DNA of 64,000 nt from Polynucleobacter sp. CS-Odin-A6 (GTDB taxonomy: Bacteria; Pseudomonadota; Gammaproteobacteria; Burkholderiales; Burkholderiaceae): the NCBI RefSeq assembly GCF_018882095.1, contig NZ_JACVPD010000002.1, positions 186,001-250,000 of the forward strand, read 5' to 3'. The notes under the pieces were generated by a model. That model ran no database searches. It worked only from the letters and a program-made list of their open reading frames with translations, and was not told where the DNA came from. Below, piece by piece: positions 1-64,000 of the stretch. How positions within the stretch are numbered: the stretch's first letter is position 1; every line of letters begins with the position of its first letter. The position numbers and the translations under genes are program-made.

Positions 1-2
1 AC

Positions 3-224
3 CTGAAAGAATTAAAACGTGTAGCAGAGTGGCATTCAAATGAAATTTCTCGCTGTATTCGGCGAAATCAAAAGATTTCTGATTTCGCAAAATTATTAGA
101 AATAAAAGTATATTCCACCACTCCAGATTTAGATCAATTAGATCGTCTAATGCGCTATCAAACTACATTGCAAAGACAGCTTTCAACAGCCATTGGAGAA
201 TTGCTGGCGCTTACTAAAAATTAG
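3..224 (+). CDS. C-terminal end of an unidentified protein (5' truncated by window start)
   Basis: An open frame runs from the left edge to a TAG at 222-224, giving 73 residues with no start in view. The tail is hydrophilic and probably helical, ending RQLSTAIGELLAL. The pattern of an RYQTTLQRQL-like helix at the C terminus recalls small hypothetical proteins common near mobile DNA, but I cannot name the family. Its stop codon overlaps the stop of the convergent sugar transferase by 2 bases. It is too short for a function to be given; calling it coding rests on the uninterrupted frame and sensible residue composition. Confidence 0.5.
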   Translation: MKELKRVAEWHSNEISRCIRRNQKISDFAKLLEIKVYSTTPDLDQLDRLMRYQTTLQRQLSTAIGELLALTKN

Positions 225-943
225 TGTCCCCCACCTTTAATAATCACCAAAATGCCTCTCCAGATTACCCAAAGATCTAGACAAAGCAGTCCAAAGGAAG
301 AGCACTTGAGATATTGATCAACATACTCATACTCGTAAATAGGATTACCCATCTCTGAGGTTCCTTTGTTGATGTGACCCAAACCCAAAAGGCCCCCGCG
401 CAGCAAAAACCTAGTGACGTTTCCCTGCGCTCGATCTCGCTCATAGTGCAGAACAGATAGAGGACGCGGCCCAACAATACTCATATCGCCCTTGAGAACA
501 CTCCAAAATTGAGGCAACTCATCTAAGTAAAACTTCTTAACAAATTGACCAACATAAGTTCGACTATCTGGCGTCCACTCCGCAGAATAGGCAATCCAGT
601 CGTGTCTTTTAGCGCCCTCAGGCTCAATGTATTTTGTTTTTATTAGGCGAATCTTGTATTTGGGAATAATCTTTCCGGCGCTAATCCCGTTATAGTAAAA
701 GAACATAGAGCCCTTATTTTCAGGAATCAACCAACCTTCTACCAAAAAGGCTAATTTCAACACCAATAGAATTGGTGTTGAAATTACTAAAAGGAAAATT
801 GCAATTAACTTATCAAATAAAACCTTAAAAAAACGAGGCGGAAGTGGATCTTTTAATTCAAAGATATGAGAGTATTTTTGCAATATCTCATCTGTTGGGG
901 GCGTATAAGGAAAAGCCTGAGCGGGCTCGTGAATTTTATTCAT
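221..943 (-). CDS. Initiating sugar-phosphate transferase (WbaP/PglC-type)
   Basis: This 240-residue protein belongs to the bacterial sugar transferase family, which moves a sugar-1-phosphate from an NDP-sugar onto undecaprenyl phosphate and so starts synthesis of a lipid-linked polysaccharide unit at the inner membrane. One hydrophobic segment lies at about residues 43-70, the re-entrant/TM helix typical of the short, PglC-like forms. The catalytic Asp-Glu pair is in YLDELPQF (D141-E142), and MSIVGPRPL (154-162) is the family hallmark. The basic motif usually written KFRSM is replaced by RLIKTKY near residue 99, which is divergent. It sits at the edge of the polysaccharide locus and may prime that glycan. 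Sugar specificity cannot be read from the sequence. Confidence 0.88.
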   Translation of the reverse strand: MNKIHEPAQAFPYTPPTDEILQKYSHIFELKDPLPPRFFKVLFDKLIAIFLLVISTPILLVLKLAFLVEGWLIPENKGSMFFYYNGISAGKIIPKYKIRLIKTKYIEPEGAKRHDWIAYSAEWTPDSRTYVGQFVKKFYLDELPQFWSVLKGDMSIVGPRPLSVLHYERDRAQGNVTRFLLRGGLLGLGHINKGTSEMGNPIYEYEYVDQYLKCSSFGLLCLDLWVIWRGILVIIKGGGH

Positions 944-969
944 GATTTGATGAGTCTGTATCTGAAATA

Positions 970-1203
970 TTAAAACCCATATACAAAAAAGTTGGGGTTG
1001 AAAATATTACTTGGTTTATAAATAATCGGCTCTTTATTCGATGTTAATAATCTACCCCTTACCCCTATCACTACAGCATGTCCTGCTGGGGTATTCCGAA
1101 TGCAAGTAGGTCCAAAGCACGGGTAAATATCTATCAGCGGAACTAAATGATCAATCATCGCTTGCTCAGTAAAACCTAGAGGAGCAAATTTGGTAATAGT
1201 CAT
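970..1203 (-). CDS. Small hypothetical protein, possibly a remnant of a papain-like protease
   Basis: A 77-residue frame with an ATG at 1201-1203 but no clear ribosome binding site. The stretch IDIYPCFGPTC followed by NTPAGHAVVIGV resembles the His-containing region of C39/papain-like cysteine peptidases, where GHAVVV is typical. There is no N-terminal domain with a catalytic Cys, so if the resemblance is real this is a fragment. It lies alone between the sugar transferase and the TSUP transporter. It could equally be a chance frame. Confidence 0.35.
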   Translation of the reverse strand: MTITKFAPLGFTEQAMIDHLVPLIDIYPCFGPTCIRNTPAGHAVVIGVRGRLLTSNKEPIIYKPSNIFNPNFFVYGF

Positions 1204-1272
1204 ACTATTAAGGATAAACTATCAGCTAGATAATCGAGTCTGGCATTGAATAAGCTAGCATCACATCTCTAT

Positions 1273-2040
1273 TTAGGCTAAAAGCCTGATTGCGACTAAA
1301 GCAAGAACTACCGCAATGCAGATTCGCAATGGCGTCTGCGGCAACTTGCTGGATAGCGTCGCCCCAATAAGCACACCTGGGATAGAACCAATTAAGAGCC
1401 AGCCTAGCAGACCAAAATCAATGTTGCCAATGAATAAATGGCCCATGCCAGCAAACATAGCTAATGGAATAGCATGCACGATATCGGTTGCAACCAGCCT
1501 AGCGGGTGTGAGTCTTAAAGGGTAAAGATAGGTCAACATCACTACACCCACGGCACCTGCGCCAATTGAAGTTAAAGTTACTAAGCCGCCTAATATCGCC
1601 CCTGCAATAACAGTCAAAGTTGGCTGCCAATATTTAAAGTGCTGCGCATCACTTAAGCGGAAATCTTTGCCAATCACATGAAGTTGTTTTTGAAACAACA
1701 TGCTCACAGCAGTAATCAGGATTGCAATGGCTACCGCATCCTTCAAGGAGGATGTTTCAAGGGCTATATAGCCGCCCCGCATCAGCAAAATCATGATGAC
1801 AGAAACCGGCAAACTTCCCATCCAAAGATAATGCAATACTTGCCAGTCAATCAAACCCTTGGTGTGATGCGTTTTGCCTGCAGCCATTTTGGTGATGGCT
1901 GCAAACCATAAATCAGTGCCAATGGCAGTTACTGGGGCCACTCCAAAAAATAAAAGCAATAAGGGCGTCATTAGCGCCCCGCCCCCAACTCCGGTCAAAC
2001 CCACTACTACACCCACCAAGAAACCCGCCAATATAAGCAT
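1273..2040 (-). CDS. TSUP (TauE/SafE) family anion exporter
   Basis: A 255-residue polytopic inner-membrane protein with about seven or eight hydrophobic segments. The opening GFLVGVVVGLTGVGGGALMTP is the family signature of the first TauE/SafE repeat, and a second repeat begins near residue 145 (AGAILGGLVTLTSIGAGAVGVV). Family members export or import sulfite, sulfoacetate, sulfate and related anions. It is divergent from, and directly next to, the cysD-cysNC sulfate-activation operon, which favours a sulfur anion (sulfite or sulfate) as substrate. That is inference from position, since the family is broad. Confidence 0.88.
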   Translation of the reverse strand: MLILAGFLVGVVVGLTGVGGGALMTPLLLLFFGVAPVTAIGTDLWFAAITKMAAGKTHHTKGLIDWQVLHYLWMGSLPVSVIMILLMRGGYIALETSSLKDAVAIAILITAVSMLFQKQLHVIGKDFRLSDAQHFKYWQPTLTVIAGAILGGLVTLTSIGAGAVGVVMLTYLYPLRLTPARLVATDIVHAIPLAMFAGMGHLFIGNIDFGLLGWLLIGSIPGVLIGATLSSKLPQTPLRICIAVVLALVAIRLLA

Positions 2041-2122
2041 TTGAATGTCCTTAAACCTTTGAATTACCTACTGTTGGATGCATGATTAAATGAAAATGAT
2101 TATAGTCAGTAAAATACTTTAC

Positions 2123-2149
2123 ATATTAAATAATATTGTTGTTTAATAT
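2123..2149. promoter_or_regulatory. Perfect 8-bp dyad just upstream of the HTH-cysD start
   Basis: ATATTAAA (2123-2130) and TTTAATAT (2142-2149) are perfect inverted arms separated by 11 bp, ending 5 bp before the ATG at 2155. The 114-bp gap between the divergent TSUP gene and cysD must hold both promoters. A dyad in this place is where an autoregulator would bind, and the downstream protein starts with a helix-turn-helix domain. AT-rich DNA makes chance dyads more likely, so the operator role is a hypothesis. Confidence 0.45.
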
Positions 2150-2154
2150 AAAGC

Positions 2155-3924
2155 ATGAACGCCAAAGCTAGCCTAAATCGACAGAAAAGTTCTCTAAGCC
2201 TTAGAAAGGAAGCAATTCAATTGCGTCAATCTGGATCAACGATTGCTCAAATTCAAGAGGCAACAGGCCTGAGCGCGCCAACAATCATTGCCTTAAATAA
2301 AGCCTATCAAGCCGGTGGATTGCAAGCGGTAATCCAAAGAAAAGTAGGTCGACCACGCAAAACATCAAAAGATATAAATACTCTAGGGCAATGGGAAACC
2401 GTTTGGAAGCAATTATTTCACGAAAAAAGAAAGCAACTTTGGACCTTTGATTCATTAGCCAAATGGCTTATGGAATTTCAAAACGCTGGGCACGGTAATT
2501 TTGGTTCACACTCTAGACTCGTAAATAAGCGCGGTGCAATGCGCCTGCTAAAAGAATGGGGTTGGCTTCCCCATGCTAATGAGCAAGCAAGCACAACTAT
2601 TTTGGGAAAAGCAGCGCAAAAAAAGTTTCGTGTTTTTGTTGGCACGGATTTGAAATTACCCAACATCAAATTCACCAAGCAAGATTACTGTTTACTCTAT
2701 GCAAAAGATCTTCGTGGCAAGCTATTTTGGAACTTTTATACATACCCACTTAATGAAGATAGTTACGTCGAATTTTGCCAAAAATTACTTGATACCAACC
2801 CAGCAGGCATTGCTCTGGAACTACACTTTGCCGGGCTTTCTTACACGCCGAAACTAGTTTCGTGGGTTGCAAATAATAATCAGCATGTATTACTCAGGGA
2901 TACTTCAAACCCAGTTGCTGGTATCGACATATCATCTGTAACCCCAAAAACGCAATCAAAAAGAATAGTATCAATGACTTCAGATAAGCAAAAAACTCCG
3001 TCAGAAAAGTCTAAATTAGACCAAAATACCCTCACCTATCTGGAACGCCTTGAAGCAGAGAGCATTCATATCATGCGTGAGGTTGTTGCCGAGGCAGATA
3101 ATCCAGTGATGCTCTACTCTATTGGTAAAGATAGTGCTGTGATGCTACATTTGGCATTGAAAGCTTTTTATCCAGCCCCGCTGCCATTTCCATTACTTCA
3201 TGTCGATACGGGCTGGAAGTTTAAAGATATGTATGCCTTTCGCGATCAAATGAAATACGAGCATGGGTTTAAACTGCTTGTGCACATGAATCCAGATGGC
3301 GTGGCACAAGGAATCAACCCTTTTACCCATGGCTCACAAATCCATACCGATATCATGAAGACCCAGGGACTCAAACAGGCTTTAGATAAGTATGGCATTG
3401 ATGTGGCTTTTGGTGGCGCACGACGTGATGAAGAAAAATCGCGCGCCAAAGAGCGTATTTTTTCGTTTCGCAATAGTCAACACCGCTGGGATCCTAAACA
3501 GCAACGTCCAGAATTATGGAATTTATATAACACCAGAAAACATAAGGGCGAAAGCATTCGAGTCTTCCCGATTTCCAATTGGACTGAGCTCGATATTTGG
3601 CAATACATTTACCGAGAAAATATTCCGATTGTGCCTTTATACTTTGCCCAAGAGCATCCAGTTGTGGAGAGAGATGGCACGCTCATTATGGTAGATGACG
3701 CACGTATGCCGCTAGCCCCCGGTGAAGTTCCGATGATCAAAAAGGTTCGCTTTAGAACCTTAGGCTGTTATCCGTTAACCGGCGCAGTTCAATCTCAAGC
3801 AGATACGTTGCCACGAATTATTCAAGAAATGTTACTAACTAAAACCTCCGAGCGTCAGGGCCGCATGATTGATCATGACAATGCTGCATCTATGGAAAAG
3901 AAAAAACAAGAGGGCTACTTTTAA
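2155..3924 (+). CDS. cysD: Sulfate adenylyltransferase subunit 2 (CysD) fused to an N-terminal IS630-transposase-like domain
   Basis: The protein has 589 residues, against about 300 for ordinary CysD. Residues about 285-589 are a complete Cys[20 protein letters not shown], then YSIGKDSAV (the PP-loop ATP site) and [16 protein letters not shown]. With CysN it converts sulfate and ATP to APS in the cytoplasm. Residues 1-273 are foreign to CysD: a helix-turn-helix at about 15-60, a basic GRPRK hook (65-69), a winged-helix-like part (about 78-140) and an alpha/beta part (158-250). There [19 protein letters not shown] (219-237) lines up with the IS630 block around the second catalytic Asp, with that Asp replaced by His and the following Asn and His also lost. 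An internal ATG at 2974 could start a normal CysD but has no good ribosome site. The gene is followed without a gap by cysNC. The CysD call is firm; the origin of the extension is inference. Confidence 0.9.
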
Positions 3925-5840
3925 TGGCAAATCAAAGCCAATACGCTGATTCGATTAATGAAGATATTGAGGCGTATCTCCAAAATCATCAATATAAAAC
4001 GCTACTACGCTTTATCACCTGTGGTAGTGTTGACGATGGTAAGAGCACCCTGATTGGTCGCCTGCTTTATGAATCTAAAATGCTGTTTGAAGATCAATTA
4101 GAAGCGCTGGAGGCTGACTCCAAAAAATTGGGTACTCAAGGCCAAAATTTAGACTTCGCCCTGCTTGTCGACGGTTTGGCCGCCGAGCGCGAACAAGGCA
4201 TCACCATTGATGTGGCTTATCGATTCTTCTCAAGCGATAAACGTAAATTTATCGTGGCCGATACCCCAGGCCATGAGCAATACACCCGCAATATGATTAC
4301 TGGCGCCTCGACTGCGGATCTAGCCATTGTGTTAGTAGATGCACGACAAGGTATCTTGACGCAAACCAAACGACATAGCTATCTCGTTTCTTTGATGGGC
4401 ATTAAAGAGATTGTCTTGGCTGTAAACAAAATGGATTTAGTGGGCTACGATAAAGACGTCTATGAAAACATTGTTCAAGACTATCTGAAATTTATCCAAG
4501 GTCTACAAAAACAGAATGGGGAATCTTGCCAATTAAAATTTACGCCGATCCCGATGTCGGCTCTGGCAGGTGATAACATCACCACTCCAAGTAACCAAAT
4601 GAGCTGGTACCGTGGCCCAACATTAATGGGTTATTTAGAAACAGTACCCCTTGAGCAAGGCCAAGCGCTCCAAAGATCCTTTAGGATGCCCGTGCAATGG
4701 GTCAATCGCCCCAACCATGAATTCAGGGGTTTTGCAGGCACGATTTTCTCCGGAGAAATTGCCCCAGGTGATGCAATCCGTATTCATCCCTCTGGTAAAG
4801 AGGCCACCATCAAATCGATAGTGACTAAAAACGGTCTTCTTAAGAAAGCAATTGCAGGGCAAGCAATAACCTTGACACTCACCCAAGAGGTAGATATCTC
4901 TAGAGGTGATGTCCTCAGTAAGCCGCAAGATCCTGCAACTGTAGCCGACCAATTTGATGCCCAAATTGTCTGGATGAGCGAAGAGCCCCTCTACCCCGGT
5001 AGAAGCTATTTACTCAAATTGGCTACACAAACAGTGAATGTAACTGTGACCAAAATCAAGCATCAAGTTAATGTCAATACCCTTGAGAAATTGGCAGCCG
5101 ATAAGTTAGACCTCAATGCAATCGCCGAATGCAATATCGCGACAGATAAGCCCCTTGTATTTGATGCTTATCTAGAAAATAGCGCCATGGGAAGCTTCAT
5201 TCTTATTGATCGCGTCACCAATAATACTGTTGGTGCCGGCATGATACATTTTGCACTTAGACGCTCAAGTAATATTCAAAACCAGTTTTTTGAAATCAAT
5301 AAAGGAGCTAGAGCAGCCTCAAAACAACAAAAACCGATGTGCCTATGGTTTACTGGCCTCTCGGGCTCAGGAAAATCGACTATTGCCAATGCTCTGGAAA
5401 AAGAACTCTATCAAATCGGCAAGCATACCTACATCCTCGATGGGGATAATGTGCGCCATGGCCTAAACCATGACTTAGGCTTTACCGAAGCTGATCGGAT
5501 TGAGAATATACGCCGCGTTGCTGAAGCAGCAAAATTGATGGTTGATGCTGGTTTAATAGTGCTCGTAACCTTTATTTCCCCATTCCAAAAGGATCGAGAA
5601 ATGGCTAGAAGTAAATTTGCAGAGGGTGAATTTATAGAGATTTTTGTTGACACCCCGCTAGAGGAATGCGAGAAGCGGGACCCCAAAGGACTCTATAAGA
5701 AAGCTAGGCAGGGATTAATTAAGAACTTTACTGGGATTGACTCATCCTATGAGCTACCTTTAAATGCAGAAGTAGTACTTAATCCGTTTAATTCACAGGA
5801 AAAGATACTAGCCCATCTAAGGCTATTATGGAGTTTATAA
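3924..5840 (+). CDS. cysNC: Bifunctional sulfate adenylyltransferase subunit 1 / APS kinase (CysN-CysC fusion)
   Basis: A 638-residue protein starting on the last base of the cysD stop codon, so the two are co-translated. The N-terminal part is a translation-factor-like GTPase: GSVDDGKST (34-42), DTPGHEQY (113-120) and NKMDLV (168-173), followed by beta-barrel domains to about residue 440. The C-terminal part is APS kinase with its P-loop GLSGSGKST at about 478-486 and the [10 protein letters not shown] motif about 35 residues later. Together with CysD it makes PAPS from sulfate. The fusion is the NodQ/CysNC arrangement. No reductive sulfate genes are beside it, and a PAPS-type sulfotransferase lies 9 kb away, so supply for glycan sulfation is a plausible role. 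Confidence 0.95.
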
Positions 5841-5845
5841 AATTA

Positions 5846-7780
5846 CTATTGACTAGTTAATGCCGAGTTCAAGCGTAAAATCCTGCTGATTTCCTGGACA
5901 ATCGGATAGGATCCCTCAAAAGAAAAGTGATGGGTGTCGTTGAAGTTTACCACCCCATCCCCTCTTACTACTATGCAATGATCATTTGGGCAAATCATGT
6001 TGTAAGGCTGTATTAGGTGAACGTTATCTGGAAAATTAATTTCACTAGATGTTTTTATAAACTCATGTATCCAAGCTTTATTAGCTTTGAAGTCATTACA
6101 TTTTCCATGTAGATAATTTCTAAAAGGCATGCTTGCAGCGGCTATTTCACACTGCCTGTCAACCTCGGGCGCCTCTCCAATAATAAAAACTTGCGAGGCT
6201 CTCAATCCAAAAATATTTATCCTATCAAGAAGGGCATTATGAATTTTTCTTTCTTCATTAATTCCATGCCTAGTCCAGCGCTGCGATGTAATTACCGCAT
6301 CTAATTTTTGACCTCTATATTCCTTTAGCAATTCAATAGAATTTTTATATGAATCGAGATCATTGCAATCATCTGGAAGTGAGATATTCTCCCCTAAAAA
6401 ACATCCTTTGATGTAAATTAATTGATATTCCCTCCCAAGGACGTCATTTAACGCCTTAGTTAAATGACCTGCATGACTATCCCCATATACTAAAATTTTT
6501 CTTAGCGAATCTACGTTTCCGAATATTATTCTTTCGCCATCAGCAATGTCATATGAACTCGAATGTGAATTCCCTATCGCCACCAATCTTGAGGGATAGC
6601 CATCCTTGAGATAAATGATTAGACCGATGCAACCTAAAATTGTCATTAAGAAAGCTAGCGCAAAAACTGCTTTCTTCATATTTTTCTGTGATTTTCTAAT
6701 TGGCTTTTCTACAAATTGATATGTCAGCCACGCCAAAAAAATAGAGGCTACAAGTAAAGCAACCCCCTCTTGCAAGGTCAAATTTACACCGCCAACTATG
6801 CGAACAAAAGATATAAGCGGCCAATGCCACAAATACAAGGGGAAGCTGATGAGACCAATCCAAACAAAAATTTTATTAGATAAAATTTTGGAGTTAACTA
6901 TAGCATCTCTACCCGCGCCGATGATGCACATGGACCCAACTACCGGAAGCAATGCAGACCATCCTGGAAAATTTGGACCAGATTTAATAAAAAATAAGCC
7001 ACCTAAAATCAGGCTTAAACCTAATACTGATTGCAAATTAGCAAAGATCTGTCGATGCTTATCTACATTTATTTTTAATTTTCTCGTAGCGTATTTGATT
7101 GGCCCGAATTTAGGGCAATCGGCACAATTAAGCCATGCCAAAAAAGCACCCGCTACTAACTCCCAGAAACGAGCAAATGGTAAGTAAAAAACCAATTCGT
7201 GATTAGACGCAATTAGAGAAACATTTAATAAAAAAGATAGGGCAGCAACAGCAAGTAAAGTGCTAAGTAAAATGGCCTTGCTTCTAAAAGAAAGCCAAAG
7301 AATAATTGGCCAAATTAAATAGAACTGCTCTTCTATTCCCAGGCTCCACAAATTGAGAAGAGGCTTGGTTTCGGCAGCAACATCAAAATAACCAGATTCT
7401 TTAAAAAGGATGAGATTAGAAATGAATACGCTTGCGCCTGCAACGTGCTTACCAAGGGCTGCATACTCATCAGCCAGCAGCAAAAACCATCCGGCAACCA
7501 AACAGAAGCCAAGGACCACCAGCAAAGATGGAAAAATGCGCTTGATTCTACGGGCATAAAAGCCAGAAAAACTAAAAGCACCATCATTTAATTGCGACAG
7601 GATACCGGTAGAAATCAAAAACCCAGATATCACAAAAAAAATATCGACCCCAATAAAACCGCCACTTACTAGGTTGGGGAAAAGATGAAAAAGGACTACT
7701 GGTAGTATTGCAATTGCTCTTAAGCCATCAATGTCAGCGCGATAGGGGAAATTTATGCAACTGGTCATAAAGCCTTTCAT
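5846..7780 (-). CDS. Membrane O-acyltransferase with C-terminal SGNH domain (OafA/YrhL type)
   Basis: This 644-residue protein opens with YRADIDGLRAIAIL, the diagnostic start of the acyltransferase-3 family, and has about ten transmembrane helices to about residue 385. After it comes a periplasmic SGNH hydrolase-like domain with VYGDSHAGH near residue 430 (nucleophile Ser) and NDTHHFS near 615 (Asp-His pair). Fused AT3-SGNH proteins acetylate sugars of O-antigens, exopolysaccharides or peptidoglycan in the periplasm. The gene converges on cysNC with a 5-bp gap and stands at the border of the polysaccharide locus, so an O-acetyl decoration of that glycan is likely. A second Met four residues in could also be the start. 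Confidence 0.9.
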   Translation of the reverse strand: MKGFMTSCINFPYRADIDGLRAIAILPVVLFHLFPNLVSGGFIGVDIFFVISGFLISTGILSQLNDGAFSFSGFYARRIKRIFPSLLVVLGFCLVAGWFLLLADEYAALGKHVAGASVFISNLILFKESGYFDVAAETKPLLNLWSLGIEEQFYLIWPIILWLSFRSKAILLSTLLAVAALSFLLNVSLIASNHELVFYLPFARFWELVAGAFLAWLNCADCPKFGPIKYATRKLKINVDKHRQIFANLQSVLGLSLILGGLFFIKSGPNFPGWSALLPVVGSMCIIGAGRDAIVNSKILSNKIFVWIGLISFPLYLWHWPLISFVRIVGGVNLTLQEGVALLVASIFLAWLTYQFVEKPIRKSQKNMKKAVFALAFLMTILGCIGLIIYLKDGYPSRLVAIGNSHSSSYDIADGERIIFGNVDSLRKILVYGDSHAGHLTKALNDVLGREYQLIYIKGCFLGENISLPDDCNDLDSYKNSIELLKEYRGQKLDAVITSQRWTRHGINEERKIHNALLDRINIFGLRASQVFIIGEAPEVDRQCEIAAASMPFRNYLHGKCNDFKANKAWIHEFIKTSSEINFPDNVHLIQPYNMICPNDHCIVVRGDGVVNFNDTHHFSFEGSYPIVQEISRILRLNSALTSQ

Positions 7781-7901
7781 TTAACCATGTTATTATTTAC
7801 TAATTTATCAGCCATATATTCTTGACAGTCATAAGCAATTAAATTTAATTAAAAAAACTAATATTCAAGAAATTTTAAATTGTATGAATAATTATTAAAC
7901 T

Positions 7902-9344
7902 ATGCCAATAGAATCTTTTTACCAAAAAGAAGCTCGTGACTATCAAAGTCAACGGAAGTTATTCTACAAACATTTACAGATTAAACCTCTCGGGTCAATA
8001 TTTTCGAGCTACTACAAGAATAAGATTGAATTAATTTACTCAAATATTATTCCACCATACTCTTCTATATTGGAAATAGGCTGTAGCGAGGGGGATCTTC
8101 TATCGAGCCTAAGGCCATCTAGGGGTGTTGGTATAGACTTTTGCCCCGAAATATTGTCAAAAGCCAGCAATAAGTATCCTGATTTGAACTTTATTACAGC
8201 TGATGCAAATGATATTCAAAAGGATCTAGGATTCTTTGAATATATCATTCTTTCAGATCTAGTTAATGATCTATGGGATGTTCAAAGGTCCTTAGAAGCA
8301 ATCAAGTCATACTGCAATTCTGATACTCGACTAATTCTAAACTTCCATAGTCATTTATGGGATTTGCCCTTAAGGCTAGCGCAAAAACTTGGTCTCATAC
8401 AACCTTCAATGCTACAAAATTGGTTAACCATTGAAGATATGGAAAACATTTTGGAGATTTCAAATTTTCAGCCCTTAAAGCAATGGAGTGAGATTCTATT
8501 ACCCTTATATATTCCTTTATTCTCAAATTTTTTAAATCAATACATTGCAAAGATTTTTCCATTTCGCCTTCTGAATATATCAAACTTTATGGTGGCAAGA
8601 CCACTAGGAGAGTATATTCAAAAGAACCCCACCGTATCAGTAATAATACCTGCAAGAAATGAAGCTGGACATATAAAAGAAATATTAGAGAGAGTGCCTG
8701 AAATGGGCGGCGGTACAGAAATAATATTTGTAGAAGGAAATTCATCAGACGATACTTATTCTGCCATTCTTGAAGCAATCAGCCAGAGTCAATCTTCTAA
8801 TATTAAAATATTTAAACAATATGGCAAAGGCAAGGGGGACGCAGTTAGATTGGGTTTTGAAATGGCCAGCGGTGACATATTGATGATTCTTGATGCAGAC
8901 ATTACCGTTCCACCAGAAGATTTACCACGTTTTTTTAATCTGATTGCCAACGGCACTGCTGAATTTGTTAATGGAGTACGGCTAATATATCCCATGGAAA
9001 AAGAAGCAATGCGATTTGCTAACTTAGTTGGAAATAAATTTTTTGCATATGCTTTTAGCTGGCTACTGAGTCAACCAATCAGAGACACCTTGTGCGGGAC
9101 TAAAGTTCTTTGGAAAAAAAACTATGTAAAAATTAAAAAAAATAGAGCATACTTCGGAAATTTTGACCCATTTGGGGACTTCGATCTACTATTTGGTGCG
9201 GCAAGATTAAACCTAAAGATAAGTGAGATCCCTGTTCGCTACCGCGCTAGGCAATATGGAGAAACAAATATTTCTCGATGGCGTCATGGATGGCTATTAT
9301 TAAGAATGGTAATTTTCGCTGCTCGTCGTATAAAATTTATTTAG
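7902..9344 (+). CDS. Two-domain methyltransferase / family 2 glycosyltransferase
   Basis: A 480-residue protein with two catalytic modules. Residues about 1-210 form a class I SAM methyltransferase with motif I ILEIGCSEGD (56-65) and acidic GVGIDFCPE after it. Residues about 240-430 form a GT-A glycosyltransferase of family 2: VSVIIPARNEAGHI at about 244, EGNSSDDT, and ILDADITVPP with the metal-binding DAD near 332. The second module resembles dolichyl/undecaprenyl-phosphate mannosyl- or glucosyltransferases, but no membrane anchor follows. The acceptor is probably a polyprenyl phosphate or a growing glycan. The 120-bp AT-rich gap upstream is shared with the divergent acyltransferase. Confidence 0.85.
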   Translation: MPIESFYQKEARDYQSQRKLFYKHLQIKPLGSIFSSYYKNKIELIYSNIIPPYSSILEIGCSEGDLLSSLRPSRGVGIDFCPEILSKASNKYPDLNFITADANDIQKDLGFFEYIILSDLVNDLWDVQRSLEAIKSYCNSDTRLILNFHSHLWDLPLRLAQKLGLIQPSMLQNWLTIEDMENILEISNFQPLKQWSEILLPLYIPLFSNFLNQYIAKIFPFRLLNISNFMVARPLGEYIQKNPTVSVIIPARNEAGHIKEILERVPEMGGGTEIIFVEGNSSDDTYSAILEAISQSQSSNIKIFKQYGKGKGDAVRLGFEMASGDILMILDADITVPPEDLPRFFNLIANGTAEFVNGVRLIYPMEKEAMRFANLVGNKFFAYAFSWLLSQPIRDTLCGTKVLWKKNYVKIKKNRAYFGNFDPFGDFDLLFGAARLNLKISEIPVRYRARQYGETNISRWRHGWLLLRMVIFAARRIKFI

Positions 9345-10633
9345 TAATTATTTCGGAAATAGTCATAAGTTTCTTTGATCAACCTATCGCTGTATATTCC
9401 ACTGGAAAATCCATCTGGCAACCTACACCAGAAGAATAATTTTTCGTAGTCGACATTTGATTTTCTCAAGTCATTCAGACTATCAAACCCTCTCAAGACA
9501 GCACCAATTTCTTGATACCAAATTTTATGTGATTTAATTTCTAATTCCTCACGCATGTATAGATTTAATTGAAAAATAACTAAAATTAGTAGAGCAGAAT
9601 ACTTAGAGAAATAGCTTAATTTGTAAATTAAAAGTTGATTGTTAGTTATTAATTTCAAAATAGCAATATATATAGGCACTAACAAAAAAATATAAACATC
9701 CGATTTATATGGCCTGGCAGAAACAAGAATAAGCGTAAAAAAACTTACAACTACTAAAATCAATAATAGAAAAAAAGTTTCAGAATTTTTTAAAGTATTA
9801 GATTTAATTATTAAATAAAATGTATATAAAAATAATAAATATATTTCAGGATGATAAATTAAGTCAACTAGATTATTTTTAATGGCATCTATTAAATTAA
9901 TATGGTCGAAATTTGTAATTTTTGGACTAAGGACAAATTTAAAGTGACTTAAAACTGGAAAATTTGTAAAAAATATAATTATAAGTAAAAAAAACAAGAC
10001 TACAACTATAGTCATTAATAAATTTTTTAAATTATCTGCATAGCTTTTACGACTGTTAAATATTGCTAGAAAAATAAAAATAAAATCTATTAAATACAGG
10101 GATTTAGCTGTTGCTGATAATGCCAAAAAAAATATTCCCTTTAAATTTTTAATAATGTTGCCGCCAACCTCTATCTGCGAAACAGCCACTATTGCTAAAG
10201 CATATGCATAACCATCAGCCGAACCCATAATGGTTAAAACTATAGGATTAATAATAATAAGGGCAAATAGAAATTTTTCAAAAATAAACTTATCAATCAA
10301 ATTTACCAGCTTATAAAAGCCAAATAGTAAAATTAAATAATTTAAAAAATATAAATAAATATTTGCTTGAAAGAAACCAGGGATTCCACCATTTGATTTG
10401 GAGAAAAGCCCATATATATAGAGGATAGGGATTGAAAGGTAATTAATTAAAATACCTGGCTGATCTATGTAACTAATATCAAATCCATCTAGAATTAATT
10501 TACTTTGGATTACAAAAATTGCCAGAGGATCTTGTCTATAGTAACAATCATGAATTCCATAAACTATTGCTAAAATTAGAATGCTGATTTCAAAATATTT
10601 TATATAAAATTTGTTATGAGATGATATTTTCAT
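9341..10633 (-). CDS. Polytopic membrane protein, GT-C glycosyltransferase-like
   Basis: A strongly hydrophobic protein of about 430 residues with 10-12 predicted membrane helices. The first loop after helix one (YYRQDPLAIFVIQSK and then DISYIDQPG) carries acidic residues, as in GT-C enzymes that use polyprenyl-phosphate sugars, but no family motif is convincing. I chose the ATG at 10633 because it lies just after the stop of the upstream wcaI-like gene; an in-frame ATG at 10672 would overlap that gene by 35 bp. The 3' end overlaps the convergent methyltransferase-glycosyltransferase gene by 4 bp. Very AT-rich. Confidence 0.65.
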   Translation of the reverse strand: MKISSHNKFYIKYFEISILILAIVYGIHDCYYRQDPLAIFVIQSKLILDGFDISYIDQPGILINYLSIPILYIYGLFSKSNGGIPGFFQANIYLYFLNYLILLFGFYKLVNLIDKFIFEKFLFALIIINPIVLTIMGSADGYAYALAIVAVSQIEVGGNIIKNLKGIFFLALSATAKSLYLIDFIFIFLAIFNSRKSYADNLKNLLMTIVVVLFFLLIIIFFTNFPVLSHFKFVLSPKITNFDHINLIDAIKNNLVDLIYHPEIYLLFLYTFYLIIKSNTLKNSETFFLLLILVVVSFFTLILVSARPYKSDVYIFLLVPIYIAILKLITNNQLLIYKLSYFSKYSALLILVIFQLNLYMREELEIKSHKIWYQEIGAVLRGFDSLNDLRKSNVDYEKLFFWCRLPDGFSSGIYSDRLIKETYDYFRNNY

Positions 10634-10637
10634 TAAA

Positions 10638-11906
10638 TTATTCTCGGCCTTTATCATTAAATTCTCTTTCAAAAGATTTTATAATAGTTTGTTTATTCAA
10701 ATATTCAACTGCATATTTTCTAGCAGCCGCACCAAAATTCTCACGCAAACAGTCAGACAAACTTAATTCCAATATTGCGTCAATAAATTTATCCAAATCT
10801 TCAGGGGGGGTACACAACCCCTTCCCCTGCACTAAATTTGCAAGATCTGATTCCTGCGCAGCCGTAGCAATAACCGGACGGCCACTTGCAAATATTCCTC
10901 CTAATTTTGACGGAAGGACTAAGCTATCGACCTGCGATTTTTGCGTTATTAAATGAATATCTGCAAGATTAAGTAACTCATTTAGCATGGAATATGATTG
11001 AAATGGAATAAATTTTAAATTTGAAAGATTAGATGCAATCTTCTTCAAGCTATCCAACTCCTCACCATCGCCGCACATAAAAAAAATAATATTACGAAAA
11101 TTGGCGCTCATATTTGCGATAGGTGATTTTTTATTTAAATTAATTAAATTTTCAATTCTAGATGCGGCTTCAATTATTATCTCAAGCCCCTGTTTTCTCC
11201 CAAAATTTCCTGAATAAAGCAAAACTATATCTTCGTTCTTTATATTAAATTTTTTTGCAAAAAAATTATCATCTTTATTTTTTTTAATTGGATAAATATG
11301 TCTAACATCAACCCAGTTTGGAAAATATTTCAGCTTACATTTTTTGTTAATTTTTTGCTCTAGTCTGTAAGACATTTTTTTTGAAATTGTTGAAATAAAC
11401 TCAAACTTATTAAGAAAAATTCTTTCAATAAAAAGGACTAAATTTTGCAGGCTTTTCGACTTAAATATTCCCAATGCAAATGAAGCCTCAATTTCAAAAT
11501 CCTGAATATGTAACCAAGATTTTGCGCGTGTGATTTTTGAATAAAGTAGGGCTACGGGGGCGCAGAAAAGCGTTGGCTCTACGGTCCAAATTAGATCTGC
11601 ACGCCAGCTAATTAATCTAAAAACAGGAAAACAACTTGTAAGTGCAAAACTAAGCAAGTGAAAAATTCTTTTCATTCCGCCGGGCTTATTTGGCACCCAT
11701 AAAGGACAGTAAATTATATTGTCTTTCACCATATAAAAATTTTTTTTATATGATTCCTCAATTTTCCAGTGAGGATAAAAGGGTTTAGCTGTTACCACTC
11801 TTACATCATGGCCATAACTTAGGAGTTCGTCAACCATTTCTGACGTATACTTTCCAGTACCCACTAGCTCTGGTTTGTAGTTCAGTGAATAGACCAAGAT
11901 GCGCAT
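10638..11906 (-). CDS. WcaI-like family 4 glycosyltransferase
   Basis: A 422-residue GT-B enzyme. The N terminus MRILVYSLNYKPELVGTGKY, followed by HDVRVVTAKPFYPHW and PLWVPNKPGGMKRIFHLLSF, is highly characteristic of WcaI from colanic-acid loci, which adds a fucose or similar residue to the lipid-linked repeat unit in the cytoplasm. The C-terminal donor half carries YSGNFGRKQGLEIIIEAA and FIPFQSYSMLNELLNLADIHL. The usual E-x7-E signature is modified (LPSKLGGIFASGRPVIA), as is normal for this subfamily. The stop codon is 1 base from the next gene's overlap region, consistent with an operon with the upstream FkbM gene, which it touches. Confidence 0.85.
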   Translation of the reverse strand: MRILVYSLNYKPELVGTGKYTSEMVDELLSYGHDVRVVTAKPFYPHWKIEESYKKNFYMVKDNIIYCPLWVPNKPGGMKRIFHLLSFALTSCFPVFRLISWRADLIWTVEPTLFCAPVALLYSKITRAKSWLHIQDFEIEASFALGIFKSKSLQNLVLFIERIFLNKFEFISTISKKMSYRLEQKINKKCKLKYFPNWVDVRHIYPIKKNKDDNFFAKKFNIKNEDIVLLYSGNFGRKQGLEIIIEAASRIENLINLNKKSPIANMSANFRNIIFFMCGDGEELDSLKKIASNLSNLKFIPFQSYSMLNELLNLADIHLITQKSQVDSLVLPSKLGGIFASGRPVIATAAQESDLANLVQGKGLCTPPEDLDKFIDAILELSLSDCLRENFGAAARKYAVEYLNKQTIIKSFEREFNDKGRE

Positions 11907-12670
11907 TATATAATTTCAGACTTAAACAAAAAATCTGCCTGCACTATTTTTTCTCCTATAATTTCCTGATTACAAATTTTCTCCAGCTTAAAGTTATGAA
12001 ACCCAAGGAATTCAATAATATCGTCTGCCCTCGGTTGATTCTTATAAAACTCCTCATAAGAACATTCAACATAAATCCAGTTAAATTTTTCCAATAAATT
12101 AATTGATCCCAATAAGACCTCTAGTTCTCCACCTTGAACATCAATTTTAATAAGCGATGGGTTCTCAACATCACTAGATTTGAGTACAGAGTCGAGCATT
12201 CTAGTTTCAACCATTTGTTCGCAAATCTTATATGTGTTTTTATAAATACTATTTTGAAAATCAGTTATATCAAGCAACGAAGATGAATCATTCCTTTTAG
12301 AGATATTTATCCTGCTCACACCATCACGCGATGTTAACGCATAACGAAAAAGTTTTATTTTTTTTGAATTATCTTTAAAAATTCTTGAGTAAGTTTTAAA
12401 TGGGCTATCCAATGGCTCAAACGCAAATATTTTTACATCAGGAAAAATATCTATCGCAAGAATACTAAATTGACCCATGTTGGCACCCACATCCACAATA
12501 GTCTTACAGTTAAGCCCCATAAGAGTGTTAAGATGCTCGATAGAAGGCGCAACACGAAACTTAATAAAAATCTTCAGATAATATAAATTACTAAAAATTG
12601 CAATTAATTTCTGAAGCTTAAGTTTATTTTTTGTAAAAAATATAATAATTTTTTTTAAGTCTATATTCAT
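11906..12670 (-). CDS. FkbM-family methyltransferase
   Basis: The protein has 254 residues from the ATG at 12670. It carries the SAM-binding motif TIVDVGANMGQF and the FkbM-typical FAFEPLDSPF and IKIDVQGGELEVL blocks, the last containing the conserved Asp and Glu. FkbM-type enzymes O-methylate sugars or polyketides. An in-frame ATG at 12718 would give 270 residues but would overlap the divergent gene starting at 12683, so I prefer the shorter form; neither start has a good ribosome site. It is followed by the wcaI-like gene with a one-base overlap. Probable role: methylation of a sugar in the repeat unit. Confidence 0.82.
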   Translation of the reverse strand: MNIDLKKIIIFFTKNKLKLQKLIAIFSNLYYLKIFIKFRVAPSIEHLNTLMGLNCKTIVDVGANMGQFSILAIDIFPDVKIFAFEPLDSPFKTYSRIFKDNSKKIKLFRYALTSRDGVSRINISKRNDSSSLLDITDFQNSIYKNTYKICEQMVETRMLDSVLKSSDVENPSLIKIDVQGGELEVLLGSINLLEKFNWIYVECSYEEFYKNQPRADDIIEFLGFHNFKLEKICNQEIIGEKIVQADFLFKSEII

Positions 12671-12682
12671 GATAGGGAAAAT

Positions 12683-13495
12683 ATGTTTAAGAAATTTGAA
12701 TCCATAGTAGATAGCCATGGTTTAAGAGGCAACCTAAGGAAATCCCCACTGTACTTCATATATAGATTAATAAAAGGCTTTCCTGCAGTATTCAATTATA
12801 AAATTTATCTTCTGTATTCTAGAGAAATATTTAAATCATCTTTATCAAATTCTAAAAATATAGATGTCTACACCCAGTGGATAAATTCATTTTTTTTAGC
12901 AGCAGAAGAGCCTCTAAATAATTTAAAGCAAAAAGATCCGTTGCCATGGATGTATATTAAAGCAATCCACTTTATAGAATTTTTTTTATTACAAAAAAAA
13001 GAGGCTGTATGTTTTGAATGGGGCTCAGGAACTTCTACAATTTGGCTGAGCAAGCATCTAAAAAAAGTATATTCAGTGGATTCTAATAAAGTTTGGTGTG
13101 ATGCTGTTAAAAATGAACTGTCAAATCGAAATATAAATAATGTTAATTTGACATTTGAGGCTCCAATCGTTGTTGAAGGGGGAAGCAATCTACATAAATC
13201 ATATTGGGATAGCCCTAATACTTCATACATCAACTATGTTAACTCAATATCAAAATATGATTTTAAATTTGACCTAATTATTATTGATGGAGAATCAAGG
13301 GTTGAATGTCTTAAACAAGCAATTAAGAAGATTAAGGCAGGAGGTATGATTGTACTTGATAACTCGAACAGAGATAGATATCAAGAATATCAGAAAATAA
13401 TAAGCGATAATAACTTTCAGCTGATTCTGGCTGAAGGCCCCACTACCTACCAGCAAGGCTATGATCAAACAGCAATAATATTAAATAATGAATAA
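12683..13495 (+). CDS. Class I SAM-dependent methyltransferase-like protein
   Basis: A 270-residue protein whose core starts near residue 108 with CFEWGSGTSTIWLSK, a motif I variant seen in SAM-dependent methyltransferases, followed by VYSVDSNKVW and later LIIIDGESRVECL and GGMIVLDNSNRD. The first 90 residues are specific to this protein. AGGG 6-8 bases upstream supports the ATG at 12683. It overlaps the next gene by 8 bp. A methyltransferase acting on a sugar is the best guess; substrate unknown. Confidence 0.72.
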   Translation: MFKKFESIVDSHGLRGNLRKSPLYFIYRLIKGFPAVFNYKIYLLYSREIFKSSLSNSKNIDVYTQWINSFFLAAEEPLNNLKQKDPLPWMYIKAIHFIEFFLLQKKEAVCFEWGSGTSTIWLSKHLKKVYSVDSNKVWCDAVKNELSNRNINNVNLTFEAPIVVEGGSNLHKSYWDSPNTSYINYVNSISKYDFKFDLIIIDGESRVECLKQAIKKIKAGGMIVLDNSNRDRYQEYQKIISDNNFQLILAEGPTTYQQGYDQTAIILNNE

Positions 13496-14342
13496 TAATG
13501 AACTAGAGTTTTTCTTGTTGAAAGCCAAGAATCTGAATTTAAAAGGCTCAGCTATTGTCACTCTTGGAGTACAAGGTCTTCATATTAAAGACTTCTATGA
13601 ACTAAGAAAGTTAATGCTCAAATATGGAGTACTCAATAATGATATAAGCATATCTGAATGTAAATATAACAATATAACCAAGTATGGTAAAACAATTAAT
13701 CAAGATACAATGTTTAAAATGCTAGGCTGCAATAGAATTGATTCTATTGACATCTCCAGCAAAGAGGAACCTACCTATACCATCGATATTGGATCAAAAA
13801 TTTTAGAATCTCTATATGATACCTGGGATGTATTGATTGATTTTGGAACATTAGAGCATATTTATAATATCCCTGCAGCTTTGAACAATATATCAAAAAT
13901 TGTTAAAAGTGGAGGTCAAATTATTCATTTAAATCCAATTTCTGGAAGTATTCTGCATGGATACTACCAAATATCCCCTAATCTTTACAAGGATTTTTAT
14001 AACGAAATAAACTATACAATATCTGAATGTAATATTCTCGTACATAAACAATTTGGATACTCATACTATTTTGATTACAATTTTGATTCCTTGCCTTTAG
14101 ATTTTAGAGGTAACATTTCATATATATACATCAATATAAAAAAGAATGCAGGGTCAATTTCAACTAAGATACCTAAAGGATCGGATGTTGATTACATCCC
14201 ATCTAAAGTTATTAATAACTATAATTATCGTGAATTTGTATGCATTAATTTTCCAAAAATTTCAAAGATAGTAATCCCACCTATCAGAAATATTTTAGAA
14301 ATTATCAGAATAATAAGGATTAAAAAAAATTGGATTAAATAA
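13488..14342 (+). CDS. Putative methyltransferase of a SAM-fold family
   Basis: A 284-residue protein overlapping its upstream neighbour by 8 bp. Only the second half of a class I methyltransferase is easily seen: VLIDFGTLEHIYNIPAALNN at about 115-134, then VKSGGQIIHLNP. A glycine-rich motif I is not obvious, although YTIDIGSKILES may be a divergent version. The family resembles cytoplasmic proteins of unknown function found in glycan loci. Extremely AT-rich codons. Function is a guess from fold-like motifs and position. Confidence 0.6.
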   Translation: MNNNELEFFLLKAKNLNLKGSAIVTLGVQGLHIKDFYELRKLMLKYGVLNNDISISECKYNNITKYGKTINQDTMFKMLGCNRIDSIDISSKEEPTYTIDIGSKILESLYDTWDVLIDFGTLEHIYNIPAALNNISKIVKSGGQIIHLNPISGSILHGYYQISPNLYKDFYNEINYTISECNILVHKQFGYSYYFDYNFDSLPLDFRGNISYIYINIKKNAGSISTKIPKGSDVDYIPSKVINNYNYREFVCINFPKISKIVIPPIRNILEIIRIIRIKKNWIK

Positions 14343-14344
14343 AT

Positions 14345-15406
14345 TTAATTCATGTATTTATTAATTATTATTTTCTTTTTTAATAATTTATATAACGAAT
14401 AATTTGATTCTTGTGTTGATAAAATTATAATATTCTTATCTTTATTATTAATATTGCTAATATTAGTTTTTATTAATTTCTTGAATAATAGAAAGTCAAT
14501 TTTAAAAATGAAATTCATTACTGCAGAATGAATTTTATCGGCTAAATATATTTCCAAGAAATAGATGTCCCATCTCTTTATACTTTTCAATTTTTTAATC
14601 TTAGCTATAAAATTAATTTTTAGAGCTGCCTGCAAAACTCTAGCTAAGATTTTGTATAAAAATATTGTAAATGAATCATAATTATCGACTGTGTAAAAAA
14701 ATCTATTTAATAATCGCATGATGTACAAGCCAAATGGCGATGGACTAGTATTATTCTTGGCAATAGAATTTAGACTAATATTTGATTTAGATATCTTTAA
14801 AAAATCTTCAATATCTGACTTAACCTTATCTGCATTTTGTTGTATTTCTTCGTATAAATATATATGAATATTATTAATTCCAAAATATTTTATATATTCG
14901 CTAACTAAATTAAAATACTTAACTTTATGAATTAAATGTCTACCTGGAGATAGTGGACTACTAATTAAATCATGAAACGATAAAACACCACCCCTTTTCA
15001 CATATTCTGCATACATTGAATTTAAAAAAGATACTGGCTCACGTATTCCAATAATAATTTTGACCTCTCCAACTGGAAAAACATCATATATTCTTTTCGC
15101 AACAAATAATGTTAAGCCGCCAAACCAATCAAACCCACCACTTAATCCCTCGTCACTTAACCCAATTAAATTGCTGTGTTTATCATTAGTTTGCAATATC
15201 TCTTTTAGTAAATTTTTATTTTTTTTTATATCAAATTCGCTATCTGATGATTCATATAGGTTGTGAAATAGCTCTATGATCTTTGGTCTTGGATAATTTG
15301 TGGCTTTACCAAGGTAAAAGATATCCTCATGATTGCTAAATAAATAATCTTGAAGAAATGTTGTTGCTGTCTTATGATAGCCTATATGTATGAAATATCT
15401 ACTCAT
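14345..15406 (-). CDS. PAPS-dependent sulfotransferase
   Basis: A 353-residue protein. The N terminus FIHIGYHKTATTFLQ contains the 5'-phosphosulfate-binding loop (HKTATTF, 11-17) and IREPVSFLNSMYAEY (121-135) is the 3'-phosphate-binding block of sulfotransferases. It should transfer sulfate from PAPS to a hydroxyl, here probably on a sugar of the polysaccharide made by neighbouring enzymes. PAPS would come from the cysD-cysNC operon about 9 kb to the left. It overlaps the flippase gene upstream by 4 bp, so both are probably on one transcript. The C-terminal 120 residues are Lys/Ile-rich and not recognisable. Confidence 0.83.
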   Translation of the reverse strand: MSRYFIHIGYHKTATTFLQDYLFSNHEDIFYLGKATNYPRPKIIELFHNLYESSDSEFDIKKNKNLLKEILQTNDKHSNLIGLSDEGLSGGFDWFGGLTLFVAKRIYDVFPVGEVKIIIGIREPVSFLNSMYAEYVKRGGVLSFHDLISSPLSPGRHLIHKVKYFNLVSEYIKYFGINNIHIYLYEEIQQNADKVKSDIEDFLKISKSNISLNSIAKNNTSPSPFGLYIMRLLNRFFYTVDNYDSFTIFLYKILARVLQAALKINFIAKIKKLKSIKRWDIYFLEIYLADKIHSAVMNFIFKIDFLLFKKLIKTNISNINNKDKNIIILSTQESNYSLYKLLKKKIIINKYMN

Positions 15407-16785
15407 CTAGTTTTATTCATTTTTAGAATTACAATTGTCAACACTATATAAATAGATATAAAAGTTAAAATTTCGACTAAATCTTGATAAAAATTATTAT
15501 AATAATGAAATTCAAAATTTATGATATATGTTATAAATATCGATATAATTAATATACATAGATATTTAAATGTAATTTTAAATATACTTATTCTATATTG
15601 CTCTAAATTAATATTAAAAATTTGCATTAGTAAATATACTATATTATAGGAAATTAATGATATCAAACATCCATTAATTCCATATATTTTTGTCAAAGGA
15701 AAAATAGATATAATAAATATAAAAAATGTAATAATTTTTATATTTAATAGTGAACCGATATTTTTAATAATTAAAAAATTCTTAAGGTAGTTGTTGACTA
15801 CACCCAGTAAACCAATTAATGATATTACACTTAAAATATTTGTTGCTGCAAGCCATTTACTTCCCAATAAAATAATTATTATTAATTTTGATTTAAAAAT
15901 TAATATTGTTGATAATAATATTGAAAAAGAGATAAGCATTTCATAAATTATAAGGAACCTATCTCTTTCGTTAATTGAAGTATTTTTTCTGCTCAATATA
16001 GGTATGGTTACTCCAGAAATAATTGTATCTATTGTTGAAAATATTAGATTTGCAATACTGCTAGACTGAGTATATAGGCCTAAGTCGGTTGAACTTGTTG
16101 TTTTTCCGATTGCGATTTTATCCATATAATCAGTAGCTCTAGTAATCATGTTCCCTATATAGTATTTACTACAGAATTCTTTTATTCGATATAATTCGTT
16201 TCTATATAATTTTGGTTTGAATAGTTTTCCAATATACAAAGTGGAAATAATTGGATCAATAATTATTTTTGATGTTGTCATTAATACAATACTCCAAATT
16301 CCATATCCTGCATATGCCAATGAAATTCCAATTGTAACTCCAACTATATTTGATGCTATTCCTATTATATTTGATATTTTAAAATCTAAATTTGCATTAA
16401 TTAGAACGTGAGAAATCACAAAGTATGATGATATAAATTGTGCCAATACTAATATCACTGCTATTTCAAAATATCTATATAAGTATATGTATACTAATAT
16501 TACTATTAATAGGCCAATGAGCGAAGCTGACAATAGATTTATAAATTGCACAGTAGAAAGCATCCTATTTCTATTATCTTTTTCGTAATTTGTTATTATA
16601 TAATCTTCAAGTCCAAATGATCTTAGCATCCAAGCGATTGATACAATTGAAAATATATAGGCATACTCACCAAATTCCTCTGGCATCAATAATCTTGCCA
16701 TGAATAAGTTTGAAATTGGCTTAATCACCAGAAGCATCAATCCCGCTAACCCATTCCATTTAATTCCGTCTATTATATTTTTCAT
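15403..16785 (-). CDS. Wzx-like oligosaccharide flippase
   Basis: A 460-residue membrane protein with 12-14 hydrophobic segments. The start NGLAGLMLLVIKPISNLFMARLLMPEEFGEYAYI matches the polysaccharide transporter (MOP superfamily) pattern, including the LxPxEFG loop. It would move undecaprenyl-linked repeat units to the periplasmic face for polymerisation. The gene shares a divergent start region of only 2 bp with the polymerase gene to the right, so any promoter must lie inside the neighbouring coding sequence. Among the most AT-rich genes in the window. Confidence 0.85.
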   Translation of the reverse strand: MKNIIDGIKWNGLAGLMLLVIKPISNLFMARLLMPEEFGEYAYIFSIVSIAWMLRSFGLEDYIITNYEKDNRNRMLSTVQFINLLSASLIGLLIVILVYIYLYRYFEIAVILVLAQFISSYFVISHVLINANLDFKISNIIGIASNIVGVTIGISLAYAGYGIWSIVLMTTSKIIIDPIISTLYIGKLFKPKLYRNELYRIKEFCSKYYIGNMITRATDYMDKIAIGKTTSSTDLGLYTQSSSIANLIFSTIDTIISGVTIPILSRKNTSINERDRFLIIYEMLISFSILLSTILIFKSKLIIIILLGSKWLAATNILSVISLIGLLGVVNNYLKNFLIIKNIGSLLNIKIITFFIFIISIFPLTKIYGINGCLISLISYNIVYLLMQIFNINLEQYRISIFKITFKYLCILIISIFITYIINFEFHYYNNFYQDLVEILTFISIYIVLTIVILKMNKTR

Positions 16786-16787
16786 TT

Positions 16788-17971
16788 ATGTCTAATTTTG
16801 TGAAAATCCTACTATTCTCATCATATTTATTTTTCTGGCTGAATTTATATAATCCTTCGAATTCTTATGACACTCTTCTACCACTATTTTATACTAATCC
16901 GAATATTTGGTATCTAGATTTAATCTTCATCTTATTATTAATAATTACATTTATTAAATTATTTATTAATGTGAATTTAGGTATTAATTTTTTTATTTTT
17001 CCCACATTATTTTCTATTTTATTAGTATTATATTCTTCAGTAATAATGAACAATGAAAATGTATTTTCCCAATCTAGATTTTTTGTGTATAGTATTTTTG
17101 CTTACACAATACAAAAGTCTTTAACCAACAAAAGCTCAATTAATTCTTTTTTTAGATTAATATTTTATATATGGTTATTAGATGTTTCTACTCAGATTAT
17201 TTTACGTTTTGTTTTTTTAGACTTATTTTTCACAAAAGAAATTTATGATAATTTATTTATTTTAAATATTTTTGGGGCTCTTAGCGCTGTTATTTTACTG
17301 AAGAATAATTTATTAAATATTTACGAAAAATTTATAGCTCGCCTCTATTTATTAATATCCGCAGCACTCTTATTCATCGTGGGCTATAGATCCGCTATTT
17401 TAGCTACCAGTATTTTTCTACTCTACCCCTTAAAAGACTTTAAAATTTCTAAGCCATCCTCTTATTTAACTATTTTTTTATTATTTTATTTTTTTTATTC
17501 CTTATCAATTTACAGGTATTTGATGATGTTTTCACTATTAGCCGCACCACTTTTGTTAGACTTACCAGCTGGATAAATTTACTAACGGCTATGCCAATGA
17601 AGAATTATCTTGCAGGCTATGGTTTAGGCTCAACAGTACTAGAGCTAAATGCATATATTGCCGCTCCAAATGCAGATTCGCTGATTTATATTGGCACCCC
17701 CCACAATACCTTCCTTGAGGTCTTTTTGCTAACTGGTTCCTTAGGAATTTCAATCCTTTTATTTGTAACCTACAAAACTTTAACCTCAAAAATCGAGGCA
17801 CTTCAGCCTGATGTTAGATGCAATCAAAGTAACATATCCTTTTTGCTTAGTTTGGGTTTTTTTGCTTTCATGATTCAATCCCTAACATTTTCATCTGGCG
17901 TTGTGATTTTTCCATACTTATACTGGGTCTATCTTGGCTTAATTTTTTCTATAAGAAAGAATTATCATTAA
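16788..17971 (+). pseudogene. Wzy/O-antigen-polymerase-like gene broken by a frameshift
   Basis: Two consecutive frames make one protein. The first (16788-17576, 262 residues) has about eight membrane helices and then ends early. The second is open well upstream of its first ATG at 17591, through TISRTTFVRLTSWINLLTAM, then LAGYGLGSTVL and GTPHNTFLEVFLLTGSLG (to 17971), which is the conserved periplasmic loop and late helices of the O-antigen ligase/polymerase family. The downstream frame is displaced as expected for loss of one base. An 8-T run at 17489-17496 is the most likely site. The gene is either inactive, slippage-regulated, or affected by a sequencing error. Joined length would be near 394 residues, normal for Wzy. 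It starts 2 bp from the divergent flippase. Confidence 0.75.
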
Positions 17972-17972
17972 T

Positions 17973-19172
17973 TTACTTTTTTACTAAATTTTTTGCCATT
18001 GCAAGGTAGGGTACAACAACATGTTGCCATGCAAATTTTTTTACTAATTGACTATTTTCACTTCCTCTTTTTATAAATCCAGCTCTTTCTTCATGTATTT
18101 TGACTAGTTTTTCTTTTAATTCTTTTGCATGTTTAGAGTTTACTAGCTCTATATTCAGTTGATTTTTAATCTCCTCATTTGGAGGAATGTCAGCACACAC
18201 AATCACCTTTCCAAATTGAGCCCCTTCGCGAACTGGCAAAGAACTTGATTCATGTAGTCCGAGAGCGAGAACAACTGTGCAGTTTTTATAAAGCCATATA
18301 ACCTCTTCCTGCGGCACCCTTCCCAATACATAAATTTTTTCTAATTTTAATTTATGGATTTTATTAAGTATGATTTTTCCGTAACCATAATCTTGACCCG
18401 TTAATATGCATGTAATTTCTTTTCCCAACTCCTTCTTTATTAGTAGCAGCGCATCTAAAAGCATTGAATGATTTTTATGTGGCCATAATTGTGCGGGGTA
18501 GTAAACAAAAAACTCATCCTCCTGAAGATCTTTTAGTATTTTTACTGGCTTTATTGCCAGCGACGAAGTTGAAAATCTTTCTAAATCCACGCCTTCTGAT
18601 GCAAAAAATACTTTTTGCGTATATTTATTATTAAATTTTTCACTCAATGTATTTTTAACGTATTGGCTACTCACCTGAATTGCATCAGCCGCTTCTAATG
18701 AGAGCCTATAAGATGCCCATCTTCCTATCAACTGAGGAATGCTAAAATTTTTTGGGTAGTACATATGCTGTATATCATGTATACATAGTATTGTATGTTT
18801 TTTTAGTGCATAAAAATTCAGAGTCGGAGTTGGCACAATTAGAACATCAATTTCCCTTTCGATTATTTCTGATATTTTTCTTCTATAATAGTGATCGAAT
18901 AATTTTCTTATATTTATATTTCGAGTGATCCATGAGGCAACCCAAATTATTCGATTTATATGATTGTCTAATATTTTTTTTTGAATTGTTATAAAGTTAA
19001 CTTGACGACCATAAAATAATTTTTCCAGTGAAGCCCTGTTTTTGCTTGATGTTATTATCACCAACTCTATCAAATTGTTTTTTTCAAATCCATCTACTAA
19101 GCCAATTGAAAAATTATGTACTCCACCCGAGTATTCTGGATTAAAACTATAAAAATCAATCCCAATTTTCAA
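17973..19172 (-). CDS. Family 4 glycosyltransferase
   Basis: A 399-residue GT-B protein. It opens MKIGIDFYSFNPEYSGGVHNF, the acceptor-side glycine loop of GT4 enzymes. The donor half contains FFVYYPAQLWPHKNHSMLLDAL and TGQDYGYG, then LHESSSLPVREGAQFGKVIVCADIP, which corresponds to the nucleotide-sugar binding E-x7-E region. A cytoplasmic enzyme that extends the repeat unit; mannosyl- or rhamnosyltransferases look like this, but the sugar cannot be assigned. Its stop is 1 bp from the end of the convergent polymerase. Confidence 0.87.
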   Translation of the reverse strand: MKIGIDFYSFNPEYSGGVHNFSIGLVDGFEKNNLIELVIITSSKNRASLEKLFYGRQVNFITIQKKILDNHINRIIWVASWITRNINIRKLFDHYYRRKISEIIEREIDVLIVPTPTLNFYALKKHTILCIHDIQHMYYPKNFSIPQLIGRWASYRLSLEAADAIQVSSQYVKNTLSEKFNNKYTQKVFFASEGVDLERFSTSSLAIKPVKILKDLQEDEFFVYYPAQLWPHKNHSMLLDALLLIKKELGKEITCILTGQDYGYGKIILNKIHKLKLEKIYVLGRVPQEEVIWLYKNCTVVLALGLHESSSLPVREGAQFGKVIVCADIPPNEEIKNQLNIELVNSKHAKELKEKLVKIHEERAGFIKRGSENSQLVKKFAWQHVVVPYLAMAKNLVKK

Positions 19173-19185
19173 AATGTACTCAGCC

Positions 19186-20286
19186 TTAGATTTTTTTCAT
19201 TACTGAAATGAACTTTTCAGCTACTTCTTCTATCTGAGCATCACTAATACCTACATAAGTTGGTAGATTAATTCCAGAATTTGAAAGGTCTAAACTTATT
19301 GGATTTATTTCATTAAGAATGTTTTTGTACATTGGCAACTTTGAAATTGGATAGAAAAAAGGCCTCGAATCAACCTCAATTTTTCTTAATAATTCTATAG
19401 CATGATCTCTTTGAGCCCTTTCGAGCCCAGGAACAATTGCACAAACCATCCAGTTAACTGGACATGCTCCATTTAATGAGGGATTACATTCAACGCCTGA
19501 TTCAACAAGTATATTTTTATACTTATTTAATATTTTCGATCTCTCATCTAAAAAATAATTCAACTTATCAATTTGAGCAACTCCAATTGCGGCCTGAAGA
19601 TTTGTCATTCGATAATTAAATCCCACTTCGTCATGCCAATACTTTTTGCTACTTGACATTGCATGATCTCTCAAATGCTTCATTCTGATATACAGCGCTT
19701 TATCGTTGGTTGTTATTAACCCCCCCTCCCCTGTTGTCAGTATCTTATTAGCGTAAAAACTAAATACGCCACAATCTCCAAATGAACCAACTTGTCTTCC
19801 GTTTATCGATGCACCATGCGCTTCGGCGGCATCCTCAATTACGAGCAAGTTTTTCTCTCTAGCTATATCGATAATTGCACCCATATCCGCAGGATGACCA
19901 TATATATGTACGGGTATGATAGCTTTTGTTTTTGGTGTGATTGCGTTGTAAATTTTCTCGGGATCAATGCAATAACTATCCCTGCACACATCGACGGGTA
20001 TAGGCTTTGCCTTGCAGTACATAACCGCGTTAGCAGTAGCTACGAATGTCAAATCCGGAATTATTACCTCATCCCCCGGTCCAACGCCCAATGAATGCAA
20101 AGCCAAATGCAGTCCAGTAGTACCGTTTGAGACAGCTAGAGCATAATTGACGCCGCAAATCTTCGCATACCTCTTTTCAAATTCCTCAATATATGGACCC
20201 AAAGAGGAGATCCATCCGGACTGAATAGCACTCATTAAAAGATCAGCTTCTGCCTGATTAAGTGATGGTACTGATAGAGGGATCAT
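19186..20286 (-). CDS. DegT/DnrJ/EryC1/StrS aminotransferase, perosamine-synthase-like
   Basis: A 366-residue PLP enzyme of the sugar aminotransferase family. The catalytic Lys is K181 in FYANKILTTGEGG; SNGTTGLHLAL (53-63) and VIEDAAEAHGA (149-159) form the cofactor site. The opening IPLSVPSLNQAEADLLMSAIQSGWIS and DLTFVATANAV resemble GDP-perosamine synthase, which aminates GDP-4-keto-6-deoxymannose. That substrate is made by the Gmd encoded at 37.1-38.2 kb, so a GDP-amino sugar would be consistent, but other 4-keto sugars are possible. Followed by the GT4 gene after 13 bp. Confidence 0.88.
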   Translation of the reverse strand: MIPLSVPSLNQAEADLLMSAIQSGWISSLGPYIEEFEKRYAKICGVNYALAVSNGTTGLHLALHSLGVGPGDEVIIPDLTFVATANAVMYCKAKPIPVDVCRDSYCIDPEKIYNAITPKTKAIIPVHIYGHPADMGAIIDIAREKNLLVIEDAAEAHGASINGRQVGSFGDCGVFSFYANKILTTGEGGLITTNDKALYIRMKHLRDHAMSSSKKYWHDEVGFNYRMTNLQAAIGVAQIDKLNYFLDERSKILNKYKNILVESGVECNPSLNGACPVNWMVCAIVPGLERAQRDHAIELLRKIEVDSRPFFYPISKLPMYKNILNEINPISLDLSNSGINLPTYVGISDAQIEEVAEKFISVMKKI

Positions 20287-20314
20287 AGATGTATATCCTT
20301 AAATAGAATGCAAT

Positions 20315-21250
20315 TTAATGCTTGGAATATAAATTTTTCATCCACGATAAATATTCCCGGAAAAATCTTTTATAAAATCTTTTAATTAAGGACTGACTGT
20401 AAATTGCATAGTTTTGATTGGTTATCTCTTTGTTTTCTAATATACCTTCTATAAAATGCACGATTTTATAGTCGGTTAATTTATTTGCGTAATGACTCGG
20501 CGCTGTGTTGCAATGAGTCCCTGTTTTATCAAAACCAAAATTTTCAATCAAATTATAACGTGGTGCTATTGAGTATAGGTTATATTTCCAGCAGTGATAA
20601 TCAAATATTATTGACCACGAGTCAAGCTTTCCATTATTTTGCTTTTTTAGCATAGTTACAAGATCGGACCCAGATTGTGAAAAACTTTCTACCGATTCCT
20701 TATTTTTAATAAATTTATGAAAATCCTCATGGCTCCAATCAACATTTGACCATACCCTTGAATATGTGCCCCAACCCCAACTACTATGTCTAGTATTTAA
20801 ATAAATATCTCCCTTATAGTTTTTGGGAAAATTAATTGGAACCGTATATCCAGTTATCGAACCAATTCTTATATCCTTTTGATAAAAATTTAGCGCATTG
20901 TTCATGTATACTAAAAATTCCTTGGAAACTTTTATGTCATCCTCTAGGACAATAACCTTTTCATATATTTTCAGGATTTTAGTGACCCCAATGATTAAAG
21001 ATTTTGCCAACCCTAAATTTGACTGACTTTGCTCGATAAAAATTTCTTTAAATCCAGTAATTGTGTCTATATACTCTCTCGTTCTTTTTACCAAACCTTC
21101 TTGTTCAAAATTTTTGGGGCCATCAGAAAATATATAAATAGAAGTATCTTTAGCGATATCATTTTTTAAAAGTGATTCAATAACAGCCTTTGTATGCTCG
21201 GGTCTGTTATAGACGAAAAGTGCTATTGGTATATTTTGAATTCCGCTCAT
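20315..21250 (-). CDS. GT-A fold glycosyltransferase
   Basis: About 311 residues from the ATG at 21250, chosen because GGGTGA lies 6-8 bases before it and because it avoids overlapping the upstream gene; in-frame ATGs at 21265 and 21280 exist. IPIALFVYNRPEHTKAVIESL is the nucleotide-binding start, and VIVLEDDIKVSKEFLVYMNNAL carries the metal-binding EDD. HSSWGWGTYSRVW is the acceptor-side block seen in GNT-I-like and DUF-type sugar transferases of O-antigen loci. Predicted to add a sugar to the repeat unit in the cytoplasm. Confidence 0.8.
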   Translation of the reverse strand: MSGIQNIPIALFVYNRPEHTKAVIESLLKNDIAKDTSIYIFSDGPKNFEQEGLVKRTREYIDTITGFKEIFIEQSQSNLGLAKSLIIGVTKILKIYEKVIVLEDDIKVSKEFLVYMNNALNFYQKDIRIGSITGYTVPINFPKNYKGDIYLNTRHSSWGWGTYSRVWSNVDWSHEDFHKFIKNKESVESFSQSGSDLVTMLKKQNNGKLDSWSIIFDYHCWKYNLYSIAPRYNLIENFGFDKTGTHCNTAPSHYANKLTDYKIVHFIEGILENKEITNQNYAIYSQSLIKRFYKRFFREYLSWMKNLYSKH

Positions 21251-21267
21251 CGTTTGGTCACCCATAA

Positions 21268-22272
21268 CTACGCCAAACATTGCGCTACAGTCTCATATAC
21301 AAGTGAAACACTTATATTATCAATTGGGTTTAAAGAAACTTTATCTAGTTTTTTACCATCGATTACGATTGCATTTGGTGATCTAGGTCGAAACTTTTCA
21401 GTGTTGCTTGTGCCAAACAAGGCAATTTGCCTTACATTTAGAGCAGAAGCTAAATGCATCAATCCACTATCATTCGATATAAATAGGTCGCAATCTTGAA
21501 TTAAATTGGCAGTACTTTTAATATCCAAAACACCGACATAGTTATCAACAAGGCCGGCAAGACTTTTCTCAATTTTTTGCCCCAAGAATAACTCCCCCTT
21601 ACCGCCTAATATTAAAACGTCTACATCGTAGTTTTTTTTAACCATACGAATTAAATCTATATAAGACTCTACTGGCCATCTTTTAAACTTAAGAGCCTCA
21701 CTACATCCCGGGTGAATTCCAATCCTTTTATTTCCTTTGAGTAATTTTAAATTTTTTTTAATTTGGAGATTCGGAGTTTTAGAAGTTGTTGTATTTTCTG
21801 TTAATTGCCCCACCAGATCCAACCATGCATCCGTCTCATGGGCAATCTCATCAAACTCTTTTAATTCTTTTAGCATTTTATTTATAAATGCCACTTTTTT
21901 ATAACCCAGCACAGTTTTTGCACCGCTCAAAATTCCATATAGATACTCTTTGTAACCTACTTTTGCCAATATAACCAAATAAGTTGCGTTTAATTTCCTA
22001 GTTAATAAAATAAGCTTAATGTTATTAGTAACGTAGTGAATTATTCCAAGCAACCCTTGGTAGCTATTTTTATTGTTGGCCTTGCTTTCGTACAAGTAAA
22101 TTTCATCTAGTAAATTTTGATCCGATAATAAGTCCTTAACTACATTTTGCGTTACTACCATAAAAATCTTATAGTTAAATGAACTGTTCTTTAAAGATTG
22201 CAACATGGGCAACATCAAAATTGTATTTCCAATTCCATACGGGTTGTATAGAACTAATTTTTTTTCCGCCAT
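21268..22272 (-). CDS. Family 9 (heptosyltransferase-like) glycosyltransferase
   Basis: A 334-residue GT-B protein of the ADP-heptose:LPS heptosyltransferase family. YNPYGIGNTILMLPML is the N-terminal loop, IGIHPGCSEALKFKRWP the mid-protein block with the substrate Lys, and ISNDSGLMHLASAL the donor-binding loop near residue 264. Members add heptose or other sugars to LPS or exopolysaccharide. It sits 5 bp after the preceding leftward gene, inside an operon of glycosyltransferases. The donor sugar is unknown; no heptose biosynthesis genes are in the window. Confidence 0.85.
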   Translation of the reverse strand: MAEKKLVLYNPYGIGNTILMLPMLQSLKNSSFNYKIFMVVTQNVVKDLLSDQNLLDEIYLYESKANNKNSYQGLLGIIHYVTNNIKLILLTRKLNATYLVILAKVGYKEYLYGILSGAKTVLGYKKVAFINKMLKELKEFDEIAHETDAWLDLVGQLTENTTTSKTPNLQIKKNLKLLKGNKRIGIHPGCSEALKFKRWPVESYIDLIRMVKKNYDVDVLILGGKGELFLGQKIEKSLAGLVDNYVGVLDIKSTANLIQDCDLFISNDSGLMHLASALNVRQIALFGTSNTEKFRPRSPNAIVIDGKKLDKVSLNPIDNISVSLVYETVAQCLA

Positions 22273-22277
22273 CGCTA

Positions 22278-23045
22278 TTAATGCTGAAAAAAGGATTTAA
22301 ATAACATTAATTTACCAATAATTACAAGCCTTAATCTAGGCAAGAGATTAATAAATCTTCTCCTTTTAATAGGGTGCCTATCCAAAATATCAAGATCTCT
22401 CTTCATTTGATCTATTCTTAACATTCTTCTATAGAAACCGTTACCTGCATAATGAATAACATATGAATCTAACCAGCTTTTTCCTTGCTCAGAAAAAAGT
22501 GACATGTGGTTATAGGAGTGCTCTAACTCGTGTATCTTGTACCCAAGTTTGTTTATGTTGTAACCTATTTGAACATCGTCATGCCCTATATCAGACCATA
22601 GGTTTTTATTATCCACCTTAAATATATCTCTGTGCAAGTCAGAACAAACAAAAAAACCAGTATTAATATATCCGGATTTCCAATTAATATCTCCATATTT
22701 ATTTTGAATTGAATTTATTAATTTTTGTCTACTCTTCTTTCTTGATCCATAATCTTCAAATACACTTGCTATTTTTGAATTTGGCACAACCTCAAAAATA
22801 TTAGGAGTATCGGGCTTAATTATTACGTCCGAGTCAATTAAGCATATTCTGTTATATTCCTTTAATAGATCATACAATTGAAAAATTTCATTGTGAAATA
22901 ATCCAATATTTACTTTGCGCTCGGAGATGACTATAAACTCTGCTTTGCATTTTTTTGCATACTCTCTTAAGAGTGGGTGAGATATTTTGCATATATCATC
23001 AATTCCAGAGGCCCTTGTAACAATTGCTAGTTTTTTTTCATTCAT
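22278..23045 (-). CDS. GT8-like glycosyltransferase
   Basis: A 255-residue protein with the GT-A layout of family 8 and its relatives: KLAIVTRASG at the start, YNRICLIDSDVIIKPD (metal-binding DSD near residue 73), GYINTGFFVCS and later GHDDVQIGYNI. The tail HYAGNGFYRRMLRI would provide the second metal ligand His. It overlaps its upstream neighbour by 4 bp. Probably transfers a hexose within the repeat unit. Family-level assignment only. Confidence 0.72.
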   Translation of the reverse strand: MNEKKLAIVTRASGIDDICKISHPLLREYAKKCKAEFIVISERKVNIGLFHNEIFQLYDLLKEYNRICLIDSDVIIKPDTPNIFEVVPNSKIASVFEDYGSRKKSRQKLINSIQNKYGDINWKSGYINTGFFVCSDLHRDIFKVDNKNLWSDIGHDDVQIGYNINKLGYKIHELEHSYNHMSLFSEQGKSWLDSYVIHYAGNGFYRRMLRIDQMKRDLDILDRHPIKRRRFINLLPRLRLVIIGKLMLFKSFFQH

Positions 23046-24016
23046 TTAAATAAAGTTCCGAATGAAGAGCTTAATGACTGTTGTATAGGTATGGCGGGGT
23101 TACTAACTCTACCCTTAAGCAATGCCATTGAATAAACTTGCTCTGGTTTTAACGGCGCCAAACCAGGGTATCTTGAATAAATTCTTCTATAGATCTTACG
23201 ATAAATTTTAGAAGAAACTCCCGCCCAGCCGGCCGACATAATAGTATTTTCCAATCTCCATTCTATTGGAATTCGATCTATTACTTGATAATCCGTAAAA
23301 AATACTAGGGACCGAACCCTCTGGCTCATTGCAAAAAACGCCGCAAAACCCTCAGGCGAAATAAAAAAATCAGCAGCCGCAATGACACACAGCCACTCTT
23401 CAAGTGTAGTTTTATTGACTAAGTTGATAATTCTTTTGTTGTAACTCCGTCTGTCTTGAGTTTTAGCTAGTTCTTCATAAAAATTTTCTCCAGCTTCAAC
23501 CTTTCCTACTAATATTATTTCAAGATCTTCGCTCGTGGCAAGGTAATCAACCAACTTTCTCAGCCAAGATTTATCAAAAAATTTATAGTTTTCCCGCTGT
23601 TTTCCAGACTGTACTTGAATTACCACTCTTTTCAAAATATTTGATTTTTCAACCTTCAGTGAAAGTTTTGGGAATGGATCCATTCTTATGTAGTCAGGAT
23701 CTTGAAAAAATTTTAATCCCTGGGGGGCTTTGCCATCAGCTCTGCTATTGATCGGAATTAAAACTTTTGAGGCACTCTCTAGTTTCTTAATCTCATCGTC
23801 AATTCCATTGCACAGGACAGATTCAGTACTTATGTATGGAAAGTATTTATATAGAGCTTGAACGCTAGAATCCTCAGATGGATGACTAGTAAATCTAATT
23901 AATTTACAAATCTTGGCAGTATCGCTGTGGTACTTATACAATTTACAAGCAACAATAAATGCATCGCCTAATGTACCACCAGTATAAAAATACGCCTGCT
24001 CCTCAGACATACTCAA
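23042..24016 (-). CDS. GT-B fold protein related to family 9 glycosyltransferases
   Basis: A 324-residue protein. YFYTGGTLGDAFIVACKLY resembles the GD-containing N-terminal loop of heptosyltransferase-like proteins, and IAAADFFISPEGFAAFFAMSQRVRSLVFF takes the place of the SNDSG donor loop, with SPEGF in place of SNDSG. The central VVIQVQSGKQRENYKFF is like the mid-block of GT9. Sequence divergence means activity is uncertain. It overlaps the genes on both sides by a few bases (4 bp and 14 bp), as expected for an operon member. Confidence 0.65.
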   Translation of the reverse strand: MSMSEEQAYFYTGGTLGDAFIVACKLYKYHSDTAKICKLIRFTSHPSEDSSVQALYKYFPYISTESVLCNGIDDEIKKLESASKVLIPINSRADGKAPQGLKFFQDPDYIRMDPFPKLSLKVEKSNILKRVVIQVQSGKQRENYKFFDKSWLRKLVDYLATSEDLEIILVGKVEAGENFYEELAKTQDRRSYNKRIINLVNKTTLEEWLCVIAAADFFISPEGFAAFFAMSQRVRSLVFFTDYQVIDRIPIEWRLENTIMSAGWAGVSSKIYRKIYRRIYSRYPGLAPLKPEQVYSMALLKGRVSNPAIPIQQSLSSSFGTLFK

Positions 24017-25016
24017 CGTCTGAAATAATTTTTGTCATGATGTGTCGCCATGTAAAATGTTCTATCACAAATTCACCCCCATTTTTTGCAATATCTTCAC
24101 GTAGCTTGTCATTTTTTAGATATTTCCTTATGAGTATTAATAGAGAATCGTCCTTGAACCAATCCAAATGAATCCCACGACTAAAAAATTTCTTAAGATC
24201 GCTGCATTCCTCACTTAGCATAAATGTACCGGTTGCCATCCCCTGAAAAACTCTTAGTGAAAATCCTTCTCCATCCCTACAAAAATTCAATATTATCTTG
24301 CTGCCTTGATATAGGCTTACTAAATCCGGCCCAAATTTTGGAGAATTCTCCCACCCAATACCATAACAACTAACATGGAGTCCTGACCCTCTAATCTTAT
24401 TAATCAATCTTTCTCTTTTATCCGTTTTTGTTCCAGCAAAAATAATATCTATATATTTTTTCATCCGATGTGGTTGACAGTAAAGGCTTGGATCAACTCC
24501 TTCGGTAATCCACTTCATTTTGATGCCCTTAGCATGAGCATATTCCACGACATCAGAAAATGTCGAGCTTGAAAATGTTGCTCTTTCCGCATAGCTAAAT
24601 GCATTAACACGCTTTACTTGATCCATTGGATCCATAAAGAAATACCATGATTTCATTTGCTTCGGAATTATCTCAAACACATCTGGATTAACCGTGTCTG
24701 TCTTGAAAAAGATAGCTAAATCATAGTCATTTTTTAAAATTTTTTGACGAAGCAACTGGTTCATTGAGCCTCTTCCGAAAATCTTAAAGTGAAGATGCTT
24801 TATCCATATTGGCAAAAAATTTAACCTTCTGAATATACTTGTTATCCGGTTTAGGATAGACCATGGAAGATGTGCTGGATTTAAAATACTGCTCTCTCTC
24901 TCTACAGCCCTGTACCCAAACTGATCTATGGTGTGCCCCATCTCTTTCAGAGCCCTGGCAATCTCAATATTTGTAGAGCCAATTTGGTCAAATACTCCCA
25001 CAAGCAGAATCTTCAT
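24003..25016 (-). CDS. CgeB/DUF3880-like glycosyltransferase
   Basis: A 337-residue GT-B protein. MKILLVGVFDQIGSTNIEIARAL starts the acceptor domain; the middle YDLAIFFKTDTVNPDVFEIIP and WYFFMDPMDQVKR are typical of the CgeB/spore-protein-like glycosyltransferase group; the end SLRVFQGMATGTFMLSEECSDLKKFF is the donor loop. Members are found in flagellin, capsule and O-antigen glycosylation. Its stop overlaps the next gene by 14 bp. Predicted cytoplasmic transferase; sugar unknown. Confidence 0.75.
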   Translation of the reverse strand: MKILLVGVFDQIGSTNIEIARALKEMGHTIDQFGYRAVERESSILNPAHLPWSILNRITSIFRRLNFLPIWIKHLHFKIFGRGSMNQLLRQKILKNDYDLAIFFKTDTVNPDVFEIIPKQMKSWYFFMDPMDQVKRVNAFSYAERATFSSSTFSDVVEYAHAKGIKMKWITEGVDPSLYCQPHRMKKYIDIIFAGTKTDKRERLINKIRGSGLHVSCYGIGWENSPKFGPDLVSLYQGSKIILNFCRDGEGFSLRVFQGMATGTFMLSEECSDLKKFFSRGIHLDWFKDDSLLILIRKYLKNDKLREDIAKNGGEFVIEHFTWRHIMTKIISDVEYV

Positions 25017-25023
25017 AGCATAC

Positions 25024-25722
25024 TTAAATATTTACAATACGAACAGCAACTTGTCTATCAGAGTATCCAAGATATTCGAATCTAAAACCAGTCTTTTTAA
25101 TAAATTCATCAAATGCTAGATATTCATGCATACGCCAACCTGGATAATTAAAGTATTCATCAAATACAATCGTGCTTCCAACCTGAAAAAATTTTTCAAA
25201 TTTATCGAGGATAATCTTAGTTGATGAATATAAATCACAGTCTATATGTATAAAACTAATTTTTTGATTATTCTGCTCTGCAAAATCAGGGATTGTCTCA
25301 TTAAACCAGCCTTTAATTAACTCTACATTTGACTCCACTTTTGGCATGTGACCTGCTAAGTTAAACGCAGATTTTGAATTACTTAACCCGTACCATTGTG
25401 AAGGCAAACCCTCAAATGAGTCAAATCCGTATATAGTTTCTTTGGGCATCAACTTTGCAATCTTATTAATACTATTACCTTGAAAAACGCCAAATTCCAT
25501 AACAAGCCCTTCGGGAATGGTTTCAATAGAGTCCTCCAATAGTTTGCTTGCATTCCAATAGAAACATTTATCAGCCAAATTTTTCAGAATGAAATCTACA
25601 GTATCGGCAGTAGCCACTTTCTGCAGCTCCCTAAATAAATACGCTGAATTACCGGGATCTATAGCCCAAAAGCGTACTCGCTCGATATGAGTCACCAATC
25701 TTCTAAGTAAATATTTAGTCAA
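25024..25722 (-). CDS. TylF/macrocin O-methyltransferase-like protein
   Basis: The protein reads EFGVFQGNSINKIA (SAM motif I), YGFDSFEGLPSQW, ISFIHIDCDLYSSTKIIL (metal-binding acidic residues) and VFDEYFNYPGW, the full TylF/MycE-type pattern. These enzymes O-methylate sugars with a divalent metal. I place the start at a TTG (25720-25722) because AGGA lies exactly six bases before it at 25729-25732; this gives 232 residues. An in-frame ATG at 25815 would overlap the upstream aminotransferase by 59 bp and add a tail not expected for the family. Likely methylates a sugar of the cluster's glycan. Confidence 0.8.
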   Translation of the reverse strand: MTKYLLRRLVTHIERVRFWAIDPGNSAYLFRELQKVATADTVDFILKNLADKCFYWNASKLLEDSIETIPEGLVMEFGVFQGNSINKIAKLMPKETIYGFDSFEGLPSQWYGLSNSKSAFNLAGHMPKVESNVELIKGWFNETIPDFAEQNNQKISFIHIDCDLYSSTKIILDKFEKFFQVGSTIVFDEYFNYPGWRMHEYLAFDEFIKKTGFRFEYLGYSDRQVAVRIVNI

Positions 25723-25756
25723 TTTTTTTCCTATTTCGATACAAAAATAAAGGCCT

Positions 25757-26914
25757 TCATTTGAAATTGAAAATACTTCTAACTGCGGTAATGACGTCAT
25801 CAACATCTTCATCAACTAGCTTTGGAGAAATTGGCAAGCTAACAACTTCCCGCCCCACATCACGAGCATTCGGCCACATATCAGGATGCCATTTAAATTT
25901 TTGCTGATAATAGGGATGCTCTGGGATGCTTAGATAGTGAACGCCGCATCCTATCCCTTTACTATGTAATGCGTCCAAGAACCCATCTCTTGAGATCCCG
26001 GACCTTTTTTCATTCACTCTTACTGTAAAAAGATGCAATCCATGTTTCGTGTTTTCATCATTTTTTGATGGGAGCTTAATTGGAAGCTCCTGTAACTCAT
26101 TCATATAGCGATCCCATATTTCTCCTCTGCGCAACCAATTTTTTTCTAATCGTTGCAACTGTGGTATCCCAATTGCTGCCTGAATATCCATCATATTGTA
26201 TTTAAATCCACATTCAGTAACTTGGTAATGCTTAAAGCCGTCACTCCCGAACCGATTCCATGCATCCTTACTCATTCCATGCAGACTTAATACCTTTAAT
26301 CTAGAGTGGTCTTCATTTTTTTTTGACAGAATCATCCCCCCCTCTCCGCACACTACATTTTTTGTCGAGTAGAAGCTGAAACAACCAAAATCACCAAAAG
26401 TTCCTATTTTTTTCCCTTTATATTCTGCTTCTACGGCATGAGCACAATCCTCAATTACTTTCAAATCATACTTTTTTGCAATTTCCATTAGCGGATCCAT
26501 TTCGCATGGCCTTCCTGCAAAATGAACTGGTATTAGCGCCTTTGTTTTTGATGTGATTTTATTAATTACCTGATTTGGATCTATATTAAATGTAACAGGA
26601 TCAATGTCAGCTAAGACTGGAATTCCGCCTGCATGAATGATTGAGTTTACTGTTGCGCAGAAAGTTAGAGGAGATGTAATAACTTCATCACCAGGGTTAA
26701 TGTTTGCAACAATTAAACTAATGTGGAGAGCGGCGGTGCAAGAATTAACAGCAAGTGCAGTTTCAACACCTTTAAAGTGTGCAAAACTTTTTTCAAATTC
26801 TGCAACACGCGGTCCCGTACCAAGCCAGGATGAATTCAAACATTCCATGACCAAATCTTTTTCTTCCTGCATGATTTGAGGTGAGCCGAATGTCAAATAT
26901 TTTCGCTGACTCAT
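25757..26914 (-). CDS. DegT/DnrJ/EryC1/StrS sugar aminotransferase
   Basis: A 385-residue PLP enzyme, distinct from the one at 19.2 kb. The Schiff-base Lys is K185 in SFYSTKNVVCGEGG; VNSCTAALHISL (56-67) and VIEDCAHAVEA (153-163) complete the cofactor pocket. The opening YLTFGSPQIMQEEKDLVMECLNSSWLGTGP matches ArnB/PseC-like UDP-4-keto-sugar aminotransferases better than perosamine synthases. No matching UDP-sugar dehydratase is in the window. It is transcribed into the TylF-like methyltransferase, so an N- or O-modified amino sugar is plausible. Confidence 0.88.
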   Translation of the reverse strand: MSQRKYLTFGSPQIMQEEKDLVMECLNSSWLGTGPRVAEFEKSFAHFKGVETALAVNSCTAALHISLIVANINPGDEVITSPLTFCATVNSIIHAGGIPVLADIDPVTFNIDPNQVINKITSKTKALIPVHFAGRPCEMDPLMEIAKKYDLKVIEDCAHAVEAEYKGKKIGTFGDFGCFSFYSTKNVVCGEGGMILSKKNEDHSRLKVLSLHGMSKDAWNRFGSDGFKHYQVTECGFKYNMMDIQAAIGIPQLQRLEKNWLRRGEIWDRYMNELQELPIKLPSKNDENTKHGLHLFTVRVNEKRSGISRDGFLDALHSKGIGCGVHYLSIPEHPYYQQKFKWHPDMWPNARDVGREVVSLPISPKLVDEDVDDVITAVRSIFNFK

Positions 26915-26961
26915 TTTTAATGTTCCTTATTTAAATTTCCGGTTGACCCAAAATATTGAAA

Positions 26962-26985
26962 GCCCGCTAATGCCCGGTAGCGGGC
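26962..26985 (-). terminator. GC-rich hairpin between the Wzz-like gene and the aminotransferase
   Basis: GCCCGCTA and TAGCGGGC form perfect 8-bp arms around an 8-base loop, in an otherwise AT-rich stretch just after the stop of the Wzz-like gene. On the leftward strand it is followed by TTTC and AATATTTT, a poor U tract, so it may be a partial terminator, attenuator or mRNA-stabilising stem. It would separate expression of the chain-length gene from the glycosyltransferase operon downstream. Confidence 0.45.
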
Positions 26986-27008
26986 ATCCACCGTGCACTG
27001 ATCTACAT

Positions 27009-28226
27009 TCACTTAGCATCACCTTTTTTAATACTAGACCACATGCGTTGACCGAGTAGCAGCAAGAGTGCTAGGAAAAATCCACCAGCCAATCCGCCAG
27101 CAGTGCTTTTGAACATACCCTTCTTGCCACTACTGGTGGGCGCCGTATTGGCTTCTAAGCCCTTACTAAAGCGAGCCTGAATCATTAAGATTTGCGAGCG
27201 GATTTGATCTAGGATTTCTTGTTGCTTAGGATCATCCTTGCCAACTTTGTCACGCAGCTTTGACTCAATTGCCAGGAGCTCTTTATCTAAAACCAAGCCG
27301 TCAAAGGTAGTCACTACTTTAGGGAGTGCCTCATCAAGAAATGATTTGGTTAAGGAGATCTGAGTCAAGCGATCTTCCAGCCTATTGAGCGCTTCCTTAG
27401 ACTGGTTAATGTCATTATTCGCTGCAATAATTTGGGTGGTAATTGAAAGATATTTAGCAGCAGATTCTTTGGGGTCAACAACCTGTTGGCCGGCACTAGA
27501 GTTATTGGGATAGCGTTTATGTAACTCTTCCAAAGACTTAGCGCGTTGTTGCTGATAACCCATCTCAATTTTCGTACCAGTAATTTTTCTTTGGATCTCT
27601 CCTGCAGCGCTGATAACCTCACCCTCGTATCCATTTAGCATGCTACGTATCTGTAGGTAGGCCCCTCCAGTGCGCAAGAACTGGGCAGCCCCCCTAACGG
27701 CATTCTCTGCACCCTCTTTACTGGACCCGCTAGCATTGACCGTCACATTTAAGATTGTTGTACTAGCGCCGTCAAATTCTTTACTGATGCCCGCTAGGTC
27801 CTTAGTGTCCGCCTTGGAAAGCGCATAACTGGGTATTGCATTTTTTTGCCACCACTGATCATTAGACAAGGTTCGATAAAGTCCAGTTTGACCCTCAGGT
27901 ACCTTACCATCCTCTACTATTTGAGCCGCTAAATTAGGCAGGCTTTTTTGAATCACCTTCCAAGACAATAGATCGAGTCCATAGGTGTTGGTGTTGGTGT
28001 TGGTGTTGGTGTTGGTGTTGGTGTTGGTGTTGGTGTTGTTTAGTAGTACAAACTCAGCAGAATAACTCCCCAAGACAAACCAACCCGATAGACCTAAGAT
28101 GGCACCAGCAACACTAGCAATCGCTAGTTTTTTCCAGGACTCATGCACAAATGTGATGATGTCCACCAGGGAGATTTCACCATCATTTGGCGTGTCGCCA
28201 GAAGATGGGTTTTGGGTATTTATCAT
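27009..28226 (-). CDS. Wzz-like chain-length determinant / polysaccharide co-polymerase
   Basis: A 405-residue inner-membrane protein. The first half of a Wzz domain runs from ISLVDIITFVHESWK into TM1 (about residues 33-55 from this start). A large periplasmic, coiled-coil-rich region follows, and the second TM is near the C terminus (GGLAGGFFLALLLLLG). No tyrosine-kinase domain. It controls the length of chains made by the polymerase. Directly after TM1 there is a run of nine Asn-Thr dipeptides, encoded by nine copies of a hexamer. I use the ATG at 28226; a TTG four codons upstream is the only other start. Neither has a strong ribosome site. Confidence 0.85.
   Translation of the reverse strand: MINTQNPSSGDTPNDGEISLVDIITFVHESWKKLAIASVAGAILGLSGWFVLGSYSAEFVLLNNTNTNTNTNTNTNTNTNTYGLDLLSWKVIQKSLPNLAAQIVEDGKVPEGQTGLYRTLSNDQWWQKNAIPSYALSKADTKDLAGISKEFDGASTTILNVTVNASGSSKEGAENAVRGAAQFLRTGGAYLQIRSMLNGYEGEVISAAGEIQRKITGTKIEMGYQQQRAKSLEELHKRYPNNSSAGQQVVDPKESAAKYLSITTQIIAANNDINQSKEALNRLEDRLTQISLTKSFLDEALPKVVTTFDGLVLDKELLAIESKLRDKVGKDDPKQQEILDQIRSQILMIQARFSKGLEANTAPTSSGKKGMFKSTAGGLAGGFFLALLLLLGQRMWSSIKKGDAK
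27984..28037. repeat. Hexanucleotide microsatellite, nine perfect GGTGTT units
   Basis: Nine uninterrupted copies of GGTGTT on the + strand, AACACC on the coding strand, giving (Asn-Thr)9 in the Wzz-like protein. Because the unit is 6 bp, gain or loss of copies keeps the frame and only changes the length of the periplasmic linker next to the membrane. Confidence 0.97.
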
Positions 28227-28350
28227 CCAAATTACCAATATAAATAGTCATGTAGTGGGGTCAATTAACCCCTTTAATTAGCTAATTATCTCATTATTAA
28301 ACTTAAAACGATATTAATAAGGAGTAGGTTGAGGGGTTTAGATAACCCAC

Positions 28351-29769
28351 TCATGGCCTTAGCTCCTTATTTCCTCCGCGTTTGAGACCCAAAGCCACCC
28401 CACCCACTAGAGCAATCCAAAAAATCAGGTCGTCAAAGAAGATCTTTTGGCTAATCTCAGTGGTGCACCACATGATCAATAAGCTAAAGAGCGCCCACTG
28501 TGCCGCAACCTTCAAGAGGTTATGACTACCGACTGCGTCAATATCGGGGCCACGATTTATGAAGTTCAATTGATAAAGTAAGAGTAGCAAACTACCCAGA
28601 ATCAGCAAAAGTCCGGGGACACCGATACCTAGCCCTAAATCAATCCAGCCGCTGTGGCTTTGATGGAGATTGGTGTCAGGCCAATTGATTTTGGCAAGGC
28701 GCCCAAAAGAGCGCTCTACAAGCCCATATCCCAGGGGGTTTTGGGCGATTAGTTTTAACCCGATCTTACCCCAGGCTAGACGCTCGTAATTGGTGACCGA
28801 GACCATACTACCTAGCTCATTATTGGGATAACCCTGCGCACCATTGTATTTCCACTGGGGGTAGGTTTGAGTGTCAGCAGCCACCTTAGCATCCGCTATG
28901 AATGCTCTCCAGGATTCATTCCTTTGGATGCTGTTAACAACAAAGAGGCTTCCGATTACCAAAACCACACTAACAACGACCAACTTAGCGGCCCAATGAC
29001 GGCTAAAGCTTCGAAATAGTATTGCCCCAAAAAATACCAGAAGAAGCGCAGCACTATAGACCATCCCATTTTTAATATTCTCGGCATAGAAGACGAATAA
29101 GACTGCGGGAATCGTTACTAAGTAAATCACATTGCCCCATTTATATATCTGATGCTGATGGATGTTCCGGACCAATTGGCCAAGGGCAATGCCTAGTGTA
29201 GGCAAGCAAAAACAGACATAAGCCGTCTTAGGTAAATAGTATGGGGCTGATCCGTAGTACAAAACCCCGTAATCAGGGACAACTATCCCCCACTGCTTTG
29301 CTTTATTAGTTAAGATGAATTTAATAATGTAAATGAGTGTTGGCGCTAAGAGCCCCAAATACATTAGCACCCACAAGTAACGTCCAGTTGAATCCTTTTC
29401 GCGGGGGAGTGAAGATAAGGCAATCCCGAAGCCTATCGCAAAGATAGTCCCAAGAGCCACTCTCTTCCAAATGCTGGTGTACTCCTCATACTGCACAGCA
29501 AAATCAGTTGAGAGAAAAAAGAGATGAAACGAAACCCATGCAAAGAGGGCTGAAATCAGCCAAATGGGGATAGCGCACTTTTGGAGAAAAAGATGTCGAT
29601 TCTGGTAAATAATCCAGAGGCTTAATAGCGCACCAATAATTAAACAGATATGCCGAACAAGGATGGTTTCTGGCAGAGCCCATATAGCGTAGAGCACTGA
29701 AAAACAAATTGCTTGTGACCACACAATCCAATTTGGAATAAAAGTATCGCTGAGTATTGATTTTTTCAT
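28351..29769 (-). CDS. O-antigen ligase / Wzy-type polymerase
   Basis: A 472-residue membrane protein with 11-12 hydrophobic segments. The conserved periplasmic loop of the Wzy_C (O-antigen ligase) family is at about residues 320-385: LIAQNPLGYGLVERSF then HQSHSGWIDLGLGIGVPGLLLILG. Enzymes of this family either ligate finished chains to lipid A-core (WaaL) or polymerise repeat units (Wzy), or glycosylate proteins (PglL); the sequence does not decide. It is intact, unlike the polymerase-like gene at 16.8-18.0 kb, and is next to the Wzz-like gene, which fits a Wzy role. Confidence 0.85.
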   Translation of the reverse strand: MKKSILSDTFIPNWIVWSQAICFSVLYAIWALPETILVRHICLIIGALLSLWIIYQNRHLFLQKCAIPIWLISALFAWVSFHLFFLSTDFAVQYEEYTSIWKRVALGTIFAIGFGIALSSLPREKDSTGRYLWVLMYLGLLAPTLIYIIKFILTNKAKQWGIVVPDYGVLYYGSAPYYLPKTAYVCFCLPTLGIALGQLVRNIHQHQIYKWGNVIYLVTIPAVLFVFYAENIKNGMVYSAALLLVFFGAILFRSFSRHWAAKLVVVSVVLVIGSLFVVNSIQRNESWRAFIADAKVAADTQTYPQWKYNGAQGYPNNELGSMVSVTNYERLAWGKIGLKLIAQNPLGYGLVERSFGRLAKINWPDTNLHQSHSGWIDLGLGIGVPGLLLILGSLLLLLYQLNFINRGPDIDAVGSHNLLKVAAQWALFSLLIMWCTTEISQKIFFDDLIFWIALVGGVALGLKRGGNKELRP

Positions 29770-29780
29770 ATCGGATATTT

Positions 29781-30740
29781 TTAAAAGGAATTGCTGATAA
29801 TTTTTTGCAGGAAGCTTCTTAGCTGCTCAATACTTGGTCTTTGAGTGATGAGCGGTTCCTCTGCGTGCGCCTCTAAGCGTGATTTCGACTGCAGTATTTC
29901 TGCGAGTCCGTCGTAGCCACTCTCTGCCATCGGCGCTAAATTAATAAATGCCCTGGGATTGAAATCTACATTTACAGCCCGATCTACATAAGTGATTGGC
30001 AAGCAACCGGCTGTAAATGCTTCGGGAATTTTCTCAGTTACATAACCTGGGTAAAGCCCATTTTCTGGACATAGGTTATATGCGTATCTTGCCAGGATAT
30101 CCTTTTTAAGAAAATTGCTGCTGTGATGATCTTTAATTTTTTTATCAAAATAAGGGCCAAAACCATCGACTGGCATTAGTTTCTGCAGGGCAGATAAGGC
30201 GCTTGCTCGTGGCTCACGCAGGTGGGAACTCAAGAGAATACATTTTTGCTCACGGGTTAAGAACTGATTTCCTAATGGGGACTGTAATCTCTCTAGATTG
30301 AGTAATTGGCCATAACGAGGATTGATATTTCCCATCAAACCCTCATGAGACCAGTCAATCATTTCCATCCAATATGGCAACCGAAGATGTTTATCAGACT
30401 GGATATTTAAGTCATGCGAAATCGAATAATCCGTCTTGATGTGATCATGTCGTAAATTTTCACCCGTATGAAAAAGCGTCAATGGAGGAATTTTCCTTTT
30501 AGCTAGCCGCTTTTCAATGGCATTAACAGCAGCCGTTGCCCCTTGCCTCCATGGCTTAGGCAGCCAACGTAGTCTGGGCGCATTTACATCATAGAAAGAT
30601 CCGTAAACTACTAAATCTGCCCGATGCGGGGCTACCCAGTCAATCTGATAGCCTAAGTGTTTGATGGCGAGAGGCACCAGGCTGGCACGGTAGTCGCTAG
30701 GAACCCCCAAACATGCAATTCGAATACTTTTTTTACTCAC
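29781..30740 (-). CDS. Family 10 (fucosyltransferase-like) glycosyltransferase
   Basis: A 319-residue protein whose C-terminal half has the GT10 signature: VDGFGPYFDKKI, then YAYNLCPENGLYPGYVTEKIPEAFTAGCLPITYVD, equivalent to the alpha-1,3/1,4-fucosyltransferase donor motif (FENS...GYVTEKL...A...PVYWG). It should use GDP-fucose. GDP-fucose is made by the manC, gmd and fcl products encoded at 36.1-39.8 kb, so a fucosylated glycan is well supported. The gene is divergent from the family 25 gene, with a 120-bp promoter region between. Confidence 0.85.
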   Translation of the reverse strand: MSKKSIRIACLGVPSDYRASLVPLAIKHLGYQIDWVAPHRADLVVYGSFYDVNAPRLRWLPKPWRQGATAAVNAIEKRLAKRKIPPLTLFHTGENLRHDHIKTDYSISHDLNIQSDKHLRLPYWMEMIDWSHEGLMGNINPRYGQLLNLERLQSPLGNQFLTREQKCILLSSHLREPRASALSALQKLMPVDGFGPYFDKKIKDHHSSNFLKKDILARYAYNLCPENGLYPGYVTEKIPEAFTAGCLPITYVDRAVNVDFNPRAFINLAPMAESGYDGLAEILQSKSRLEAHAEEPLITQRPSIEQLRSFLQKIISNSF

Positions 30741-30860
30741 CAGACCTTCTTTTCGCCAGTCAAAATCACATCAATTAAAATCGCCCTAATAGACATACAT
30801 AATGCAGTTAAACAGCATGCTTTGCATTATCATTAATGCATCTATCTATCGCAATTTTAA

Positions 30861-31583
30861 ATGACGCCCTTATTCACGATACTTATTAACCTCAAGCGGT
30901 CCGAAAATCGCCGCAAGCAGGCTGTTGAAGCCCTAAGAACAAAGCCCTTTCTTCATTGGGAAATATTAGAAGGGATTGATGGGCTTCAGCTACAGTACAC
31001 CCCCTCTGAATATCGCGAAGCAAAAGTTGCTAGATTATTAGGCTTTCCATTAACCCCCTCTGAAATTGGTTGCTTTCTTTCTCACCGGCTTGCATGGATA
31101 AAATGTGTCGAGAAAGATTGCGACACCCTCATTCTCGAGGATGATTTCGCTTTCAAGCCCCACTTTGAGCAAGCTATATCGACCCTATATGCCCAAAATA
31201 CCAGCTGGGATATAGTAAGATTGCAGGGCTTGATGCCAACTCCTGACTCCCCCCTTGCCACGGGCCCTGATTATCAAATCGTCACCAATCACGAAGATCC
31301 CCTAGGAGCCACGGCATATATTATCAAGCCAGCTGCTGCTAAAAAATTAATCGCTTATTCAAGTGAAATCTTTGAGCCTTTGGACCATTTTTTGGAGCAC
31401 CAAAAAATACATAAACTGAAGATTGTTGCCTATAAGCCTTACCCAATTGAAATCAGCGGGATGATGAGCACAATGCATGATCGCTACGATAGAGCCCCCA
31501 TTAAAGGGATTCGGAAAAAATTCAGGAGTCTACACCGAGCCTTAGATCGATTATTTAATCCTAAACCTTGGTTTCCAAAGTGA
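30861..31583 (+). CDS. Family 25 glycosyltransferase (LPS-type)
   Basis: A 240-residue enzyme with the standard GT25 pattern: FTILINLKRSENRRKQAVEAL at the N terminus, WEILEGIDGL, LTPSEIGCFLSHRLAWIKCVE (52-90 region), and DTLILEDDFAFKP with the EDD metal site near residue 95. DPLGATAYIIKPAAAKKL is the later acceptor-side block. GT25 enzymes add galactose or other hexoses to lipooligosaccharide. One of the few rightward genes of the locus, forming a two-gene unit with the next frame. Confidence 0.87.
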   Translation: MTPLFTILINLKRSENRRKQAVEALRTKPFLHWEILEGIDGLQLQYTPSEYREAKVARLLGFPLTPSEIGCFLSHRLAWIKCVEKDCDTLILEDDFAFKPHFEQAISTLYAQNTSWDIVRLQGLMPTPDSPLATGPDYQIVTNHEDPLGATAYIIKPAAAKKLIAYSSEIFEPLDHFLEHQKIHKLKIVAYKPYPIEISGMMSTMHDRYDRAPIKGIRKKFRSLHRALDRLFNPKPWFPK

Positions 31584-31615
31584 GCAATCGCAAGGGAGCG
31601 TAAGCTCAAAGATGT

Positions 31616-32386
31616 ATGAAATTATTAGTCAATTTCGCAACGGAAAATTTTGGAGGCGCCCAGCAATTCAATACTAAAACTGCATTAAAGATTGGTAACT
31701 TTGATCGCGTATTGAGTACAAACCCAGATCTAGTTGATGAGCAATTCAAGATCCAGCACGAGCCCATTCTTAGACAGTCTAGGGGGGCTGGATACTGGCT
31801 TTGGAAGCCCTACATTATTATGCAAGCATTAGATCAATTACGGGATGGTGATCTATTGATGTATGCAGATGCCGCTTCTCACTTTATCCATTCAGCCAAC
31901 CCCTTACTAGAACTACCTGCAACTTATAAGCAGGACATTATTCCCTTCGAATTAGATCTTCCTGAGAGCGCATGGACCAAACGCGATGCTTTTGTCTACA
32001 TGAATGCCGATGCTATGGGATTTCAAGAAACTAGGCAGTTTCTGGCCTCTTTTATTGTGATTCGAAAGAGTGCTTTCAGCATGCGGTTTATGGCAGAGTA
32101 CCTTGAATACTGCTGTAACCCAAACATCTTGACTGACCTAGACAATCTCTGCGGACTCCCGAATTACCCAGGATTTACAGCTCACCGTCATGATCAATCA
32201 GTTTTTAGCCTGCTATGCAAAAAGTATCAGCTGCAAGGATTTAGAGATCCATCTCAATGGGGCAACAGTCAAGCAAGCCAATTTTCCAACTCTAGCTATC
32301 CTCAAATCATGGAGCACACACGGCAGCAATCACCCAAGCAAGCCAAGCTACTTTTCAAGCTCAAACGATTTATGTTTCCCAAGTAA
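31616..32386 (+). CDS. Hypothetical glycosyltransferase-like protein
   Basis: A 256-residue protein of a family common in glycan loci. FDRVLSTNPDLVDE is followed by RGAGYWLWKPYIIMQAL and GDLLMYADAASHF; in relatives the last block reads as a DxG/DAG metal site, similar to GT32/DUF capsule enzymes. YPGFTAHRHDQSVFSLLCKKY near the end also fits a GT-A fold. It starts 33 bp after the GT25 gene and has no strong ribosome site. I think it is a transferase but the family is not formally characterised to my knowledge. Confidence 0.6.
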   Translation: MKLLVNFATENFGGAQQFNTKTALKIGNFDRVLSTNPDLVDEQFKIQHEPILRQSRGAGYWLWKPYIIMQALDQLRDGDLLMYADAASHFIHSANPLLELPATYKQDIIPFELDLPESAWTKRDAFVYMNADAMGFQETRQFLASFIVIRKSAFSMRFMAEYLEYCCNPNILTDLDNLCGLPNYPGFTAHRHDQSVFSLLCKKYQLQGFRDPSQWGNSQASQFSNSSYPQIMEHTRQQSPKQAKLLFKLKRFMFPK

Positions 32387-32440
32387 GGCACTTCATTAGT
32401 CTTGGTTTTTTACTTGCAGCATTTTATTTTTTCTTAAGCT

Positions 32441-33181
32441 TCAATATAAAACTTCTTGCCATGGCAAGCGTCTTGTAAATTCCGTTGGGCTTTTTCGAAT
32501 TCGATGAAAATACAATTTCTTGGTCGTGTCTGGGTCTAAGGTATTTTCAACAAAGTGGATAAAGGCCGTATCAATGGTATGTATTTCCTGGGCACTCAAA
32601 ACCAAACCCATCCAATCATAAATATTATTGGTTGCAGGGTATACATTAATCACCAGCAAATCAGATTCATTTAGCAAATTCAATTGATGGCTCTCGCCAC
32701 TGGAATCCTTGTTGCAAACCAGAATATACGGTTGGTTTTGAGGGTTTAAAGTCGAAAACAAAAGCTCGGAGTTGTGACCAGCTGGAGTTTTTGCCAATTC
32801 CCATCGCAAAGAAAAAGGGATACTATGCTGATAATAGAAAAACTCATCAAATCGATGAATATCTACATCATCGATCCCAATAGGTAGATATGTTGCATTT
32901 TTGAATTCAGCATATTGTCGAGCTTCCCGCCCGGTGCTCACAACCAGGGGATAAACATTACTCAAACCACTTAGAGCCCAAGAAATGGAGTGGAAATACA
33001 TCGGCAAACAAGCGTAGTAAAAAATACTGCCTGGATCACGTTCTGCGATAGTCTTAATTAAGCCGATGTTAATGAGGCTATCACCCAAGCCCATATGAGG
33101 TTCAAGCACGACACAATCTTTACGCTTAGGCAAAAAAAGGTTTTTTAATGCCAACCTAATATTGGAGTCTTTTAGTAACAC
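32441..33181 (-). CDS. GT-B-like protein of unknown function
   Basis: A 246-residue protein. VLEPHMGLGDSLINIGLIKTIAERDP resembles the N-terminal loop of GT9 and related GT-B enzymes, where GD-x-(I/L)-x is conserved. The second half has ILVCNKDSSGESHQLNLL and LVLSAQEIHTIDTAFIHFVENT, which may be a donor loop with the S-D-S-x-x-x-H pattern in altered form. It is short for a two-domain GT-B. Leftward, convergent with the preceding pair. Function not assigned. Confidence 0.55.
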   Translation of the reverse strand: MLLKDSNIRLALKNLFLPKRKDCVVLEPHMGLGDSLINIGLIKTIAERDPGSIFYYACLPMYFHSISWALSGLSNVYPLVVSTGREARQYAEFKNATYLPIGIDDVDIHRFDEFFYYQHSIPFSLRWELAKTPAGHNSELLFSTLNPQNQPYILVCNKDSSGESHQLNLLNESDLLVINVYPATNNIYDWMGLVLSAQEIHTIDTAFIHFVENTLDPDTTKKLYFHRIRKSPTEFTRRLPWQEVLY

Positions 33182-33294
33182 TTAAATATCTAGCCTGATT
33201 TCAATGAAATTAAATAATAGTGTAACGAAAGCATAAAACATCTCACGCCAACAACAGGAATGCATCGTAGGGATCAGTAACACATTAAAGAATA

Positions 33295-34077
33295 CTACCA
33301 GCGCAAGGGCGCCACTTCTTCAATCTCTTTCTTAAACAATAAATAGGTTGCCTCATCGTAATGATAAGGAAAGTCCTTCAAGTCATCAGTAGCATCCATA
33401 GACCTTTGCACTTTGGACTCATCAACCTTAATTGAGTAGATATGAGGGTGATCCCTTGCTATCTCATCCATTGCTAGAGCGATCTCTTTGTACCGCTCTT
33501 TGAAAACTGCTCTTGTCTCAAGCGCAATGGGGAAATGTAAAAAATAAATGGGTACTGCGCCCCACCTTTTTTCAAAAATACTAAAAAGCCTTAAATAGGT
33601 GCCCTTTAGCTGTTCAGCAGGGATTAGCCCCTCACACAAATAATCTCTTGAAAAAGTTTCATCATGACTAACATCGCTATAGCCACAGCAAAATCTCCAC
33701 CCCTCAGAGCGACTGATAAACATCTGATCAGTCAACTCCGAAAAAGAGTCCATGAATATAAATTTTGGAGCCCTGCTTGGTAGACAGTTAAAGAATTGAA
33801 GTTGGCGAATCAGCTCGAGAAGATCAAACCGAGTCATGAATGCTCTTAAGCGTGAGCTTTTGGGTAATAAACTTTCATTAAACCAATACTCAGCCAACAG
33901 GTCTGCTCGACCCTTTTGAAAGTTCACTCTTTTTGGGAGGCCATCGTAATACTTCAGAACCTCATAACCAAGGCATGCATGACGCTCTAGAAACCAAGTG
34001 CGCCATTGATAGCGCCATCTAAGACGATATTTAATATGCTCCTTGATAGGCTGTAGAAATGAAAAAACTTTAGCCAT
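33295..34077 (-). CDS. Protein of unknown function in the polysaccharide locus, possibly SGNH-like
   Basis: A 260-residue soluble protein I do not recognise. It has a basic N terminus (YRLRWRYQWRTWFLERH) and a middle block APKFIFMDSFSELTDQMF that could be a GDS-like nucleophile loop, with DFPYHYDEATYLLFKKEI near the end where an Asp-x-x-His pair might sit. These are weak hints of an SGNH/GDSL-type fold. It is 46 bp after the nucleotidyltransferase-HAD gene and may belong to the same three-gene unit with the kinase. Confidence 0.55.
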   Translation of the reverse strand: MAKVFSFLQPIKEHIKYRLRWRYQWRTWFLERHACLGYEVLKYYDGLPKRVNFQKGRADLLAEYWFNESLLPKSSRLRAFMTRFDLLELIRQLQFFNCLPSRAPKFIFMDSFSELTDQMFISRSEGWRFCCGYSDVSHDETFSRDYLCEGLIPAEQLKGTYLRLFSIFEKRWGAVPIYFLHFPIALETRAVFKERYKEIALAMDEIARDHPHIYSIKVDESKVQRSMDATDDLKDFPYHYDEATYLLFKKEIEEVAPLRW

Positions 34078-34123
34078 AATGAAAAATTATAAGATTAAGT
34101 ATTTAGCTGGAGGTAGGCCTTCT

Positions 34124-35179
34124 TTATTCAAAGATGGAAGAAAGCAGGCCGGGTAATTTCTGGCTATCACGATCCAAATTAATCGCAATGGCCGATGGGT
34201 ATGGATTAGAGCCACTATAGTCATTAATCAATATTCGCTTGGCATGCGGAAGATTAAAAATAATGTCGTGATAACGCATGCCAATGGAATCAAGCTGTTT
34301 GCGTGTTGCATCGGCAAACACTTTGGACCTGGAAGTGGAGAGGACAATATGTGCCTTGCCGCTATCAAATAGCTGATTAATGTACTCAACATTTTCTGGA
34401 ATTGCAGGAGTTTCTCCCCAAACAGGACTAAAAAATTGACCGGAATTTTTGACAATACAACCATCTATATCAATAAATAGGGTGGCATATTCCTTACGAA
34501 AGCGATTCCATTCCTTCAGGGTTCCCCAATCTAAGAAATGGGAGACGTTACCATTTTCAAATGGCACACCGTCCATCAGCATCTTATAGATTAGATGGGA
34601 AACATAAAGGTTGGAGCTATTTTCCAAACTCTCAAATGTTTTGCAAAATTGATTGGCATCCAGAAATGAATACCCACCTACACAAAACGTATTGCTGATG
34701 ACGTGCTTCTCAACAATATTGATGATTTGATTATTTTGATCCAATTCTACATAGCTCTTATTTGCAGCATCCACATAACTTAATTGGCTTAAATTAATGG
34801 AGGCCACTCTATTTGCAGGAATCACCTTATCTTCAAAGTAGTTATCTGAATCCTTAATGTAAATCGGACCCGAAATATTCGCCTTCTTCAAAGCGGCGTA
34901 TACGGTCTCTGGTTGAGACTGGGTTGGGCTTACCTGAACCACTCTATAGGGAACTTTTATGGGCGAGATTGCAAATTGACGCTCCACTACCTGAGCAACT
35001 TCAAATTGCTCATAATGATCTTCTCGGCAAACAATCACGATTTCATCAACCTCGCTAAGATCTAAGCCAGTTAAAGCCTCGTGAAACATTAAATTGCCAT
35101 TAGGATGGGTCAGCAGCCACTTTGGCCTTAATTTTGGATACCGAGTTGAGGACCCGGCCACTGGAAGGATAAGTTTCAT
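34124..35179 (-). CDS. Two-domain NDP-sugar nucleotidyltransferase / HAD phosphatase
   Basis: A 351-residue protein. Residues 1-230 are a sugar nucleotidyltransferase: MKLILPVAGSSTRYPKLRPKWLL (the GxGxR-type loop with the catalytic Arg and Lys), IYIKDSDNYFE as the metal site near 110, and FCVGGYSF later. Residues about 235-350 form a HAD-type phosphatase: LFIDIDGCIVKN is motif I (DxDG), LSTSRS motif II, and ILINDYSGSNPYP motif IV. The pair suggests a phosphorylated sugar that is both dephosphorylated and activated to an NDP-sugar, or regulation of one by the other. It is followed 46 bp later by the unknown gene and preceded by a kinase-like gene. Confidence 0.78.
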   Translation of the reverse strand: MKLILPVAGSSTRYPKLRPKWLLTHPNGNLMFHEALTGLDLSEVDEIVIVCREDHYEQFEVAQVVERQFAISPIKVPYRVVQVSPTQSQPETVYAALKKANISGPIYIKDSDNYFEDKVIPANRVASINLSQLSYVDAANKSYVELDQNNQIINIVEKHVISNTFCVGGYSFLDANQFCKTFESLENSSNLYVSHLIYKMLMDGVPFENGNVSHFLDWGTLKEWNRFRKEYATLFIDIDGCIVKNSGQFFSPVWGETPAIPENVEYINQLFDSGKAHIVLSTSRSKVFADATRKQLDSIGMRYHDIIFNLPHAKRILINDYSGSNPYPSAIAINLDRDSQKLPGLLSSIFE

Positions 35180-35196
35180 AAATTCGCTCCGATAAG

Positions 35197-36081
35197 TTAA
35201 GCTGTAATTAAAAGATGGAGGCGTTTAACTATCGCCTCGATGATTAGGTGATCGCTCGCATAAGGGAGCAGGCGGATCAAGTTTTGGAACTCAAAAATAG
35301 ATTGATATTTTTTATACCATTTATATTTCGAGAAATGTTTTTGAACCTCAGACTCGAGCACATTCATAACAATTTGATATTTTGCCGAATCATGAGTCTG
35401 ATGCATAAATTTCGAAGTCCATAGCAGTCTAGTTTCTTGAGAGATTTTTACCAAGTCTAGCAATGGACTATCGATATAGGTATCTAAAAAATCAATTAAG
35501 AAATATCGATCATTGAAATCATCAAAAATAATATTGGATAAGGTAAGGTCTCCATGACACTTTCCGATGGGAAGCTCAAAGTTAGAATGTAACTTAACAA
35601 TCGCAATATGCTGATCAATCAAATCCAGTACTGAAGGCGATACATTGACATTACCTCTGATCTGCTCGCGGACATCAGCACTCTTACCCCAAATAACTTC
35701 TGCATCAATATGCCTTAACTCTGACTCCGCAATAAAGCTCTCAAGCAAAGCAATTAGCTGATATATAAATCCACGAACCTCAAAAGGACTGGCTCGGTCA
35801 ATATACTCAGGCGCCACTTCACCACGACAAAATGGCATCTCAAAGCCGTAAACCTCGGGGGACTCAAATTCATTTAATACGGGGCAGACTATGAATACTG
35901 AGTTATTCGAAATGAAGTTTTTTTGCTTTTGGCATTGCGCTTTCAAACGCACCATATTTTTTGAGTTCGATAACTTCCTAATATTTCCATTTAATAAGCG
36001 CGTTACCTGAAAATCTGAATGGCCTCTTACGAGAAAAGGATTAGACTCTAAAGCATTATTAGCTTCCATGGAGGCATTCAT
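35197..36081 (-). CDS. Aminoglycoside-phosphotransferase-fold kinase
   Basis: A 294-residue protein with the catalytic core of the APH/choline-kinase superfamily: GKCHGDLTLSNIIFDD (the HxDxxxxN brackets, about residues 167-182) and FLIDFLDTYIDSPLLDLVKI (the DFG-equivalent IDF). The substrate is a small molecule, and because the next gene 17 bp downstream encodes a nucleotidyltransferase-HAD protein, a sugar or polyol is likely. Resistance to aminoglycosides is not suggested by context. The first ATG has no clear ribosome site. Confidence 0.72.
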   Translation of the reverse strand: MNASMEANNALESNPFLVRGHSDFQVTRLLNGNIRKLSNSKNMVRLKAQCQKQKNFISNNSVFIVCPVLNEFESPEVYGFEMPFCRGEVAPEYIDRASPFEVRGFIYQLIALLESFIAESELRHIDAEVIWGKSADVREQIRGNVNVSPSVLDLIDQHIAIVKLHSNFELPIGKCHGDLTLSNIIFDDFNDRYFLIDFLDTYIDSPLLDLVKISQETRLLWTSKFMHQTHDSAKYQIVMNVLESEVQKHFSKYKWYKKYQSIFEFQNLIRLLPYASDHLIIEAIVKRLHLLITA

Positions 36082-36111
36082 TGGGGTATCAATATACGCC
36101 CGCTGGGCTCA

Positions 36112-37086
36112 TCATAGAATGAGGAAATTTCTGTAAGCCAATTCCAAACCCTTTACCAGGTCAACTTTTGGACTCCAGCCCAGCTGATTTAGCCTAGATG
36201 AGTCCATCCATTTTCTAGGAGCGCCATCTGGTTTGGATGGATCAAAACTAATACTGCCTTGATAACCAACCGCCTTACCCACAGCTTTGGCTACTTCAGC
36301 AATGGTGACATCACTACCGAAGCCTACATTGATATGACTTTGCATTGGCTCGGTTTGACTATCGTAAGTTTTTTTACCCAACTGCATCACAAACACACTG
36401 GCTGCAGCCATGTCATCAACATAGAGAAATTCACGTTTCGGGGTGCCTGTGCCCCAAATGACCACCTCAGGCGCATTGGATATTTTGGCTTCATGAAACC
36501 GTCTAATGAGCGCCGGTACAACATGACTATTTTCAGGGTGGTAATTATCACCAGGTCCATACAGATTAGTGGGCATCACTGATCTGTAATCTACGCCATG
36601 ACTCTGACCATACTGACGGTTATAGCTCTCACACATTTTGATACCTGCAATCTTCGCAATTGCATAAGGCTCATTGGTTGGCTCCAGCTTTCCAGTCAGT
36701 AAGACGCCCTCTTCCATGGGTTGGGATGCAAGCTTTGGATAAATACAGCTTGAACCCAAGAAGAGTAATTTTTTCACTCCATTGAGAAAAGCTTGATGGA
36801 TGACGTTGTTTTGCACCATTAAATTTTCATAAATAAAATCTGCTGGATACGTGTTGTTAGCATGAATCCCGCCCACTTTAGCTGCAGCTAAATACACCTG
36901 ATCTGGCTTTTCAGCCTCAAAGAATGCAGCTACTTGAGCTTGATTAGTTAAATCCAGTTCAGCGTGCGTTCTGACGACAATATTGGCATAACCTAGCGCT
37001 TGGAGATTGCGCACAATTGCAGATCCCACCATGCCTCGATGGCCAGCCACATAGATCTTTTCATTCAAATTAGTTGGCGCACTCAT
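36112..37086 (-). CDS. fcl: GDP-L-fucose synthase
   Basis: A 324-residue short-chain dehydrogenase. [18 protein letters not shown] is the NADP-binding Rossmann loop (GxxGxxG); [23 protein letters not shown] and [17 protein letters not shown] contain the catalytic Ser, Tyr and Lys. It epimerises and reduces GDP-4-keto-6-deoxy-D-mannose to GDP-L-fucose. Gmd is encoded 20 bp upstream and ManC further upstream, so the full pathway from mannose-1-phosphate is here. Length is normal. Confidence 0.96.
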
Positions 37087-37106
37087 TTTTATTAATTCTT
37101 TTTTTG

Positions 37107-38246
37107 TTAATTTTCTTTACCAACCGCTACCGAGTAACCATGCTTGCTTAAAAGTGCATGTTGCTTAGCCCGATCTAAGTCATTACTTACCATCTCAACA
37201 ATCATCTGATCTAGCGTGATCTCTGGAACCCAACCGAGCTTTTCTTTTGCTTTCGTAGGGTCACCCAAAAGTGTTTCCACTTCTGTTGGGCGGTAATAAC
37301 GAGGATCAATTTGCACGATCACGTCACCTACTTTTAAGGCTGGTGCTTTATCCCCTTCAATGCTGGCAACAATAGCTTTTTCATTCTCTGCAGTACCTTC
37401 AAACTTGAGGGTAATGCCTAGTTGATTGGCGCTACGGGTAATAAATTCACGAACCGTGAACTGCACTCCAGTAGCGATCACAAAGTCCTCGGGCTGATCC
37501 TGCTGCAGCATTAGCCATTGCATGCGCACGTAATCTTTTGCATGGCCCCAGTCACGTAGTGCATCGATATTACCCATGAATAGGCATTTCTCAAGACCTT
37601 GGGCAATATTGGCTAAACCACGCGTTACCTTGCGGGTGACAAAGGTTTCACCGCGGCGCTTGGACTCATGATTAAAGAGAATTCCGTTACAGGCATAGAT
37701 GCCATAAGCTTCACGATAGTTCACGGTAATCCAGTAAGCGTACATCTTTGCTACTGCATAAGGACTTCTAGGATAAAAGGGGGTGGTTTCTTTTTGTGGA
37801 ATCTCTTGCACTAAACCATAAAGCTCAGAAGTGGATGCTTGGTAGAAGCGTGTCTTTTTCTCCAGGCCCAGAATACGAATAGCCTCAAGCATTCTGAGCG
37901 GTCCCATAGCATCAACATCTGCAGTGTACTCAGGAGATTCGAATGAAACCGCGACGTGACTTTGTGCGCCTAAGTTATAGATTTCATCAGGCTGACATTC
38001 TTGAATAATGCGGACCAAATTGCTGGTATCTGTTAAGTCACCGTAGTGCAAAATCAAATCAGGGTGATTTACATGGGGATCTTGATACAAATGATCAATC
38101 CGCTCCGTATTAAATGAAGATGCTCGACGCTTAATCCCATGAACGATGTAGCCCTTTTCTAGTAAAAACTCGGCTAGATAGGAACCATCTTGGCCCGTGA
38201 TGCCGGTGATGAGAGCGACTTTTTGATGCTTTACTGGATTAGTCAT
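37107..38246 (-). CDS. gmd: GDP-mannose 4,6-dehydratase
   Basis: A 379-residue dehydratase. [23 protein letters not shown] is the nucleotide-binding loop and [15 protein letters not shown] the GDP-sugar contact; [14 protein letters not shown] and [15 protein letters not shown] carry the catalytic Ser/Thr-Glu and the Yxxx[10 protein letters not shown] and [11 protein letters not shown] follow as expected. It makes GDP-4-keto-6-deoxy-D-mannose, the shared precursor of GDP-L-fucose, GDP-rhamnose and GDP-perosamine. Its product could feed both Fcl and the perosamine-synthase-like aminotransferase at 19.2 kb. Confidence 0.97.
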
Positions 38247-38295
38247 ATTGTTATTAACTTCTTCTATCTGCTAAATGTTTAATCACTACTTCTCT

Positions 38296-38322
38296 GTTTT
38301 ATATTCTCAGTTTTATATTCTC
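38296..38322. repeat. Two 13-bp direct repeats between manC and gmd
   Basis: GTTTTATATTCTC occurs at 38296-38308 and 38310-38322 with a period of 14 bp. On the leftward coding strand it reads GAGAATATAAAAC twice, in the 90-bp leader of gmd. It may be a duplicated protein-binding site or simply a small tandem duplication. Confidence 0.6.
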
Positions 38323-38336
38323 TTTTTACATCTTCT

Positions 38337-39812
38337 CTAGCTACGTCCATAGGTATCCTCAAAACGTACAATGTCATCCTCACCAAGATAGCTACCAGAC
38401 TGCACCTCAATAATCTCTAGAGGGGTATCCCCAGGATTGGCTAATCGGTGGGTTTGTCCCTGCGGAATATAAGTACTTTGATTTTCAGTGAGTGTGATTA
38501 CCTGATCGCCATTGGTGATCTCAGCGATACCCTTGACAACGATCCAGTGCTCTGCGCGATGATGATGCATTTGTAGCGAGAGACTTGCGCCCGGCTTTAC
38601 CTGAATACGCTTTACCTTAAAACGCTCTCCCTCATCAACGCTGTCATACCACCCCCAAGGTCTAGCAACCTTTCGATGTAGATTTTTCTCTTCGCGTTTT
38701 TGCGCTTCCAACTGATTAACAATGTGCTTTACGTCTTGGCTATTTTTACGATCAGCTACTAAAACTGCATCGGCCGTCTCAACAATAATGAGATTTTCTA
38801 CGCCAACCACACTCACCAAGCGACTGCTAGCATGTACTAATGAGTTATTTGTATTGCTTAACAGACTATCGCCGCTGGTGACATTACCCCTCTCATCTTG
38901 CTTGCCCACTTGCCAAACTGCATCCCAAGCGCCTAGATCATTCCAGCCAGCATCAAGCTCAACCATCTTGATCGAATACCGACTACCTGGGCATTTTTCA
39001 ATTACTGCGTAGTCAATGGACTCACTGGGAATCGAGTTGAATAACGTTTTATCTGGACGGATAAAAGTGGTGACATCCGTTTGATCTGTTGATCTTGCTT
39101 GCCAAGCTGTTTCTGTAGCGCCAAAGATATCAGAGCGAAACTCTTTAAGTGCGGCAAGCCAAGTACTTGCTCGCAAAACGAACATACCACTATTCCAAAG
39201 GTAGTTTCCATCCTCTAGATATGCTTGCGCTGTTTTGGCATTCGGCTTTTCAACAAACTGTTCAACAGCATACTCATGATGAGCACCTACTACAGCATTG
39301 CGACGAATATACCCATAACCTGTTTCCGGAGAGGTGGGTGTAATGCCCAAGATAGCGATGGTTTGCTTCGAGCTATCAGCGGCAACTACAGCGATGCAAT
39401 CTTGCAGAGCCTGAGTAAAGGCTGCTGAATTTTTTACCGTTTGATCGGCTGGCGTAATTACTAGGATAGGGTCATTCAAGCCATCTTTTGCCTGAAATGC
39501 TGCCAAAGTTAATGCAGGCGCAGTATTACGACCCGAAGACTCCAGCAATACAGTTGACTGAATATCTTTTAGCTCGCGGAGCTGATCTAAAGCTAAGAAG
39601 CGATGATCCTCGTTGGTCACAATCAGGGTGGTACCTAACTCAATACTAGGACCCATAATTGCATTGATTCTTTGAACGGCTTCTTGAAAGAGGCTTTGAC
39701 TAGCATCATCCCCAGAAAGCACTAAAAACTGCTTTGGAAAACCTGAGCGTGATAACGGCCACAAACGAGTGCCAGAACCGCCACAGAGAATAACTGGGGT
39801 GACTTGAATCAT
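38337..39812 (-). CDS. manC: Mannose-1-phosphate guanylyltransferase / mannose-6-phosphate isomerase
   Basis: A 491-residue bifunctional enzyme of the ManC/CpsB/AlgA type. Its N-terminal nucleotidyltransferase opens with VILCGGSGTRLWPLSRSGFPKQFL, and FVEKP appears near residue 190. The C-terminal cupin isomerase has RPWGWYDSVDEGERFKVKRI and SLQMHHHRAEHWIVVKG, which holds the metal-binding His residues. It forms mannose-6-P and GDP-mannose for the downstream gmd-fcl pathway. First gene of the long leftward run, with about 200 bp of promoter space upstream. Confidence 0.96.
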   Translation of the reverse strand: MIQVTPVILCGGSGTRLWPLSRSGFPKQFLVLSGDDASQSLFQEAVQRINAIMGPSIELGTTLIVTNEDHRFLALDQLRELKDIQSTVLLESSGRNTAPALTLAAFQAKDGLNDPILVITPADQTVKNSAAFTQALQDCIAVVAADSSKQTIAILGITPTSPETGYGYIRRNAVVGAHHEYAVEQFVEKPNAKTAQAYLEDGNYLWNSGMFVLRASTWLAALKEFRSDIFGATETAWQARSTDQTDVTTFIRPDKTLFNSIPSESIDYAVIEKCPGSRYSIKMVELDAGWNDLGAWDAVWQVGKQDERGNVTSGDSLLSNTNNSLVHASSRLVSVVGVENLIIVETADAVLVADRKNSQDVKHIVNQLEAQKREEKNLHRKVARPWGWYDSVDEGERFKVKRIQVKPGASLSLQMHHHRAEHWIVVKGIAEITNGDQVITLTENQSTYIPQGQTHRLANPGDTPLEIIEVQSGSYLGEDDIVRFEDTYGRS

Positions 39813-39903
39813 ATAGTGAAGGTATTTATCGTTCTTATAAAAATTGGTGTCAATTTTAAAGGTTTATGAAATCTAACCCTATTTATCAGGAAAAGTACTA
39901 CCT

Positions 39904-40007
39904 CCAAACAGTCCCACCAAAAGTTTTGGAGGATTTCATTATGACCGTAATCAACATCAAAAAAATAGGAGCCTGGCAACAAAAAAGACCGCTAAGCGGT
40001 CTTTTTT
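39904..40007 (+). other. Possible small transcription unit: hairpin-masked ribosome site, 22-residue frame, terminator
   Basis: CCTCCAAA and TTTGGAGG form a perfect 8-bp inverted repeat. The right arm contains the Shine-Dalgarno GGAGG placed 7 bases before an ATG at 39941. The frame runs to TGA at 40007-40009 (MTVINIKKIGAWQQKRPLSGLF) and ends inside a strong terminator hairpin. This could be a small regulatory RNA, a leader peptide, or the remnant of a lost gene that kept its translation start. No promoter is convincing by eye. Confidence 0.4.
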
Positions 40008-40009
40008 GA
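39941..40009 (+). CDS. Possible 22-residue micro-ORF
   Basis: ATG at 39941 preceded by GGAGG with ideal spacing; the peptide is basic (four Lys or Arg) with no recognisable motif. The last eight codons overlap the terminator stem, which is unusual for a true coding gene and typical of leader peptides or chance frames. The gap between manC and the HiPIP gene is otherwise empty. Confidence 0.3.
   Translation: MTVINIKKIGAWQQKRPLSGLF
39981..40007. terminator. Bidirectional Rho-independent terminator
   Basis: AAAAAAGACCGC, TAA, GCGGTCTTTTTT: a perfect 12-bp stem with A tract on one side and T tract on the other, so it can stop transcription in both directions. On the leftward strand it lies 26 bp after the HiPIP stop codon and insulates manC from it. 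Confidence 0.9.
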
Positions 40010-40033
40010 CAACACAGTTAAGCTAGAGAGGCA

Positions 40034-40312
40034 TTAAGCCTTCTTGGCCCAAGCACTGCAATGACCTTTAGCAGCCACTTGCTTACCTGCAAACAAAGAA
40101 CAGCCACCAGCAGCTGAATCTGGTTTACCTTGGTAAAGAGCGCAATTGTTGCACTGCTTGCCGGCAACTTTGGAAACGGCAACATACTGCAAAGCCTTAG
40201 CTTGTGGGTCAGTTTCAGCAACCATAGCTTGAGCTTGAACTTTACCGTTCAAAGCCAAGGTGCAAGCACCAGCAGCGGACAAAATCATAAATTGGCGACG
40301 ACTATTTTTCAT
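40034..40312 (-). CDS. High-potential iron-sulfur protein (HiPIP), Tat-exported
   Basis: A 92-residue preprotein. The signal SRRQFMILSAAGACTLAL has the twin-arginine motif, so a folded, cofactor-loaded protein is exported to the periplasm. The mature part holds four Cys in the HiPIP pattern: CNNCALYQG, GGCSLFAGK and GHCSAW, which bind one [4Fe-4S] cluster. HiPIPs carry electrons in the periplasm, for example to terminal oxidases. The ATG at 40312 is chosen because TGGAG stands six bases upstream and the Tat signal follows directly; an earlier in-frame start has no such support. It is followed by a strong terminator. Confidence 0.92.
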   Translation of the reverse strand: MKNSRRQFMILSAAGACTLALNGKVQAQAMVAETDPQAKALQYVAVSKVAGKQCNNCALYQGKPDSAAGGCSLFAGKQVAAKGHCSAWAKKA

Positions 40313-40490
40313 ATGAACTCCAGAGGGTGAAATAAAACAAAATTTGTATCTGAGAGGATCATAGAGCAGATCAAATTTATCGACAATTGGCACTTTAAGC
40401 CATTGATTTGATTCACTATTTTGTTGAGAATTGTTCTCAAAGAAGAAAATGTTGAATCAGGTGGTCGGTGCGATAAATCTTGGGGGTGGA

Positions 40491-40697
40491 TTAATGCCAA
40501 CCTTTGAGATTCATACATGCAATTCGCTGCTTAATATTCACCCCGGACCCAGACTCTGGATAGGACTGAGCGCAATCTATGGCATCTCGCTGAAAGGTAG
40601 CTTTATTATTTTTAGCGGGATCGCTATTGACATCAGGATATAGCGAGCAGGCAAATAAATTAGCGACTATTAACAAGCTAAAGGCAGTTTTAAGCAT
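40491..40697 (-). CDS. Small putative lipoprotein
   Basis: From the ATG at 40697 the product has 68 residues: KTAFSLLIVANLFAC is a typical lipoprotein signal with the modified Cys at residue 17 of this start. The mature part is about 50 residues and contains two further Cys (DCAQSYPES, RIACMNLKG) that could form a disulfide. No family recognised. It lies between folE and the HiPIP gene, same strand. An earlier ATG at 40724 would bury the lipobox further in. Confidence 0.55.
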   Translation of the reverse strand: MLKTAFSLLIVANLFACSLYPDVNSDPAKNNKATFQRDAIDCAQSYPESGSGVNIKQRIACMNLKGWH

Positions 40698-40733
40698 GGT
40701 GTGAAGTGAAGCTAAATCGCTCATTGAATAATT

Positions 40734-41519
40734 TTATCTTTTATCAAGCAGTGATAAAAACTCCCGACGCAAATTAGAGTCTTGTAAGAATGCTCCGCGC
40801 ATTACGCTATTGACCATCTTCGAATCACGATCTTTGACTCCACGCCATTGCATGCAGAAGTGGTCCGCATCCATGACGATAGCAACACCGACGGGCTTGA
40901 TTTTTTTCTCAAGCATATCGGCCAACTCTACTACCGCCTCTTCCTGAATTTGGGGGCGGCACATGACCCACTCCGTTAAGCGGGAGTACTTCGATAAACC
41001 AATGAGGGCTGAATCTTTACTCGGTAATACGCCAATCCAAATACGACCCATGATGGGGCAAAAGTGGTGGGAGCAGGCACTTCGAACCGTAATCGGACCA
41101 ATGATCATCAACTCATTTAAGCGACTCACATTCGGGAATTTGGTTAAGGTCGGCTGCTCAACATAACGGCCATTAAATACTTCCTTAACAAACATTTTTG
41201 CAACGCGTTGACTTGTATTTTGGGTATTGTGGTCGCTCTCAGTATCGATTATTAAGCTCTCGAGAACGGCCTGCATCTTTTGCGCCACTTCATCCACTAA
41301 ACCCTCTAATTCTCCTGGTTTGATGAAAGCGGAGATATTGTCGTTTGCATGAAAGCGGGCTTTTTGTGCCTCGATACGCCGACGAATCACGACAGACAGA
41401 GGGGTGCCGCCATCACCCTTCTTTTCAATTGCTTTCTTGGTAGGCGCTTTATTTGTCAGCGCCTTGTTTGCTGGTGTTTTTTTTGTAGCAGCCTTAGGAT
41501 TTATTTTTTTAGTTAGCAT
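40734..41519 (-). CDS. folE: GTP cyclohydrolase I with a Lys/Ala-rich N-terminal tail
   Basis: A 261-residue enzyme. Residues about 65-261 are the FolE fold: RSACSHHFCPIMGRIWIG (147-164) supplies the zinc Cys and His residues, and HFCMQWRGVKD near the end the third zinc Cys. It converts GTP to dihydroneopterin triphosphate in folate synthesis. Residues 1-38 are a low-complexity tail rich in Lys, Ala and Thr (AATKKTPANKA, APTKKA), like histone-H1-type tails, absent from ordinary FolE (about 190-220 residues). No other ATG start is available at the domain border, so the tail is probably real. Confidence 0.94.
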   Translation of the reverse strand: MLTKKINPKAATKKTPANKALTNKAPTKKAIEKKGDGGTPLSVVIRRRIEAQKARFHANDNISAFIKPGELEGLVDEVAQKMQAVLESLIIDTESDHNTQNTSQRVAKMFVKEVFNGRYVEQPTLTKFPNVSRLNELMIIGPITVRSACSHHFCPIMGRIWIGVLPSKDSALIGLSKYSRLTEWVMCRPQIQEEAVVELADMLEKKIKPVGVAIVMDADHFCMQWRGVKDRDSKMVNSVMRGAFLQDSNLRREFLSLLDKR

Positions 41520-41562
41520 GAATTGCTTGACTCATCAGAGTAATAAATTAAAAGTTCAGGAT

Positions 41563-41970
41563 TTACAACTTCCACTCTTCAACAGAAAGAGTGGAGATGC
41601 GGCTAAATTCTTGTGCGTTGTTGGTAATTAAAGTACTTTGCTCTGACTGGGCATGAGCGGCAATCATTAAATCCATCCCCCCAATGGGTCGGCCCATTTT
41701 TTCGAGCTCACAACGAATGTGCGCATAGTGATGGGTTGCTTCAACTGGCCAGGGTCGTATTTCAAAGCCATCCAACCACGCCTCTACTGCCGCGCTAAAT
41801 CGAGGAGAAGCTAGCTTAGCAACACCAAAACGCAGTTCAGCCGCAACGATGGATGATAACCACACTTCATCTTGATTCAATTTGGAAAAACGATTGAGCA
41901 TCTCTTGGGGATGACGCCTCAAAACATAACTACAAATATTAGTATCAAATGTTTTTTGTTTCTGAGTCAA
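41563..41970 (-). CDS. vapC: VapC-type PIN-domain toxin
   Basis: A 135-residue PIN endoribonuclease. Conserved acidic residues are seen in TFDTNICSYVL (D9), AAELRFGVAK (E44 region), GGMDLMIAAHA and LITNN. VapC toxins cut tRNA or rRNA when freed from VapB. It begins right after the vapB stop (1-bp gap), the usual antitoxin-first order. A related pair in opposite orientation lies at 43.4-44.0 kb. Confidence 0.9.
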   Translation of the reverse strand: MTQKQKTFDTNICSYVLRRHPQEMLNRFSKLNQDEVWLSSIVAAELRFGVAKLASPRFSAAVEAWLDGFEIRPWPVEATHHYAHIRCELEKMGRPIGGMDLMIAAHAQSEQSTLITNNAQEFSRISTLSVEEWKL

Positions 41971-41971
41971 A

Positions 41972-42223
41972 TTAAGTCCAGTCCCGCTCTTGCGCAGGGG
42001 AATCTTCTCTATTGGCTAAAAAATCTTTCGGCAATGCTTCGTTTTGCTCATAAAAGGTGGACAGCCATTTGCCTAAATTTTGCTCCTGCGGCTGGTCTGG
42101 TGTGATCCACAAAGCATTTCCGACCTGCTCAATGCGGACCTGGCTGGTTTGAAAGCGCAATTTAGCGGGTAAGCGAATTGCTTGACTTCGCCCACTCATG
42201 AATAGCTTAGCAATACTGGTCAT
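41972..42223 (-). CDS. vapB: VapB-type antitoxin
   Basis: From the ATG at 42223 (GAGG eight bases upstream) the protein has 83 residues. It starts with a swapped-hairpin AbrB DNA-binding domain: TSIAKLFMSGRSQAIRLPAKLRF is the family hallmark. The C-terminal part (WLSTFYEQNEALPKDFLANRED) should wrap the VapC partner. Autorepression is likely; TGTAAT and ATTACA arms 13 bp apart lie at 42247-42271 in the promoter region. Confidence 0.9.
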   Translation of the reverse strand: MTSIAKLFMSGRSQAIRLPAKLRFQTSQVRIEQVGNALWITPDQPQEQNLGKWLSTFYEQNEALPKDFLANREDSPAQERDWT

Positions 42224-42246
42224 CTCATTTGCCTCGCACAATAAAG

Positions 42247-42271
42247 TGTAATGTAGCAATGATATATTACA
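42247..42271. promoter_or_regulatory. Possible operator of the leftward vapBC
   Basis: Inverted 6-bp arms TGTAAT (42247-42252) and ATTACA (42266-42271) lie 24 bp upstream of the vapB start. The spacing is plausible for a VapB dimer. Weak because the arms are short and AT-rich. Confidence 0.35.
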
Positions 42272-42303
42272 TTCTGTATTTCAGCAAATTAAGCAGGAAA
42301 AAC

Positions 42304-42675
42304 CTAAATCTGACAGAAGATCGCCACCACACAAATGAAGCCAGCAGTCCAAATGACTGTTCTGGTTGTAGGCCAATTCGCCAGATAGCAAATCAGGAAG
42401 GCAATCCGCGCTATTACAAATCCAATAGCTAATAAGTCAATCCTGTTTTGAGGCGCATGAGCGATCGTCGCAATGATGACTGCGGCAAAGAATAAAGGGA
42501 GAGATTCAAATAGATTGGCTTGAGCTGCATTGGCTCGCGCCCGAAAGCCCGTCTGATTCGCCAGCCACTGTCGTGGCATGCCGTTGTCAAAATCCTTAAA
42601 TCCTGCTTTGGCAATACCTGCTGCCACAATAGGTAATAGCCCCATAAACAACACACACCAATATGCGATAGTCAT
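42304..42675 (-). CDS. MAPEG-family membrane protein
   Basis: A 123-residue protein with four membrane helices. [26 protein letters not shown] is the helix-2 signature of bacterial MAPEG proteins (ERxxNAxxNxxExxPxF pattern, here [14 protein letters not shown]). Human relatives are glutathione-dependent enzymes; the bacterial group is poorly characterised. It overlaps plsY by 4 bp and is probably co-transcribed with it. Confidence 0.85.
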
Positions 42676-43307
42676 GACTGCCCTTTTTTCTTAGCCCCAA
42701 TGCGCGACTCAGTGCCATTCATCAAATTACGGATATTGCTGCGGTGACGCCAAATCAAGAGCGCGCATATAAATGTCAAAGCAATTGCCATTGGCTGAAA
42801 ACCAAATAAGAACACGAAATAAATTGGACCAAAGACTGCTGCAGCCAATGCCGCTAGAGAAGAGTAGCGCATAAACAGGGCAACAATGATCCAAGTGCCC
42901 AAAGTGGCAATACCCAAGATCCCATTAATACCGAACAAAATACCGCAGGCTGTAGCCACGCCCTTACCGCCCTTAAAGCCATGAAATATCGGAAATAGAT
43001 GCCCCAAGAACACAGCGATCACCACTCCGCATAAAAGCCAAGAATTGAGGGTTGAAGTCAACGATGCATCACCCAAAAGAATTCGGGCCAACATGACTGC
43101 CAAATACCCCTTTAAGGCATCCCCAATCAACGTGAGAACAGCGGCTAGCTTGTTACCAGTACGCAGCACATTGGTAGCGCCAGGATTGCCAGAACCGTAG
43201 GAATGGGGATCGGGTAAGCGCATGCACTTACTCACCACCACCGCAAAAGAAATAGAACCAATGAGATAGGCAATAGGGATGAGCAAAAGATCTAAGGTTA
43301 AATTCAT
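42672..43307 (-). CDS. plsY: Glycerol-3-phosphate acyltransferase PlsY
   Basis: A 211-residue inner-membrane enzyme with five to six helices. The three cytoplasmic loop motifs are visible: [14 protein letters not shown] near the start, [16 protein letters not shown] (41-56) and [18 protein letters not shown] (about 107-124). It acylates glycerol-3-phosphate from acyl-phosphate in phospholipid synthesis. The tail is extended with a basic end (RIGAKKKG). Confidence 0.96.
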
Positions 43308-43347
43308 GGTGCTATCTTAAACACTTATCAGGGTAATTATTTTTGGG

Positions 43348-43388
43348 TTGTTAAACAGTCCAAATTGCTATATACTATTGCTATATAC
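43348..43388 (+). promoter_or_regulatory. Promoter and direct-repeat operator of the rightward vapBC
   Basis: TTGTTA (43348) and TATACT (43371) are spaced by 17 bp, a good sigma-70 promoter. Two perfect copies of ATTGCTATATAC (43364-43375 and 43377-43388) overlap the -10 and the expected start site, so binding there would block transcription. AAGGAG follows before the vapB ATG. Confidence 0.65.
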
Positions 43389-43402
43389 ATAAGGAGCAAG
43401 CC

Positions 43403-43642
43403 ATGTCCATAGCAATCACTACGGTATTTACCAACAATCGGAGTCAAGCAGTTAGATTGCCCGCTGAAGCCCGTTTGCCAGATGAGGTGAAAAAAGTCAT
43501 TGTCCGTATTCGCGGTCGGGAACGAATCATTACGCCACTTGAAAATACCTGGGATAACTTTTTCCTAAACGGGCCATCTGTATCAGATGATTTTATGAAT
43601 GAACGTGGGGAACAAAAACCAGTAGAGCGAGAAGGTCTGTAA
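43403..43642 (+). CDS. vapB: VapB-type antitoxin
   Basis: A 79-residue AbrB-fold antitoxin: TVFTNNRSQAVRLPAEARL is the DNA-binding hairpin and the C-terminal half (WDNFFLNGPSVSDDFMNER) the VapC-binding part. AAGGAG seven bases upstream makes the start secure. Its stop overlaps the vapC start by one base. The sequence differs clearly from the vapB at 42 kb, so the loci are not recent duplicates. Confidence 0.92.
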   Translation: MSIAITTVFTNNRSQAVRLPAEARLPDEVKKVIVRIRGRERIITPLENTWDNFFLNGPSVSDDFMNERGEQKPVEREGL

Positions 43643-44046
43643 TGCTCAAGTATTTACTTGATACCAACATTGTTATTTACGTACTTAAACGCAGGCCAGC
43701 AGAAGTATTGAATATTTTCAATATCAATGCCAGTCGAATGGCAATCTCCAGCATCACCCTATCTGAGTTAATTTACGGCGCAGAGAAGAGTCTAAATGTG
43801 GATAAGAATTTAGAGGCAATTGAAGAATTCGTTAGCCATCTAGATGTCCTCCCTTATGACGCTAAGGCCTCTCAACACTATGGCCAAATTAAAGCGACAT
43901 TAGAGAGAAAAGGTGAAATTATTGGTGAGAATGATATTCATATTGCAGCACATTCGATTAGCCAAGGCCTCATTCTAGTAACGAATAATTTGCGTGAATT
44001 TAAAAGGGTTGCAAATCTTGCATTAGAGAACTGGGTTGAGACCTAA
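43642..44046 (+). CDS. vapC: VapC-type PIN-domain toxin
   Basis: A 134-residue PIN nuclease: YLLDTNIVIYVLKRRP (D7), ISSITLSELIYGAEKS (E42 region), GENDIHIAAHSISQG and LVTNN provide the acidic metal site. Coupled to vapB by a one-base overlap. Together with the leftward vapBC it flanks the MAPEG-plsY pair. Confidence 0.92.
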   Translation: MLKYLLDTNIVIYVLKRRPAEVLNIFNINASRMAISSITLSELIYGAEKSLNVDKNLEAIEEFVSHLDVLPYDAKASQHYGQIKATLERKGEIIGENDIHIAAHSISQGLILVTNNLREFKRVANLALENWVET

Positions 44047-44085
44047 ACTCAGAACTGAACTGTAGGCTTTCCCCAGATACTAAGT

Positions 44086-45012
44086 TTAAGCACCTCTGGG
44101 ATGGTGCTGCTGATGAATCGATTTGAGACGCTCTCTAGCCACATGGGTGTAGATCTGAGTGGTAGAGATGTCAGCGTGGCCTAACAGTAGCTGTACTACC
44201 CTTAGATCGGCACCGTGGTTTAGTAAGTGAGTAGCAAAAGCATGCCGCAGGGTATGCGGGGATAAGGCCACAGGGATATTGGCAATCGTGGCATACCGTT
44301 TGATTAAGGCCCAAAAGGCTTGACGGGTGAGTCCTGTGCCGGTATGCCGCCCGATGAACACGGCATCCGAAGTCTTACCTTCAAGTAATGGTGTTCTGGC
44401 ATCTGCTAGGTAACGACGCAACCACTGCCCTGCCTCACCACCAAAGGGTACTAAGCGCTCTTTACCACCCTTGCCATTCACAACCCGAATTACTCCCTCA
44501 TTCAAACCCAGGGCAACCGTCTTCAAAGCCACAATCTCGGATACACGCAAACCGCTGGCATACATCAACTCCAACATAGTGCGATCTCTTAATCCCAGAG
44601 AGGTTTCAACATCAGGTGCATTTAATAAGGCAGTGACCTGATTCTCACTTAAGGTCTTCGGAAAGCGTAATGCCTGCTTAGCAGCACGCAAGCCAATACA
44701 AGGATCATTTTTGACTAAATTCATGCGGAGCGCATGGCGATAAAACCGCTTGAACACTGTCAACCGACGATTTGCGGTAGTCGCTTTATCTGCACGGCGA
44801 TGCGCAATATACGCTGTGAGATCTTTTTCGGTAACGCCGTAAAGATCAACTCCCGATTCTTTTTGCAACCACTGGGCCAATAGTAAAAGGTCTCGGCGAT
44901 AGGCGGACAAACTGTTTTGCGCTAACCCGTCTTCCAACCAACAAGCATCACAGAAGCGTTCGATAGCCTCTTGACTTGTCGGCAGGATGCTGATTGAAAC
45001 TGCATTAGTCAC
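44086..45012 (-). CDS. xerD: Tyrosine recombinase XerD
   Basis: A 308-residue recombinase. The N-terminal SAM-like DNA-binding domain spans about 12-100, and the catalytic domain shows [12 protein letters not shown] (first Arg), [12 protein letters not shown] (Lys), [14 protein letters not shown] (HxLRH) and [16 protein letters not shown] (His and the nucleophile Tyr). XerC/D resolve chromosome dimers at dif. The neighbourhood is chromosomal core, so a housekeeping role is likely. It overlaps the yajQ stop by 8 bp. Confidence 0.93.
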
Positions 45013-45490
45013 GAAAGTTATTAAAGCCCAATGGTGCCTCGCTTACTTCTTTCTTTAGCAATGCCATGGTTTCTTGCAAATCATCGCGCTTAGTGCCTGT
45101 GACGCGCACTGCATCGCCTTGAATGCTGGCCTGCACTTTAATCTTGCTGTCTTTAATGATACGCACTACCTTTTTAGCCAACTCTGAAGTAATTCCTTTT
45201 TGAATTTTCATTGTTTGCTTACGCTTATCACTGCCGATAGTCTCTTTTTTATCATCTTTAAGGTAGCGGACATCCACATTGCGCTTAGCCATCTTGCCAA
45301 AGAGCACATCACGCACTTGACCTAATTTGAAATCATCATCACCAAACAAAATAAGGGTCTCATCCTTTTGCTCCACTCGGCTATCAGAGCCTTTAAAGTC
45401 AAAACGATTGGTGATTTCCTTATTGGATTGCTCGATTGCGTTTTTCAACTCAATCATGTCCGGCTCACAAACAACGTCAAATGAGGGCAT
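45005..45490 (-). CDS. YajQ-family nucleotide-binding protein
   Basis: A 161-residue cytoplasmic protein starting [20 protein letters not shown] and containing [15 protein letters not shown], both diagnostic for YajQ/DUF520. Members bind cyclic di-GMP or nucleic acid in other Proteobacteria. Two ferredoxin-like repeats are expected. It lies between xerD and the divergent murB. Confidence 0.95.
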
Positions 45491-45607
45491 CTCTAACTCC
45501 TTAAATAATCTAGGCTATCAACTTTGCAAATGCAATGCATGCAGTGCTTTTTTTCAAGATTTTCTGAAAATGGTCATCAGAAACTTGAACACGAATAAGA
45601 TTGTGGC

Positions 45608-46648
45608 ATGAACTCAGCCAAAATTGCGCCCAGTCCAGCAAAATTGATACTCAATATGGGTCTCAAGCACCGGAACACCTTTGGCCTGGATTCCACGGCC
45701 GAGCTTGCCTACGACATTACCTCTCCCGATCAATTACCCACCCTCATAAAAGAGCTTGAGGAGAAAAAACTGGGCTGGCGGGCATTAGGGGGCGGCAGTA
45801 ACGTGATCCTCCCAGAATATTTACCTGGAGCAACTCTACTTATTAACATTCTTGGTCAAGAAGTCCTTAAGTCAGATGCTCAAACCACCTACCTTTCCGT
45901 TGGTGCTGGAGTAGATTGGCATGACTTGGTTACTTGGACTCTAGAGCACGAACTCCTAGGACTGGAAAACCTCGCGCTCATACCGGGAACCGTGGGTGCC
46001 GCGCCCATTCAGAACATCGGGGCTTACGGAGTTGAAGTAGGGAAATATATAGAATATATCGAGGCATTTGATTCAAAGACCCATGCCTTTGTCACCCTCC
46101 CGCAAGATGCCTGCCAGTTTGCTTATCGCGATAGCTACTTCAAGCAAAATCCCAATCGCTTTATCGTGACAAAGGTCGTGTTTAAATTCCCGAAAGTTTG
46201 GCAAGCACGCTTGCAGTACGCGGATCTGGCAAAGCAATTTAAGGATACAAACTCAAACCCAAGTGCTCGGCAAATTTTTGATGCGGTTTGCGCTATCCGA
46301 TCACAAAAATTGCCTGACCCCAAAGTGATTGGCAATGCGGGTAGTTTTTTCCAGAACCCAATCATCTCTGATACTCAATATGAATTACTCATGAAGCAAT
46401 TTCCAGAGCTCGTGTCTTATCCAGATGTCGCGGGTAAACGCAAGCTCGCTGCTGGCTGGCTTATTGATCAATGCGGGTTTAAGGGTAAGCGTATTGGCCC
46501 GGTAGGTGTTTATGAGAAGCAAGCTCTAGTATTGGTCAATCACGGTGGTGGGACATCGACTGATATTTTGAATTTAGCAAAAAATATTCAGGAAGAAGTT
46601 TTAGGCAAATTCAGTGTGCGACTTGAAATCGAGCCAAATATTCTGTAA
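45608..46648 (+). CDS. murB: UDP-N-acetylenolpyruvoylglucosamine reductase
   Basis: A 346-residue FAD enzyme of peptidoglycan synthesis. LGGGSNVILPEYLPGATLLIN and LENLALIPGTVGAAPIQNIGAYGVEV are the FAD-binding blocks, YRDSYFKQ holds the conserved Arg, and IGNAGSFFQNPIIS the catalytic Ser. The second Met, 16 residues in, is also a possible start; neither has a strong ribosome site. Single gene after a 117-bp divergent gap. Confidence 0.95.
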   Translation: MNSAKIAPSPAKLILNMGLKHRNTFGLDSTAELAYDITSPDQLPTLIKELEEKKLGWRALGGGSNVILPEYLPGATLLINILGQEVLKSDAQTTYLSVGAGVDWHDLVTWTLEHELLGLENLALIPGTVGAAPIQNIGAYGVEVGKYIEYIEAFDSKTHAFVTLPQDACQFAYRDSYFKQNPNRFIVTKVVFKFPKVWQARLQYADLAKQFKDTNSNPSARQIFDAVCAIRSQKLPDPKVIGNAGSFFQNPIISDTQYELLMKQFPELVSYPDVAGKRKLAAGWLIDQCGFKGKRIGPVGVYEKQALVLVNHGGGTSTDILNLAKNIQEEVLGKFSVRLEIEPNIL

Positions 46649-46666
46649 ATAAAATTTTGCTTAGTA

Positions 46667-46939
46667 CTACTGCTTCCTGGGGTCCATTCTCTTTATTTGC
46701 CACTGATTAAATCTAGCCTGCTGGTTCAACCAGACCTCTGCTCTACCACCATTTTTGACGCCCAACCATTTCTCAATCCGTAAGGCCATGTCCCGAGAAA
46801 TAGCAGTCTTTCCATTAATTACACGGGAAAGTGCAACGCGCGTAACGCCCAACTGTTCTGCAGCCTCAGTTACGGTTACACCTAAGGCAGGGAGAATATC
46901 TTCTTTAATTGTCGAGCCTGGATGTGGTGGGTGGTACAT
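46667..46939 (-). CDS. HigA-family antitoxin without an adjacent toxin
   Basis: A 90-residue XRE protein: HPPHPGSTIKEDILPALGVTVTEAAEQLGVTRVALSRVINGKTAIS is the HigA (VapI-type) antitoxin start and helix-turn-helix. HigB would normally be encoded just upstream on the same strand, but 46940-47041 has room only for a few residues and the next gene is a rightward, unrelated higB. So this is a solitary antitoxin or regulator. Confidence 0.88.
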   Translation of the reverse strand: MYHPPHPGSTIKEDILPALGVTVTEAAEQLGVTRVALSRVINGKTAISRDMALRIEKWLGVKNGGRAEVWLNQQARFNQWQIKRMDPRKQ

Positions 46940-47031
46940 TTTTTCCTTGTGTCTTTTTTAGGGTGAGTGGTGCAATTCTAGTTTTTTTAATAGTCACCGA
47001 TAAGAGTAAGGCTATTTTTTACCATTCTGAT

Positions 47032-47053
47032 ATATTGCAATTTGCAATATAAT
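47032..47053 (+). promoter_or_regulatory. Operator palindrome and -10 of higBA, leaderless layout
   Basis: ATATTGCAA-T-TTGCAATAT is a perfect 9-bp palindrome at 47032-47050. A perfect TATAAT follows at 47048-47053, overlapping its end, and the higB ATG begins 6 bases later at 47060, where a transcript would start. HigA binding here would block the promoter. Confidence 0.65.
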
Positions 47054-47059
47054 GGTTCC

Positions 47060-47347
47060 ATGAGAGTAATTACCAATCGTCGCCTACTTGAATTTTCAGC
47101 TAAATTTAAAGACTCTCAGGAGCCACTTCAGGCTTGGCGAAAACTAATGGAATTTAGTTGCTTTAAGAACTTTGCTGAAGTGAAGCAAGTTTTTGCATCG
47201 GTAGACAAGGTGCGAGATTTATATGTATTTAATATTTGTAGAAATAAATATCGCCTCGTAGCATATCTCCATTTTGAAAGGCAGATCTGTTATGTAAAGG
47301 CTGTTTTAACTCATAAAGACTACGACAAAGCAGGATGGAAAAAATGA
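47060..47347 (+). CDS. higB: HigB-type mRNA interferase toxin
   Basis: A 95-residue toxin of the HigB_toxin family: MRVITNRRLLEFSAKFKDSQEPLQAWRKL, then VRDLYVFNICRNKYRLVAYL and VKAVLTHKDYDKAGW. It cleaves mRNA on the ribosome when not bound by HigA. The ATG at 47060 matches the family start; an in-frame TTG at 47042 lies inside the operator. The antitoxin frame overlaps its end. Confidence 0.9.
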   Translation: MRVITNRRLLEFSAKFKDSQEPLQAWRKLMEFSCFKNFAEVKQVFASVDKVRDLYVFNICRNKYRLVAYLHFERQICYVKAVLTHKDYDKAGWKK

Positions 47348-47757
47348 ACCTTAATGATCTTCAAAAAGCTTGGGAAGCCCTTGAAAAGACGGTCGACCTT
47401 AGTCCAATTCATTCTGAAAAACAATATCGGAAAATGGTTGAACTCGCAGATATGTTGAGTGATGTCATCGGCTCATCCAAAAAGCATCCTCTACTGAATG
47501 TATTTGAACTTTCAAGCGAGTTAATTCGAGCTTATGATCTGGAGCACTTTAATGTACCCGATACCAACCCCAGAGAACTTCTTTCTTTTTTAATGATAGA
47601 GCATGGTCTCAAGCAATCCGATTTACCTGAGGTCGGCAATCAAAGCGTTGTCTCTCAAATTCTTTCTGGCGCTCGTGAACTGAATGTGCGCCAAATTAAT
47701 TCTTTGGCAAAACGCTTTAATGTTCCGGCGGGAGTATTTTTTGAACGAGCCTATTAA
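47344..47757 (+). CDS. higA: HigA-type antitoxin
   Basis: A 137-residue antitoxin from the ATG at 47344 that overlaps the higB stop (an ATG three codons earlier is also open). The N-terminal part is helical and binds toxin; the C-terminal XRE helix-turn-helix reads LKQSDLPEVGNQSVVSQILSGARELNVRQINSLAKRFNVP. It should repress its own promoter through the palindrome at 47032-47050. Confidence 0.88.
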   Translation: MNLNDLQKAWEALEKTVDLSPIHSEKQYRKMVELADMLSDVIGSSKKHPLLNVFELSSELIRAYDLEHFNVPDTNPRELLSFLMIEHGLKQSDLPEVGNQSVVSQILSGARELNVRQINSLAKRFNVPAGVFFERAY

Positions 47758-47782
47758 TTAAAATCTAAATGAATAGGCTAGG

Positions 47783-49009
47783 CTAGTCCTCCGTAACTCT
47801 CAAAAACTCCACCTCTACCTGCCCCTCTGCCAAGCGCACCTCAAACACGCTGTCCGTATTAAGCTCCTGTGGATTGCGTACTGCATGCATTGCGTTCTCT
47901 TCCTGAGATTTTTTGCTATTAATCAGAATCACTGCATAGCCCCGCTCTAAGGTTCTTTGTGGATTGAGCATCTCTAACTGAGATTGGAAATGGCCTTGAT
48001 CGCGCTTCCAATTCTCCACTTGCACTAGCCATGATTGGTTGAGTCGCTTCTGCCAACCTTGAATTTGCTCGCGCATGCGATCGGGATTGGGTAAAGCATG
48101 ACTCAGACGTAAAGCCAATTGATCCAATGTTTGCGCATCTCGTTCAATGCGTTGATTTACTCTTTGCAAGAGAGTCTGCTTAATAGCGTCTAACTCTTGC
48201 AACATTTGGTCGCGCCGAGGAGCAGCTAATTCTGCTGCACCCGTTGGAGTGGGTGCGCGCAAGTCAGCAACAAAGTCAGCAATCGTGACATCCGTTTCAT
48301 GGCCCACACCACTTACCGTGGGAATGGGTGACTGAGCGATCGCGTAAGCCAGCTGTTCATCATTAAATGCCCAAAGGTCTTCAATACTGCCACCACCCCT
48401 CACTAGCAAAATGACATCGACTGCATGTTCTTGTTCAGCAGCTTTGAGTGCAGCAATAATTCCGCTCGGGGCATCTGGACCCTGCACAAGCGTTGGGTAA
48501 ATCACTATGGGGATATGCGGCGCTCTTCTCGCTAAGGTACTTAGGACGTCTTTTAAAGCTGCAGCCTGTGGCGAGGTAATAATGCCAATCGATCTTGGAT
48601 GGGTCGGGATCTCGCGTTTACGCTCTGCATCAAATAACCCCGCTTTTGCTAGTTTGGCCTTGAGTTTCAAGAACGCTTCACAGAGGCCGCCCACCCCTGC
48701 ACGACGCATACTTTGCACCGTCAGCTGAATGTCTCCTCTGGGGACATAAAACCCGAGATTGGCAGCGACTTCCACCAAATCCCCAGATTGGGGCATAAAG
48801 CCGACTTGGCTATTGCGACCCCGGAACATCACGCAACGAATCTGCCCCTCTTCGTCTTTAAGAGAAAAATACCAGTGCCCACTGTCATAAGCCTTGAAAT
48901 TGGAAATCTCCCCGCTAACCCAAAGGGTATCAAAGCGCTCCTCTAAAGAGCTAGCAATGGCGCGGTTGAGATCGCCAACACTCAGAATTTCTCTTGATAT
49001 TTCCGACAT
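47783..49009 (-). CDS. xseA: Exodeoxyribonuclease VII large subunit
   Basis: A 408-residue protein. The N-terminal OB fold (LSVGDLNRAIASSLEERFDTLWVSGEISNFK) binds ssDNA; the catalytic domain shows PRSIGIITSPQAAALKDVLS and LLVRGGGSIEDLWAFNDEQLA, with GVGHETDVTIADFVADLRAPTPT. A long coiled coil follows. It degrades single-stranded DNA with the small subunit XseB, which is not in this window. Somewhat shorter than the E. coli protein (456). Confidence 0.95.
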   Translation of the reverse strand: MSEISREILSVGDLNRAIASSLEERFDTLWVSGEISNFKAYDSGHWYFSLKDEEGQIRCVMFRGRNSQVGFMPQSGDLVEVAANLGFYVPRGDIQLTVQSMRRAGVGGLCEAFLKLKAKLAKAGLFDAERKREIPTHPRSIGIITSPQAAALKDVLSTLARRAPHIPIVIYPTLVQGPDAPSGIIAALKAAEQEHAVDVILLVRGGGSIEDLWAFNDEQLAYAIAQSPIPTVSGVGHETDVTIADFVADLRAPTPTGAAELAAPRRDQMLQELDAIKQTLLQRVNQRIERDAQTLDQLALRLSHALPNPDRMREQIQGWQKRLNQSWLVQVENWKRDQGHFQSQLEMLNPQRTLERGYAVILINSKKSQEENAMHAVRNPQELNTDSVFEVRLAEGQVEVEFLRVTED

Positions 49010-49322
49010 TTTTTCTCTTTTTCTACACAGGCATTAGGCTTGCAGGCCAATACATATCCACAGAAACGGGTTCAACTGAGCTTACACATAAGAAAGTAAG
49101 TAATTACTGACCCAAAACAGCTTATAAATCCTAAATTTCACATCTAAGTATTTGATTTGTATAAAGTATTTTGATGTGTTACTTTTACTCATTCCACTCA
49201 AAAACAGACCCATTTACCATCAATCAAAGACTTACAAGATGCCTGTTGAAAAGTTTTGCACAGAGTTATCCACAGGATGACTTTCAGAATATGGGTTTTT
49301 AATTCAGCTAAAGTACTGAGCT
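49010..49322. promoter_or_regulatory. Intergenic region between xseA and exbB with DnaA-box-like sites
   Basis: This 313-bp divergent gap has no gene. TTATCCACA at 49266-49274 is a perfect DnaA-box match and ATATCCACA at 49054-49062 is one base off. It must hold promoters for xseA (leftward) and exbB-exbD-lpxK (rightward). TTGTATAAAGT near 49157 is AT-rich but I see no full promoter. Confidence 0.4.
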
Positions 49323-49973
49323 ATGTACTCAATCTTACTGTCTGCAGGCTGGCCCATCTGGCCTCTACTCATTATCTCCATTATCGGTCTTGCGATCGTC
49401 ATTGAACGCGCCTGGTATTTGCGCCAAATTCATATTTTTCCCAAAGATAGCCTGGAATCGGTATTTGGACTAGCCAATACGATTTCCCTACATAAAACCG
49501 TGTCTGAGGCTGAAATCAGCTCTATTAGCCAGATTTCGCCCGTGGGACCCCTCTTTGCCTGTGCGTTGCGCGAAAAGTTGACTGGTAGCAGTGCCGACTC
49601 CGCTCTTGAGGAATTGCAAGCAAGCGCACAGACAAGCTGGTTGAAGCTTGAACGCTATTTAGGCGCACTCGCCACCATTGCTACTGTTGCCCCTTTGCTT
49701 GGGCTCTTTGGTACCGTAGTTGGGATGATTGAGATTTTTGGCAGTCAAGGCGCCATCAATGGTGGTGCAGGCAGTCCTCAGCAATTGGCGCATGGTATTT
49801 CAGTTGCCCTGTACAACACCGCATTTGGTCTATTGATCGCCATTCCAGCTTTAGCAGCATGGCGCGGTTTGCGAGCGATGGCCAATCAACGCCAGCATGA
49901 GTGCGAAGAATTTACCCGTCAGTTATTTAAAAAGCTCTACTCGCAGCACGCCGATACTGCGGATACAAAATGA
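49323..49973 (+). CDS. exbB: ExbB-like proton channel subunit
   Basis: A 216-residue member of the MotA/TolQ/ExbB family with three membrane helices. LGALATIATVAPLLGLFGTVVGMIEIF is the conserved helix 2 with the channel-lining Thr, and ISVALYNTAFGLLIAIPALAAW helix 3. With ExbD it powers TonB-dependent import through the outer membrane. No tonB is next to it. It overlaps exbD by 4 bp. Confidence 0.93.
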   Translation: MYSILLSAGWPIWPLLIISIIGLAIVIERAWYLRQIHIFPKDSLESVFGLANTISLHKTVSEAEISSISQISPVGPLFACALREKLTGSSADSALEELQASAQTSWLKLERYLGALATIATVAPLLGLFGTVVGMIEIFGSQGAINGGAGSPQQLAHGISVALYNTAFGLLIAIPALAAWRGLRAMANQRQHECEEFTRQLFKKLYSQHADTADTK

Positions 49974-50413
49974 GTTGGCTAAATAACAGCCTTCAGCGCC
50001 ATGGTCGCTTCTCCCTTAGCGTGAAATCCCAGTCAGTAGAGCCCGAGATCAATCTCATTCCCTTTATTGATGTGTTGTTAGTGGTCTTAATTTTCCTCAT
50101 GATCTCTACTACTTTTACGCGCTACCAAGAATTAGCTATCACATTGCCCACTGCCAATGGTGCAGCAAGCCAAGTGGAGGTGAAGCAAATTCATATTGCT
50201 GTGAGTCGTGACGGACGTTTTGCAATTAATGGAAAGGGGGCTGATCGAACACAGCTAAGCAATCTCTTGAGTAACCTGAATACAGACATGAATATCCAAG
50301 TAAATATTGATGCAGACGCTAGAGCACCACACCAGGCGGTCATGAGCGCCCTAGAGGCAGCGCGCGACGCCAACCTATCAAATATTGTCTTTAGTAGTCA
50401 AACCAAGAAATAA
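49970..50413 (+). CDS. exbD: ExbD-like biopolymer transporter
   Basis: A 147-residue protein with one TM: EINLIPFIDVLLVVLIFLMISTTF contains the essential Asp of ExbD/TolR in FIDVLL. The C-terminal periplasmic domain is IHIAVSRDGRFAINGKG onwards. Partner of the preceding exbB; upstream of lpxK by 26 bp in one operon. Confidence 0.93.
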   Translation: MSWLNNSLQRHGRFSLSVKSQSVEPEINLIPFIDVLLVVLIFLMISTTFTRYQELAITLPTANGAASQVEVKQIHIAVSRDGRFAINGKGADRTQLSNLLSNLNTDMNIQVNIDADARAPHQAVMSALEAARDANLSNIVFSSQTKK

Positions 50414-50439
50414 ATCAAAATCAACGCAAATGATTTCCG

Positions 50440-51543
50440 ATGCGACCCGACAAGCAATCCCGAAGGCGATCTTCCTTGCTAAATAATGCCCCACGGTTTT
50501 GGGAGCGGCGCGGGCCGACGAGTATTTTGCTTTGGCCACTGTCATGGGTATACGGTCAAATCAATCATGTCCTGAATCTAATCAATGAGCTTGACTTCAG
50601 GAAAAGAAATATCCAAAAAGTGCCCATCATTATTGTTGGTAATATTCGCGTGGGCGGCACAGGTAAAACACCGATTGTGATTGCTTTGGCAGAGCGCCTC
50701 GCAAGCATGGGATGGAAACCGGGAATCATCAGTAGAGGTTACGGAGCGAGTTCATCGCCACTGCCAATCCAAGTGTTTAGTCACTCTGATCCATCGCAAG
50801 CAGGCGATGAACCGACCTTAATTGCCAAGCGAACACAGGATCAATTTCCAGTTTGGGTGCACCCTAAGCGGGTACAGAGCATTCGCTCGCTCCTTAAACA
50901 AGACCCCTCAGTAAACGTCATCATCAGTGATGATGGTCTACAACATCGGGGCTTAGCCCGTTGGCCGGCCCGAGAAGGCGGCCGCGATATTGAATTAGTG
51001 GTCCGTGATCAACGTGGGGAAGGGAATGGTTTTTTAATACCTGCTGGGCCATTACGAGAGTCAGCTTCTCGCGAGCGTGATGCAACCCTCATGAGTGGCA
51101 TGGGTCCATCTAATAGTCATAGCGAGGAATATTTTCTCGGACGCCGAGCGTTCACGCTGAACGGTCAATTAAGCGCATCCTATCAACTAATCAATCAAAG
51201 CAATACTCAATCACTCGCGACCATTGCTGATACTTATCTCCCAAACAAAATAACTGCCGTCGCTGCGATTGGCAATCCACAACGTTTTTTTGATGATTTA
51301 CTCAGACACGGCATTGCAGGTAAATGCATTGGTTTAGGCGATCATGCGAGCTACACCCCAGAATTTTTCTCTGCCATTCAAGCTGAATGCATTCTGATTA
51401 CAGAGAAGGATGCCGTAAAATGTTCTCTAATAAATGATGAACGGATTTGGGTTGTTCCAATGACTTTAGAGATTCCAAACGCCTTGGCAGAATGGCTGCA
51501 ATCGGTTTTGCAAAGACCCGACCCGAATCAATACACCTTATAA
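50440..51543 (+). CDS. lpxK: Tetraacyldisaccharide 4'-kinase
   Basis: A 367-residue lipid A kinase. VPIIIVGNIRVGGTGKTPIVIAL is the P-loop (VGGTGKTP), and VIISDDGLQHRGLAR carries the conserved DDGxQH. An N-terminal membrane-associated helix is at PTSILLWPLSWVYGQINHVLN. It phosphorylates the lipid A precursor at the 4' position on the inner membrane. Followed by trm112 and kdsB. Confidence 0.95.
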   Translation: MRPDKQSRRRSSLLNNAPRFWERRGPTSILLWPLSWVYGQINHVLNLINELDFRKRNIQKVPIIIVGNIRVGGTGKTPIVIALAERLASMGWKPGIISRGYGASSSPLPIQVFSHSDPSQAGDEPTLIAKRTQDQFPVWVHPKRVQSIRSLLKQDPSVNVIISDDGLQHRGLARWPAREGGRDIELVVRDQRGEGNGFLIPAGPLRESASRERDATLMSGMGPSNSHSEEYFLGRRAFTLNGQLSASYQLINQSNTQSLATIADTYLPNKITAVAAIGNPQRFFDDLLRHGIAGKCIGLGDHASYTPEFFSAIQAECILITEKDAVKCSLINDERIWVVPMTLEIPNALAEWLQSVLQRPDPNQYTL

Positions 51544-51562
51544 AAGATAGCAAAGACCCAAT

Positions 51563-51742
51563 ATGGATAAGCGATTACTAGAGATTTTGGTTTGCCCCTT
51601 ATGCAAAAGCACATTGCATTTAGATTCTGAAAAGCACGAACTGATCTGTAAAGCGGATCGACTAGCTTACCCGATTCGCAATGACATCCCAGTGATGCTA
51701 GTGGATGAAGCTCGCAGCCTTTCTGCTGATGAGTGCAGTTAA
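51563..51742 (+). CDS. Trm112 family (YcaR-like) protein
   Basis: A 59-residue protein: [20 protein letters not shown], then [22 protein letters not shown] is the (here two-Cys) zinc-ribbon remnant and YPIRxxIPxML the family hallmark. YcaR/Trm112 proteins occur between lpxK and kdsB in many Proteobacteria. The stop lies 11 bp before the kdsB ATG. Confidence 0.92.
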
Positions 51743-51753
51743 ATCAAACAAAA

Positions 51754-52509
51754 ATGAGTGCTAAGCCCCCAGGATTTTTAGTCGTCATTCCTGCTAGGCT
51801 GGGCTCCACTCGCCTGCCCCGCAAGCCCCTAGCAGATATTGGCGGCAAGCCGATGGTAATTCGCGTAGCTGAACGCGCCCAACAGTCGCAAGCACAGAGC
51901 GTGGTGGTTGCCACTGACTCTCCAGAAATTCAAGCTGTCTGTGATGAGTATCGTATTGAATGTTTATTAACCAGCCCAGATCACCCTACTGGTACCGATC
52001 GAATTGCCGAGGTAGCACAACTGCTAAAGCTACCTGCTAATACCTTGGTTGTGAATGTTCAGGGGGATGAGCCATTGATTCCGCCAGATCTCATTAATCG
52101 AGTTGCGCAAACTTTGGCCGATAACCCGACTTGCGCCATCTCTACTATTGCCGTACCCATTACTCATGCTGCAGAAATAACCAACCCCAACGTAGTGAAG
52201 GTCGTCCTCAACCGCCTTGGTGAGGCGCTATATTTTTCAAGAGCGGACATTCCTTTTGTGCGCGATCCAGCATCCACTCAGAACACAATGCATTTGCGCC
52301 ACCTAGGTATTTATGCCTACCGAGTAGATTTTCTTGAAGCCTATATCCGTCTCGAACCAGCACCGCCAGAGCAAGCAGAGGCACTAGAGCAGTTGCGCGC
52401 CCTCTGGAATGGGTATCGTATTGCTGTACATACTACCGGCGAAGCCCCGCCAGCTGGGGTTGATACCCTCGAAGACCTGGAGCGAGTCCGCCGCATCTTA
52501 GCCGGATAA
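51754..52509 (+). CDS. kdsB: 3-deoxy-manno-octulosonate cytidylyltransferase
   Basis: A 251-residue enzyme that makes CMP-Kdo for LPS core. [25 protein letters not shown] is the CTP-binding start, [16 protein letters not shown] carries the metal-binding Asp, and [12 protein letters not shown] and [15 protein letters not shown] are diagnostic. I start at the ATG at 51754; a GTG at 51733 would overlap the preceding gene. Confidence 0.95.
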
Positions 52510-52591
52510 ACCCAAATCTTGACCCTGAAGACTTCTCGGGGATAATCCTAGGGTTCGATACTAGAGATCCCGAAAAAATACGGGACAATGA

Positions 52592-53278
<687 letters not shown>

Positions 53279-53302
53279 TTTATTTTCCACTACTTGTGAA
53301 TG

Positions 53303-53332
53303 AAAAAAAGGACTGCATTGCAGTCTTTTTTT
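53303..53332. terminator. Rho-independent terminator after adk
   Basis: An A run, then GACTGCA-T-TGCAGTC, then seven T. The stem and T tract are on the rightward strand 25 bp after the adk stop; the A run also allows stopping of the convergent antitoxin gene transcript. Confidence 0.88.
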
Positions 53333-53334
53333 AT

Positions 53335-53637
53335 TTATGCGTGAACACTTAACCTCATGCCTAAGGCATGTATTACCCTGGCTACCGTTTCAAATCGTGG
53401 ACGAGCTTCAACTTTTAAGGCTCTATACAGAGACTCTCTAGTAACACCACTTTTCTTAGCAATATCGGTCATACCTTTTGCTCTAGCAATATCACCAATT
53501 GCAGCAACGAATAGTGCGGGGTCTCCATCCTCCAGTACCGCCGTCAAATATCCAGCAATATCTGCCTCGGTTTTTAAGTAATCTACGACATCGAATTTAG
53601 GCAAGTCTTTTATTTTTATCTTTTTGGTATTTTTCAT
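53335..53637 (-). CDS. Addiction-module antidote protein (HigA-like)
   Basis: A 100-residue antitoxin. The N-terminal stretch KFDVVDYLKTEADIAGYLTAVLEDGDPALFVAAIGDIARAKGMTDIAKKSGVTRESLYRALK is typical of the putative addiction-module antidote family with an XRE helix-turn-helix in the second part. It follows the RelE-type toxin with no gap, the toxin-first order of higBA-like loci. Confidence 0.9.
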   Translation of the reverse strand: MKNTKKIKIKDLPKFDVVDYLKTEADIAGYLTAVLEDGDPALFVAAIGDIARAKGMTDIAKKSGVTRESLYRALKVEARPRFETVARVIHALGMRLSVHA

Positions 53638-53940
53638 TTAACACTCCATCGTTAGAAGCATCTTCTTCGCTTTCTTAATATCGAGCTTTTGAGTTGCTTT
53701 AAAGCCACCGCTTAACATGATGATTATTGCTTTTCCATTCCGCAAATAGTACATCCGGTAGCCGGCACCAAAATGTTCGCGCATTTCCCATATTCCATTT
53801 GAATCTGATATTGGAGCTACATCACCAAGATTTCCTAAGGCAACCCTTCGTAATCTTGCCAACAATCGCCCCCGAGTCAAAGCATCACGAATTGCGTTAA
53901 GCCAAACCTCAAATTCAATTGTTTTCTTGATTTCATACAT
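53638..53940 (-). CDS. RelE/ParE-superfamily toxin (HigB/Gp49-like)
   Basis: A 100-residue basic protein: FEVWLNAIRDALTRGRLLARLRRVALGNLGDVAPISDSNGIWEMREHFGAGYRMYY is the addiction-module killer pattern, and IIMLSGGFKATQKLDIKKAKKM the end. Predicted ribosome-dependent mRNA interferase. TATACT (53971-53966 on this strand) is a likely -10, with an operator palindrome just after it. Confidence 0.9.
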   Translation of the reverse strand: MYEIKKTIEFEVWLNAIRDALTRGRLLARLRRVALGNLGDVAPISDSNGIWEMREHFGAGYRMYYLRNGKAIIIMLSGGFKATQKLDIKKAKKMLLTMEC

Positions 53941-53948
53941 TGGTAAAT

Positions 53949-53966
53949 TGTAATCGATTGATTACA
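53949..53966. promoter_or_regulatory. Operator palindrome of the RelE-type toxin-antitoxin locus
   Basis: TGTAATC-GATT-GATTACA: perfect 7-bp arms around 4 bp, 9 bp upstream of the toxin start and immediately downstream of a TATACT -10 on the leftward strand. The position suits autorepression. The remaining stretch to 54149 shows nothing I can name. Confidence 0.6.
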
Positions 53967-54149
53967 GTATACCCTTAAAGACCACCTGATGAAAATAGCT
54001 ATTTAGTGAAATCTTGAGGGCAACTCTTTAATGTTGAATAAGTAGATTGCTGGAGAACTAAAGGAGTCTCTGAAGATGATTGAAGGCAGTATTTAATGGT
54101 GAGATGGTACCAAGAAAATGGAAGCCAAATAGCCTTAACACCGCATGAT

Positions 54150-54596
54150 TTACTTTAACTCTTTGAGTGCACTCTCAAAAGATTCAATATCAGCAAAGCT
54201 GCGATAGACGGATGCAAAGCGGATGTAGGCCACCTTGTCTAGGCGCTTGAGTTCGCGCATCACTAACTCCCCTACGCGCTCACTAGGGATTTCTTTTTCA
54301 CCCAGACTTAGTAGTTTTTCTTCAATACGGCCGATAGCCTCATCTACTGAGTCAGAGGATACGGGACGCTTACGTAAGGCGAGCTTGATGGAGCTTTCGA
54401 GCTTGTCATGACTGTAGTCAACACGACTGCCATTTTTCTTTACGATGGCTGGGAGAAGGAGCTCTACTCGCTCGTAAGTCGTAAATCGCTTATCGCACTT
54501 TGCACAACGGCGGCGACGACGAATCGTATCGCCCTCGTCCGATACCCGGGTATCTAGTACCTGGGTATCGTCGTTATGGCAAAAAGGGCAACGCAA
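54150..54596 (-). CDS. nrdR: Transcriptional repressor NrdR
   Basis: A 148-residue regulator of ribonucleotide reductase genes. The N-terminal zinc ribbon is [17 protein letters not shown] and [20 protein letters not shown]; the ATP-cone domain follows ([28 protein letters not shown]). It binds NrdR boxes when loaded with dATP/ATP. Located after glyA on the same strand, a common arrangement. Confidence 0.96.
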
Positions 54597-54635
54597 TGAT
54601 TGGTCTACTTATGCTCTATGGGTATGGCCTATTAC

Positions 54636-55886
54636 TTAGCCGTAAACCGGGAAGCGCTTAGTCAGCTCGGAAACTTGTGCACGCACCTTAGCAATATTCT
54701 CCGGATCATTAGGATTATCCAACACATCCGCAATAAAATTACCGACTTGTCTGGCTTCCGCTTCTTTAAAGCCACGCGTTGTCATCGCTGGTGAACCCAA
54801 ACGAATACCACTTGTTACCATGGCTTTTTCTGGATCATTAGGGATGCCATTTTTATTACAAGTGATATGGGCTTCACCTAGTACACGCTCCGCCTCTTTA
54901 CCAGTCAACTTCTTGGCACGTAAATCCACCAACATGACATGTGAATCTGTTCCACCAGACACAATCCGTAAACCACGTGAGATGAGTGTTTCAGCCAAGG
55001 CTTTTGCGTTCGCAATGATTTGCTTTTGATAATCAACAAAACTAGGCTCTAGCGCCTCTTTAAATGCAGTTGCTTTAGCAGCGATTACATGCATTAAAGG
55101 GCCACCTTGTAAACCTGGGAACACTGCAGAGTTAATAGCCTTCTCGTGCTCAGCCTTCATCAAGATGATGCCGCCACGGGGACCGCGCAAACTCTTGTGG
55201 GTAGTGGAGGTAACCACGTCAGCATGAGGTACTGGATTAGGATAGACACCAGCAGCAATCAAACCTGAATAGTGCGCCATATCGACCAAGAAAATAGCGC
55301 CTACTTCTTTACATAATTTACCAATGCGCTCGAAATCAATCTCTCTGGAATAAGCCGATGCGCCAGCAATAATCATTTTTGGCTTGTGCTCACGAGCTAA
55401 GCGTTCCATTTGCTCGTAATCAATCAGTTCATTCTTATCCAAGCCGTAAGAGATTGGGTTAAACCATTTACCACTCAAATTGAGTGACATTCCGTGGGTC
55501 AAGTGACCACCTTCAGCCAAGCCCATACCTAAGAAAGTGTCTCCAGGCTTTAAGAAGGCCAAGAACACGGCTTGGTTAGCAGAAGCACCAGAATGCGGTT
55601 GCACATTCGCTGCTTCAGCACCATATAAGGCCTTGACACGATCAATCGCCAATTGCTCAGCCACGTCGACAAACTCACAACCACCGTAGTAACGCTTACC
55701 CGGATAGCCTTCAGCATACTTATTGGTTAACTGAGTGCCCTGCGCCTGCATCACAGATGGGGAGGCATAGTTTTCAGAAGCAATCAGCTCAATATGGTCT
55801 TCTTGACGTTTATTTTCATTCTGAACCGCTGCCCATAATTCTGGGTCGGTTTTGGCTAAGGTGTTTTGGCGGTCAAACATGGTCAT
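54636..55886 (-). CDS. glyA: Serine hydroxymethyltransferase
   Basis: A 416-residue PLP enzyme interconverting serine and glycine with tetrahydrofolate. [35 protein letters not shown], and [19 protein letters not shown] with the Schiff-base Lys are all present. The start is the ATG at 55886, preceded by GAGGATT; the frame extends 3 codons further to a TTG that I reject. Divergent from tolQ. Confidence 0.97.
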
Positions 55887-55944
55887 AATCCTCAAGTAGT
55901 TAGTTGCTTAAGTAAAATCAACTTACATAATACAAAAACTTATC

Positions 55945-56601
55945 ATGACTCATACACAAGACCTCTCATTTCTCTCCCTAGTCCTCAATGCCAGCCTATT
56001 AGTCCAGTTGGTAATGGTGTTATTAATGGGTATGTCGGTGGCCTCCTGGACCATCATTTTTAAGAAAACCGCTATCCTGCGGGGCGTCAGACGCGATACC
56101 GAGCGTTTTGAGCGCGACTTTTGGTCTGGCGGTGAACTAAGCACCCTTCTCGAAGCGGCTCAGCGCAATACCCGCAGCGATGCGGTTTTGGAGCACATCT
56201 TTGAAGCCGGCATGCAGGAATTCATGAAAGTCCGTGAAATTGATGCCGCTCGCCGGGCCATGAAAGCAACCTACCAACGGGAAATGGATATGCTGGAGGC
56301 CAATCTGCCATTTCTGGCCTCGGTAGGCTCAGTGTCTCCGTATATTGGCCTCTTTGGAACTGTTTGGGGGATCATGCATGCATTCCGTGGCCTAGCGAAT
56401 GTCCAGAATGCCACCCTATCTGCAGTAGCACCGGGTATTGCTGAAGCCCTGATCGCCACCGCGATTGGTCTGTTTGCTGCGATTCCCGCAGTTGTTGCCT
56501 ACAACCGTGCAGCAACCGACGTAGATCGGCTAGCAATTCGTTTTGAAACCTTCATTGAAGAATTTACCAATATCTTGCAACGCCAAGTCTCAGGTAAATA
56601 A
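55945..56601 (+). CDS. tolQ: TolQ proton channel subunit
   Basis: A 218-residue MotA/TolQ/ExbB protein. SLVLNASLLVQLVMVLLMGMSVASWTIIFKK is TM1; LPFLASVGSVSPYIGLFGTVWGIMHAF and IAEALIATAIGLFAAIPAVVAYNR are TM2 and TM3. First gene of the tol-pal operon; with TolR it uses the proton motive force to drive TolA and keep the outer membrane constricting at division. Confidence 0.96.
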   Translation: MTHTQDLSFLSLVLNASLLVQLVMVLLMGMSVASWTIIFKKTAILRGVRRDTERFERDFWSGGELSTLLEAAQRNTRSDAVLEHIFEAGMQEFMKVREIDAARRAMKATYQREMDMLEANLPFLASVGSVSPYIGLFGTVWGIMHAFRGLANVQNATLSAVAPGIAEALIATAIGLFAAIPAVVAYNRAATDVDRLAIRFETFIEEFTNILQRQVSGK

Positions 56602-56603
56602 GC

Positions 56604-57023
56604 ATGGCCGGATCCCTCAGAAAATCCTCTAAACGTCGGGCAATGTCTGACATTAATGTGGTGCCCTACATTGATGTGATGTTGGTATTGCTCGTCATCT
56701 TTATGGTGACAGCGCCAATGGTCAATCCTGGTGTAGTGAACTTGCCTACTGTTGGCGGTGCAAAAGTGCAATCACTACCACCAGTATTTTTAACCATCGA
56801 TGCCAATGAAAATGTCATCGTTCGCAAAGATGGCGATCCTGTGCAAACACTGAATAAATTAGAGCTGGGTGCATTTGCTCGCTCACAAGCAGAAAAATCT
56901 GCTGAGCAACCTGTTGTGCTAGCTGCTGATAAATCCATCAAATATGAAGTAGTGATGGAAGTGATGTCAAAGCTCAAAGAAAACGGTGTGAAACGTGTTG
57001 GCCTAGCTGTAAAGAGTCAATAG
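56604..57023 (+). CDS. tolR: TolR
   Basis: A 139-residue protein with one TM: SDINVVPYIDVMLVLLVIFMVTAPM, which holds the essential Asp. The periplasmic domain ends VKRVGLAVKSQ. It starts 2 bp after tolQ. Confidence 0.96.
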   Translation: MAGSLRKSSKRRAMSDINVVPYIDVMLVLLVIFMVTAPMVNPGVVNLPTVGGAKVQSLPPVFLTIDANENVIVRKDGDPVQTLNKLELGAFARSQAEKSAEQPVVLAADKSIKYEVVMEVMSKLKENGVKRVGLAVKSQ

Positions 57024-57042
57024 ACCTCTTCGTATTGCACCC

Positions 57043-57879
57043 ATGAATAGCGCCCAAACTTTTCACTCCGGTTCATCAGCCTTTAAGCGAGGTCGCCAGA
57101 CTAAAAGTGAAAGCACTAAACGTGCCTTTAGCTTCTCTCTTGCTGCTCACTTAGGTCTAGTCGCTTTTTTGGTCATCGGTATTAGCTGGAATAATTCCAC
57201 TCCTGCTGGCGTTGAAGTTGAGCTGTGGGATGCTAACCCGCCAATAGAAACGCCTTTTTTTCCTGAACTCAAAACCGAGATAAAGGAAGAGGCGGCTGAT
57301 ATCGCCATTAAGAAAAAACCAGTTGAAAAAGAGCCTCCTAAAAAAGAAGTAGTGAAAGAAATTCCAAAGCCGGTGACCCCACCCAAGCCAACTCCGCCTA
57401 AGGAGAAGGAAAAGGAAAAACCCAAAAATACCGAGGCGCCTAAAAAAGTAGAACCTCCTAAAGCCGCATCCCCAGCAGAAACGAAAGCCAATGCTGCCGC
57501 TGAGAAAGTACGTGCAGATCAATTAGCGCGCTTACGTGCTGCAGCTGGTGCAGAGGGAGGTAGCGGAGGTACCAGTGGAAGTGGTGTTGGCGGTGGTGGC
57601 AATGCCCCACCTGGGTGGACAGACAAAGTCATCAAGAAGGTGAAGCCGTTGATTGTCTTTAACCCAGAATCCGTCAGCGGCAATCCAGCCACCGTGATTA
57701 AAGTCAATCTCGCACCCGATGGTGCGATTTTAGAAACCAGTATTTTGACCTCCAGCGGCAATGCCAGCTGGGATCGTGCCGTATTGTTAGCATTAACTCG
57801 TGCAGAAAGCCTGCCGAAAGATGACAATGGCAAGATTCCTCAAAGAGAAGTTAAGCTGACCTTCAAACCCAAGGACTAA
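57043..57879 (+). CDS. tolA: TolA-like energy transducer
   Basis: A 278-residue protein. One TM (FSFSLAAHLGLVAFLVIGISW, about 28-49) anchors it; a Pro/Lys/Glu-rich periplasmic region follows (KPVTPPKPTPPKEKEKEKPK), then helix-rich A/K stretches and a Gly/Ser patch (GGSGGTSGSGVGGGG). The C-terminal domain (KVNLAPDGAILETSILTSSGNASWDRAVLLAL) is TonB/TolA-type and contacts TolB and Pal. Domain II is more proline-rich and shorter than in E. coli. Confidence 0.94.
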   Translation: MNSAQTFHSGSSAFKRGRQTKSESTKRAFSFSLAAHLGLVAFLVIGISWNNSTPAGVEVELWDANPPIETPFFPELKTEIKEEAADIAIKKKPVEKEPPKKEVVKEIPKPVTPPKPTPPKEKEKEKPKNTEAPKKVEPPKAASPAETKANAAAEKVRADQLARLRAAAGAEGGSGGTSGSGVGGGGNAPPGWTDKVIKKVKPLIVFNPESVSGNPATVIKVNLAPDGAILETSILTSSGNASWDRAVLLALTRAESLPKDDNGKIPQREVKLTFKPKD

Positions 57880-57882
57880 AGC

Positions 57883-59184
57883 ATGTTGCAAGTTGCTAAG
57901 CAGTATTTTTCATTCGCATTCATTCTAGTAGCTCTGTCGTTATTTTCCCTCGCTACTCCCGCCGCAGCGCAAATGAATATTGAGATCACCGGCGTTGGTC
58001 AATCTCTTTACCCCATTGCGGTCATGCGCTTTAAAGATGAAAATAAATTACCCACCAGTATTTCTGACATCATTCGCCAAGACTTGGCACGCAGTGGTTA
58101 TTTTAAAAATACTGAAAACGGCAATGCTAGTGAAAGTGATGAAGGTACACCTAACTACAAGTCTTGGGCTGCTCGCGGTGCAGATGCCTTAGTAGTGGGT
58201 TCAGTTGTTCAAACTGGGCCATCCCAGTTTGAAATTCATTACAAATTGTTTGATGTGCGTAAATCCATTAGTCTGGGTGGTCTTAACCTCAATTCCAGCG
58301 CCGATAATTTGCGCGCCGTAAGTCACAAAATTGCCGATGACATCATCTTCAAGTTGCTGGGAGAGCGTGGCATCTTCTCCACCAGACTTTCTTATGTGAT
58401 TAAAGAAGGCAAACGTTATCGCTTAGTCATCTCTGATGCTGATGGTCAAAACATTCGCAATGCCATGAACAGTGGTGAACCCATCATCTCCCCATCATGG
58501 TCACCCGATGGCAAGAAGGTGGCTTATGTCTCTTTTGAAGATCGCAAGCCTGTCATCTATGTACATGAACTAGCAACCGGTCGGCGTACCTCACTCTCAA
58601 ATCAAAAGGGAAACAATAGTGCGCCAGCTTGGTCACCCGACGGTAAAAAACTAGCGGTATCGCTCTCTAAAGATGGCAACACCCAAATTTATAGTGTCAA
58701 TGCGGATGGTGGCGGCTTAAAGCGCCTTACTCAAGGTCGTACGATCGATACGGAGCCACAATATTCTGCTGATGGTCGTTACATTTATTTCACAAGTGAT
58801 CGCGGTGGCAATCCCCAGATCTACCGTATGAGCGCCGAGGGCGAACAGGCAGAGAGTGCTAAGCGCATTACTTTTAAGCAAGGTTTTGTGACTTCCCCTA
58901 GGATATCTCCAGACGGCAAGTATTTGGCATACATTGCCAATATTGGCGGCACCTTCCGCCTTTATATCTTGAACCTAGCTACTGGTGACTCGCAAGCCTT
59001 AACAGATGGTAGTAGCGATGAGTCCCCATCCTTTGCGGCAAACGGTCGCTATGTTTTGTATTCCACAAAAGTTGGCGGCCGAAGAGTCTTAGCAGCGGTA
59101 TCGATAGATGGTAGCTCCAAACAGGTATTGAGCATTCCGGGATCAGATGTCCGCCAGCCATCCTGGGGTCCATTTATGGACTAG
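57883..59184 (+). CDS. tolB: TolB periplasmic beta-propeller
   Basis: A 433-residue protein with a signal peptide (about 1-29, ending TPAAAQ), an N-terminal anticodon-binding-like domain, and a six-blade propeller of WD40-like repeats; SPSWSPDGKKVAY, APAWSPDGKKLAV and SPRISPDGKYLAY mark the blades. It binds Pal and TolA in the periplasm. Starts 3 bp after tolA. Confidence 0.96.
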   Translation: MLQVAKQYFSFAFILVALSLFSLATPAAAQMNIEITGVGQSLYPIAVMRFKDENKLPTSISDIIRQDLARSGYFKNTENGNASESDEGTPNYKSWAARGADALVVGSVVQTGPSQFEIHYKLFDVRKSISLGGLNLNSSADNLRAVSHKIADDIIFKLLGERGIFSTRLSYVIKEGKRYRLVISDADGQNIRNAMNSGEPIISPSWSPDGKKVAYVSFEDRKPVIYVHELATGRRTSLSNQKGNNSAPAWSPDGKKLAVSLSKDGNTQIYSVNADGGGLKRLTQGRTIDTEPQYSADGRYIYFTSDRGGNPQIYRMSAEGEQAESAKRITFKQGFVTSPRISPDGKYLAYIANIGGTFRLYILNLATGDSQALTDGSSDESPSFAANGRYVLYSTKVGGRRVLAAVSIDGSSKQVLSIPGSDVRQPSWGPFMD

Positions 59185-59222
59185 TGCAGTCAGCCGACTC
59201 TGCTCAGATCTTTCCGGCTTAT

Positions 59223-59260
59223 TAGCCAATATTGGGTTCTTAGGGGCATAATATTGGCTA
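59223..59260 (+). promoter_or_regulatory. Perfect 11-bp inverted repeat between tolB and pal
   Basis: TAGCCAATATT (59223-59233) and AATATTGGCTA (59250-59260) are exact reverse complements separated by 16 bases. In the tol-pal transcript this would be a stem-loop 42 bp before the pal ATG. There is no T tract, so simple termination is unlikely; mRNA processing or stabilisation, or a protein-binding site for a separate pal promoter, are options. Confidence 0.6.
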
Positions 59261-59302
59261 TTGCTTCATTTAATAGCTTCATTTGTAGGAAAAGGAAAGA
59301 TC

Positions 59303-59803
59303 ATGAAGATTGTTATCGCCCGCCGTGCTGCAACATTCACCCTAGTAGGTCTCACAGCATTATTTTTGGCAGCTTGTTCAAGCGTCAAATTAGATGATGT
59401 TGATAGCGCCAATGGTGGTGGTAGCGGTAACTTTGGCTCCCAACCATGGAACGATCCAAGTAGCCCACTCTTTCAACGTAGTGTGTATTTTGATTTAAAT
59501 GAATACACTGTTCAGACCAAATATCAGAAACAGTTGTCTGCACACGCCAGTTTCTTAAAAGCCAATTCGAAGCAGAAGATCATCATTCAAGGCAATACCG
59601 ATGAGCGCGGTACCGCAGAGTACAACTTGGCTTTAGGTCAACGCCGTTCAGATGCTGTTCGCAAGTCACTAAACCAAATGGGTGTATCTGATGACCAAAT
59701 GGAAGCCGTGAGCTTTGGTAAAGAAAAGCCAAAGGCTGAAGGGGATAACGAAGCAGCCTGGGCAGAAAATCGTCGCGCTGACATTGTTTACATCACGAAC
59801 TAA
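59303..59803 (+). CDS. pal: Peptidoglycan-associated lipoprotein Pal
   Basis: A 166-residue outer-membrane lipoprotein. GLTALFLAACSS is the lipobox with the acylated Cys near residue 23; the OmpA-like domain reads VYFDLNEYTVQTKYQ, IIQGNTDERGTAEYNLALGQRRSDAVRKSL. It links the outer membrane to peptidoglycan. AGGAAAAGGAAAG precedes the ATG at 59303; the earlier in-frame ATG is not needed. Confidence 0.96.
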   Translation: MKIVIARRAATFTLVGLTALFLAACSSVKLDDVDSANGGGSGNFGSQPWNDPSSPLFQRSVYFDLNEYTVQTKYQKQLSAHASFLKANSKQKIIIQGNTDERGTAEYNLALGQRRSDAVRKSLNQMGVSDDQMEAVSFGKEKPKAEGDNEAAWAENRRADIVYITN

Positions 59804-60534
59804 TGCGTCAGCTTTCTTATCCTTTTAACAAAACGCTCTCACGAGCGTTTTGCTTAAGTACTGCGGTAATTTGTCTTTGCTTATCCAGTAATGCATGGGC
59901 ACTCTTTGCTGATGACGATGCCCGTAAGGCAATTTTAGATTTACGTAAATCCTTGGCAACTACGCAAATGGATTTACAAAATCAAATTGAGAGACTTAAA
60001 ACGGAAAATGCAGAGCTGCGCGGCAAGGTAGAAAGTCTGGAAAAACAAGGCGAGGATATCAACACCAGCCAAAAAACCTACTATCAAGATCTGGATAACC
60101 GCTTAGGAAATTTTGAGCCCCGTACCGTGACGATTGAAGGCATTAGTGGCACAGTGCAGCCTGGGGAGAAAAAAGCCTACGACGAGGCCTTAAAGGCATT
60201 TCAAGCTGGCAATCTTAAAAAGGCAGATGAAAGCTTCACTGCTTTTGCGGGAAAATATTCCCAAAGCCCTTACTTGCCTCTGGCACTTTATTGGGGGGGC
60301 AACAGTAAGTATGCAAACAAAAATTACACTGGCGCCATTGCTCAGTTACAAGGTTTAATTAAACGCTTTCCAAACCATTCTCGCATTCCATCGGCAATGT
60401 TGACGCTGGGTAACGCCCAATTAGAAAGCGGTAATAAAGCAGCGGCTAAGAAAACCTTTTCTGAGATTATTAGTAAATATCCCGATACTGAGGCGGCAAA
60501 AGACGCGCAGCAGCTGAATGCAACCATCAAGTAA
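59803..60534 (+). CDS. cpoB: Cell division coordinator CpoB (YbgF)
   Basis: A 243-residue periplasmic protein that starts on the last base of pal. A signal peptide ends around ALLFA/NAWALF (about 35), a trimerising coiled coil ([37 protein letters not shown]) follows, then TPR repeats ([48 protein letters not shown]). It couples PBP1B activity to Tol function. Confidence 0.94.
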
Positions 60535-60551
60535 GAAATAAAGCTACTGCA

Positions 60552-61292
60552 ATGTCTTCACTATCAGCTGCATTTCAACACATCGCTCCTAGAAAACCAA
60601 ACGATCCTGCAGTCATCTTGTTTTCGGGTGGTTTAGATTCGAGCACAATTCTAGCGCTTGCAAAAGATCTTGGTTATGCGCCCTATGTTCTCTCCGTAAG
60701 TTACGGACAACGTCATTCTTCGGAGTTGGCAGCAGCAAAACATCTCGCTAAGAAAATGGGAGTGATACGTCATGAGGTGGTGAATTTAGACCTTACGCGT
60801 TTTGGCGGATCTGCCTTAACGGACTCCTCCATCGCCATACCAACCAGTCCAGGGAACGATCAAGAAATTCCGGTTACTTATGTACCGGCTCGCAATACGA
60901 TTTTGCTTTCACTTGGCTTAGGCTGGGCGGAGTCACTGGGTGGATTAGATATTTTTTACGGTGCCAATGCCGTGGATTACTCAGGCTATCCAGACTGCCG
61001 TCCGGAGTATGTGGCCTCATTTGAAATAATGGCTAATCTGGCCACTAAAGCTGGGGTAGAGGCAATGAATCAGAAAAATCGCTTTCGGGTTCACGCTCCT
61101 ATTATCAGCATGAGCAAAGCAGAAATCATCCAGCTGGGTACTACCTTGGACGTAGATTACTCACAAACCGTTTCTTGCTATCAAGCTAATGACTTAGGCG
61201 AAGCTTGTGGAGAATGCGAATCCTGTCGCTTACGACAGGTTGGATTTAAACAAGCTAATCTCAGCGATCCTACGCGTTATCAAAGTAAATAA
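60552..61292 (+). CDS. queC: 7-cyano-7-deazaguanine synthase
   Basis: A 246-residue PP-loop enzyme of queuosine synthesis. [20 protein letters not shown] is the ATP-binding PP loop; the zinc site is [17 protein letters not shown]. It converts carboxydeazaguanine to preQ0 with ammonia and ATP. Last gene of the rightward tol-pal run, 17 bp after cpoB. Confidence 0.96.
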
Positions 61293-61317
61293 CAAAAAAC
61301 GCTTAGCCGATTTAGTT

Positions 61318-61701
61318 TTAAGCTGCTTCCAACTGAGCTGCCTGTTGAATTAAGCTCTCTGCAGGGATACCCAGCATAGTGTGCAAATTCCAAATCATTT
61401 TTAATGTCAAAGGTCTTTTGCGATTCAGTATTTCATACACTCGATTTAATCCACCAATCATTGGTTGTAAATCTTTTGGTTTTAAGCCAGCTTGTTCCAT
61501 ACGGAATTTAATTGCTTCAATTGGATCCGGAAGATTGATGGGGTAACACTTTTCTTCATAAGCTTCAATTAAGAGTAATAGCATTTCAAATCTATCTCCC
61601 TTTTTACTGTTGGGGGGCGGCTCATGGTCAACAAAGTAAGAGGCCTCTGCTAATGCAGCCTTGTATTCCGCCTCACTTCGAATCGGCTTTAATTCTTTCA
61701 T
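61318..61701 (-). CDS. higA: HigA-type antitoxin
   Basis: A 127-residue antitoxin with an N-terminal toxin-binding part (ELKPIRSEAEYKAALAEASYFVDHEP) and a C-terminal XRE domain (FRMEQAGLKPKDLQPMIGGLNRVYEILNRKRPLTLKMIWNLHTMLGIP). It overlaps the higB stop by 4 bp. Relatives bind their own promoter; the palindrome at 62017-62035 is the likely site. Confidence 0.92.
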   Translation of the reverse strand: MKELKPIRSEAEYKAALAEASYFVDHEPPPNSKKGDRFEMLLLLIEAYEEKCYPINLPDPIEAIKFRMEQAGLKPKDLQPMIGGLNRVYEILNRKRPLTLKMIWNLHTMLGIPAESLIQQAAQLEAA

Positions 61702-62006
61702 ATCTCCTCCATATTAATCGTCTTCGCGTTAATTCTGTCGTACTCTGCGTGCGAACCAATGAATTTTATGTATAGCGCCCCAAAACGATAAGCAATTGCA
61801 ACGATTAAACGGTAATCATTTCCTTTGACATTAAAAACCACTCTATTGTTTGCTATGAAACTTGCGCTTCTGTACTGCTCTTTAATGTCTTGGGGACATC
61901 GCCAGTTAGCCTTAACCGCTTCGTCATACCAGGCCTTCAAAGGTTGCTCTGACTCCCTATGTAACTCCCAAAATTGAACTAAGTATTTTTTGGAAATTAT
62001 TCTCAC
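61698..62006 (-). CDS. higB: HigB-type mRNA interferase toxin
   Basis: A 102-residue HigB_toxin protein: MRIISKKYLVQFWELHRESEQPLKAWYDEAVKANW, then NRVVFNVKGNDYRLIVAIAYRFGALYIKFIGSHAEYDRI. The start is a GTG at 62006. It shares the family with the higB at 47.1 kb, but the sequences are not close copies. A TATAAT ends 6 bases before the GTG. Confidence 0.92.
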   Translation of the reverse strand: MRIISKKYLVQFWELHRESEQPLKAWYDEAVKANWRCPQDIKEQYRSASFIANNRVVFNVKGNDYRLIVAIAYRFGALYIKFIGSHAEYDRINAKTINMEEI

Positions 62007-62012
62007 TCTCTG

Positions 62013-62035
62013 ATTATAGTCCCATATTGGGACTA
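62013..62035 (-). promoter_or_regulatory. Operator palindrome and -10 of the second higBA, leaderless layout
   Basis: TAGTCCCA-TAT-TGGGACTA (62017-62035) is a perfect 8-bp palindrome. On the leftward strand TATAAT occupies 62018-62013, overlapping its end, and the GTG start follows after 6 bases. This is the same layout as the higBA at 47 kb. Confidence 0.65.
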
Positions 62036-62107
62036 CTCACAGTAGGGCTTTAAAACCATAGGTAAATCATGGTCTTGGATTCATCCCAAGCCCGATATCA
62101 TTAAAAA

Positions 62108-62323
62108 ATGAAGGCAAATTTAACATCCCTAAGGGTGCCACTTTCGAGGCTAAGAAATGATGCTGATGAAGTTTTCAAACTTTTAAATGATGAGCCACTT
62201 GCAATTACTAAGTATGGCCAAATTGTGGCGTATCTTATACCGGAAGATACTTATCGCATCCTTCTACAAAACTCTAAACCAAATCATCAGGCCTCAGGTT
62301 TACTCAACATTCGCGCAACATAA
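62108..62323 (+). CDS. Phd/YefM-family antitoxin without a toxin
   Basis: A 71-residue protein: RVPLSRLRNDADEVFKLLNDEPLAITKYGQIVAYLIPEDTYRILL is the Phd/YefM DNA-binding domain with the (Y/G)xPxAVLxxxxY pattern. No doc, yoeB or relE-type toxin follows; instead its last 12 codons overlap the 3' end of ribE on the other strand. Probably a leftover or stand-alone regulator. Confidence 0.7.
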   Translation: MKANLTSLRVPLSRLRNDADEVFKLLNDEPLAITKYGQIVAYLIPEDTYRILLQNSKPNHQASGLLNIRAT

Positions 62324-62904
62324 CGAGCAATCAAATCTACCTCAAGGTTGACTGCATCCCCTTGCTTTAATTGACCTAATGTCGTGTTCTCAAGTGTATG
62401 AGGAATGATGTTGATATTCACTACACAGGCATCAGCTGTATCCTCGGTTAAATTCACCGTCAAAGAAACCCCATTCACCACAATGGATCCTTTGTAGGCT
62501 AAAAAGGGTGCCAGCGCTTTCGGGGTACCTATCTGCAGTAGCCATGAGCCATAGGGATCTTGTGCAACCGTGGCAAAGTGTGTCACCTTGCCAACACCGT
62601 CCACATGCCCACTGACTAAATGACCGCCTAGACGATCATTTAATCGCAGCGCTTTTTCTAAATTCACTGGGCCTACTTTGTCCAGCCCTACTGTTTTGTT
62701 TAAGGACTCGCGGGAGATATCCAGAACAAAGGTATTGCTAGTTAATTCCGTCGCAGTCATGCAAGCACCCTGAATAGCAATGCTGTCACCTAAGACCACA
62801 TCATCAAGATATCCTGATGGTACTTCCACCACCAATTGCAAGCCATCGCCCTTTGCTTGCGCACTCTTAATCTGACCAACCGCAGTAATGATTCCAGTAA
62901 ACAT
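62287..62904 (-). CDS. ribE: Riboflavin synthase alpha subunit
   Basis: A 205-residue enzyme with two lumazine-binding repeats: MFTGIITAVGQIKSAQ with FVLDISRESLNKT in the first and HLVSGHVDGVGKVTHFA with VVNGVSLTVNLTED in the second. It makes riboflavin from two molecules of dimethylribityllumazine. Downstream of ribD on the same strand (71-bp gap). I see no FMN riboswitch in the gap. Confidence 0.96.
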   Translation of the reverse strand: MFTGIITAVGQIKSAQAKGDGLQLVVEVPSGYLDDVVLGDSIAIQGACMTATELTSNTFVLDISRESLNKTVGLDKVGPVNLEKALRLNDRLGGHLVSGHVDGVGKVTHFATVAQDPYGSWLLQIGTPKALAPFLAYKGSIVVNGVSLTVNLTEDTADACVVNINIIPHTLENTTLGQLKQGDAVNLEVDLIARYVARMLSKPEA

Positions 62905-62975
62905 ATTAGGTTCTTTGATTTCTTTTTGAGGATTTCTTCAACTGTAATTGATGAGTGAATTCATTTCTTACTGCG

Positions 62976-64000
62976 TTATTTCTTGATCAGGCGGATGCGT
63001 AAATCAGGATCAAACACACTGTGATCGATGATCTGCCAATTCTGAGCTTGGTTCAAAGCTGTTAATGGAGAGATGTTTGCCATTCCAATTCCCTCGCCCA
63101 TGAAGAAAGGGGCGTAATAGAGTAAAAGCTCATCAACACAATCCTCTCGTAGTAAAGATCCATTGAGCTTAAATCCAGATTCAACATGGATTTCATTCAC
63201 TTGACGCTCTTGGGCTAAATAGGCAAAGAGCTTGGGTAGATCGACTTTGCCATGGTTATTAGCCATCACTAGCACCTCAATCCCTTTGGCCTCGAATGCC
63301 TTTGTTTTTTCTTGACTCTCTTGAGAATCTAATGAAGCGCAAACGAGGATGACACCTGATTCCTCTGGATTTTTTAATACCTTGGCATTCAGGGGCGTCT
63401 CTAGCTTGGAATCCACAATAATTTTCCAGGGCTGGCGCTCTGTTCGAACCTCCCTAACATTCAAGGTGGGGTCATCTTCTTTAACAGTCCCCATCCCCGT
63501 CAAAATGGCGCAGGCTTGTGCGCGCCAATGATGGCCATCTGCTCTAGCGAGAGGGCCAGTAATCCACTGACTCTCTCCATTAGGAAGGGCCGTCTTGCCA
63601 TCTAAGCTGGCGGCAATCTTCATACGTACCCAAGGCACACCTCGAGTCATTCTAGAAATAAATCCCCGATTGAGTGCCTGAGCTTCAAGCTCTAATAATC
63701 CACACTCCACAGCAATACCAGCTTCCCTTAAACGCGCGAGCCCTTTTCCGCCTACCAGTGGGTTCGGATCTGTCATGGCAGCGACAACCCTGGTGGGCTT
63801 AGCGGCAATCAAAGCGTCAACGCAAGGCGGCGTTTTACCTGTGTGATTACAGGGCTCTAAAGTCACATATACCGTTGATCCAATAGGATCAAAACCCTGT
63901 ACTTTTGCATCCGCTAGGGCTTGAACCTCGGCGTGAGGTCCGCCCACTCTTTGGGTATGGCCTCGACCAATAATCTGCCCCTCCTTAACGAGGATGCATC
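62976..64000 (-). CDS. ribD: Bifunctional RibD (deaminase/reductase), 5' end beyond the window
   Basis: The frame is open to the right edge, adding CILVKEGQIIGRGHTQR before the first visible GTG, so the gene continues out of the window. GGPHAEVQAL and TLEPCNHTGKTPPCVDAL are the zinc deaminase motifs (HAE and PCxxxGxTPPC). The reductase half starts near MKIAASLDGKTALPNGESQWITG and ends with FDPDLRIRLIKK. It performs the second and third steps of riboflavin synthesis. Confidence 0.96.
   Translation of the reverse strand, partial: CILVKEGQIIGRGHTQRVGGPHAEVQALADAKVQGFDPIGSTVYVTLEPCNHTGKTPPCVDALIAAKPTRVVAAMTDPNPLVGGKGLARLREAGIAVECGLLELEAQALNRGFISRMTRGVPWVRMKIAASLDGKTALPNGESQWITGPLARADGHHWRAQACAILTGMGTVKEDDPTLNVREVRTERQPWKIIVDSKLETPLNAKVLKNPEESGVILVCASLDSQESQEKTKAFEAKGIEVLVMANNHGKVDLPKLFAYLAQERQVNEIHVESGFKLNGSLLREDCVDELLLYYAPFFMGEGIGMANISPLTALNQAQNWQIIDHSVFDPDLRIRLIKK

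Follow-up and report, generated by a model that had tools for sequence, protein, structure and literature searches.

Transposases of the IS630/Tc1-mariner type (NF033545) carry a helix-turn-helix (HTH), a winged HTH and an RNase-H-like part, in this order, together with a GRP motif and a catalytic DDE/DDD triad. Host-transposase fusions are a source of transcription factors in animals, and in SETMAR/Metnase, as in other eukaryotic fusions, a mariner-type transposase domain has been captured by an enzyme gene. PutA, BirA and NadR are trigger enzymes, with an enzyme and an HTH in one chain. Ordinary CysD, to our knowledge, has no DNA-binding part. The origin of the TldR proteins lies in a nuclease-dead TnpB, a disabled transposon protein that became a bacterial transcription factor. 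TldR proteins are described as TnpB-derived regulators (PMC13418256).

The window, a stretch of 64,000 nucleotides from Polynucleobacter sp. CS-Odin-A6 (contig NZ_JACVPD010000002.1, positions 186,001 to 250,000), contains a cysD gene which can be compared with each of these systems. The front of its product resembles the IS630/Tc1-mariner proteins in the order of its parts, in the GRP motif and in a profile match over the whole domain, but the catalytic acids are replaced or missing, the domain is cut before the third of them, it is fused to an enzyme and it occurs in a single copy. As in SETMAR/Metnase, a transposase domain was captured by an enzyme gene, and the Metnase structure is found among the Foldseek matches; the window fusion is, however, bacterial, has a metabolic enzyme as its partner and bears the transposase part at the N-terminus, with a putative DNA binding. 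Like PutA, BirA and NadR it unites enzyme and HTH and could act on its own operon, whereas its HTH is transposase-derived and its regulatory role is a prediction. With TldR it shares the use of a disabled transposon protein, but TldR is RNA-guided and here a protein HTH is fused to an enzyme. Residues 291-589 are an ordinary CysD, as in the CysD-CysN ATP sulfurylase (1zun_A). No description of a CysD-transposase fusion was found in the titles and abstract openings of the open-licence literature, subscription papers aside, and neither IS630 nor CysD occurs in the available text of the review PMC8987985. The best explanation of the locus, with a probability of roughly 0.6, is that the captured transposase acts as an autoregulatory DNA-binding module of a trigger enzyme; this explanation includes the origin of the domain and a role of the enzyme in providing PAPS for sulfation.

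Table 1. Features of the fusion locus and its surroundings (positions in the window unless another locus is named).
Feature	Position	Strand	Basis
cysQ remnant, 77-aa frame, both CysQ ends joined, middle missing	970..1203	-	
Divergent TauE/SafE-type sulfite exporter gene	1273..2040	-	Pfam in window
Conserved upstream block of fusion gene	2103..2154	+	alignment of three species
Candidate operator, imperfect inverted repeat ATATTAAA-N9-TGTTTAATAT	2123..2149		motif searches
Fusion gene, dead IS630-like transposase domain + CysD, 589 aa	2155..3924	+	one ATG-started frame
First HTH, residues 13-61	2191..2337	+	Pfam HTH_29/HTH_28; helices 13-25, 30-37, 41-54, 56-61 in both models
GRPRK stretch, residues 65-69	2347..2361	+	weak AT-hook match, E 0.11
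Second (winged) HTH region, residues 71-134	2365..2556	+	helices 71-89, 98-110, 125-134; Pax5 and Paired domains aligned over 5-120
RNase-H-like remnant, residues 157-248	2623..2898	+	profile, predicted fold, alignment
Unconserved linker, residues 253-289, includes internal ATG 2974	2911..3021	+	alignment of relatives
CysD, residues 291-589	3025..3921	+	TIGR02039/PRK12563; Foldseek 1zun_A
cysNC (GTPase + APS kinase), directly downstream of fusion gene	3924..5840	+	name read from sequence
Sulfotransferase-like gene, about 10 kb away from fusion	14345..15406	-	PF00685 E 1.5e-4, 21.7 bits vs cut-off 22
Group B inverted motif pair	L105 822-915; L107 3030-3123; upstream of N-extended cysD in L108-L110, L027		

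The sequence-only reading had joined about 273 residues with HTH, winged-helix and alpha/beta parts to a complete CysD in one uninterrupted frame. The single frame was borne out, and its CysD half is complete (TIGR02039, 509 bits over residues 296-589, cut-off 396.6), so that an enzyme domain and an HTH domain stand in one chain, the architecture of trigger enzymes. The HTH, winged HTH and RNase-H-like parts were likewise recovered, the boundary having to be moved: the transposase homology ends at about residue 250 and is followed by a non-conserved linker to about 289. Residues 17-108 match the NCBIfam IS630 model with E 1.6e-8 at 34 bits, well below its curated family cut-off of 100 bits, and residues 17-70 match Pfam HTH_29 just under the cut-off (E 3.3e-6). 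The HTH is the best-kept part of the domain in the form termed here group A, that with the first HTH, since 15 of the 21 invariant columns of a six-row alignment fall within residues 20-67; GRP is invariant across the same alignment. The domain is the sole match to itself within its own genome of 2.10 Mb.

The descent of the domain was best seen in profile comparisons. Ten group A domains aligned by hhalign with four IS630-type proteins gave a probability of 99.8 and E 4.4e-30 over columns 10-269, a match that covers both HTHs and the RNase-H part and stops before the catalytic Glu; of the four comparators only L053 lies above the IS630 family cut-off, L014 is internally deleted, and to the eye L006 and L013 seem shifted at their ends. 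A three-row profile of the N-domain found, among 672 frames, an IS630-type protein from the same family of bacteria, which it matched lengthwise (E 1.4e-12). The RNase-H part alone reached 4.6e-5, where 6,720 shuffled frames came no lower than 0.048, and the three-row profile without the HTH reached 9.5e-6, where 20 column shuffles came no lower than 0.16; with the winged-HTH part alone no IS630 protein rose above noise. In scans of the genome contigs the single sequence found nothing and the three-row alignment two loci. A PDB sequence search with the N-domain returned four matches at E 0.14-1.5, none of them convincing, and tblastn of plasmids gave no match at E 1e-2. As a separate observation, 22 places in Polynucleobacter (L054-L075), with frames of 153-437 aa, resemble the IS630 model over no more than roughly its first 120 positions; they perhaps belong to another insertion-sequence family with a similar HTH.

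The predicted fold is in agreement with this. After the helices 13-61 and 71-134 the model shows the order b1-b2-b3-a1-b4-a2-b5 (b1 159-167, b2 177-185, b3 190-197, a1 201-214, b4 219-224, a2 232-240, b5 245-247). The modelled domain was superimposed on integrase cores with Z 7.4 and rmsd 2.0 over 80 residues, more loosely on Mos1 (residues 7-254, Z 6.3, rmsd 18.8), and its front on Pax/Paired domains with Z about 6; the VIA Z values are all below 8, a level that can mark a common arrangement. Foldseek found IstA (1.9e-4), the Mos1 catalytic domain (E 3e-3) and Metnase (6.2e-3). These fold scores are moderate, and the model was built on a shallow three-row alignment. A first model of the N-domain alone had a mean pLDDT of 56.5 and no Foldseek match at E <= 1e-3; in the full-length model the N-domain was better and the CysD part poor (251-589 all < 50), and this model was used for the N-domain only. 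By predicted strand order, fold matches and profile, the fold is RNase-H-like, as in IS630/Tc1-mariner, and the N-terminal HTH is paired-like, the Pax/Paired matches being moderate. The resemblance to RNase-H-like transposases, without which the sequence-only reading would have fallen, is therefore present in the profiles and, more moderately, in the fold. The N-terminal 250 residues or so are almost certainly derived from an IS630/Tc1-type transposase; fusion, origin and loss of catalysis are together well supported.

The loss of catalysis is visible residue by residue. As had been proposed, the stretch at residues 219-237 can be aligned with the block that reads LILDNLRVHH in IS630-type proteins, with Asp replaced by His224, Asn by Phe225 and His by Ser229. 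The position of the first catalytic Asp is occupied by Thr164 (2644-2646) and that of the second by His224 (2824-2826), so that the triad is absent, and the N-domain is to be regarded as derived from the active IS630/Tc1-mariner family rather than as a member of it. In the alignment of ten domains the first Asp is kept in one of nine rows with a residue at that position (L081 of G914) and the second in two of ten, with a gap in two (L077 of G646 and L004 of G121). These retained residues are what could be cited for a still-active transposase or nuclease, which is scarcely credible, because no row of ten has two of the three catalytic residues, the region of the Glu has no counterpart in any of the ten, and the domain occurs as a single copy per genome in the host of the window.

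The two halves and the linker between them have evolved differently. The window was compared with L051 (Polynucleobacter alcilacus, of the same genus; the same contig stretch is found in G003) and with L052, G121 being too diverged. The CysD part is 88-92% identical, the transposase-derived domain 39-62% by segment, with dN 0.32-0.55 and dS 1.5-2.2 or saturated, and the 35 residues of the linker only 11-17%, with changes spread evenly over the codon positions (23, 24 and 22 in one pair, 24, 20 and 24 in the other). Between L051 and L052 the dN of the domain is 0.25-0.32. Judged by these codon comparisons, the N-domain is under purifying selection and the linker is not. The locus thus has what defines a host-transposase fusion, a transposase-derived domain in frame with a host domain and maintained by selection. 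It had been conceded from the outset that the upstream frame might be an artefact and CysD made solely from the ATG at 2974. That ATG is in frame, and the linker of L051, too, has an ATG immediately ahead of CysD, yet the codon is ACG in L052, L004 has no ATG there, and by eye the linker DNA holds no ribosome-binding site; the relatives, moreover, have the upstream frame open, and in the three that allow a comparison it is under purifying selection. An exclusively internal start is hence very improbable, and because of the conservation translation would begin at the upstream ATG.

The fusion is not peculiar to this assembly, a possibility which would have counted against the sequence-only reading, and it recurs in several lineages of freshwater and related bacteria. 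Group A was found in 11 species and group B, the form without the first HTH, in 8, each in four families as grouped by the search tool. Within the genus the N-domain was matched in 4 of 186 genomes, each time in a CysD fusion (window, G003, G180, G121). Three of 399 genomes match in the order, adding G646 and G704, two fusions from another family. In this second family 8 of 151 match, five of them fusions (G646, G704, G914, G939, G957) and three frames of 332-414 aa lacking a CysD signature. The class gave 11 of 321, with G1126 and G1225 as the fusions besides the window and seven frames of 304-355 aa from which the signature is absent; G1131, considered as a cut fusion, lies at the end of a contig and looks like an IS630-type transposase. 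In G1225 (L091) the HTH is joined straight to CysD and the RNase-H part is missing.

Searches starting from CysD led to the same picture. Within the genus 81 of 186 genomes match at E <= 1e-3, and seven have the high-scoring type (> 480 bits), namely the four of group A, the two unfused relatives G140 and G151, and G088, whose front part is shorter. In the second family 88 of 121 match at E <= 1e-60, and the nine places above 460 bits are all long frames of 485-612 aa, of which four belong to group A and five to the form with the shorter front. The class sample yielded 22 places in 21 of 129 genomes at E <= 1e-110, with the shorter form in G971 and G1029, group A in the window and neither seen in the other 19 (two unparsed). 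These counts leave out several long frames around an assimilatory-type CysD, e.g. of 687 in G786 and 597 in G911. The CysD profile searches show that the fusion is a type, not an accident.

The domain of group B is homologous to the remainder of the group A domain (hhalign E 5.4e-8, with L027, L105, L108 and L110 as the rows of the group B profile, which L107 matches at 6.4e-64). The long frames L133, L136, L138 and L146 match no domain profile, and L130 (483) neither of the two. A tree was built from 32 CysD domains, 11 of group A, 4 of group B, 2 unfused and 15 of the assimilatory type, a one-in-three pick (L107, L109, L137 and L139 were not included). In it groups A and B and the unfused relatives split from the assimilatory type at 100/100, group B forms one clade (99/100), and the unfused G151, a long branch, is sister to the fused G914 (97/97). 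The tree needs three changes, and would be compatible with one gain and two losses without proving them.

The region before the start codon bears on a possible DNA-binding function. In the three Polynucleobacter sequences 37 of the last 52 columns are identical, versus 10 of the 39 preceding ones. Of the 11 upstream regions of group A, 7 contain the 8-mer TGTTTAAT, a count that no word equals in 100 shuffled sets; after thinning of close relatives it is left in 4 of 7, which 2 of 100 shuffled sets reach. With up to two mismatches, the longer ATATTAAA-N9-TGTTTAATAT has five sites in five whole genomes, four of them upstream of the fusion gene (window genome G000, G003, G180 and, from the other family, G914), versus one site for its backward control; the sites of G000 and G003 match by construction, those of G180 and G914 do not. 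Its only other near match in the window's genome is G000:C2:244749-244775. In G121 the genome scan found no site, only a half site being present, and in L052 the left arm is weak. As inverted repeats the single loci say little: 7 of 20 shuffles reach the score of the window repeat, and this line of evidence was abandoned as only L051 and L081 of 17 loci beat all 20 shuffles.

Group B has a motif of its own, TTGTCGCAATATGC with an inverted copy 82-84 bp apart, in all six loci, from five lineages, that served to derive the motif and its spacing. The pairs have 22-26 of 28 matches per locus, which 0 of 200 shuffles reach in each case, and 23 upstream regions of unfused cysD genes score lower throughout, at most 17. 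A group B locus found later, L137, is borderline (19 at 84 bp, 1 of 200 shuffles); the candidate pair in L139 was rejected, 58 of 200 shuffles reaching its score of 17. The constant spacing possibly marks a looping operator.

Since the HTH is the best-kept part of group A, and since the two groups differ in their motif just as they do in their domain, autoregulation by the fusion protein is the simplest reading; it is likely, not proven, with DNA binding predicted from the sequence. Alternatively the domain, while real and expressed, could have no regulatory task: it might serve CysD structurally or in oligomerisation, or be a passenger that is tolerated, and the motif would then be a promoter element or the site of a different regulator. 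Neither half is indispensable everywhere, given that the first HTH is missing from group B and the RNase-H part from G1225; unfused relatives persist, the domain evolves several times faster than CysD, and the motif is absent upstream of L090 and L091, all of which would suit such a module. Against it stand the concentration of invariant columns in the HTH, the four of five longer-motif sites at fusion promoters, and the fixed-spacing inverted pair of group B, which the unfused controls do not match. As for the motif being part of a promoter, the sigma-70 scan of 2000-3050 was empty, and a sigma-70 promoter with leaderless start noted by eye (TTTACA/TTTAAT) was therefore dropped. The non-regulatory alternative is the less likely one.

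The probable use of the enzyme can be read from its surroundings, which are those of a surface-polysaccharide region. Four of the seven genomes with the high-scoring CysD type (G000 of the window, G180, G088 and G140, an assembly 83% complete) have no other PF01507 protein at E <= 1e-10, and hence no PAPS reductase and no second CysD was found in them; the remaining three have a separate cysH-cysD pair. The product of the sulfotransferase-like gene starts with HIGYHKTATTFLQ and has IREPVSFLNSMY further on, which we take to be PAPS-binding motifs, and a clear Sulfotransfer_2 gene is present in L051 (E 3.2e-10). CysQ removes the by-product PAP; its gene is whole in L051, versus the remnant in the window, and a CysQ neighbour was recognised by the DP[LV]DGT motif in L051, L077, L078, L081-L083, L108 and L109. 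A TauE/SafE-like neighbour was also seen by eye in L002, L003 and L004. Because the genome has no PAPS reductase and the polysaccharide locus contains a sulfotransferase-like gene, the CysD-CysNC pair probably makes PAPS for sulfating the surface polysaccharide and not for cysteine synthesis. A second-messenger role of PAPS for surface polysaccharide has been proposed in Vibrio (PMC6113621).

In this explanation, an IS630/Tc1-type transposase was captured in frame by the cysD gene and, as the alignment shows, lost catalysis through replacement of the first two acids, as in the window, and an end before the third; the domain was maintained, probably on account of its DNA-binding part. The bipartite HTH would bind the motif that immediately precedes the fusion gene, and the PAPS-making enzyme would in this way limit or tune its own synthesis, with binding probably changing once CysD is in complex with CysN or has nucleotide bound. 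Whether the control is repression or activation, and which signal it follows, are points that we infer. It is tempting to speculate further that the domain still pairs ends in the manner of a transposase, linking two inverted sites on either side of its own promoter, which in group B would lie 82-84 bp, about eight helical turns, apart and in group A would be close half-sites; the state of CysD as ATP sulfurylase, alone, with CysN or with nucleotide, would set the hold on DNA and make the PAPS supply self-limiting. This extension is doubtful, and is offered tentatively.

A recurrent bacterial case with a metabolic enzyme would show that the route from host-transposase fusion to regulator also exists in prokaryotes, where it can yield a self-regulating enzyme. 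The two groups with their different upstream motifs make it testable how the end recognition of a transposase becomes that of an operator. The locus suggests, moreover, that bacteria lacking PAPS reductase have a branch that supplies PAPS for sulfation.
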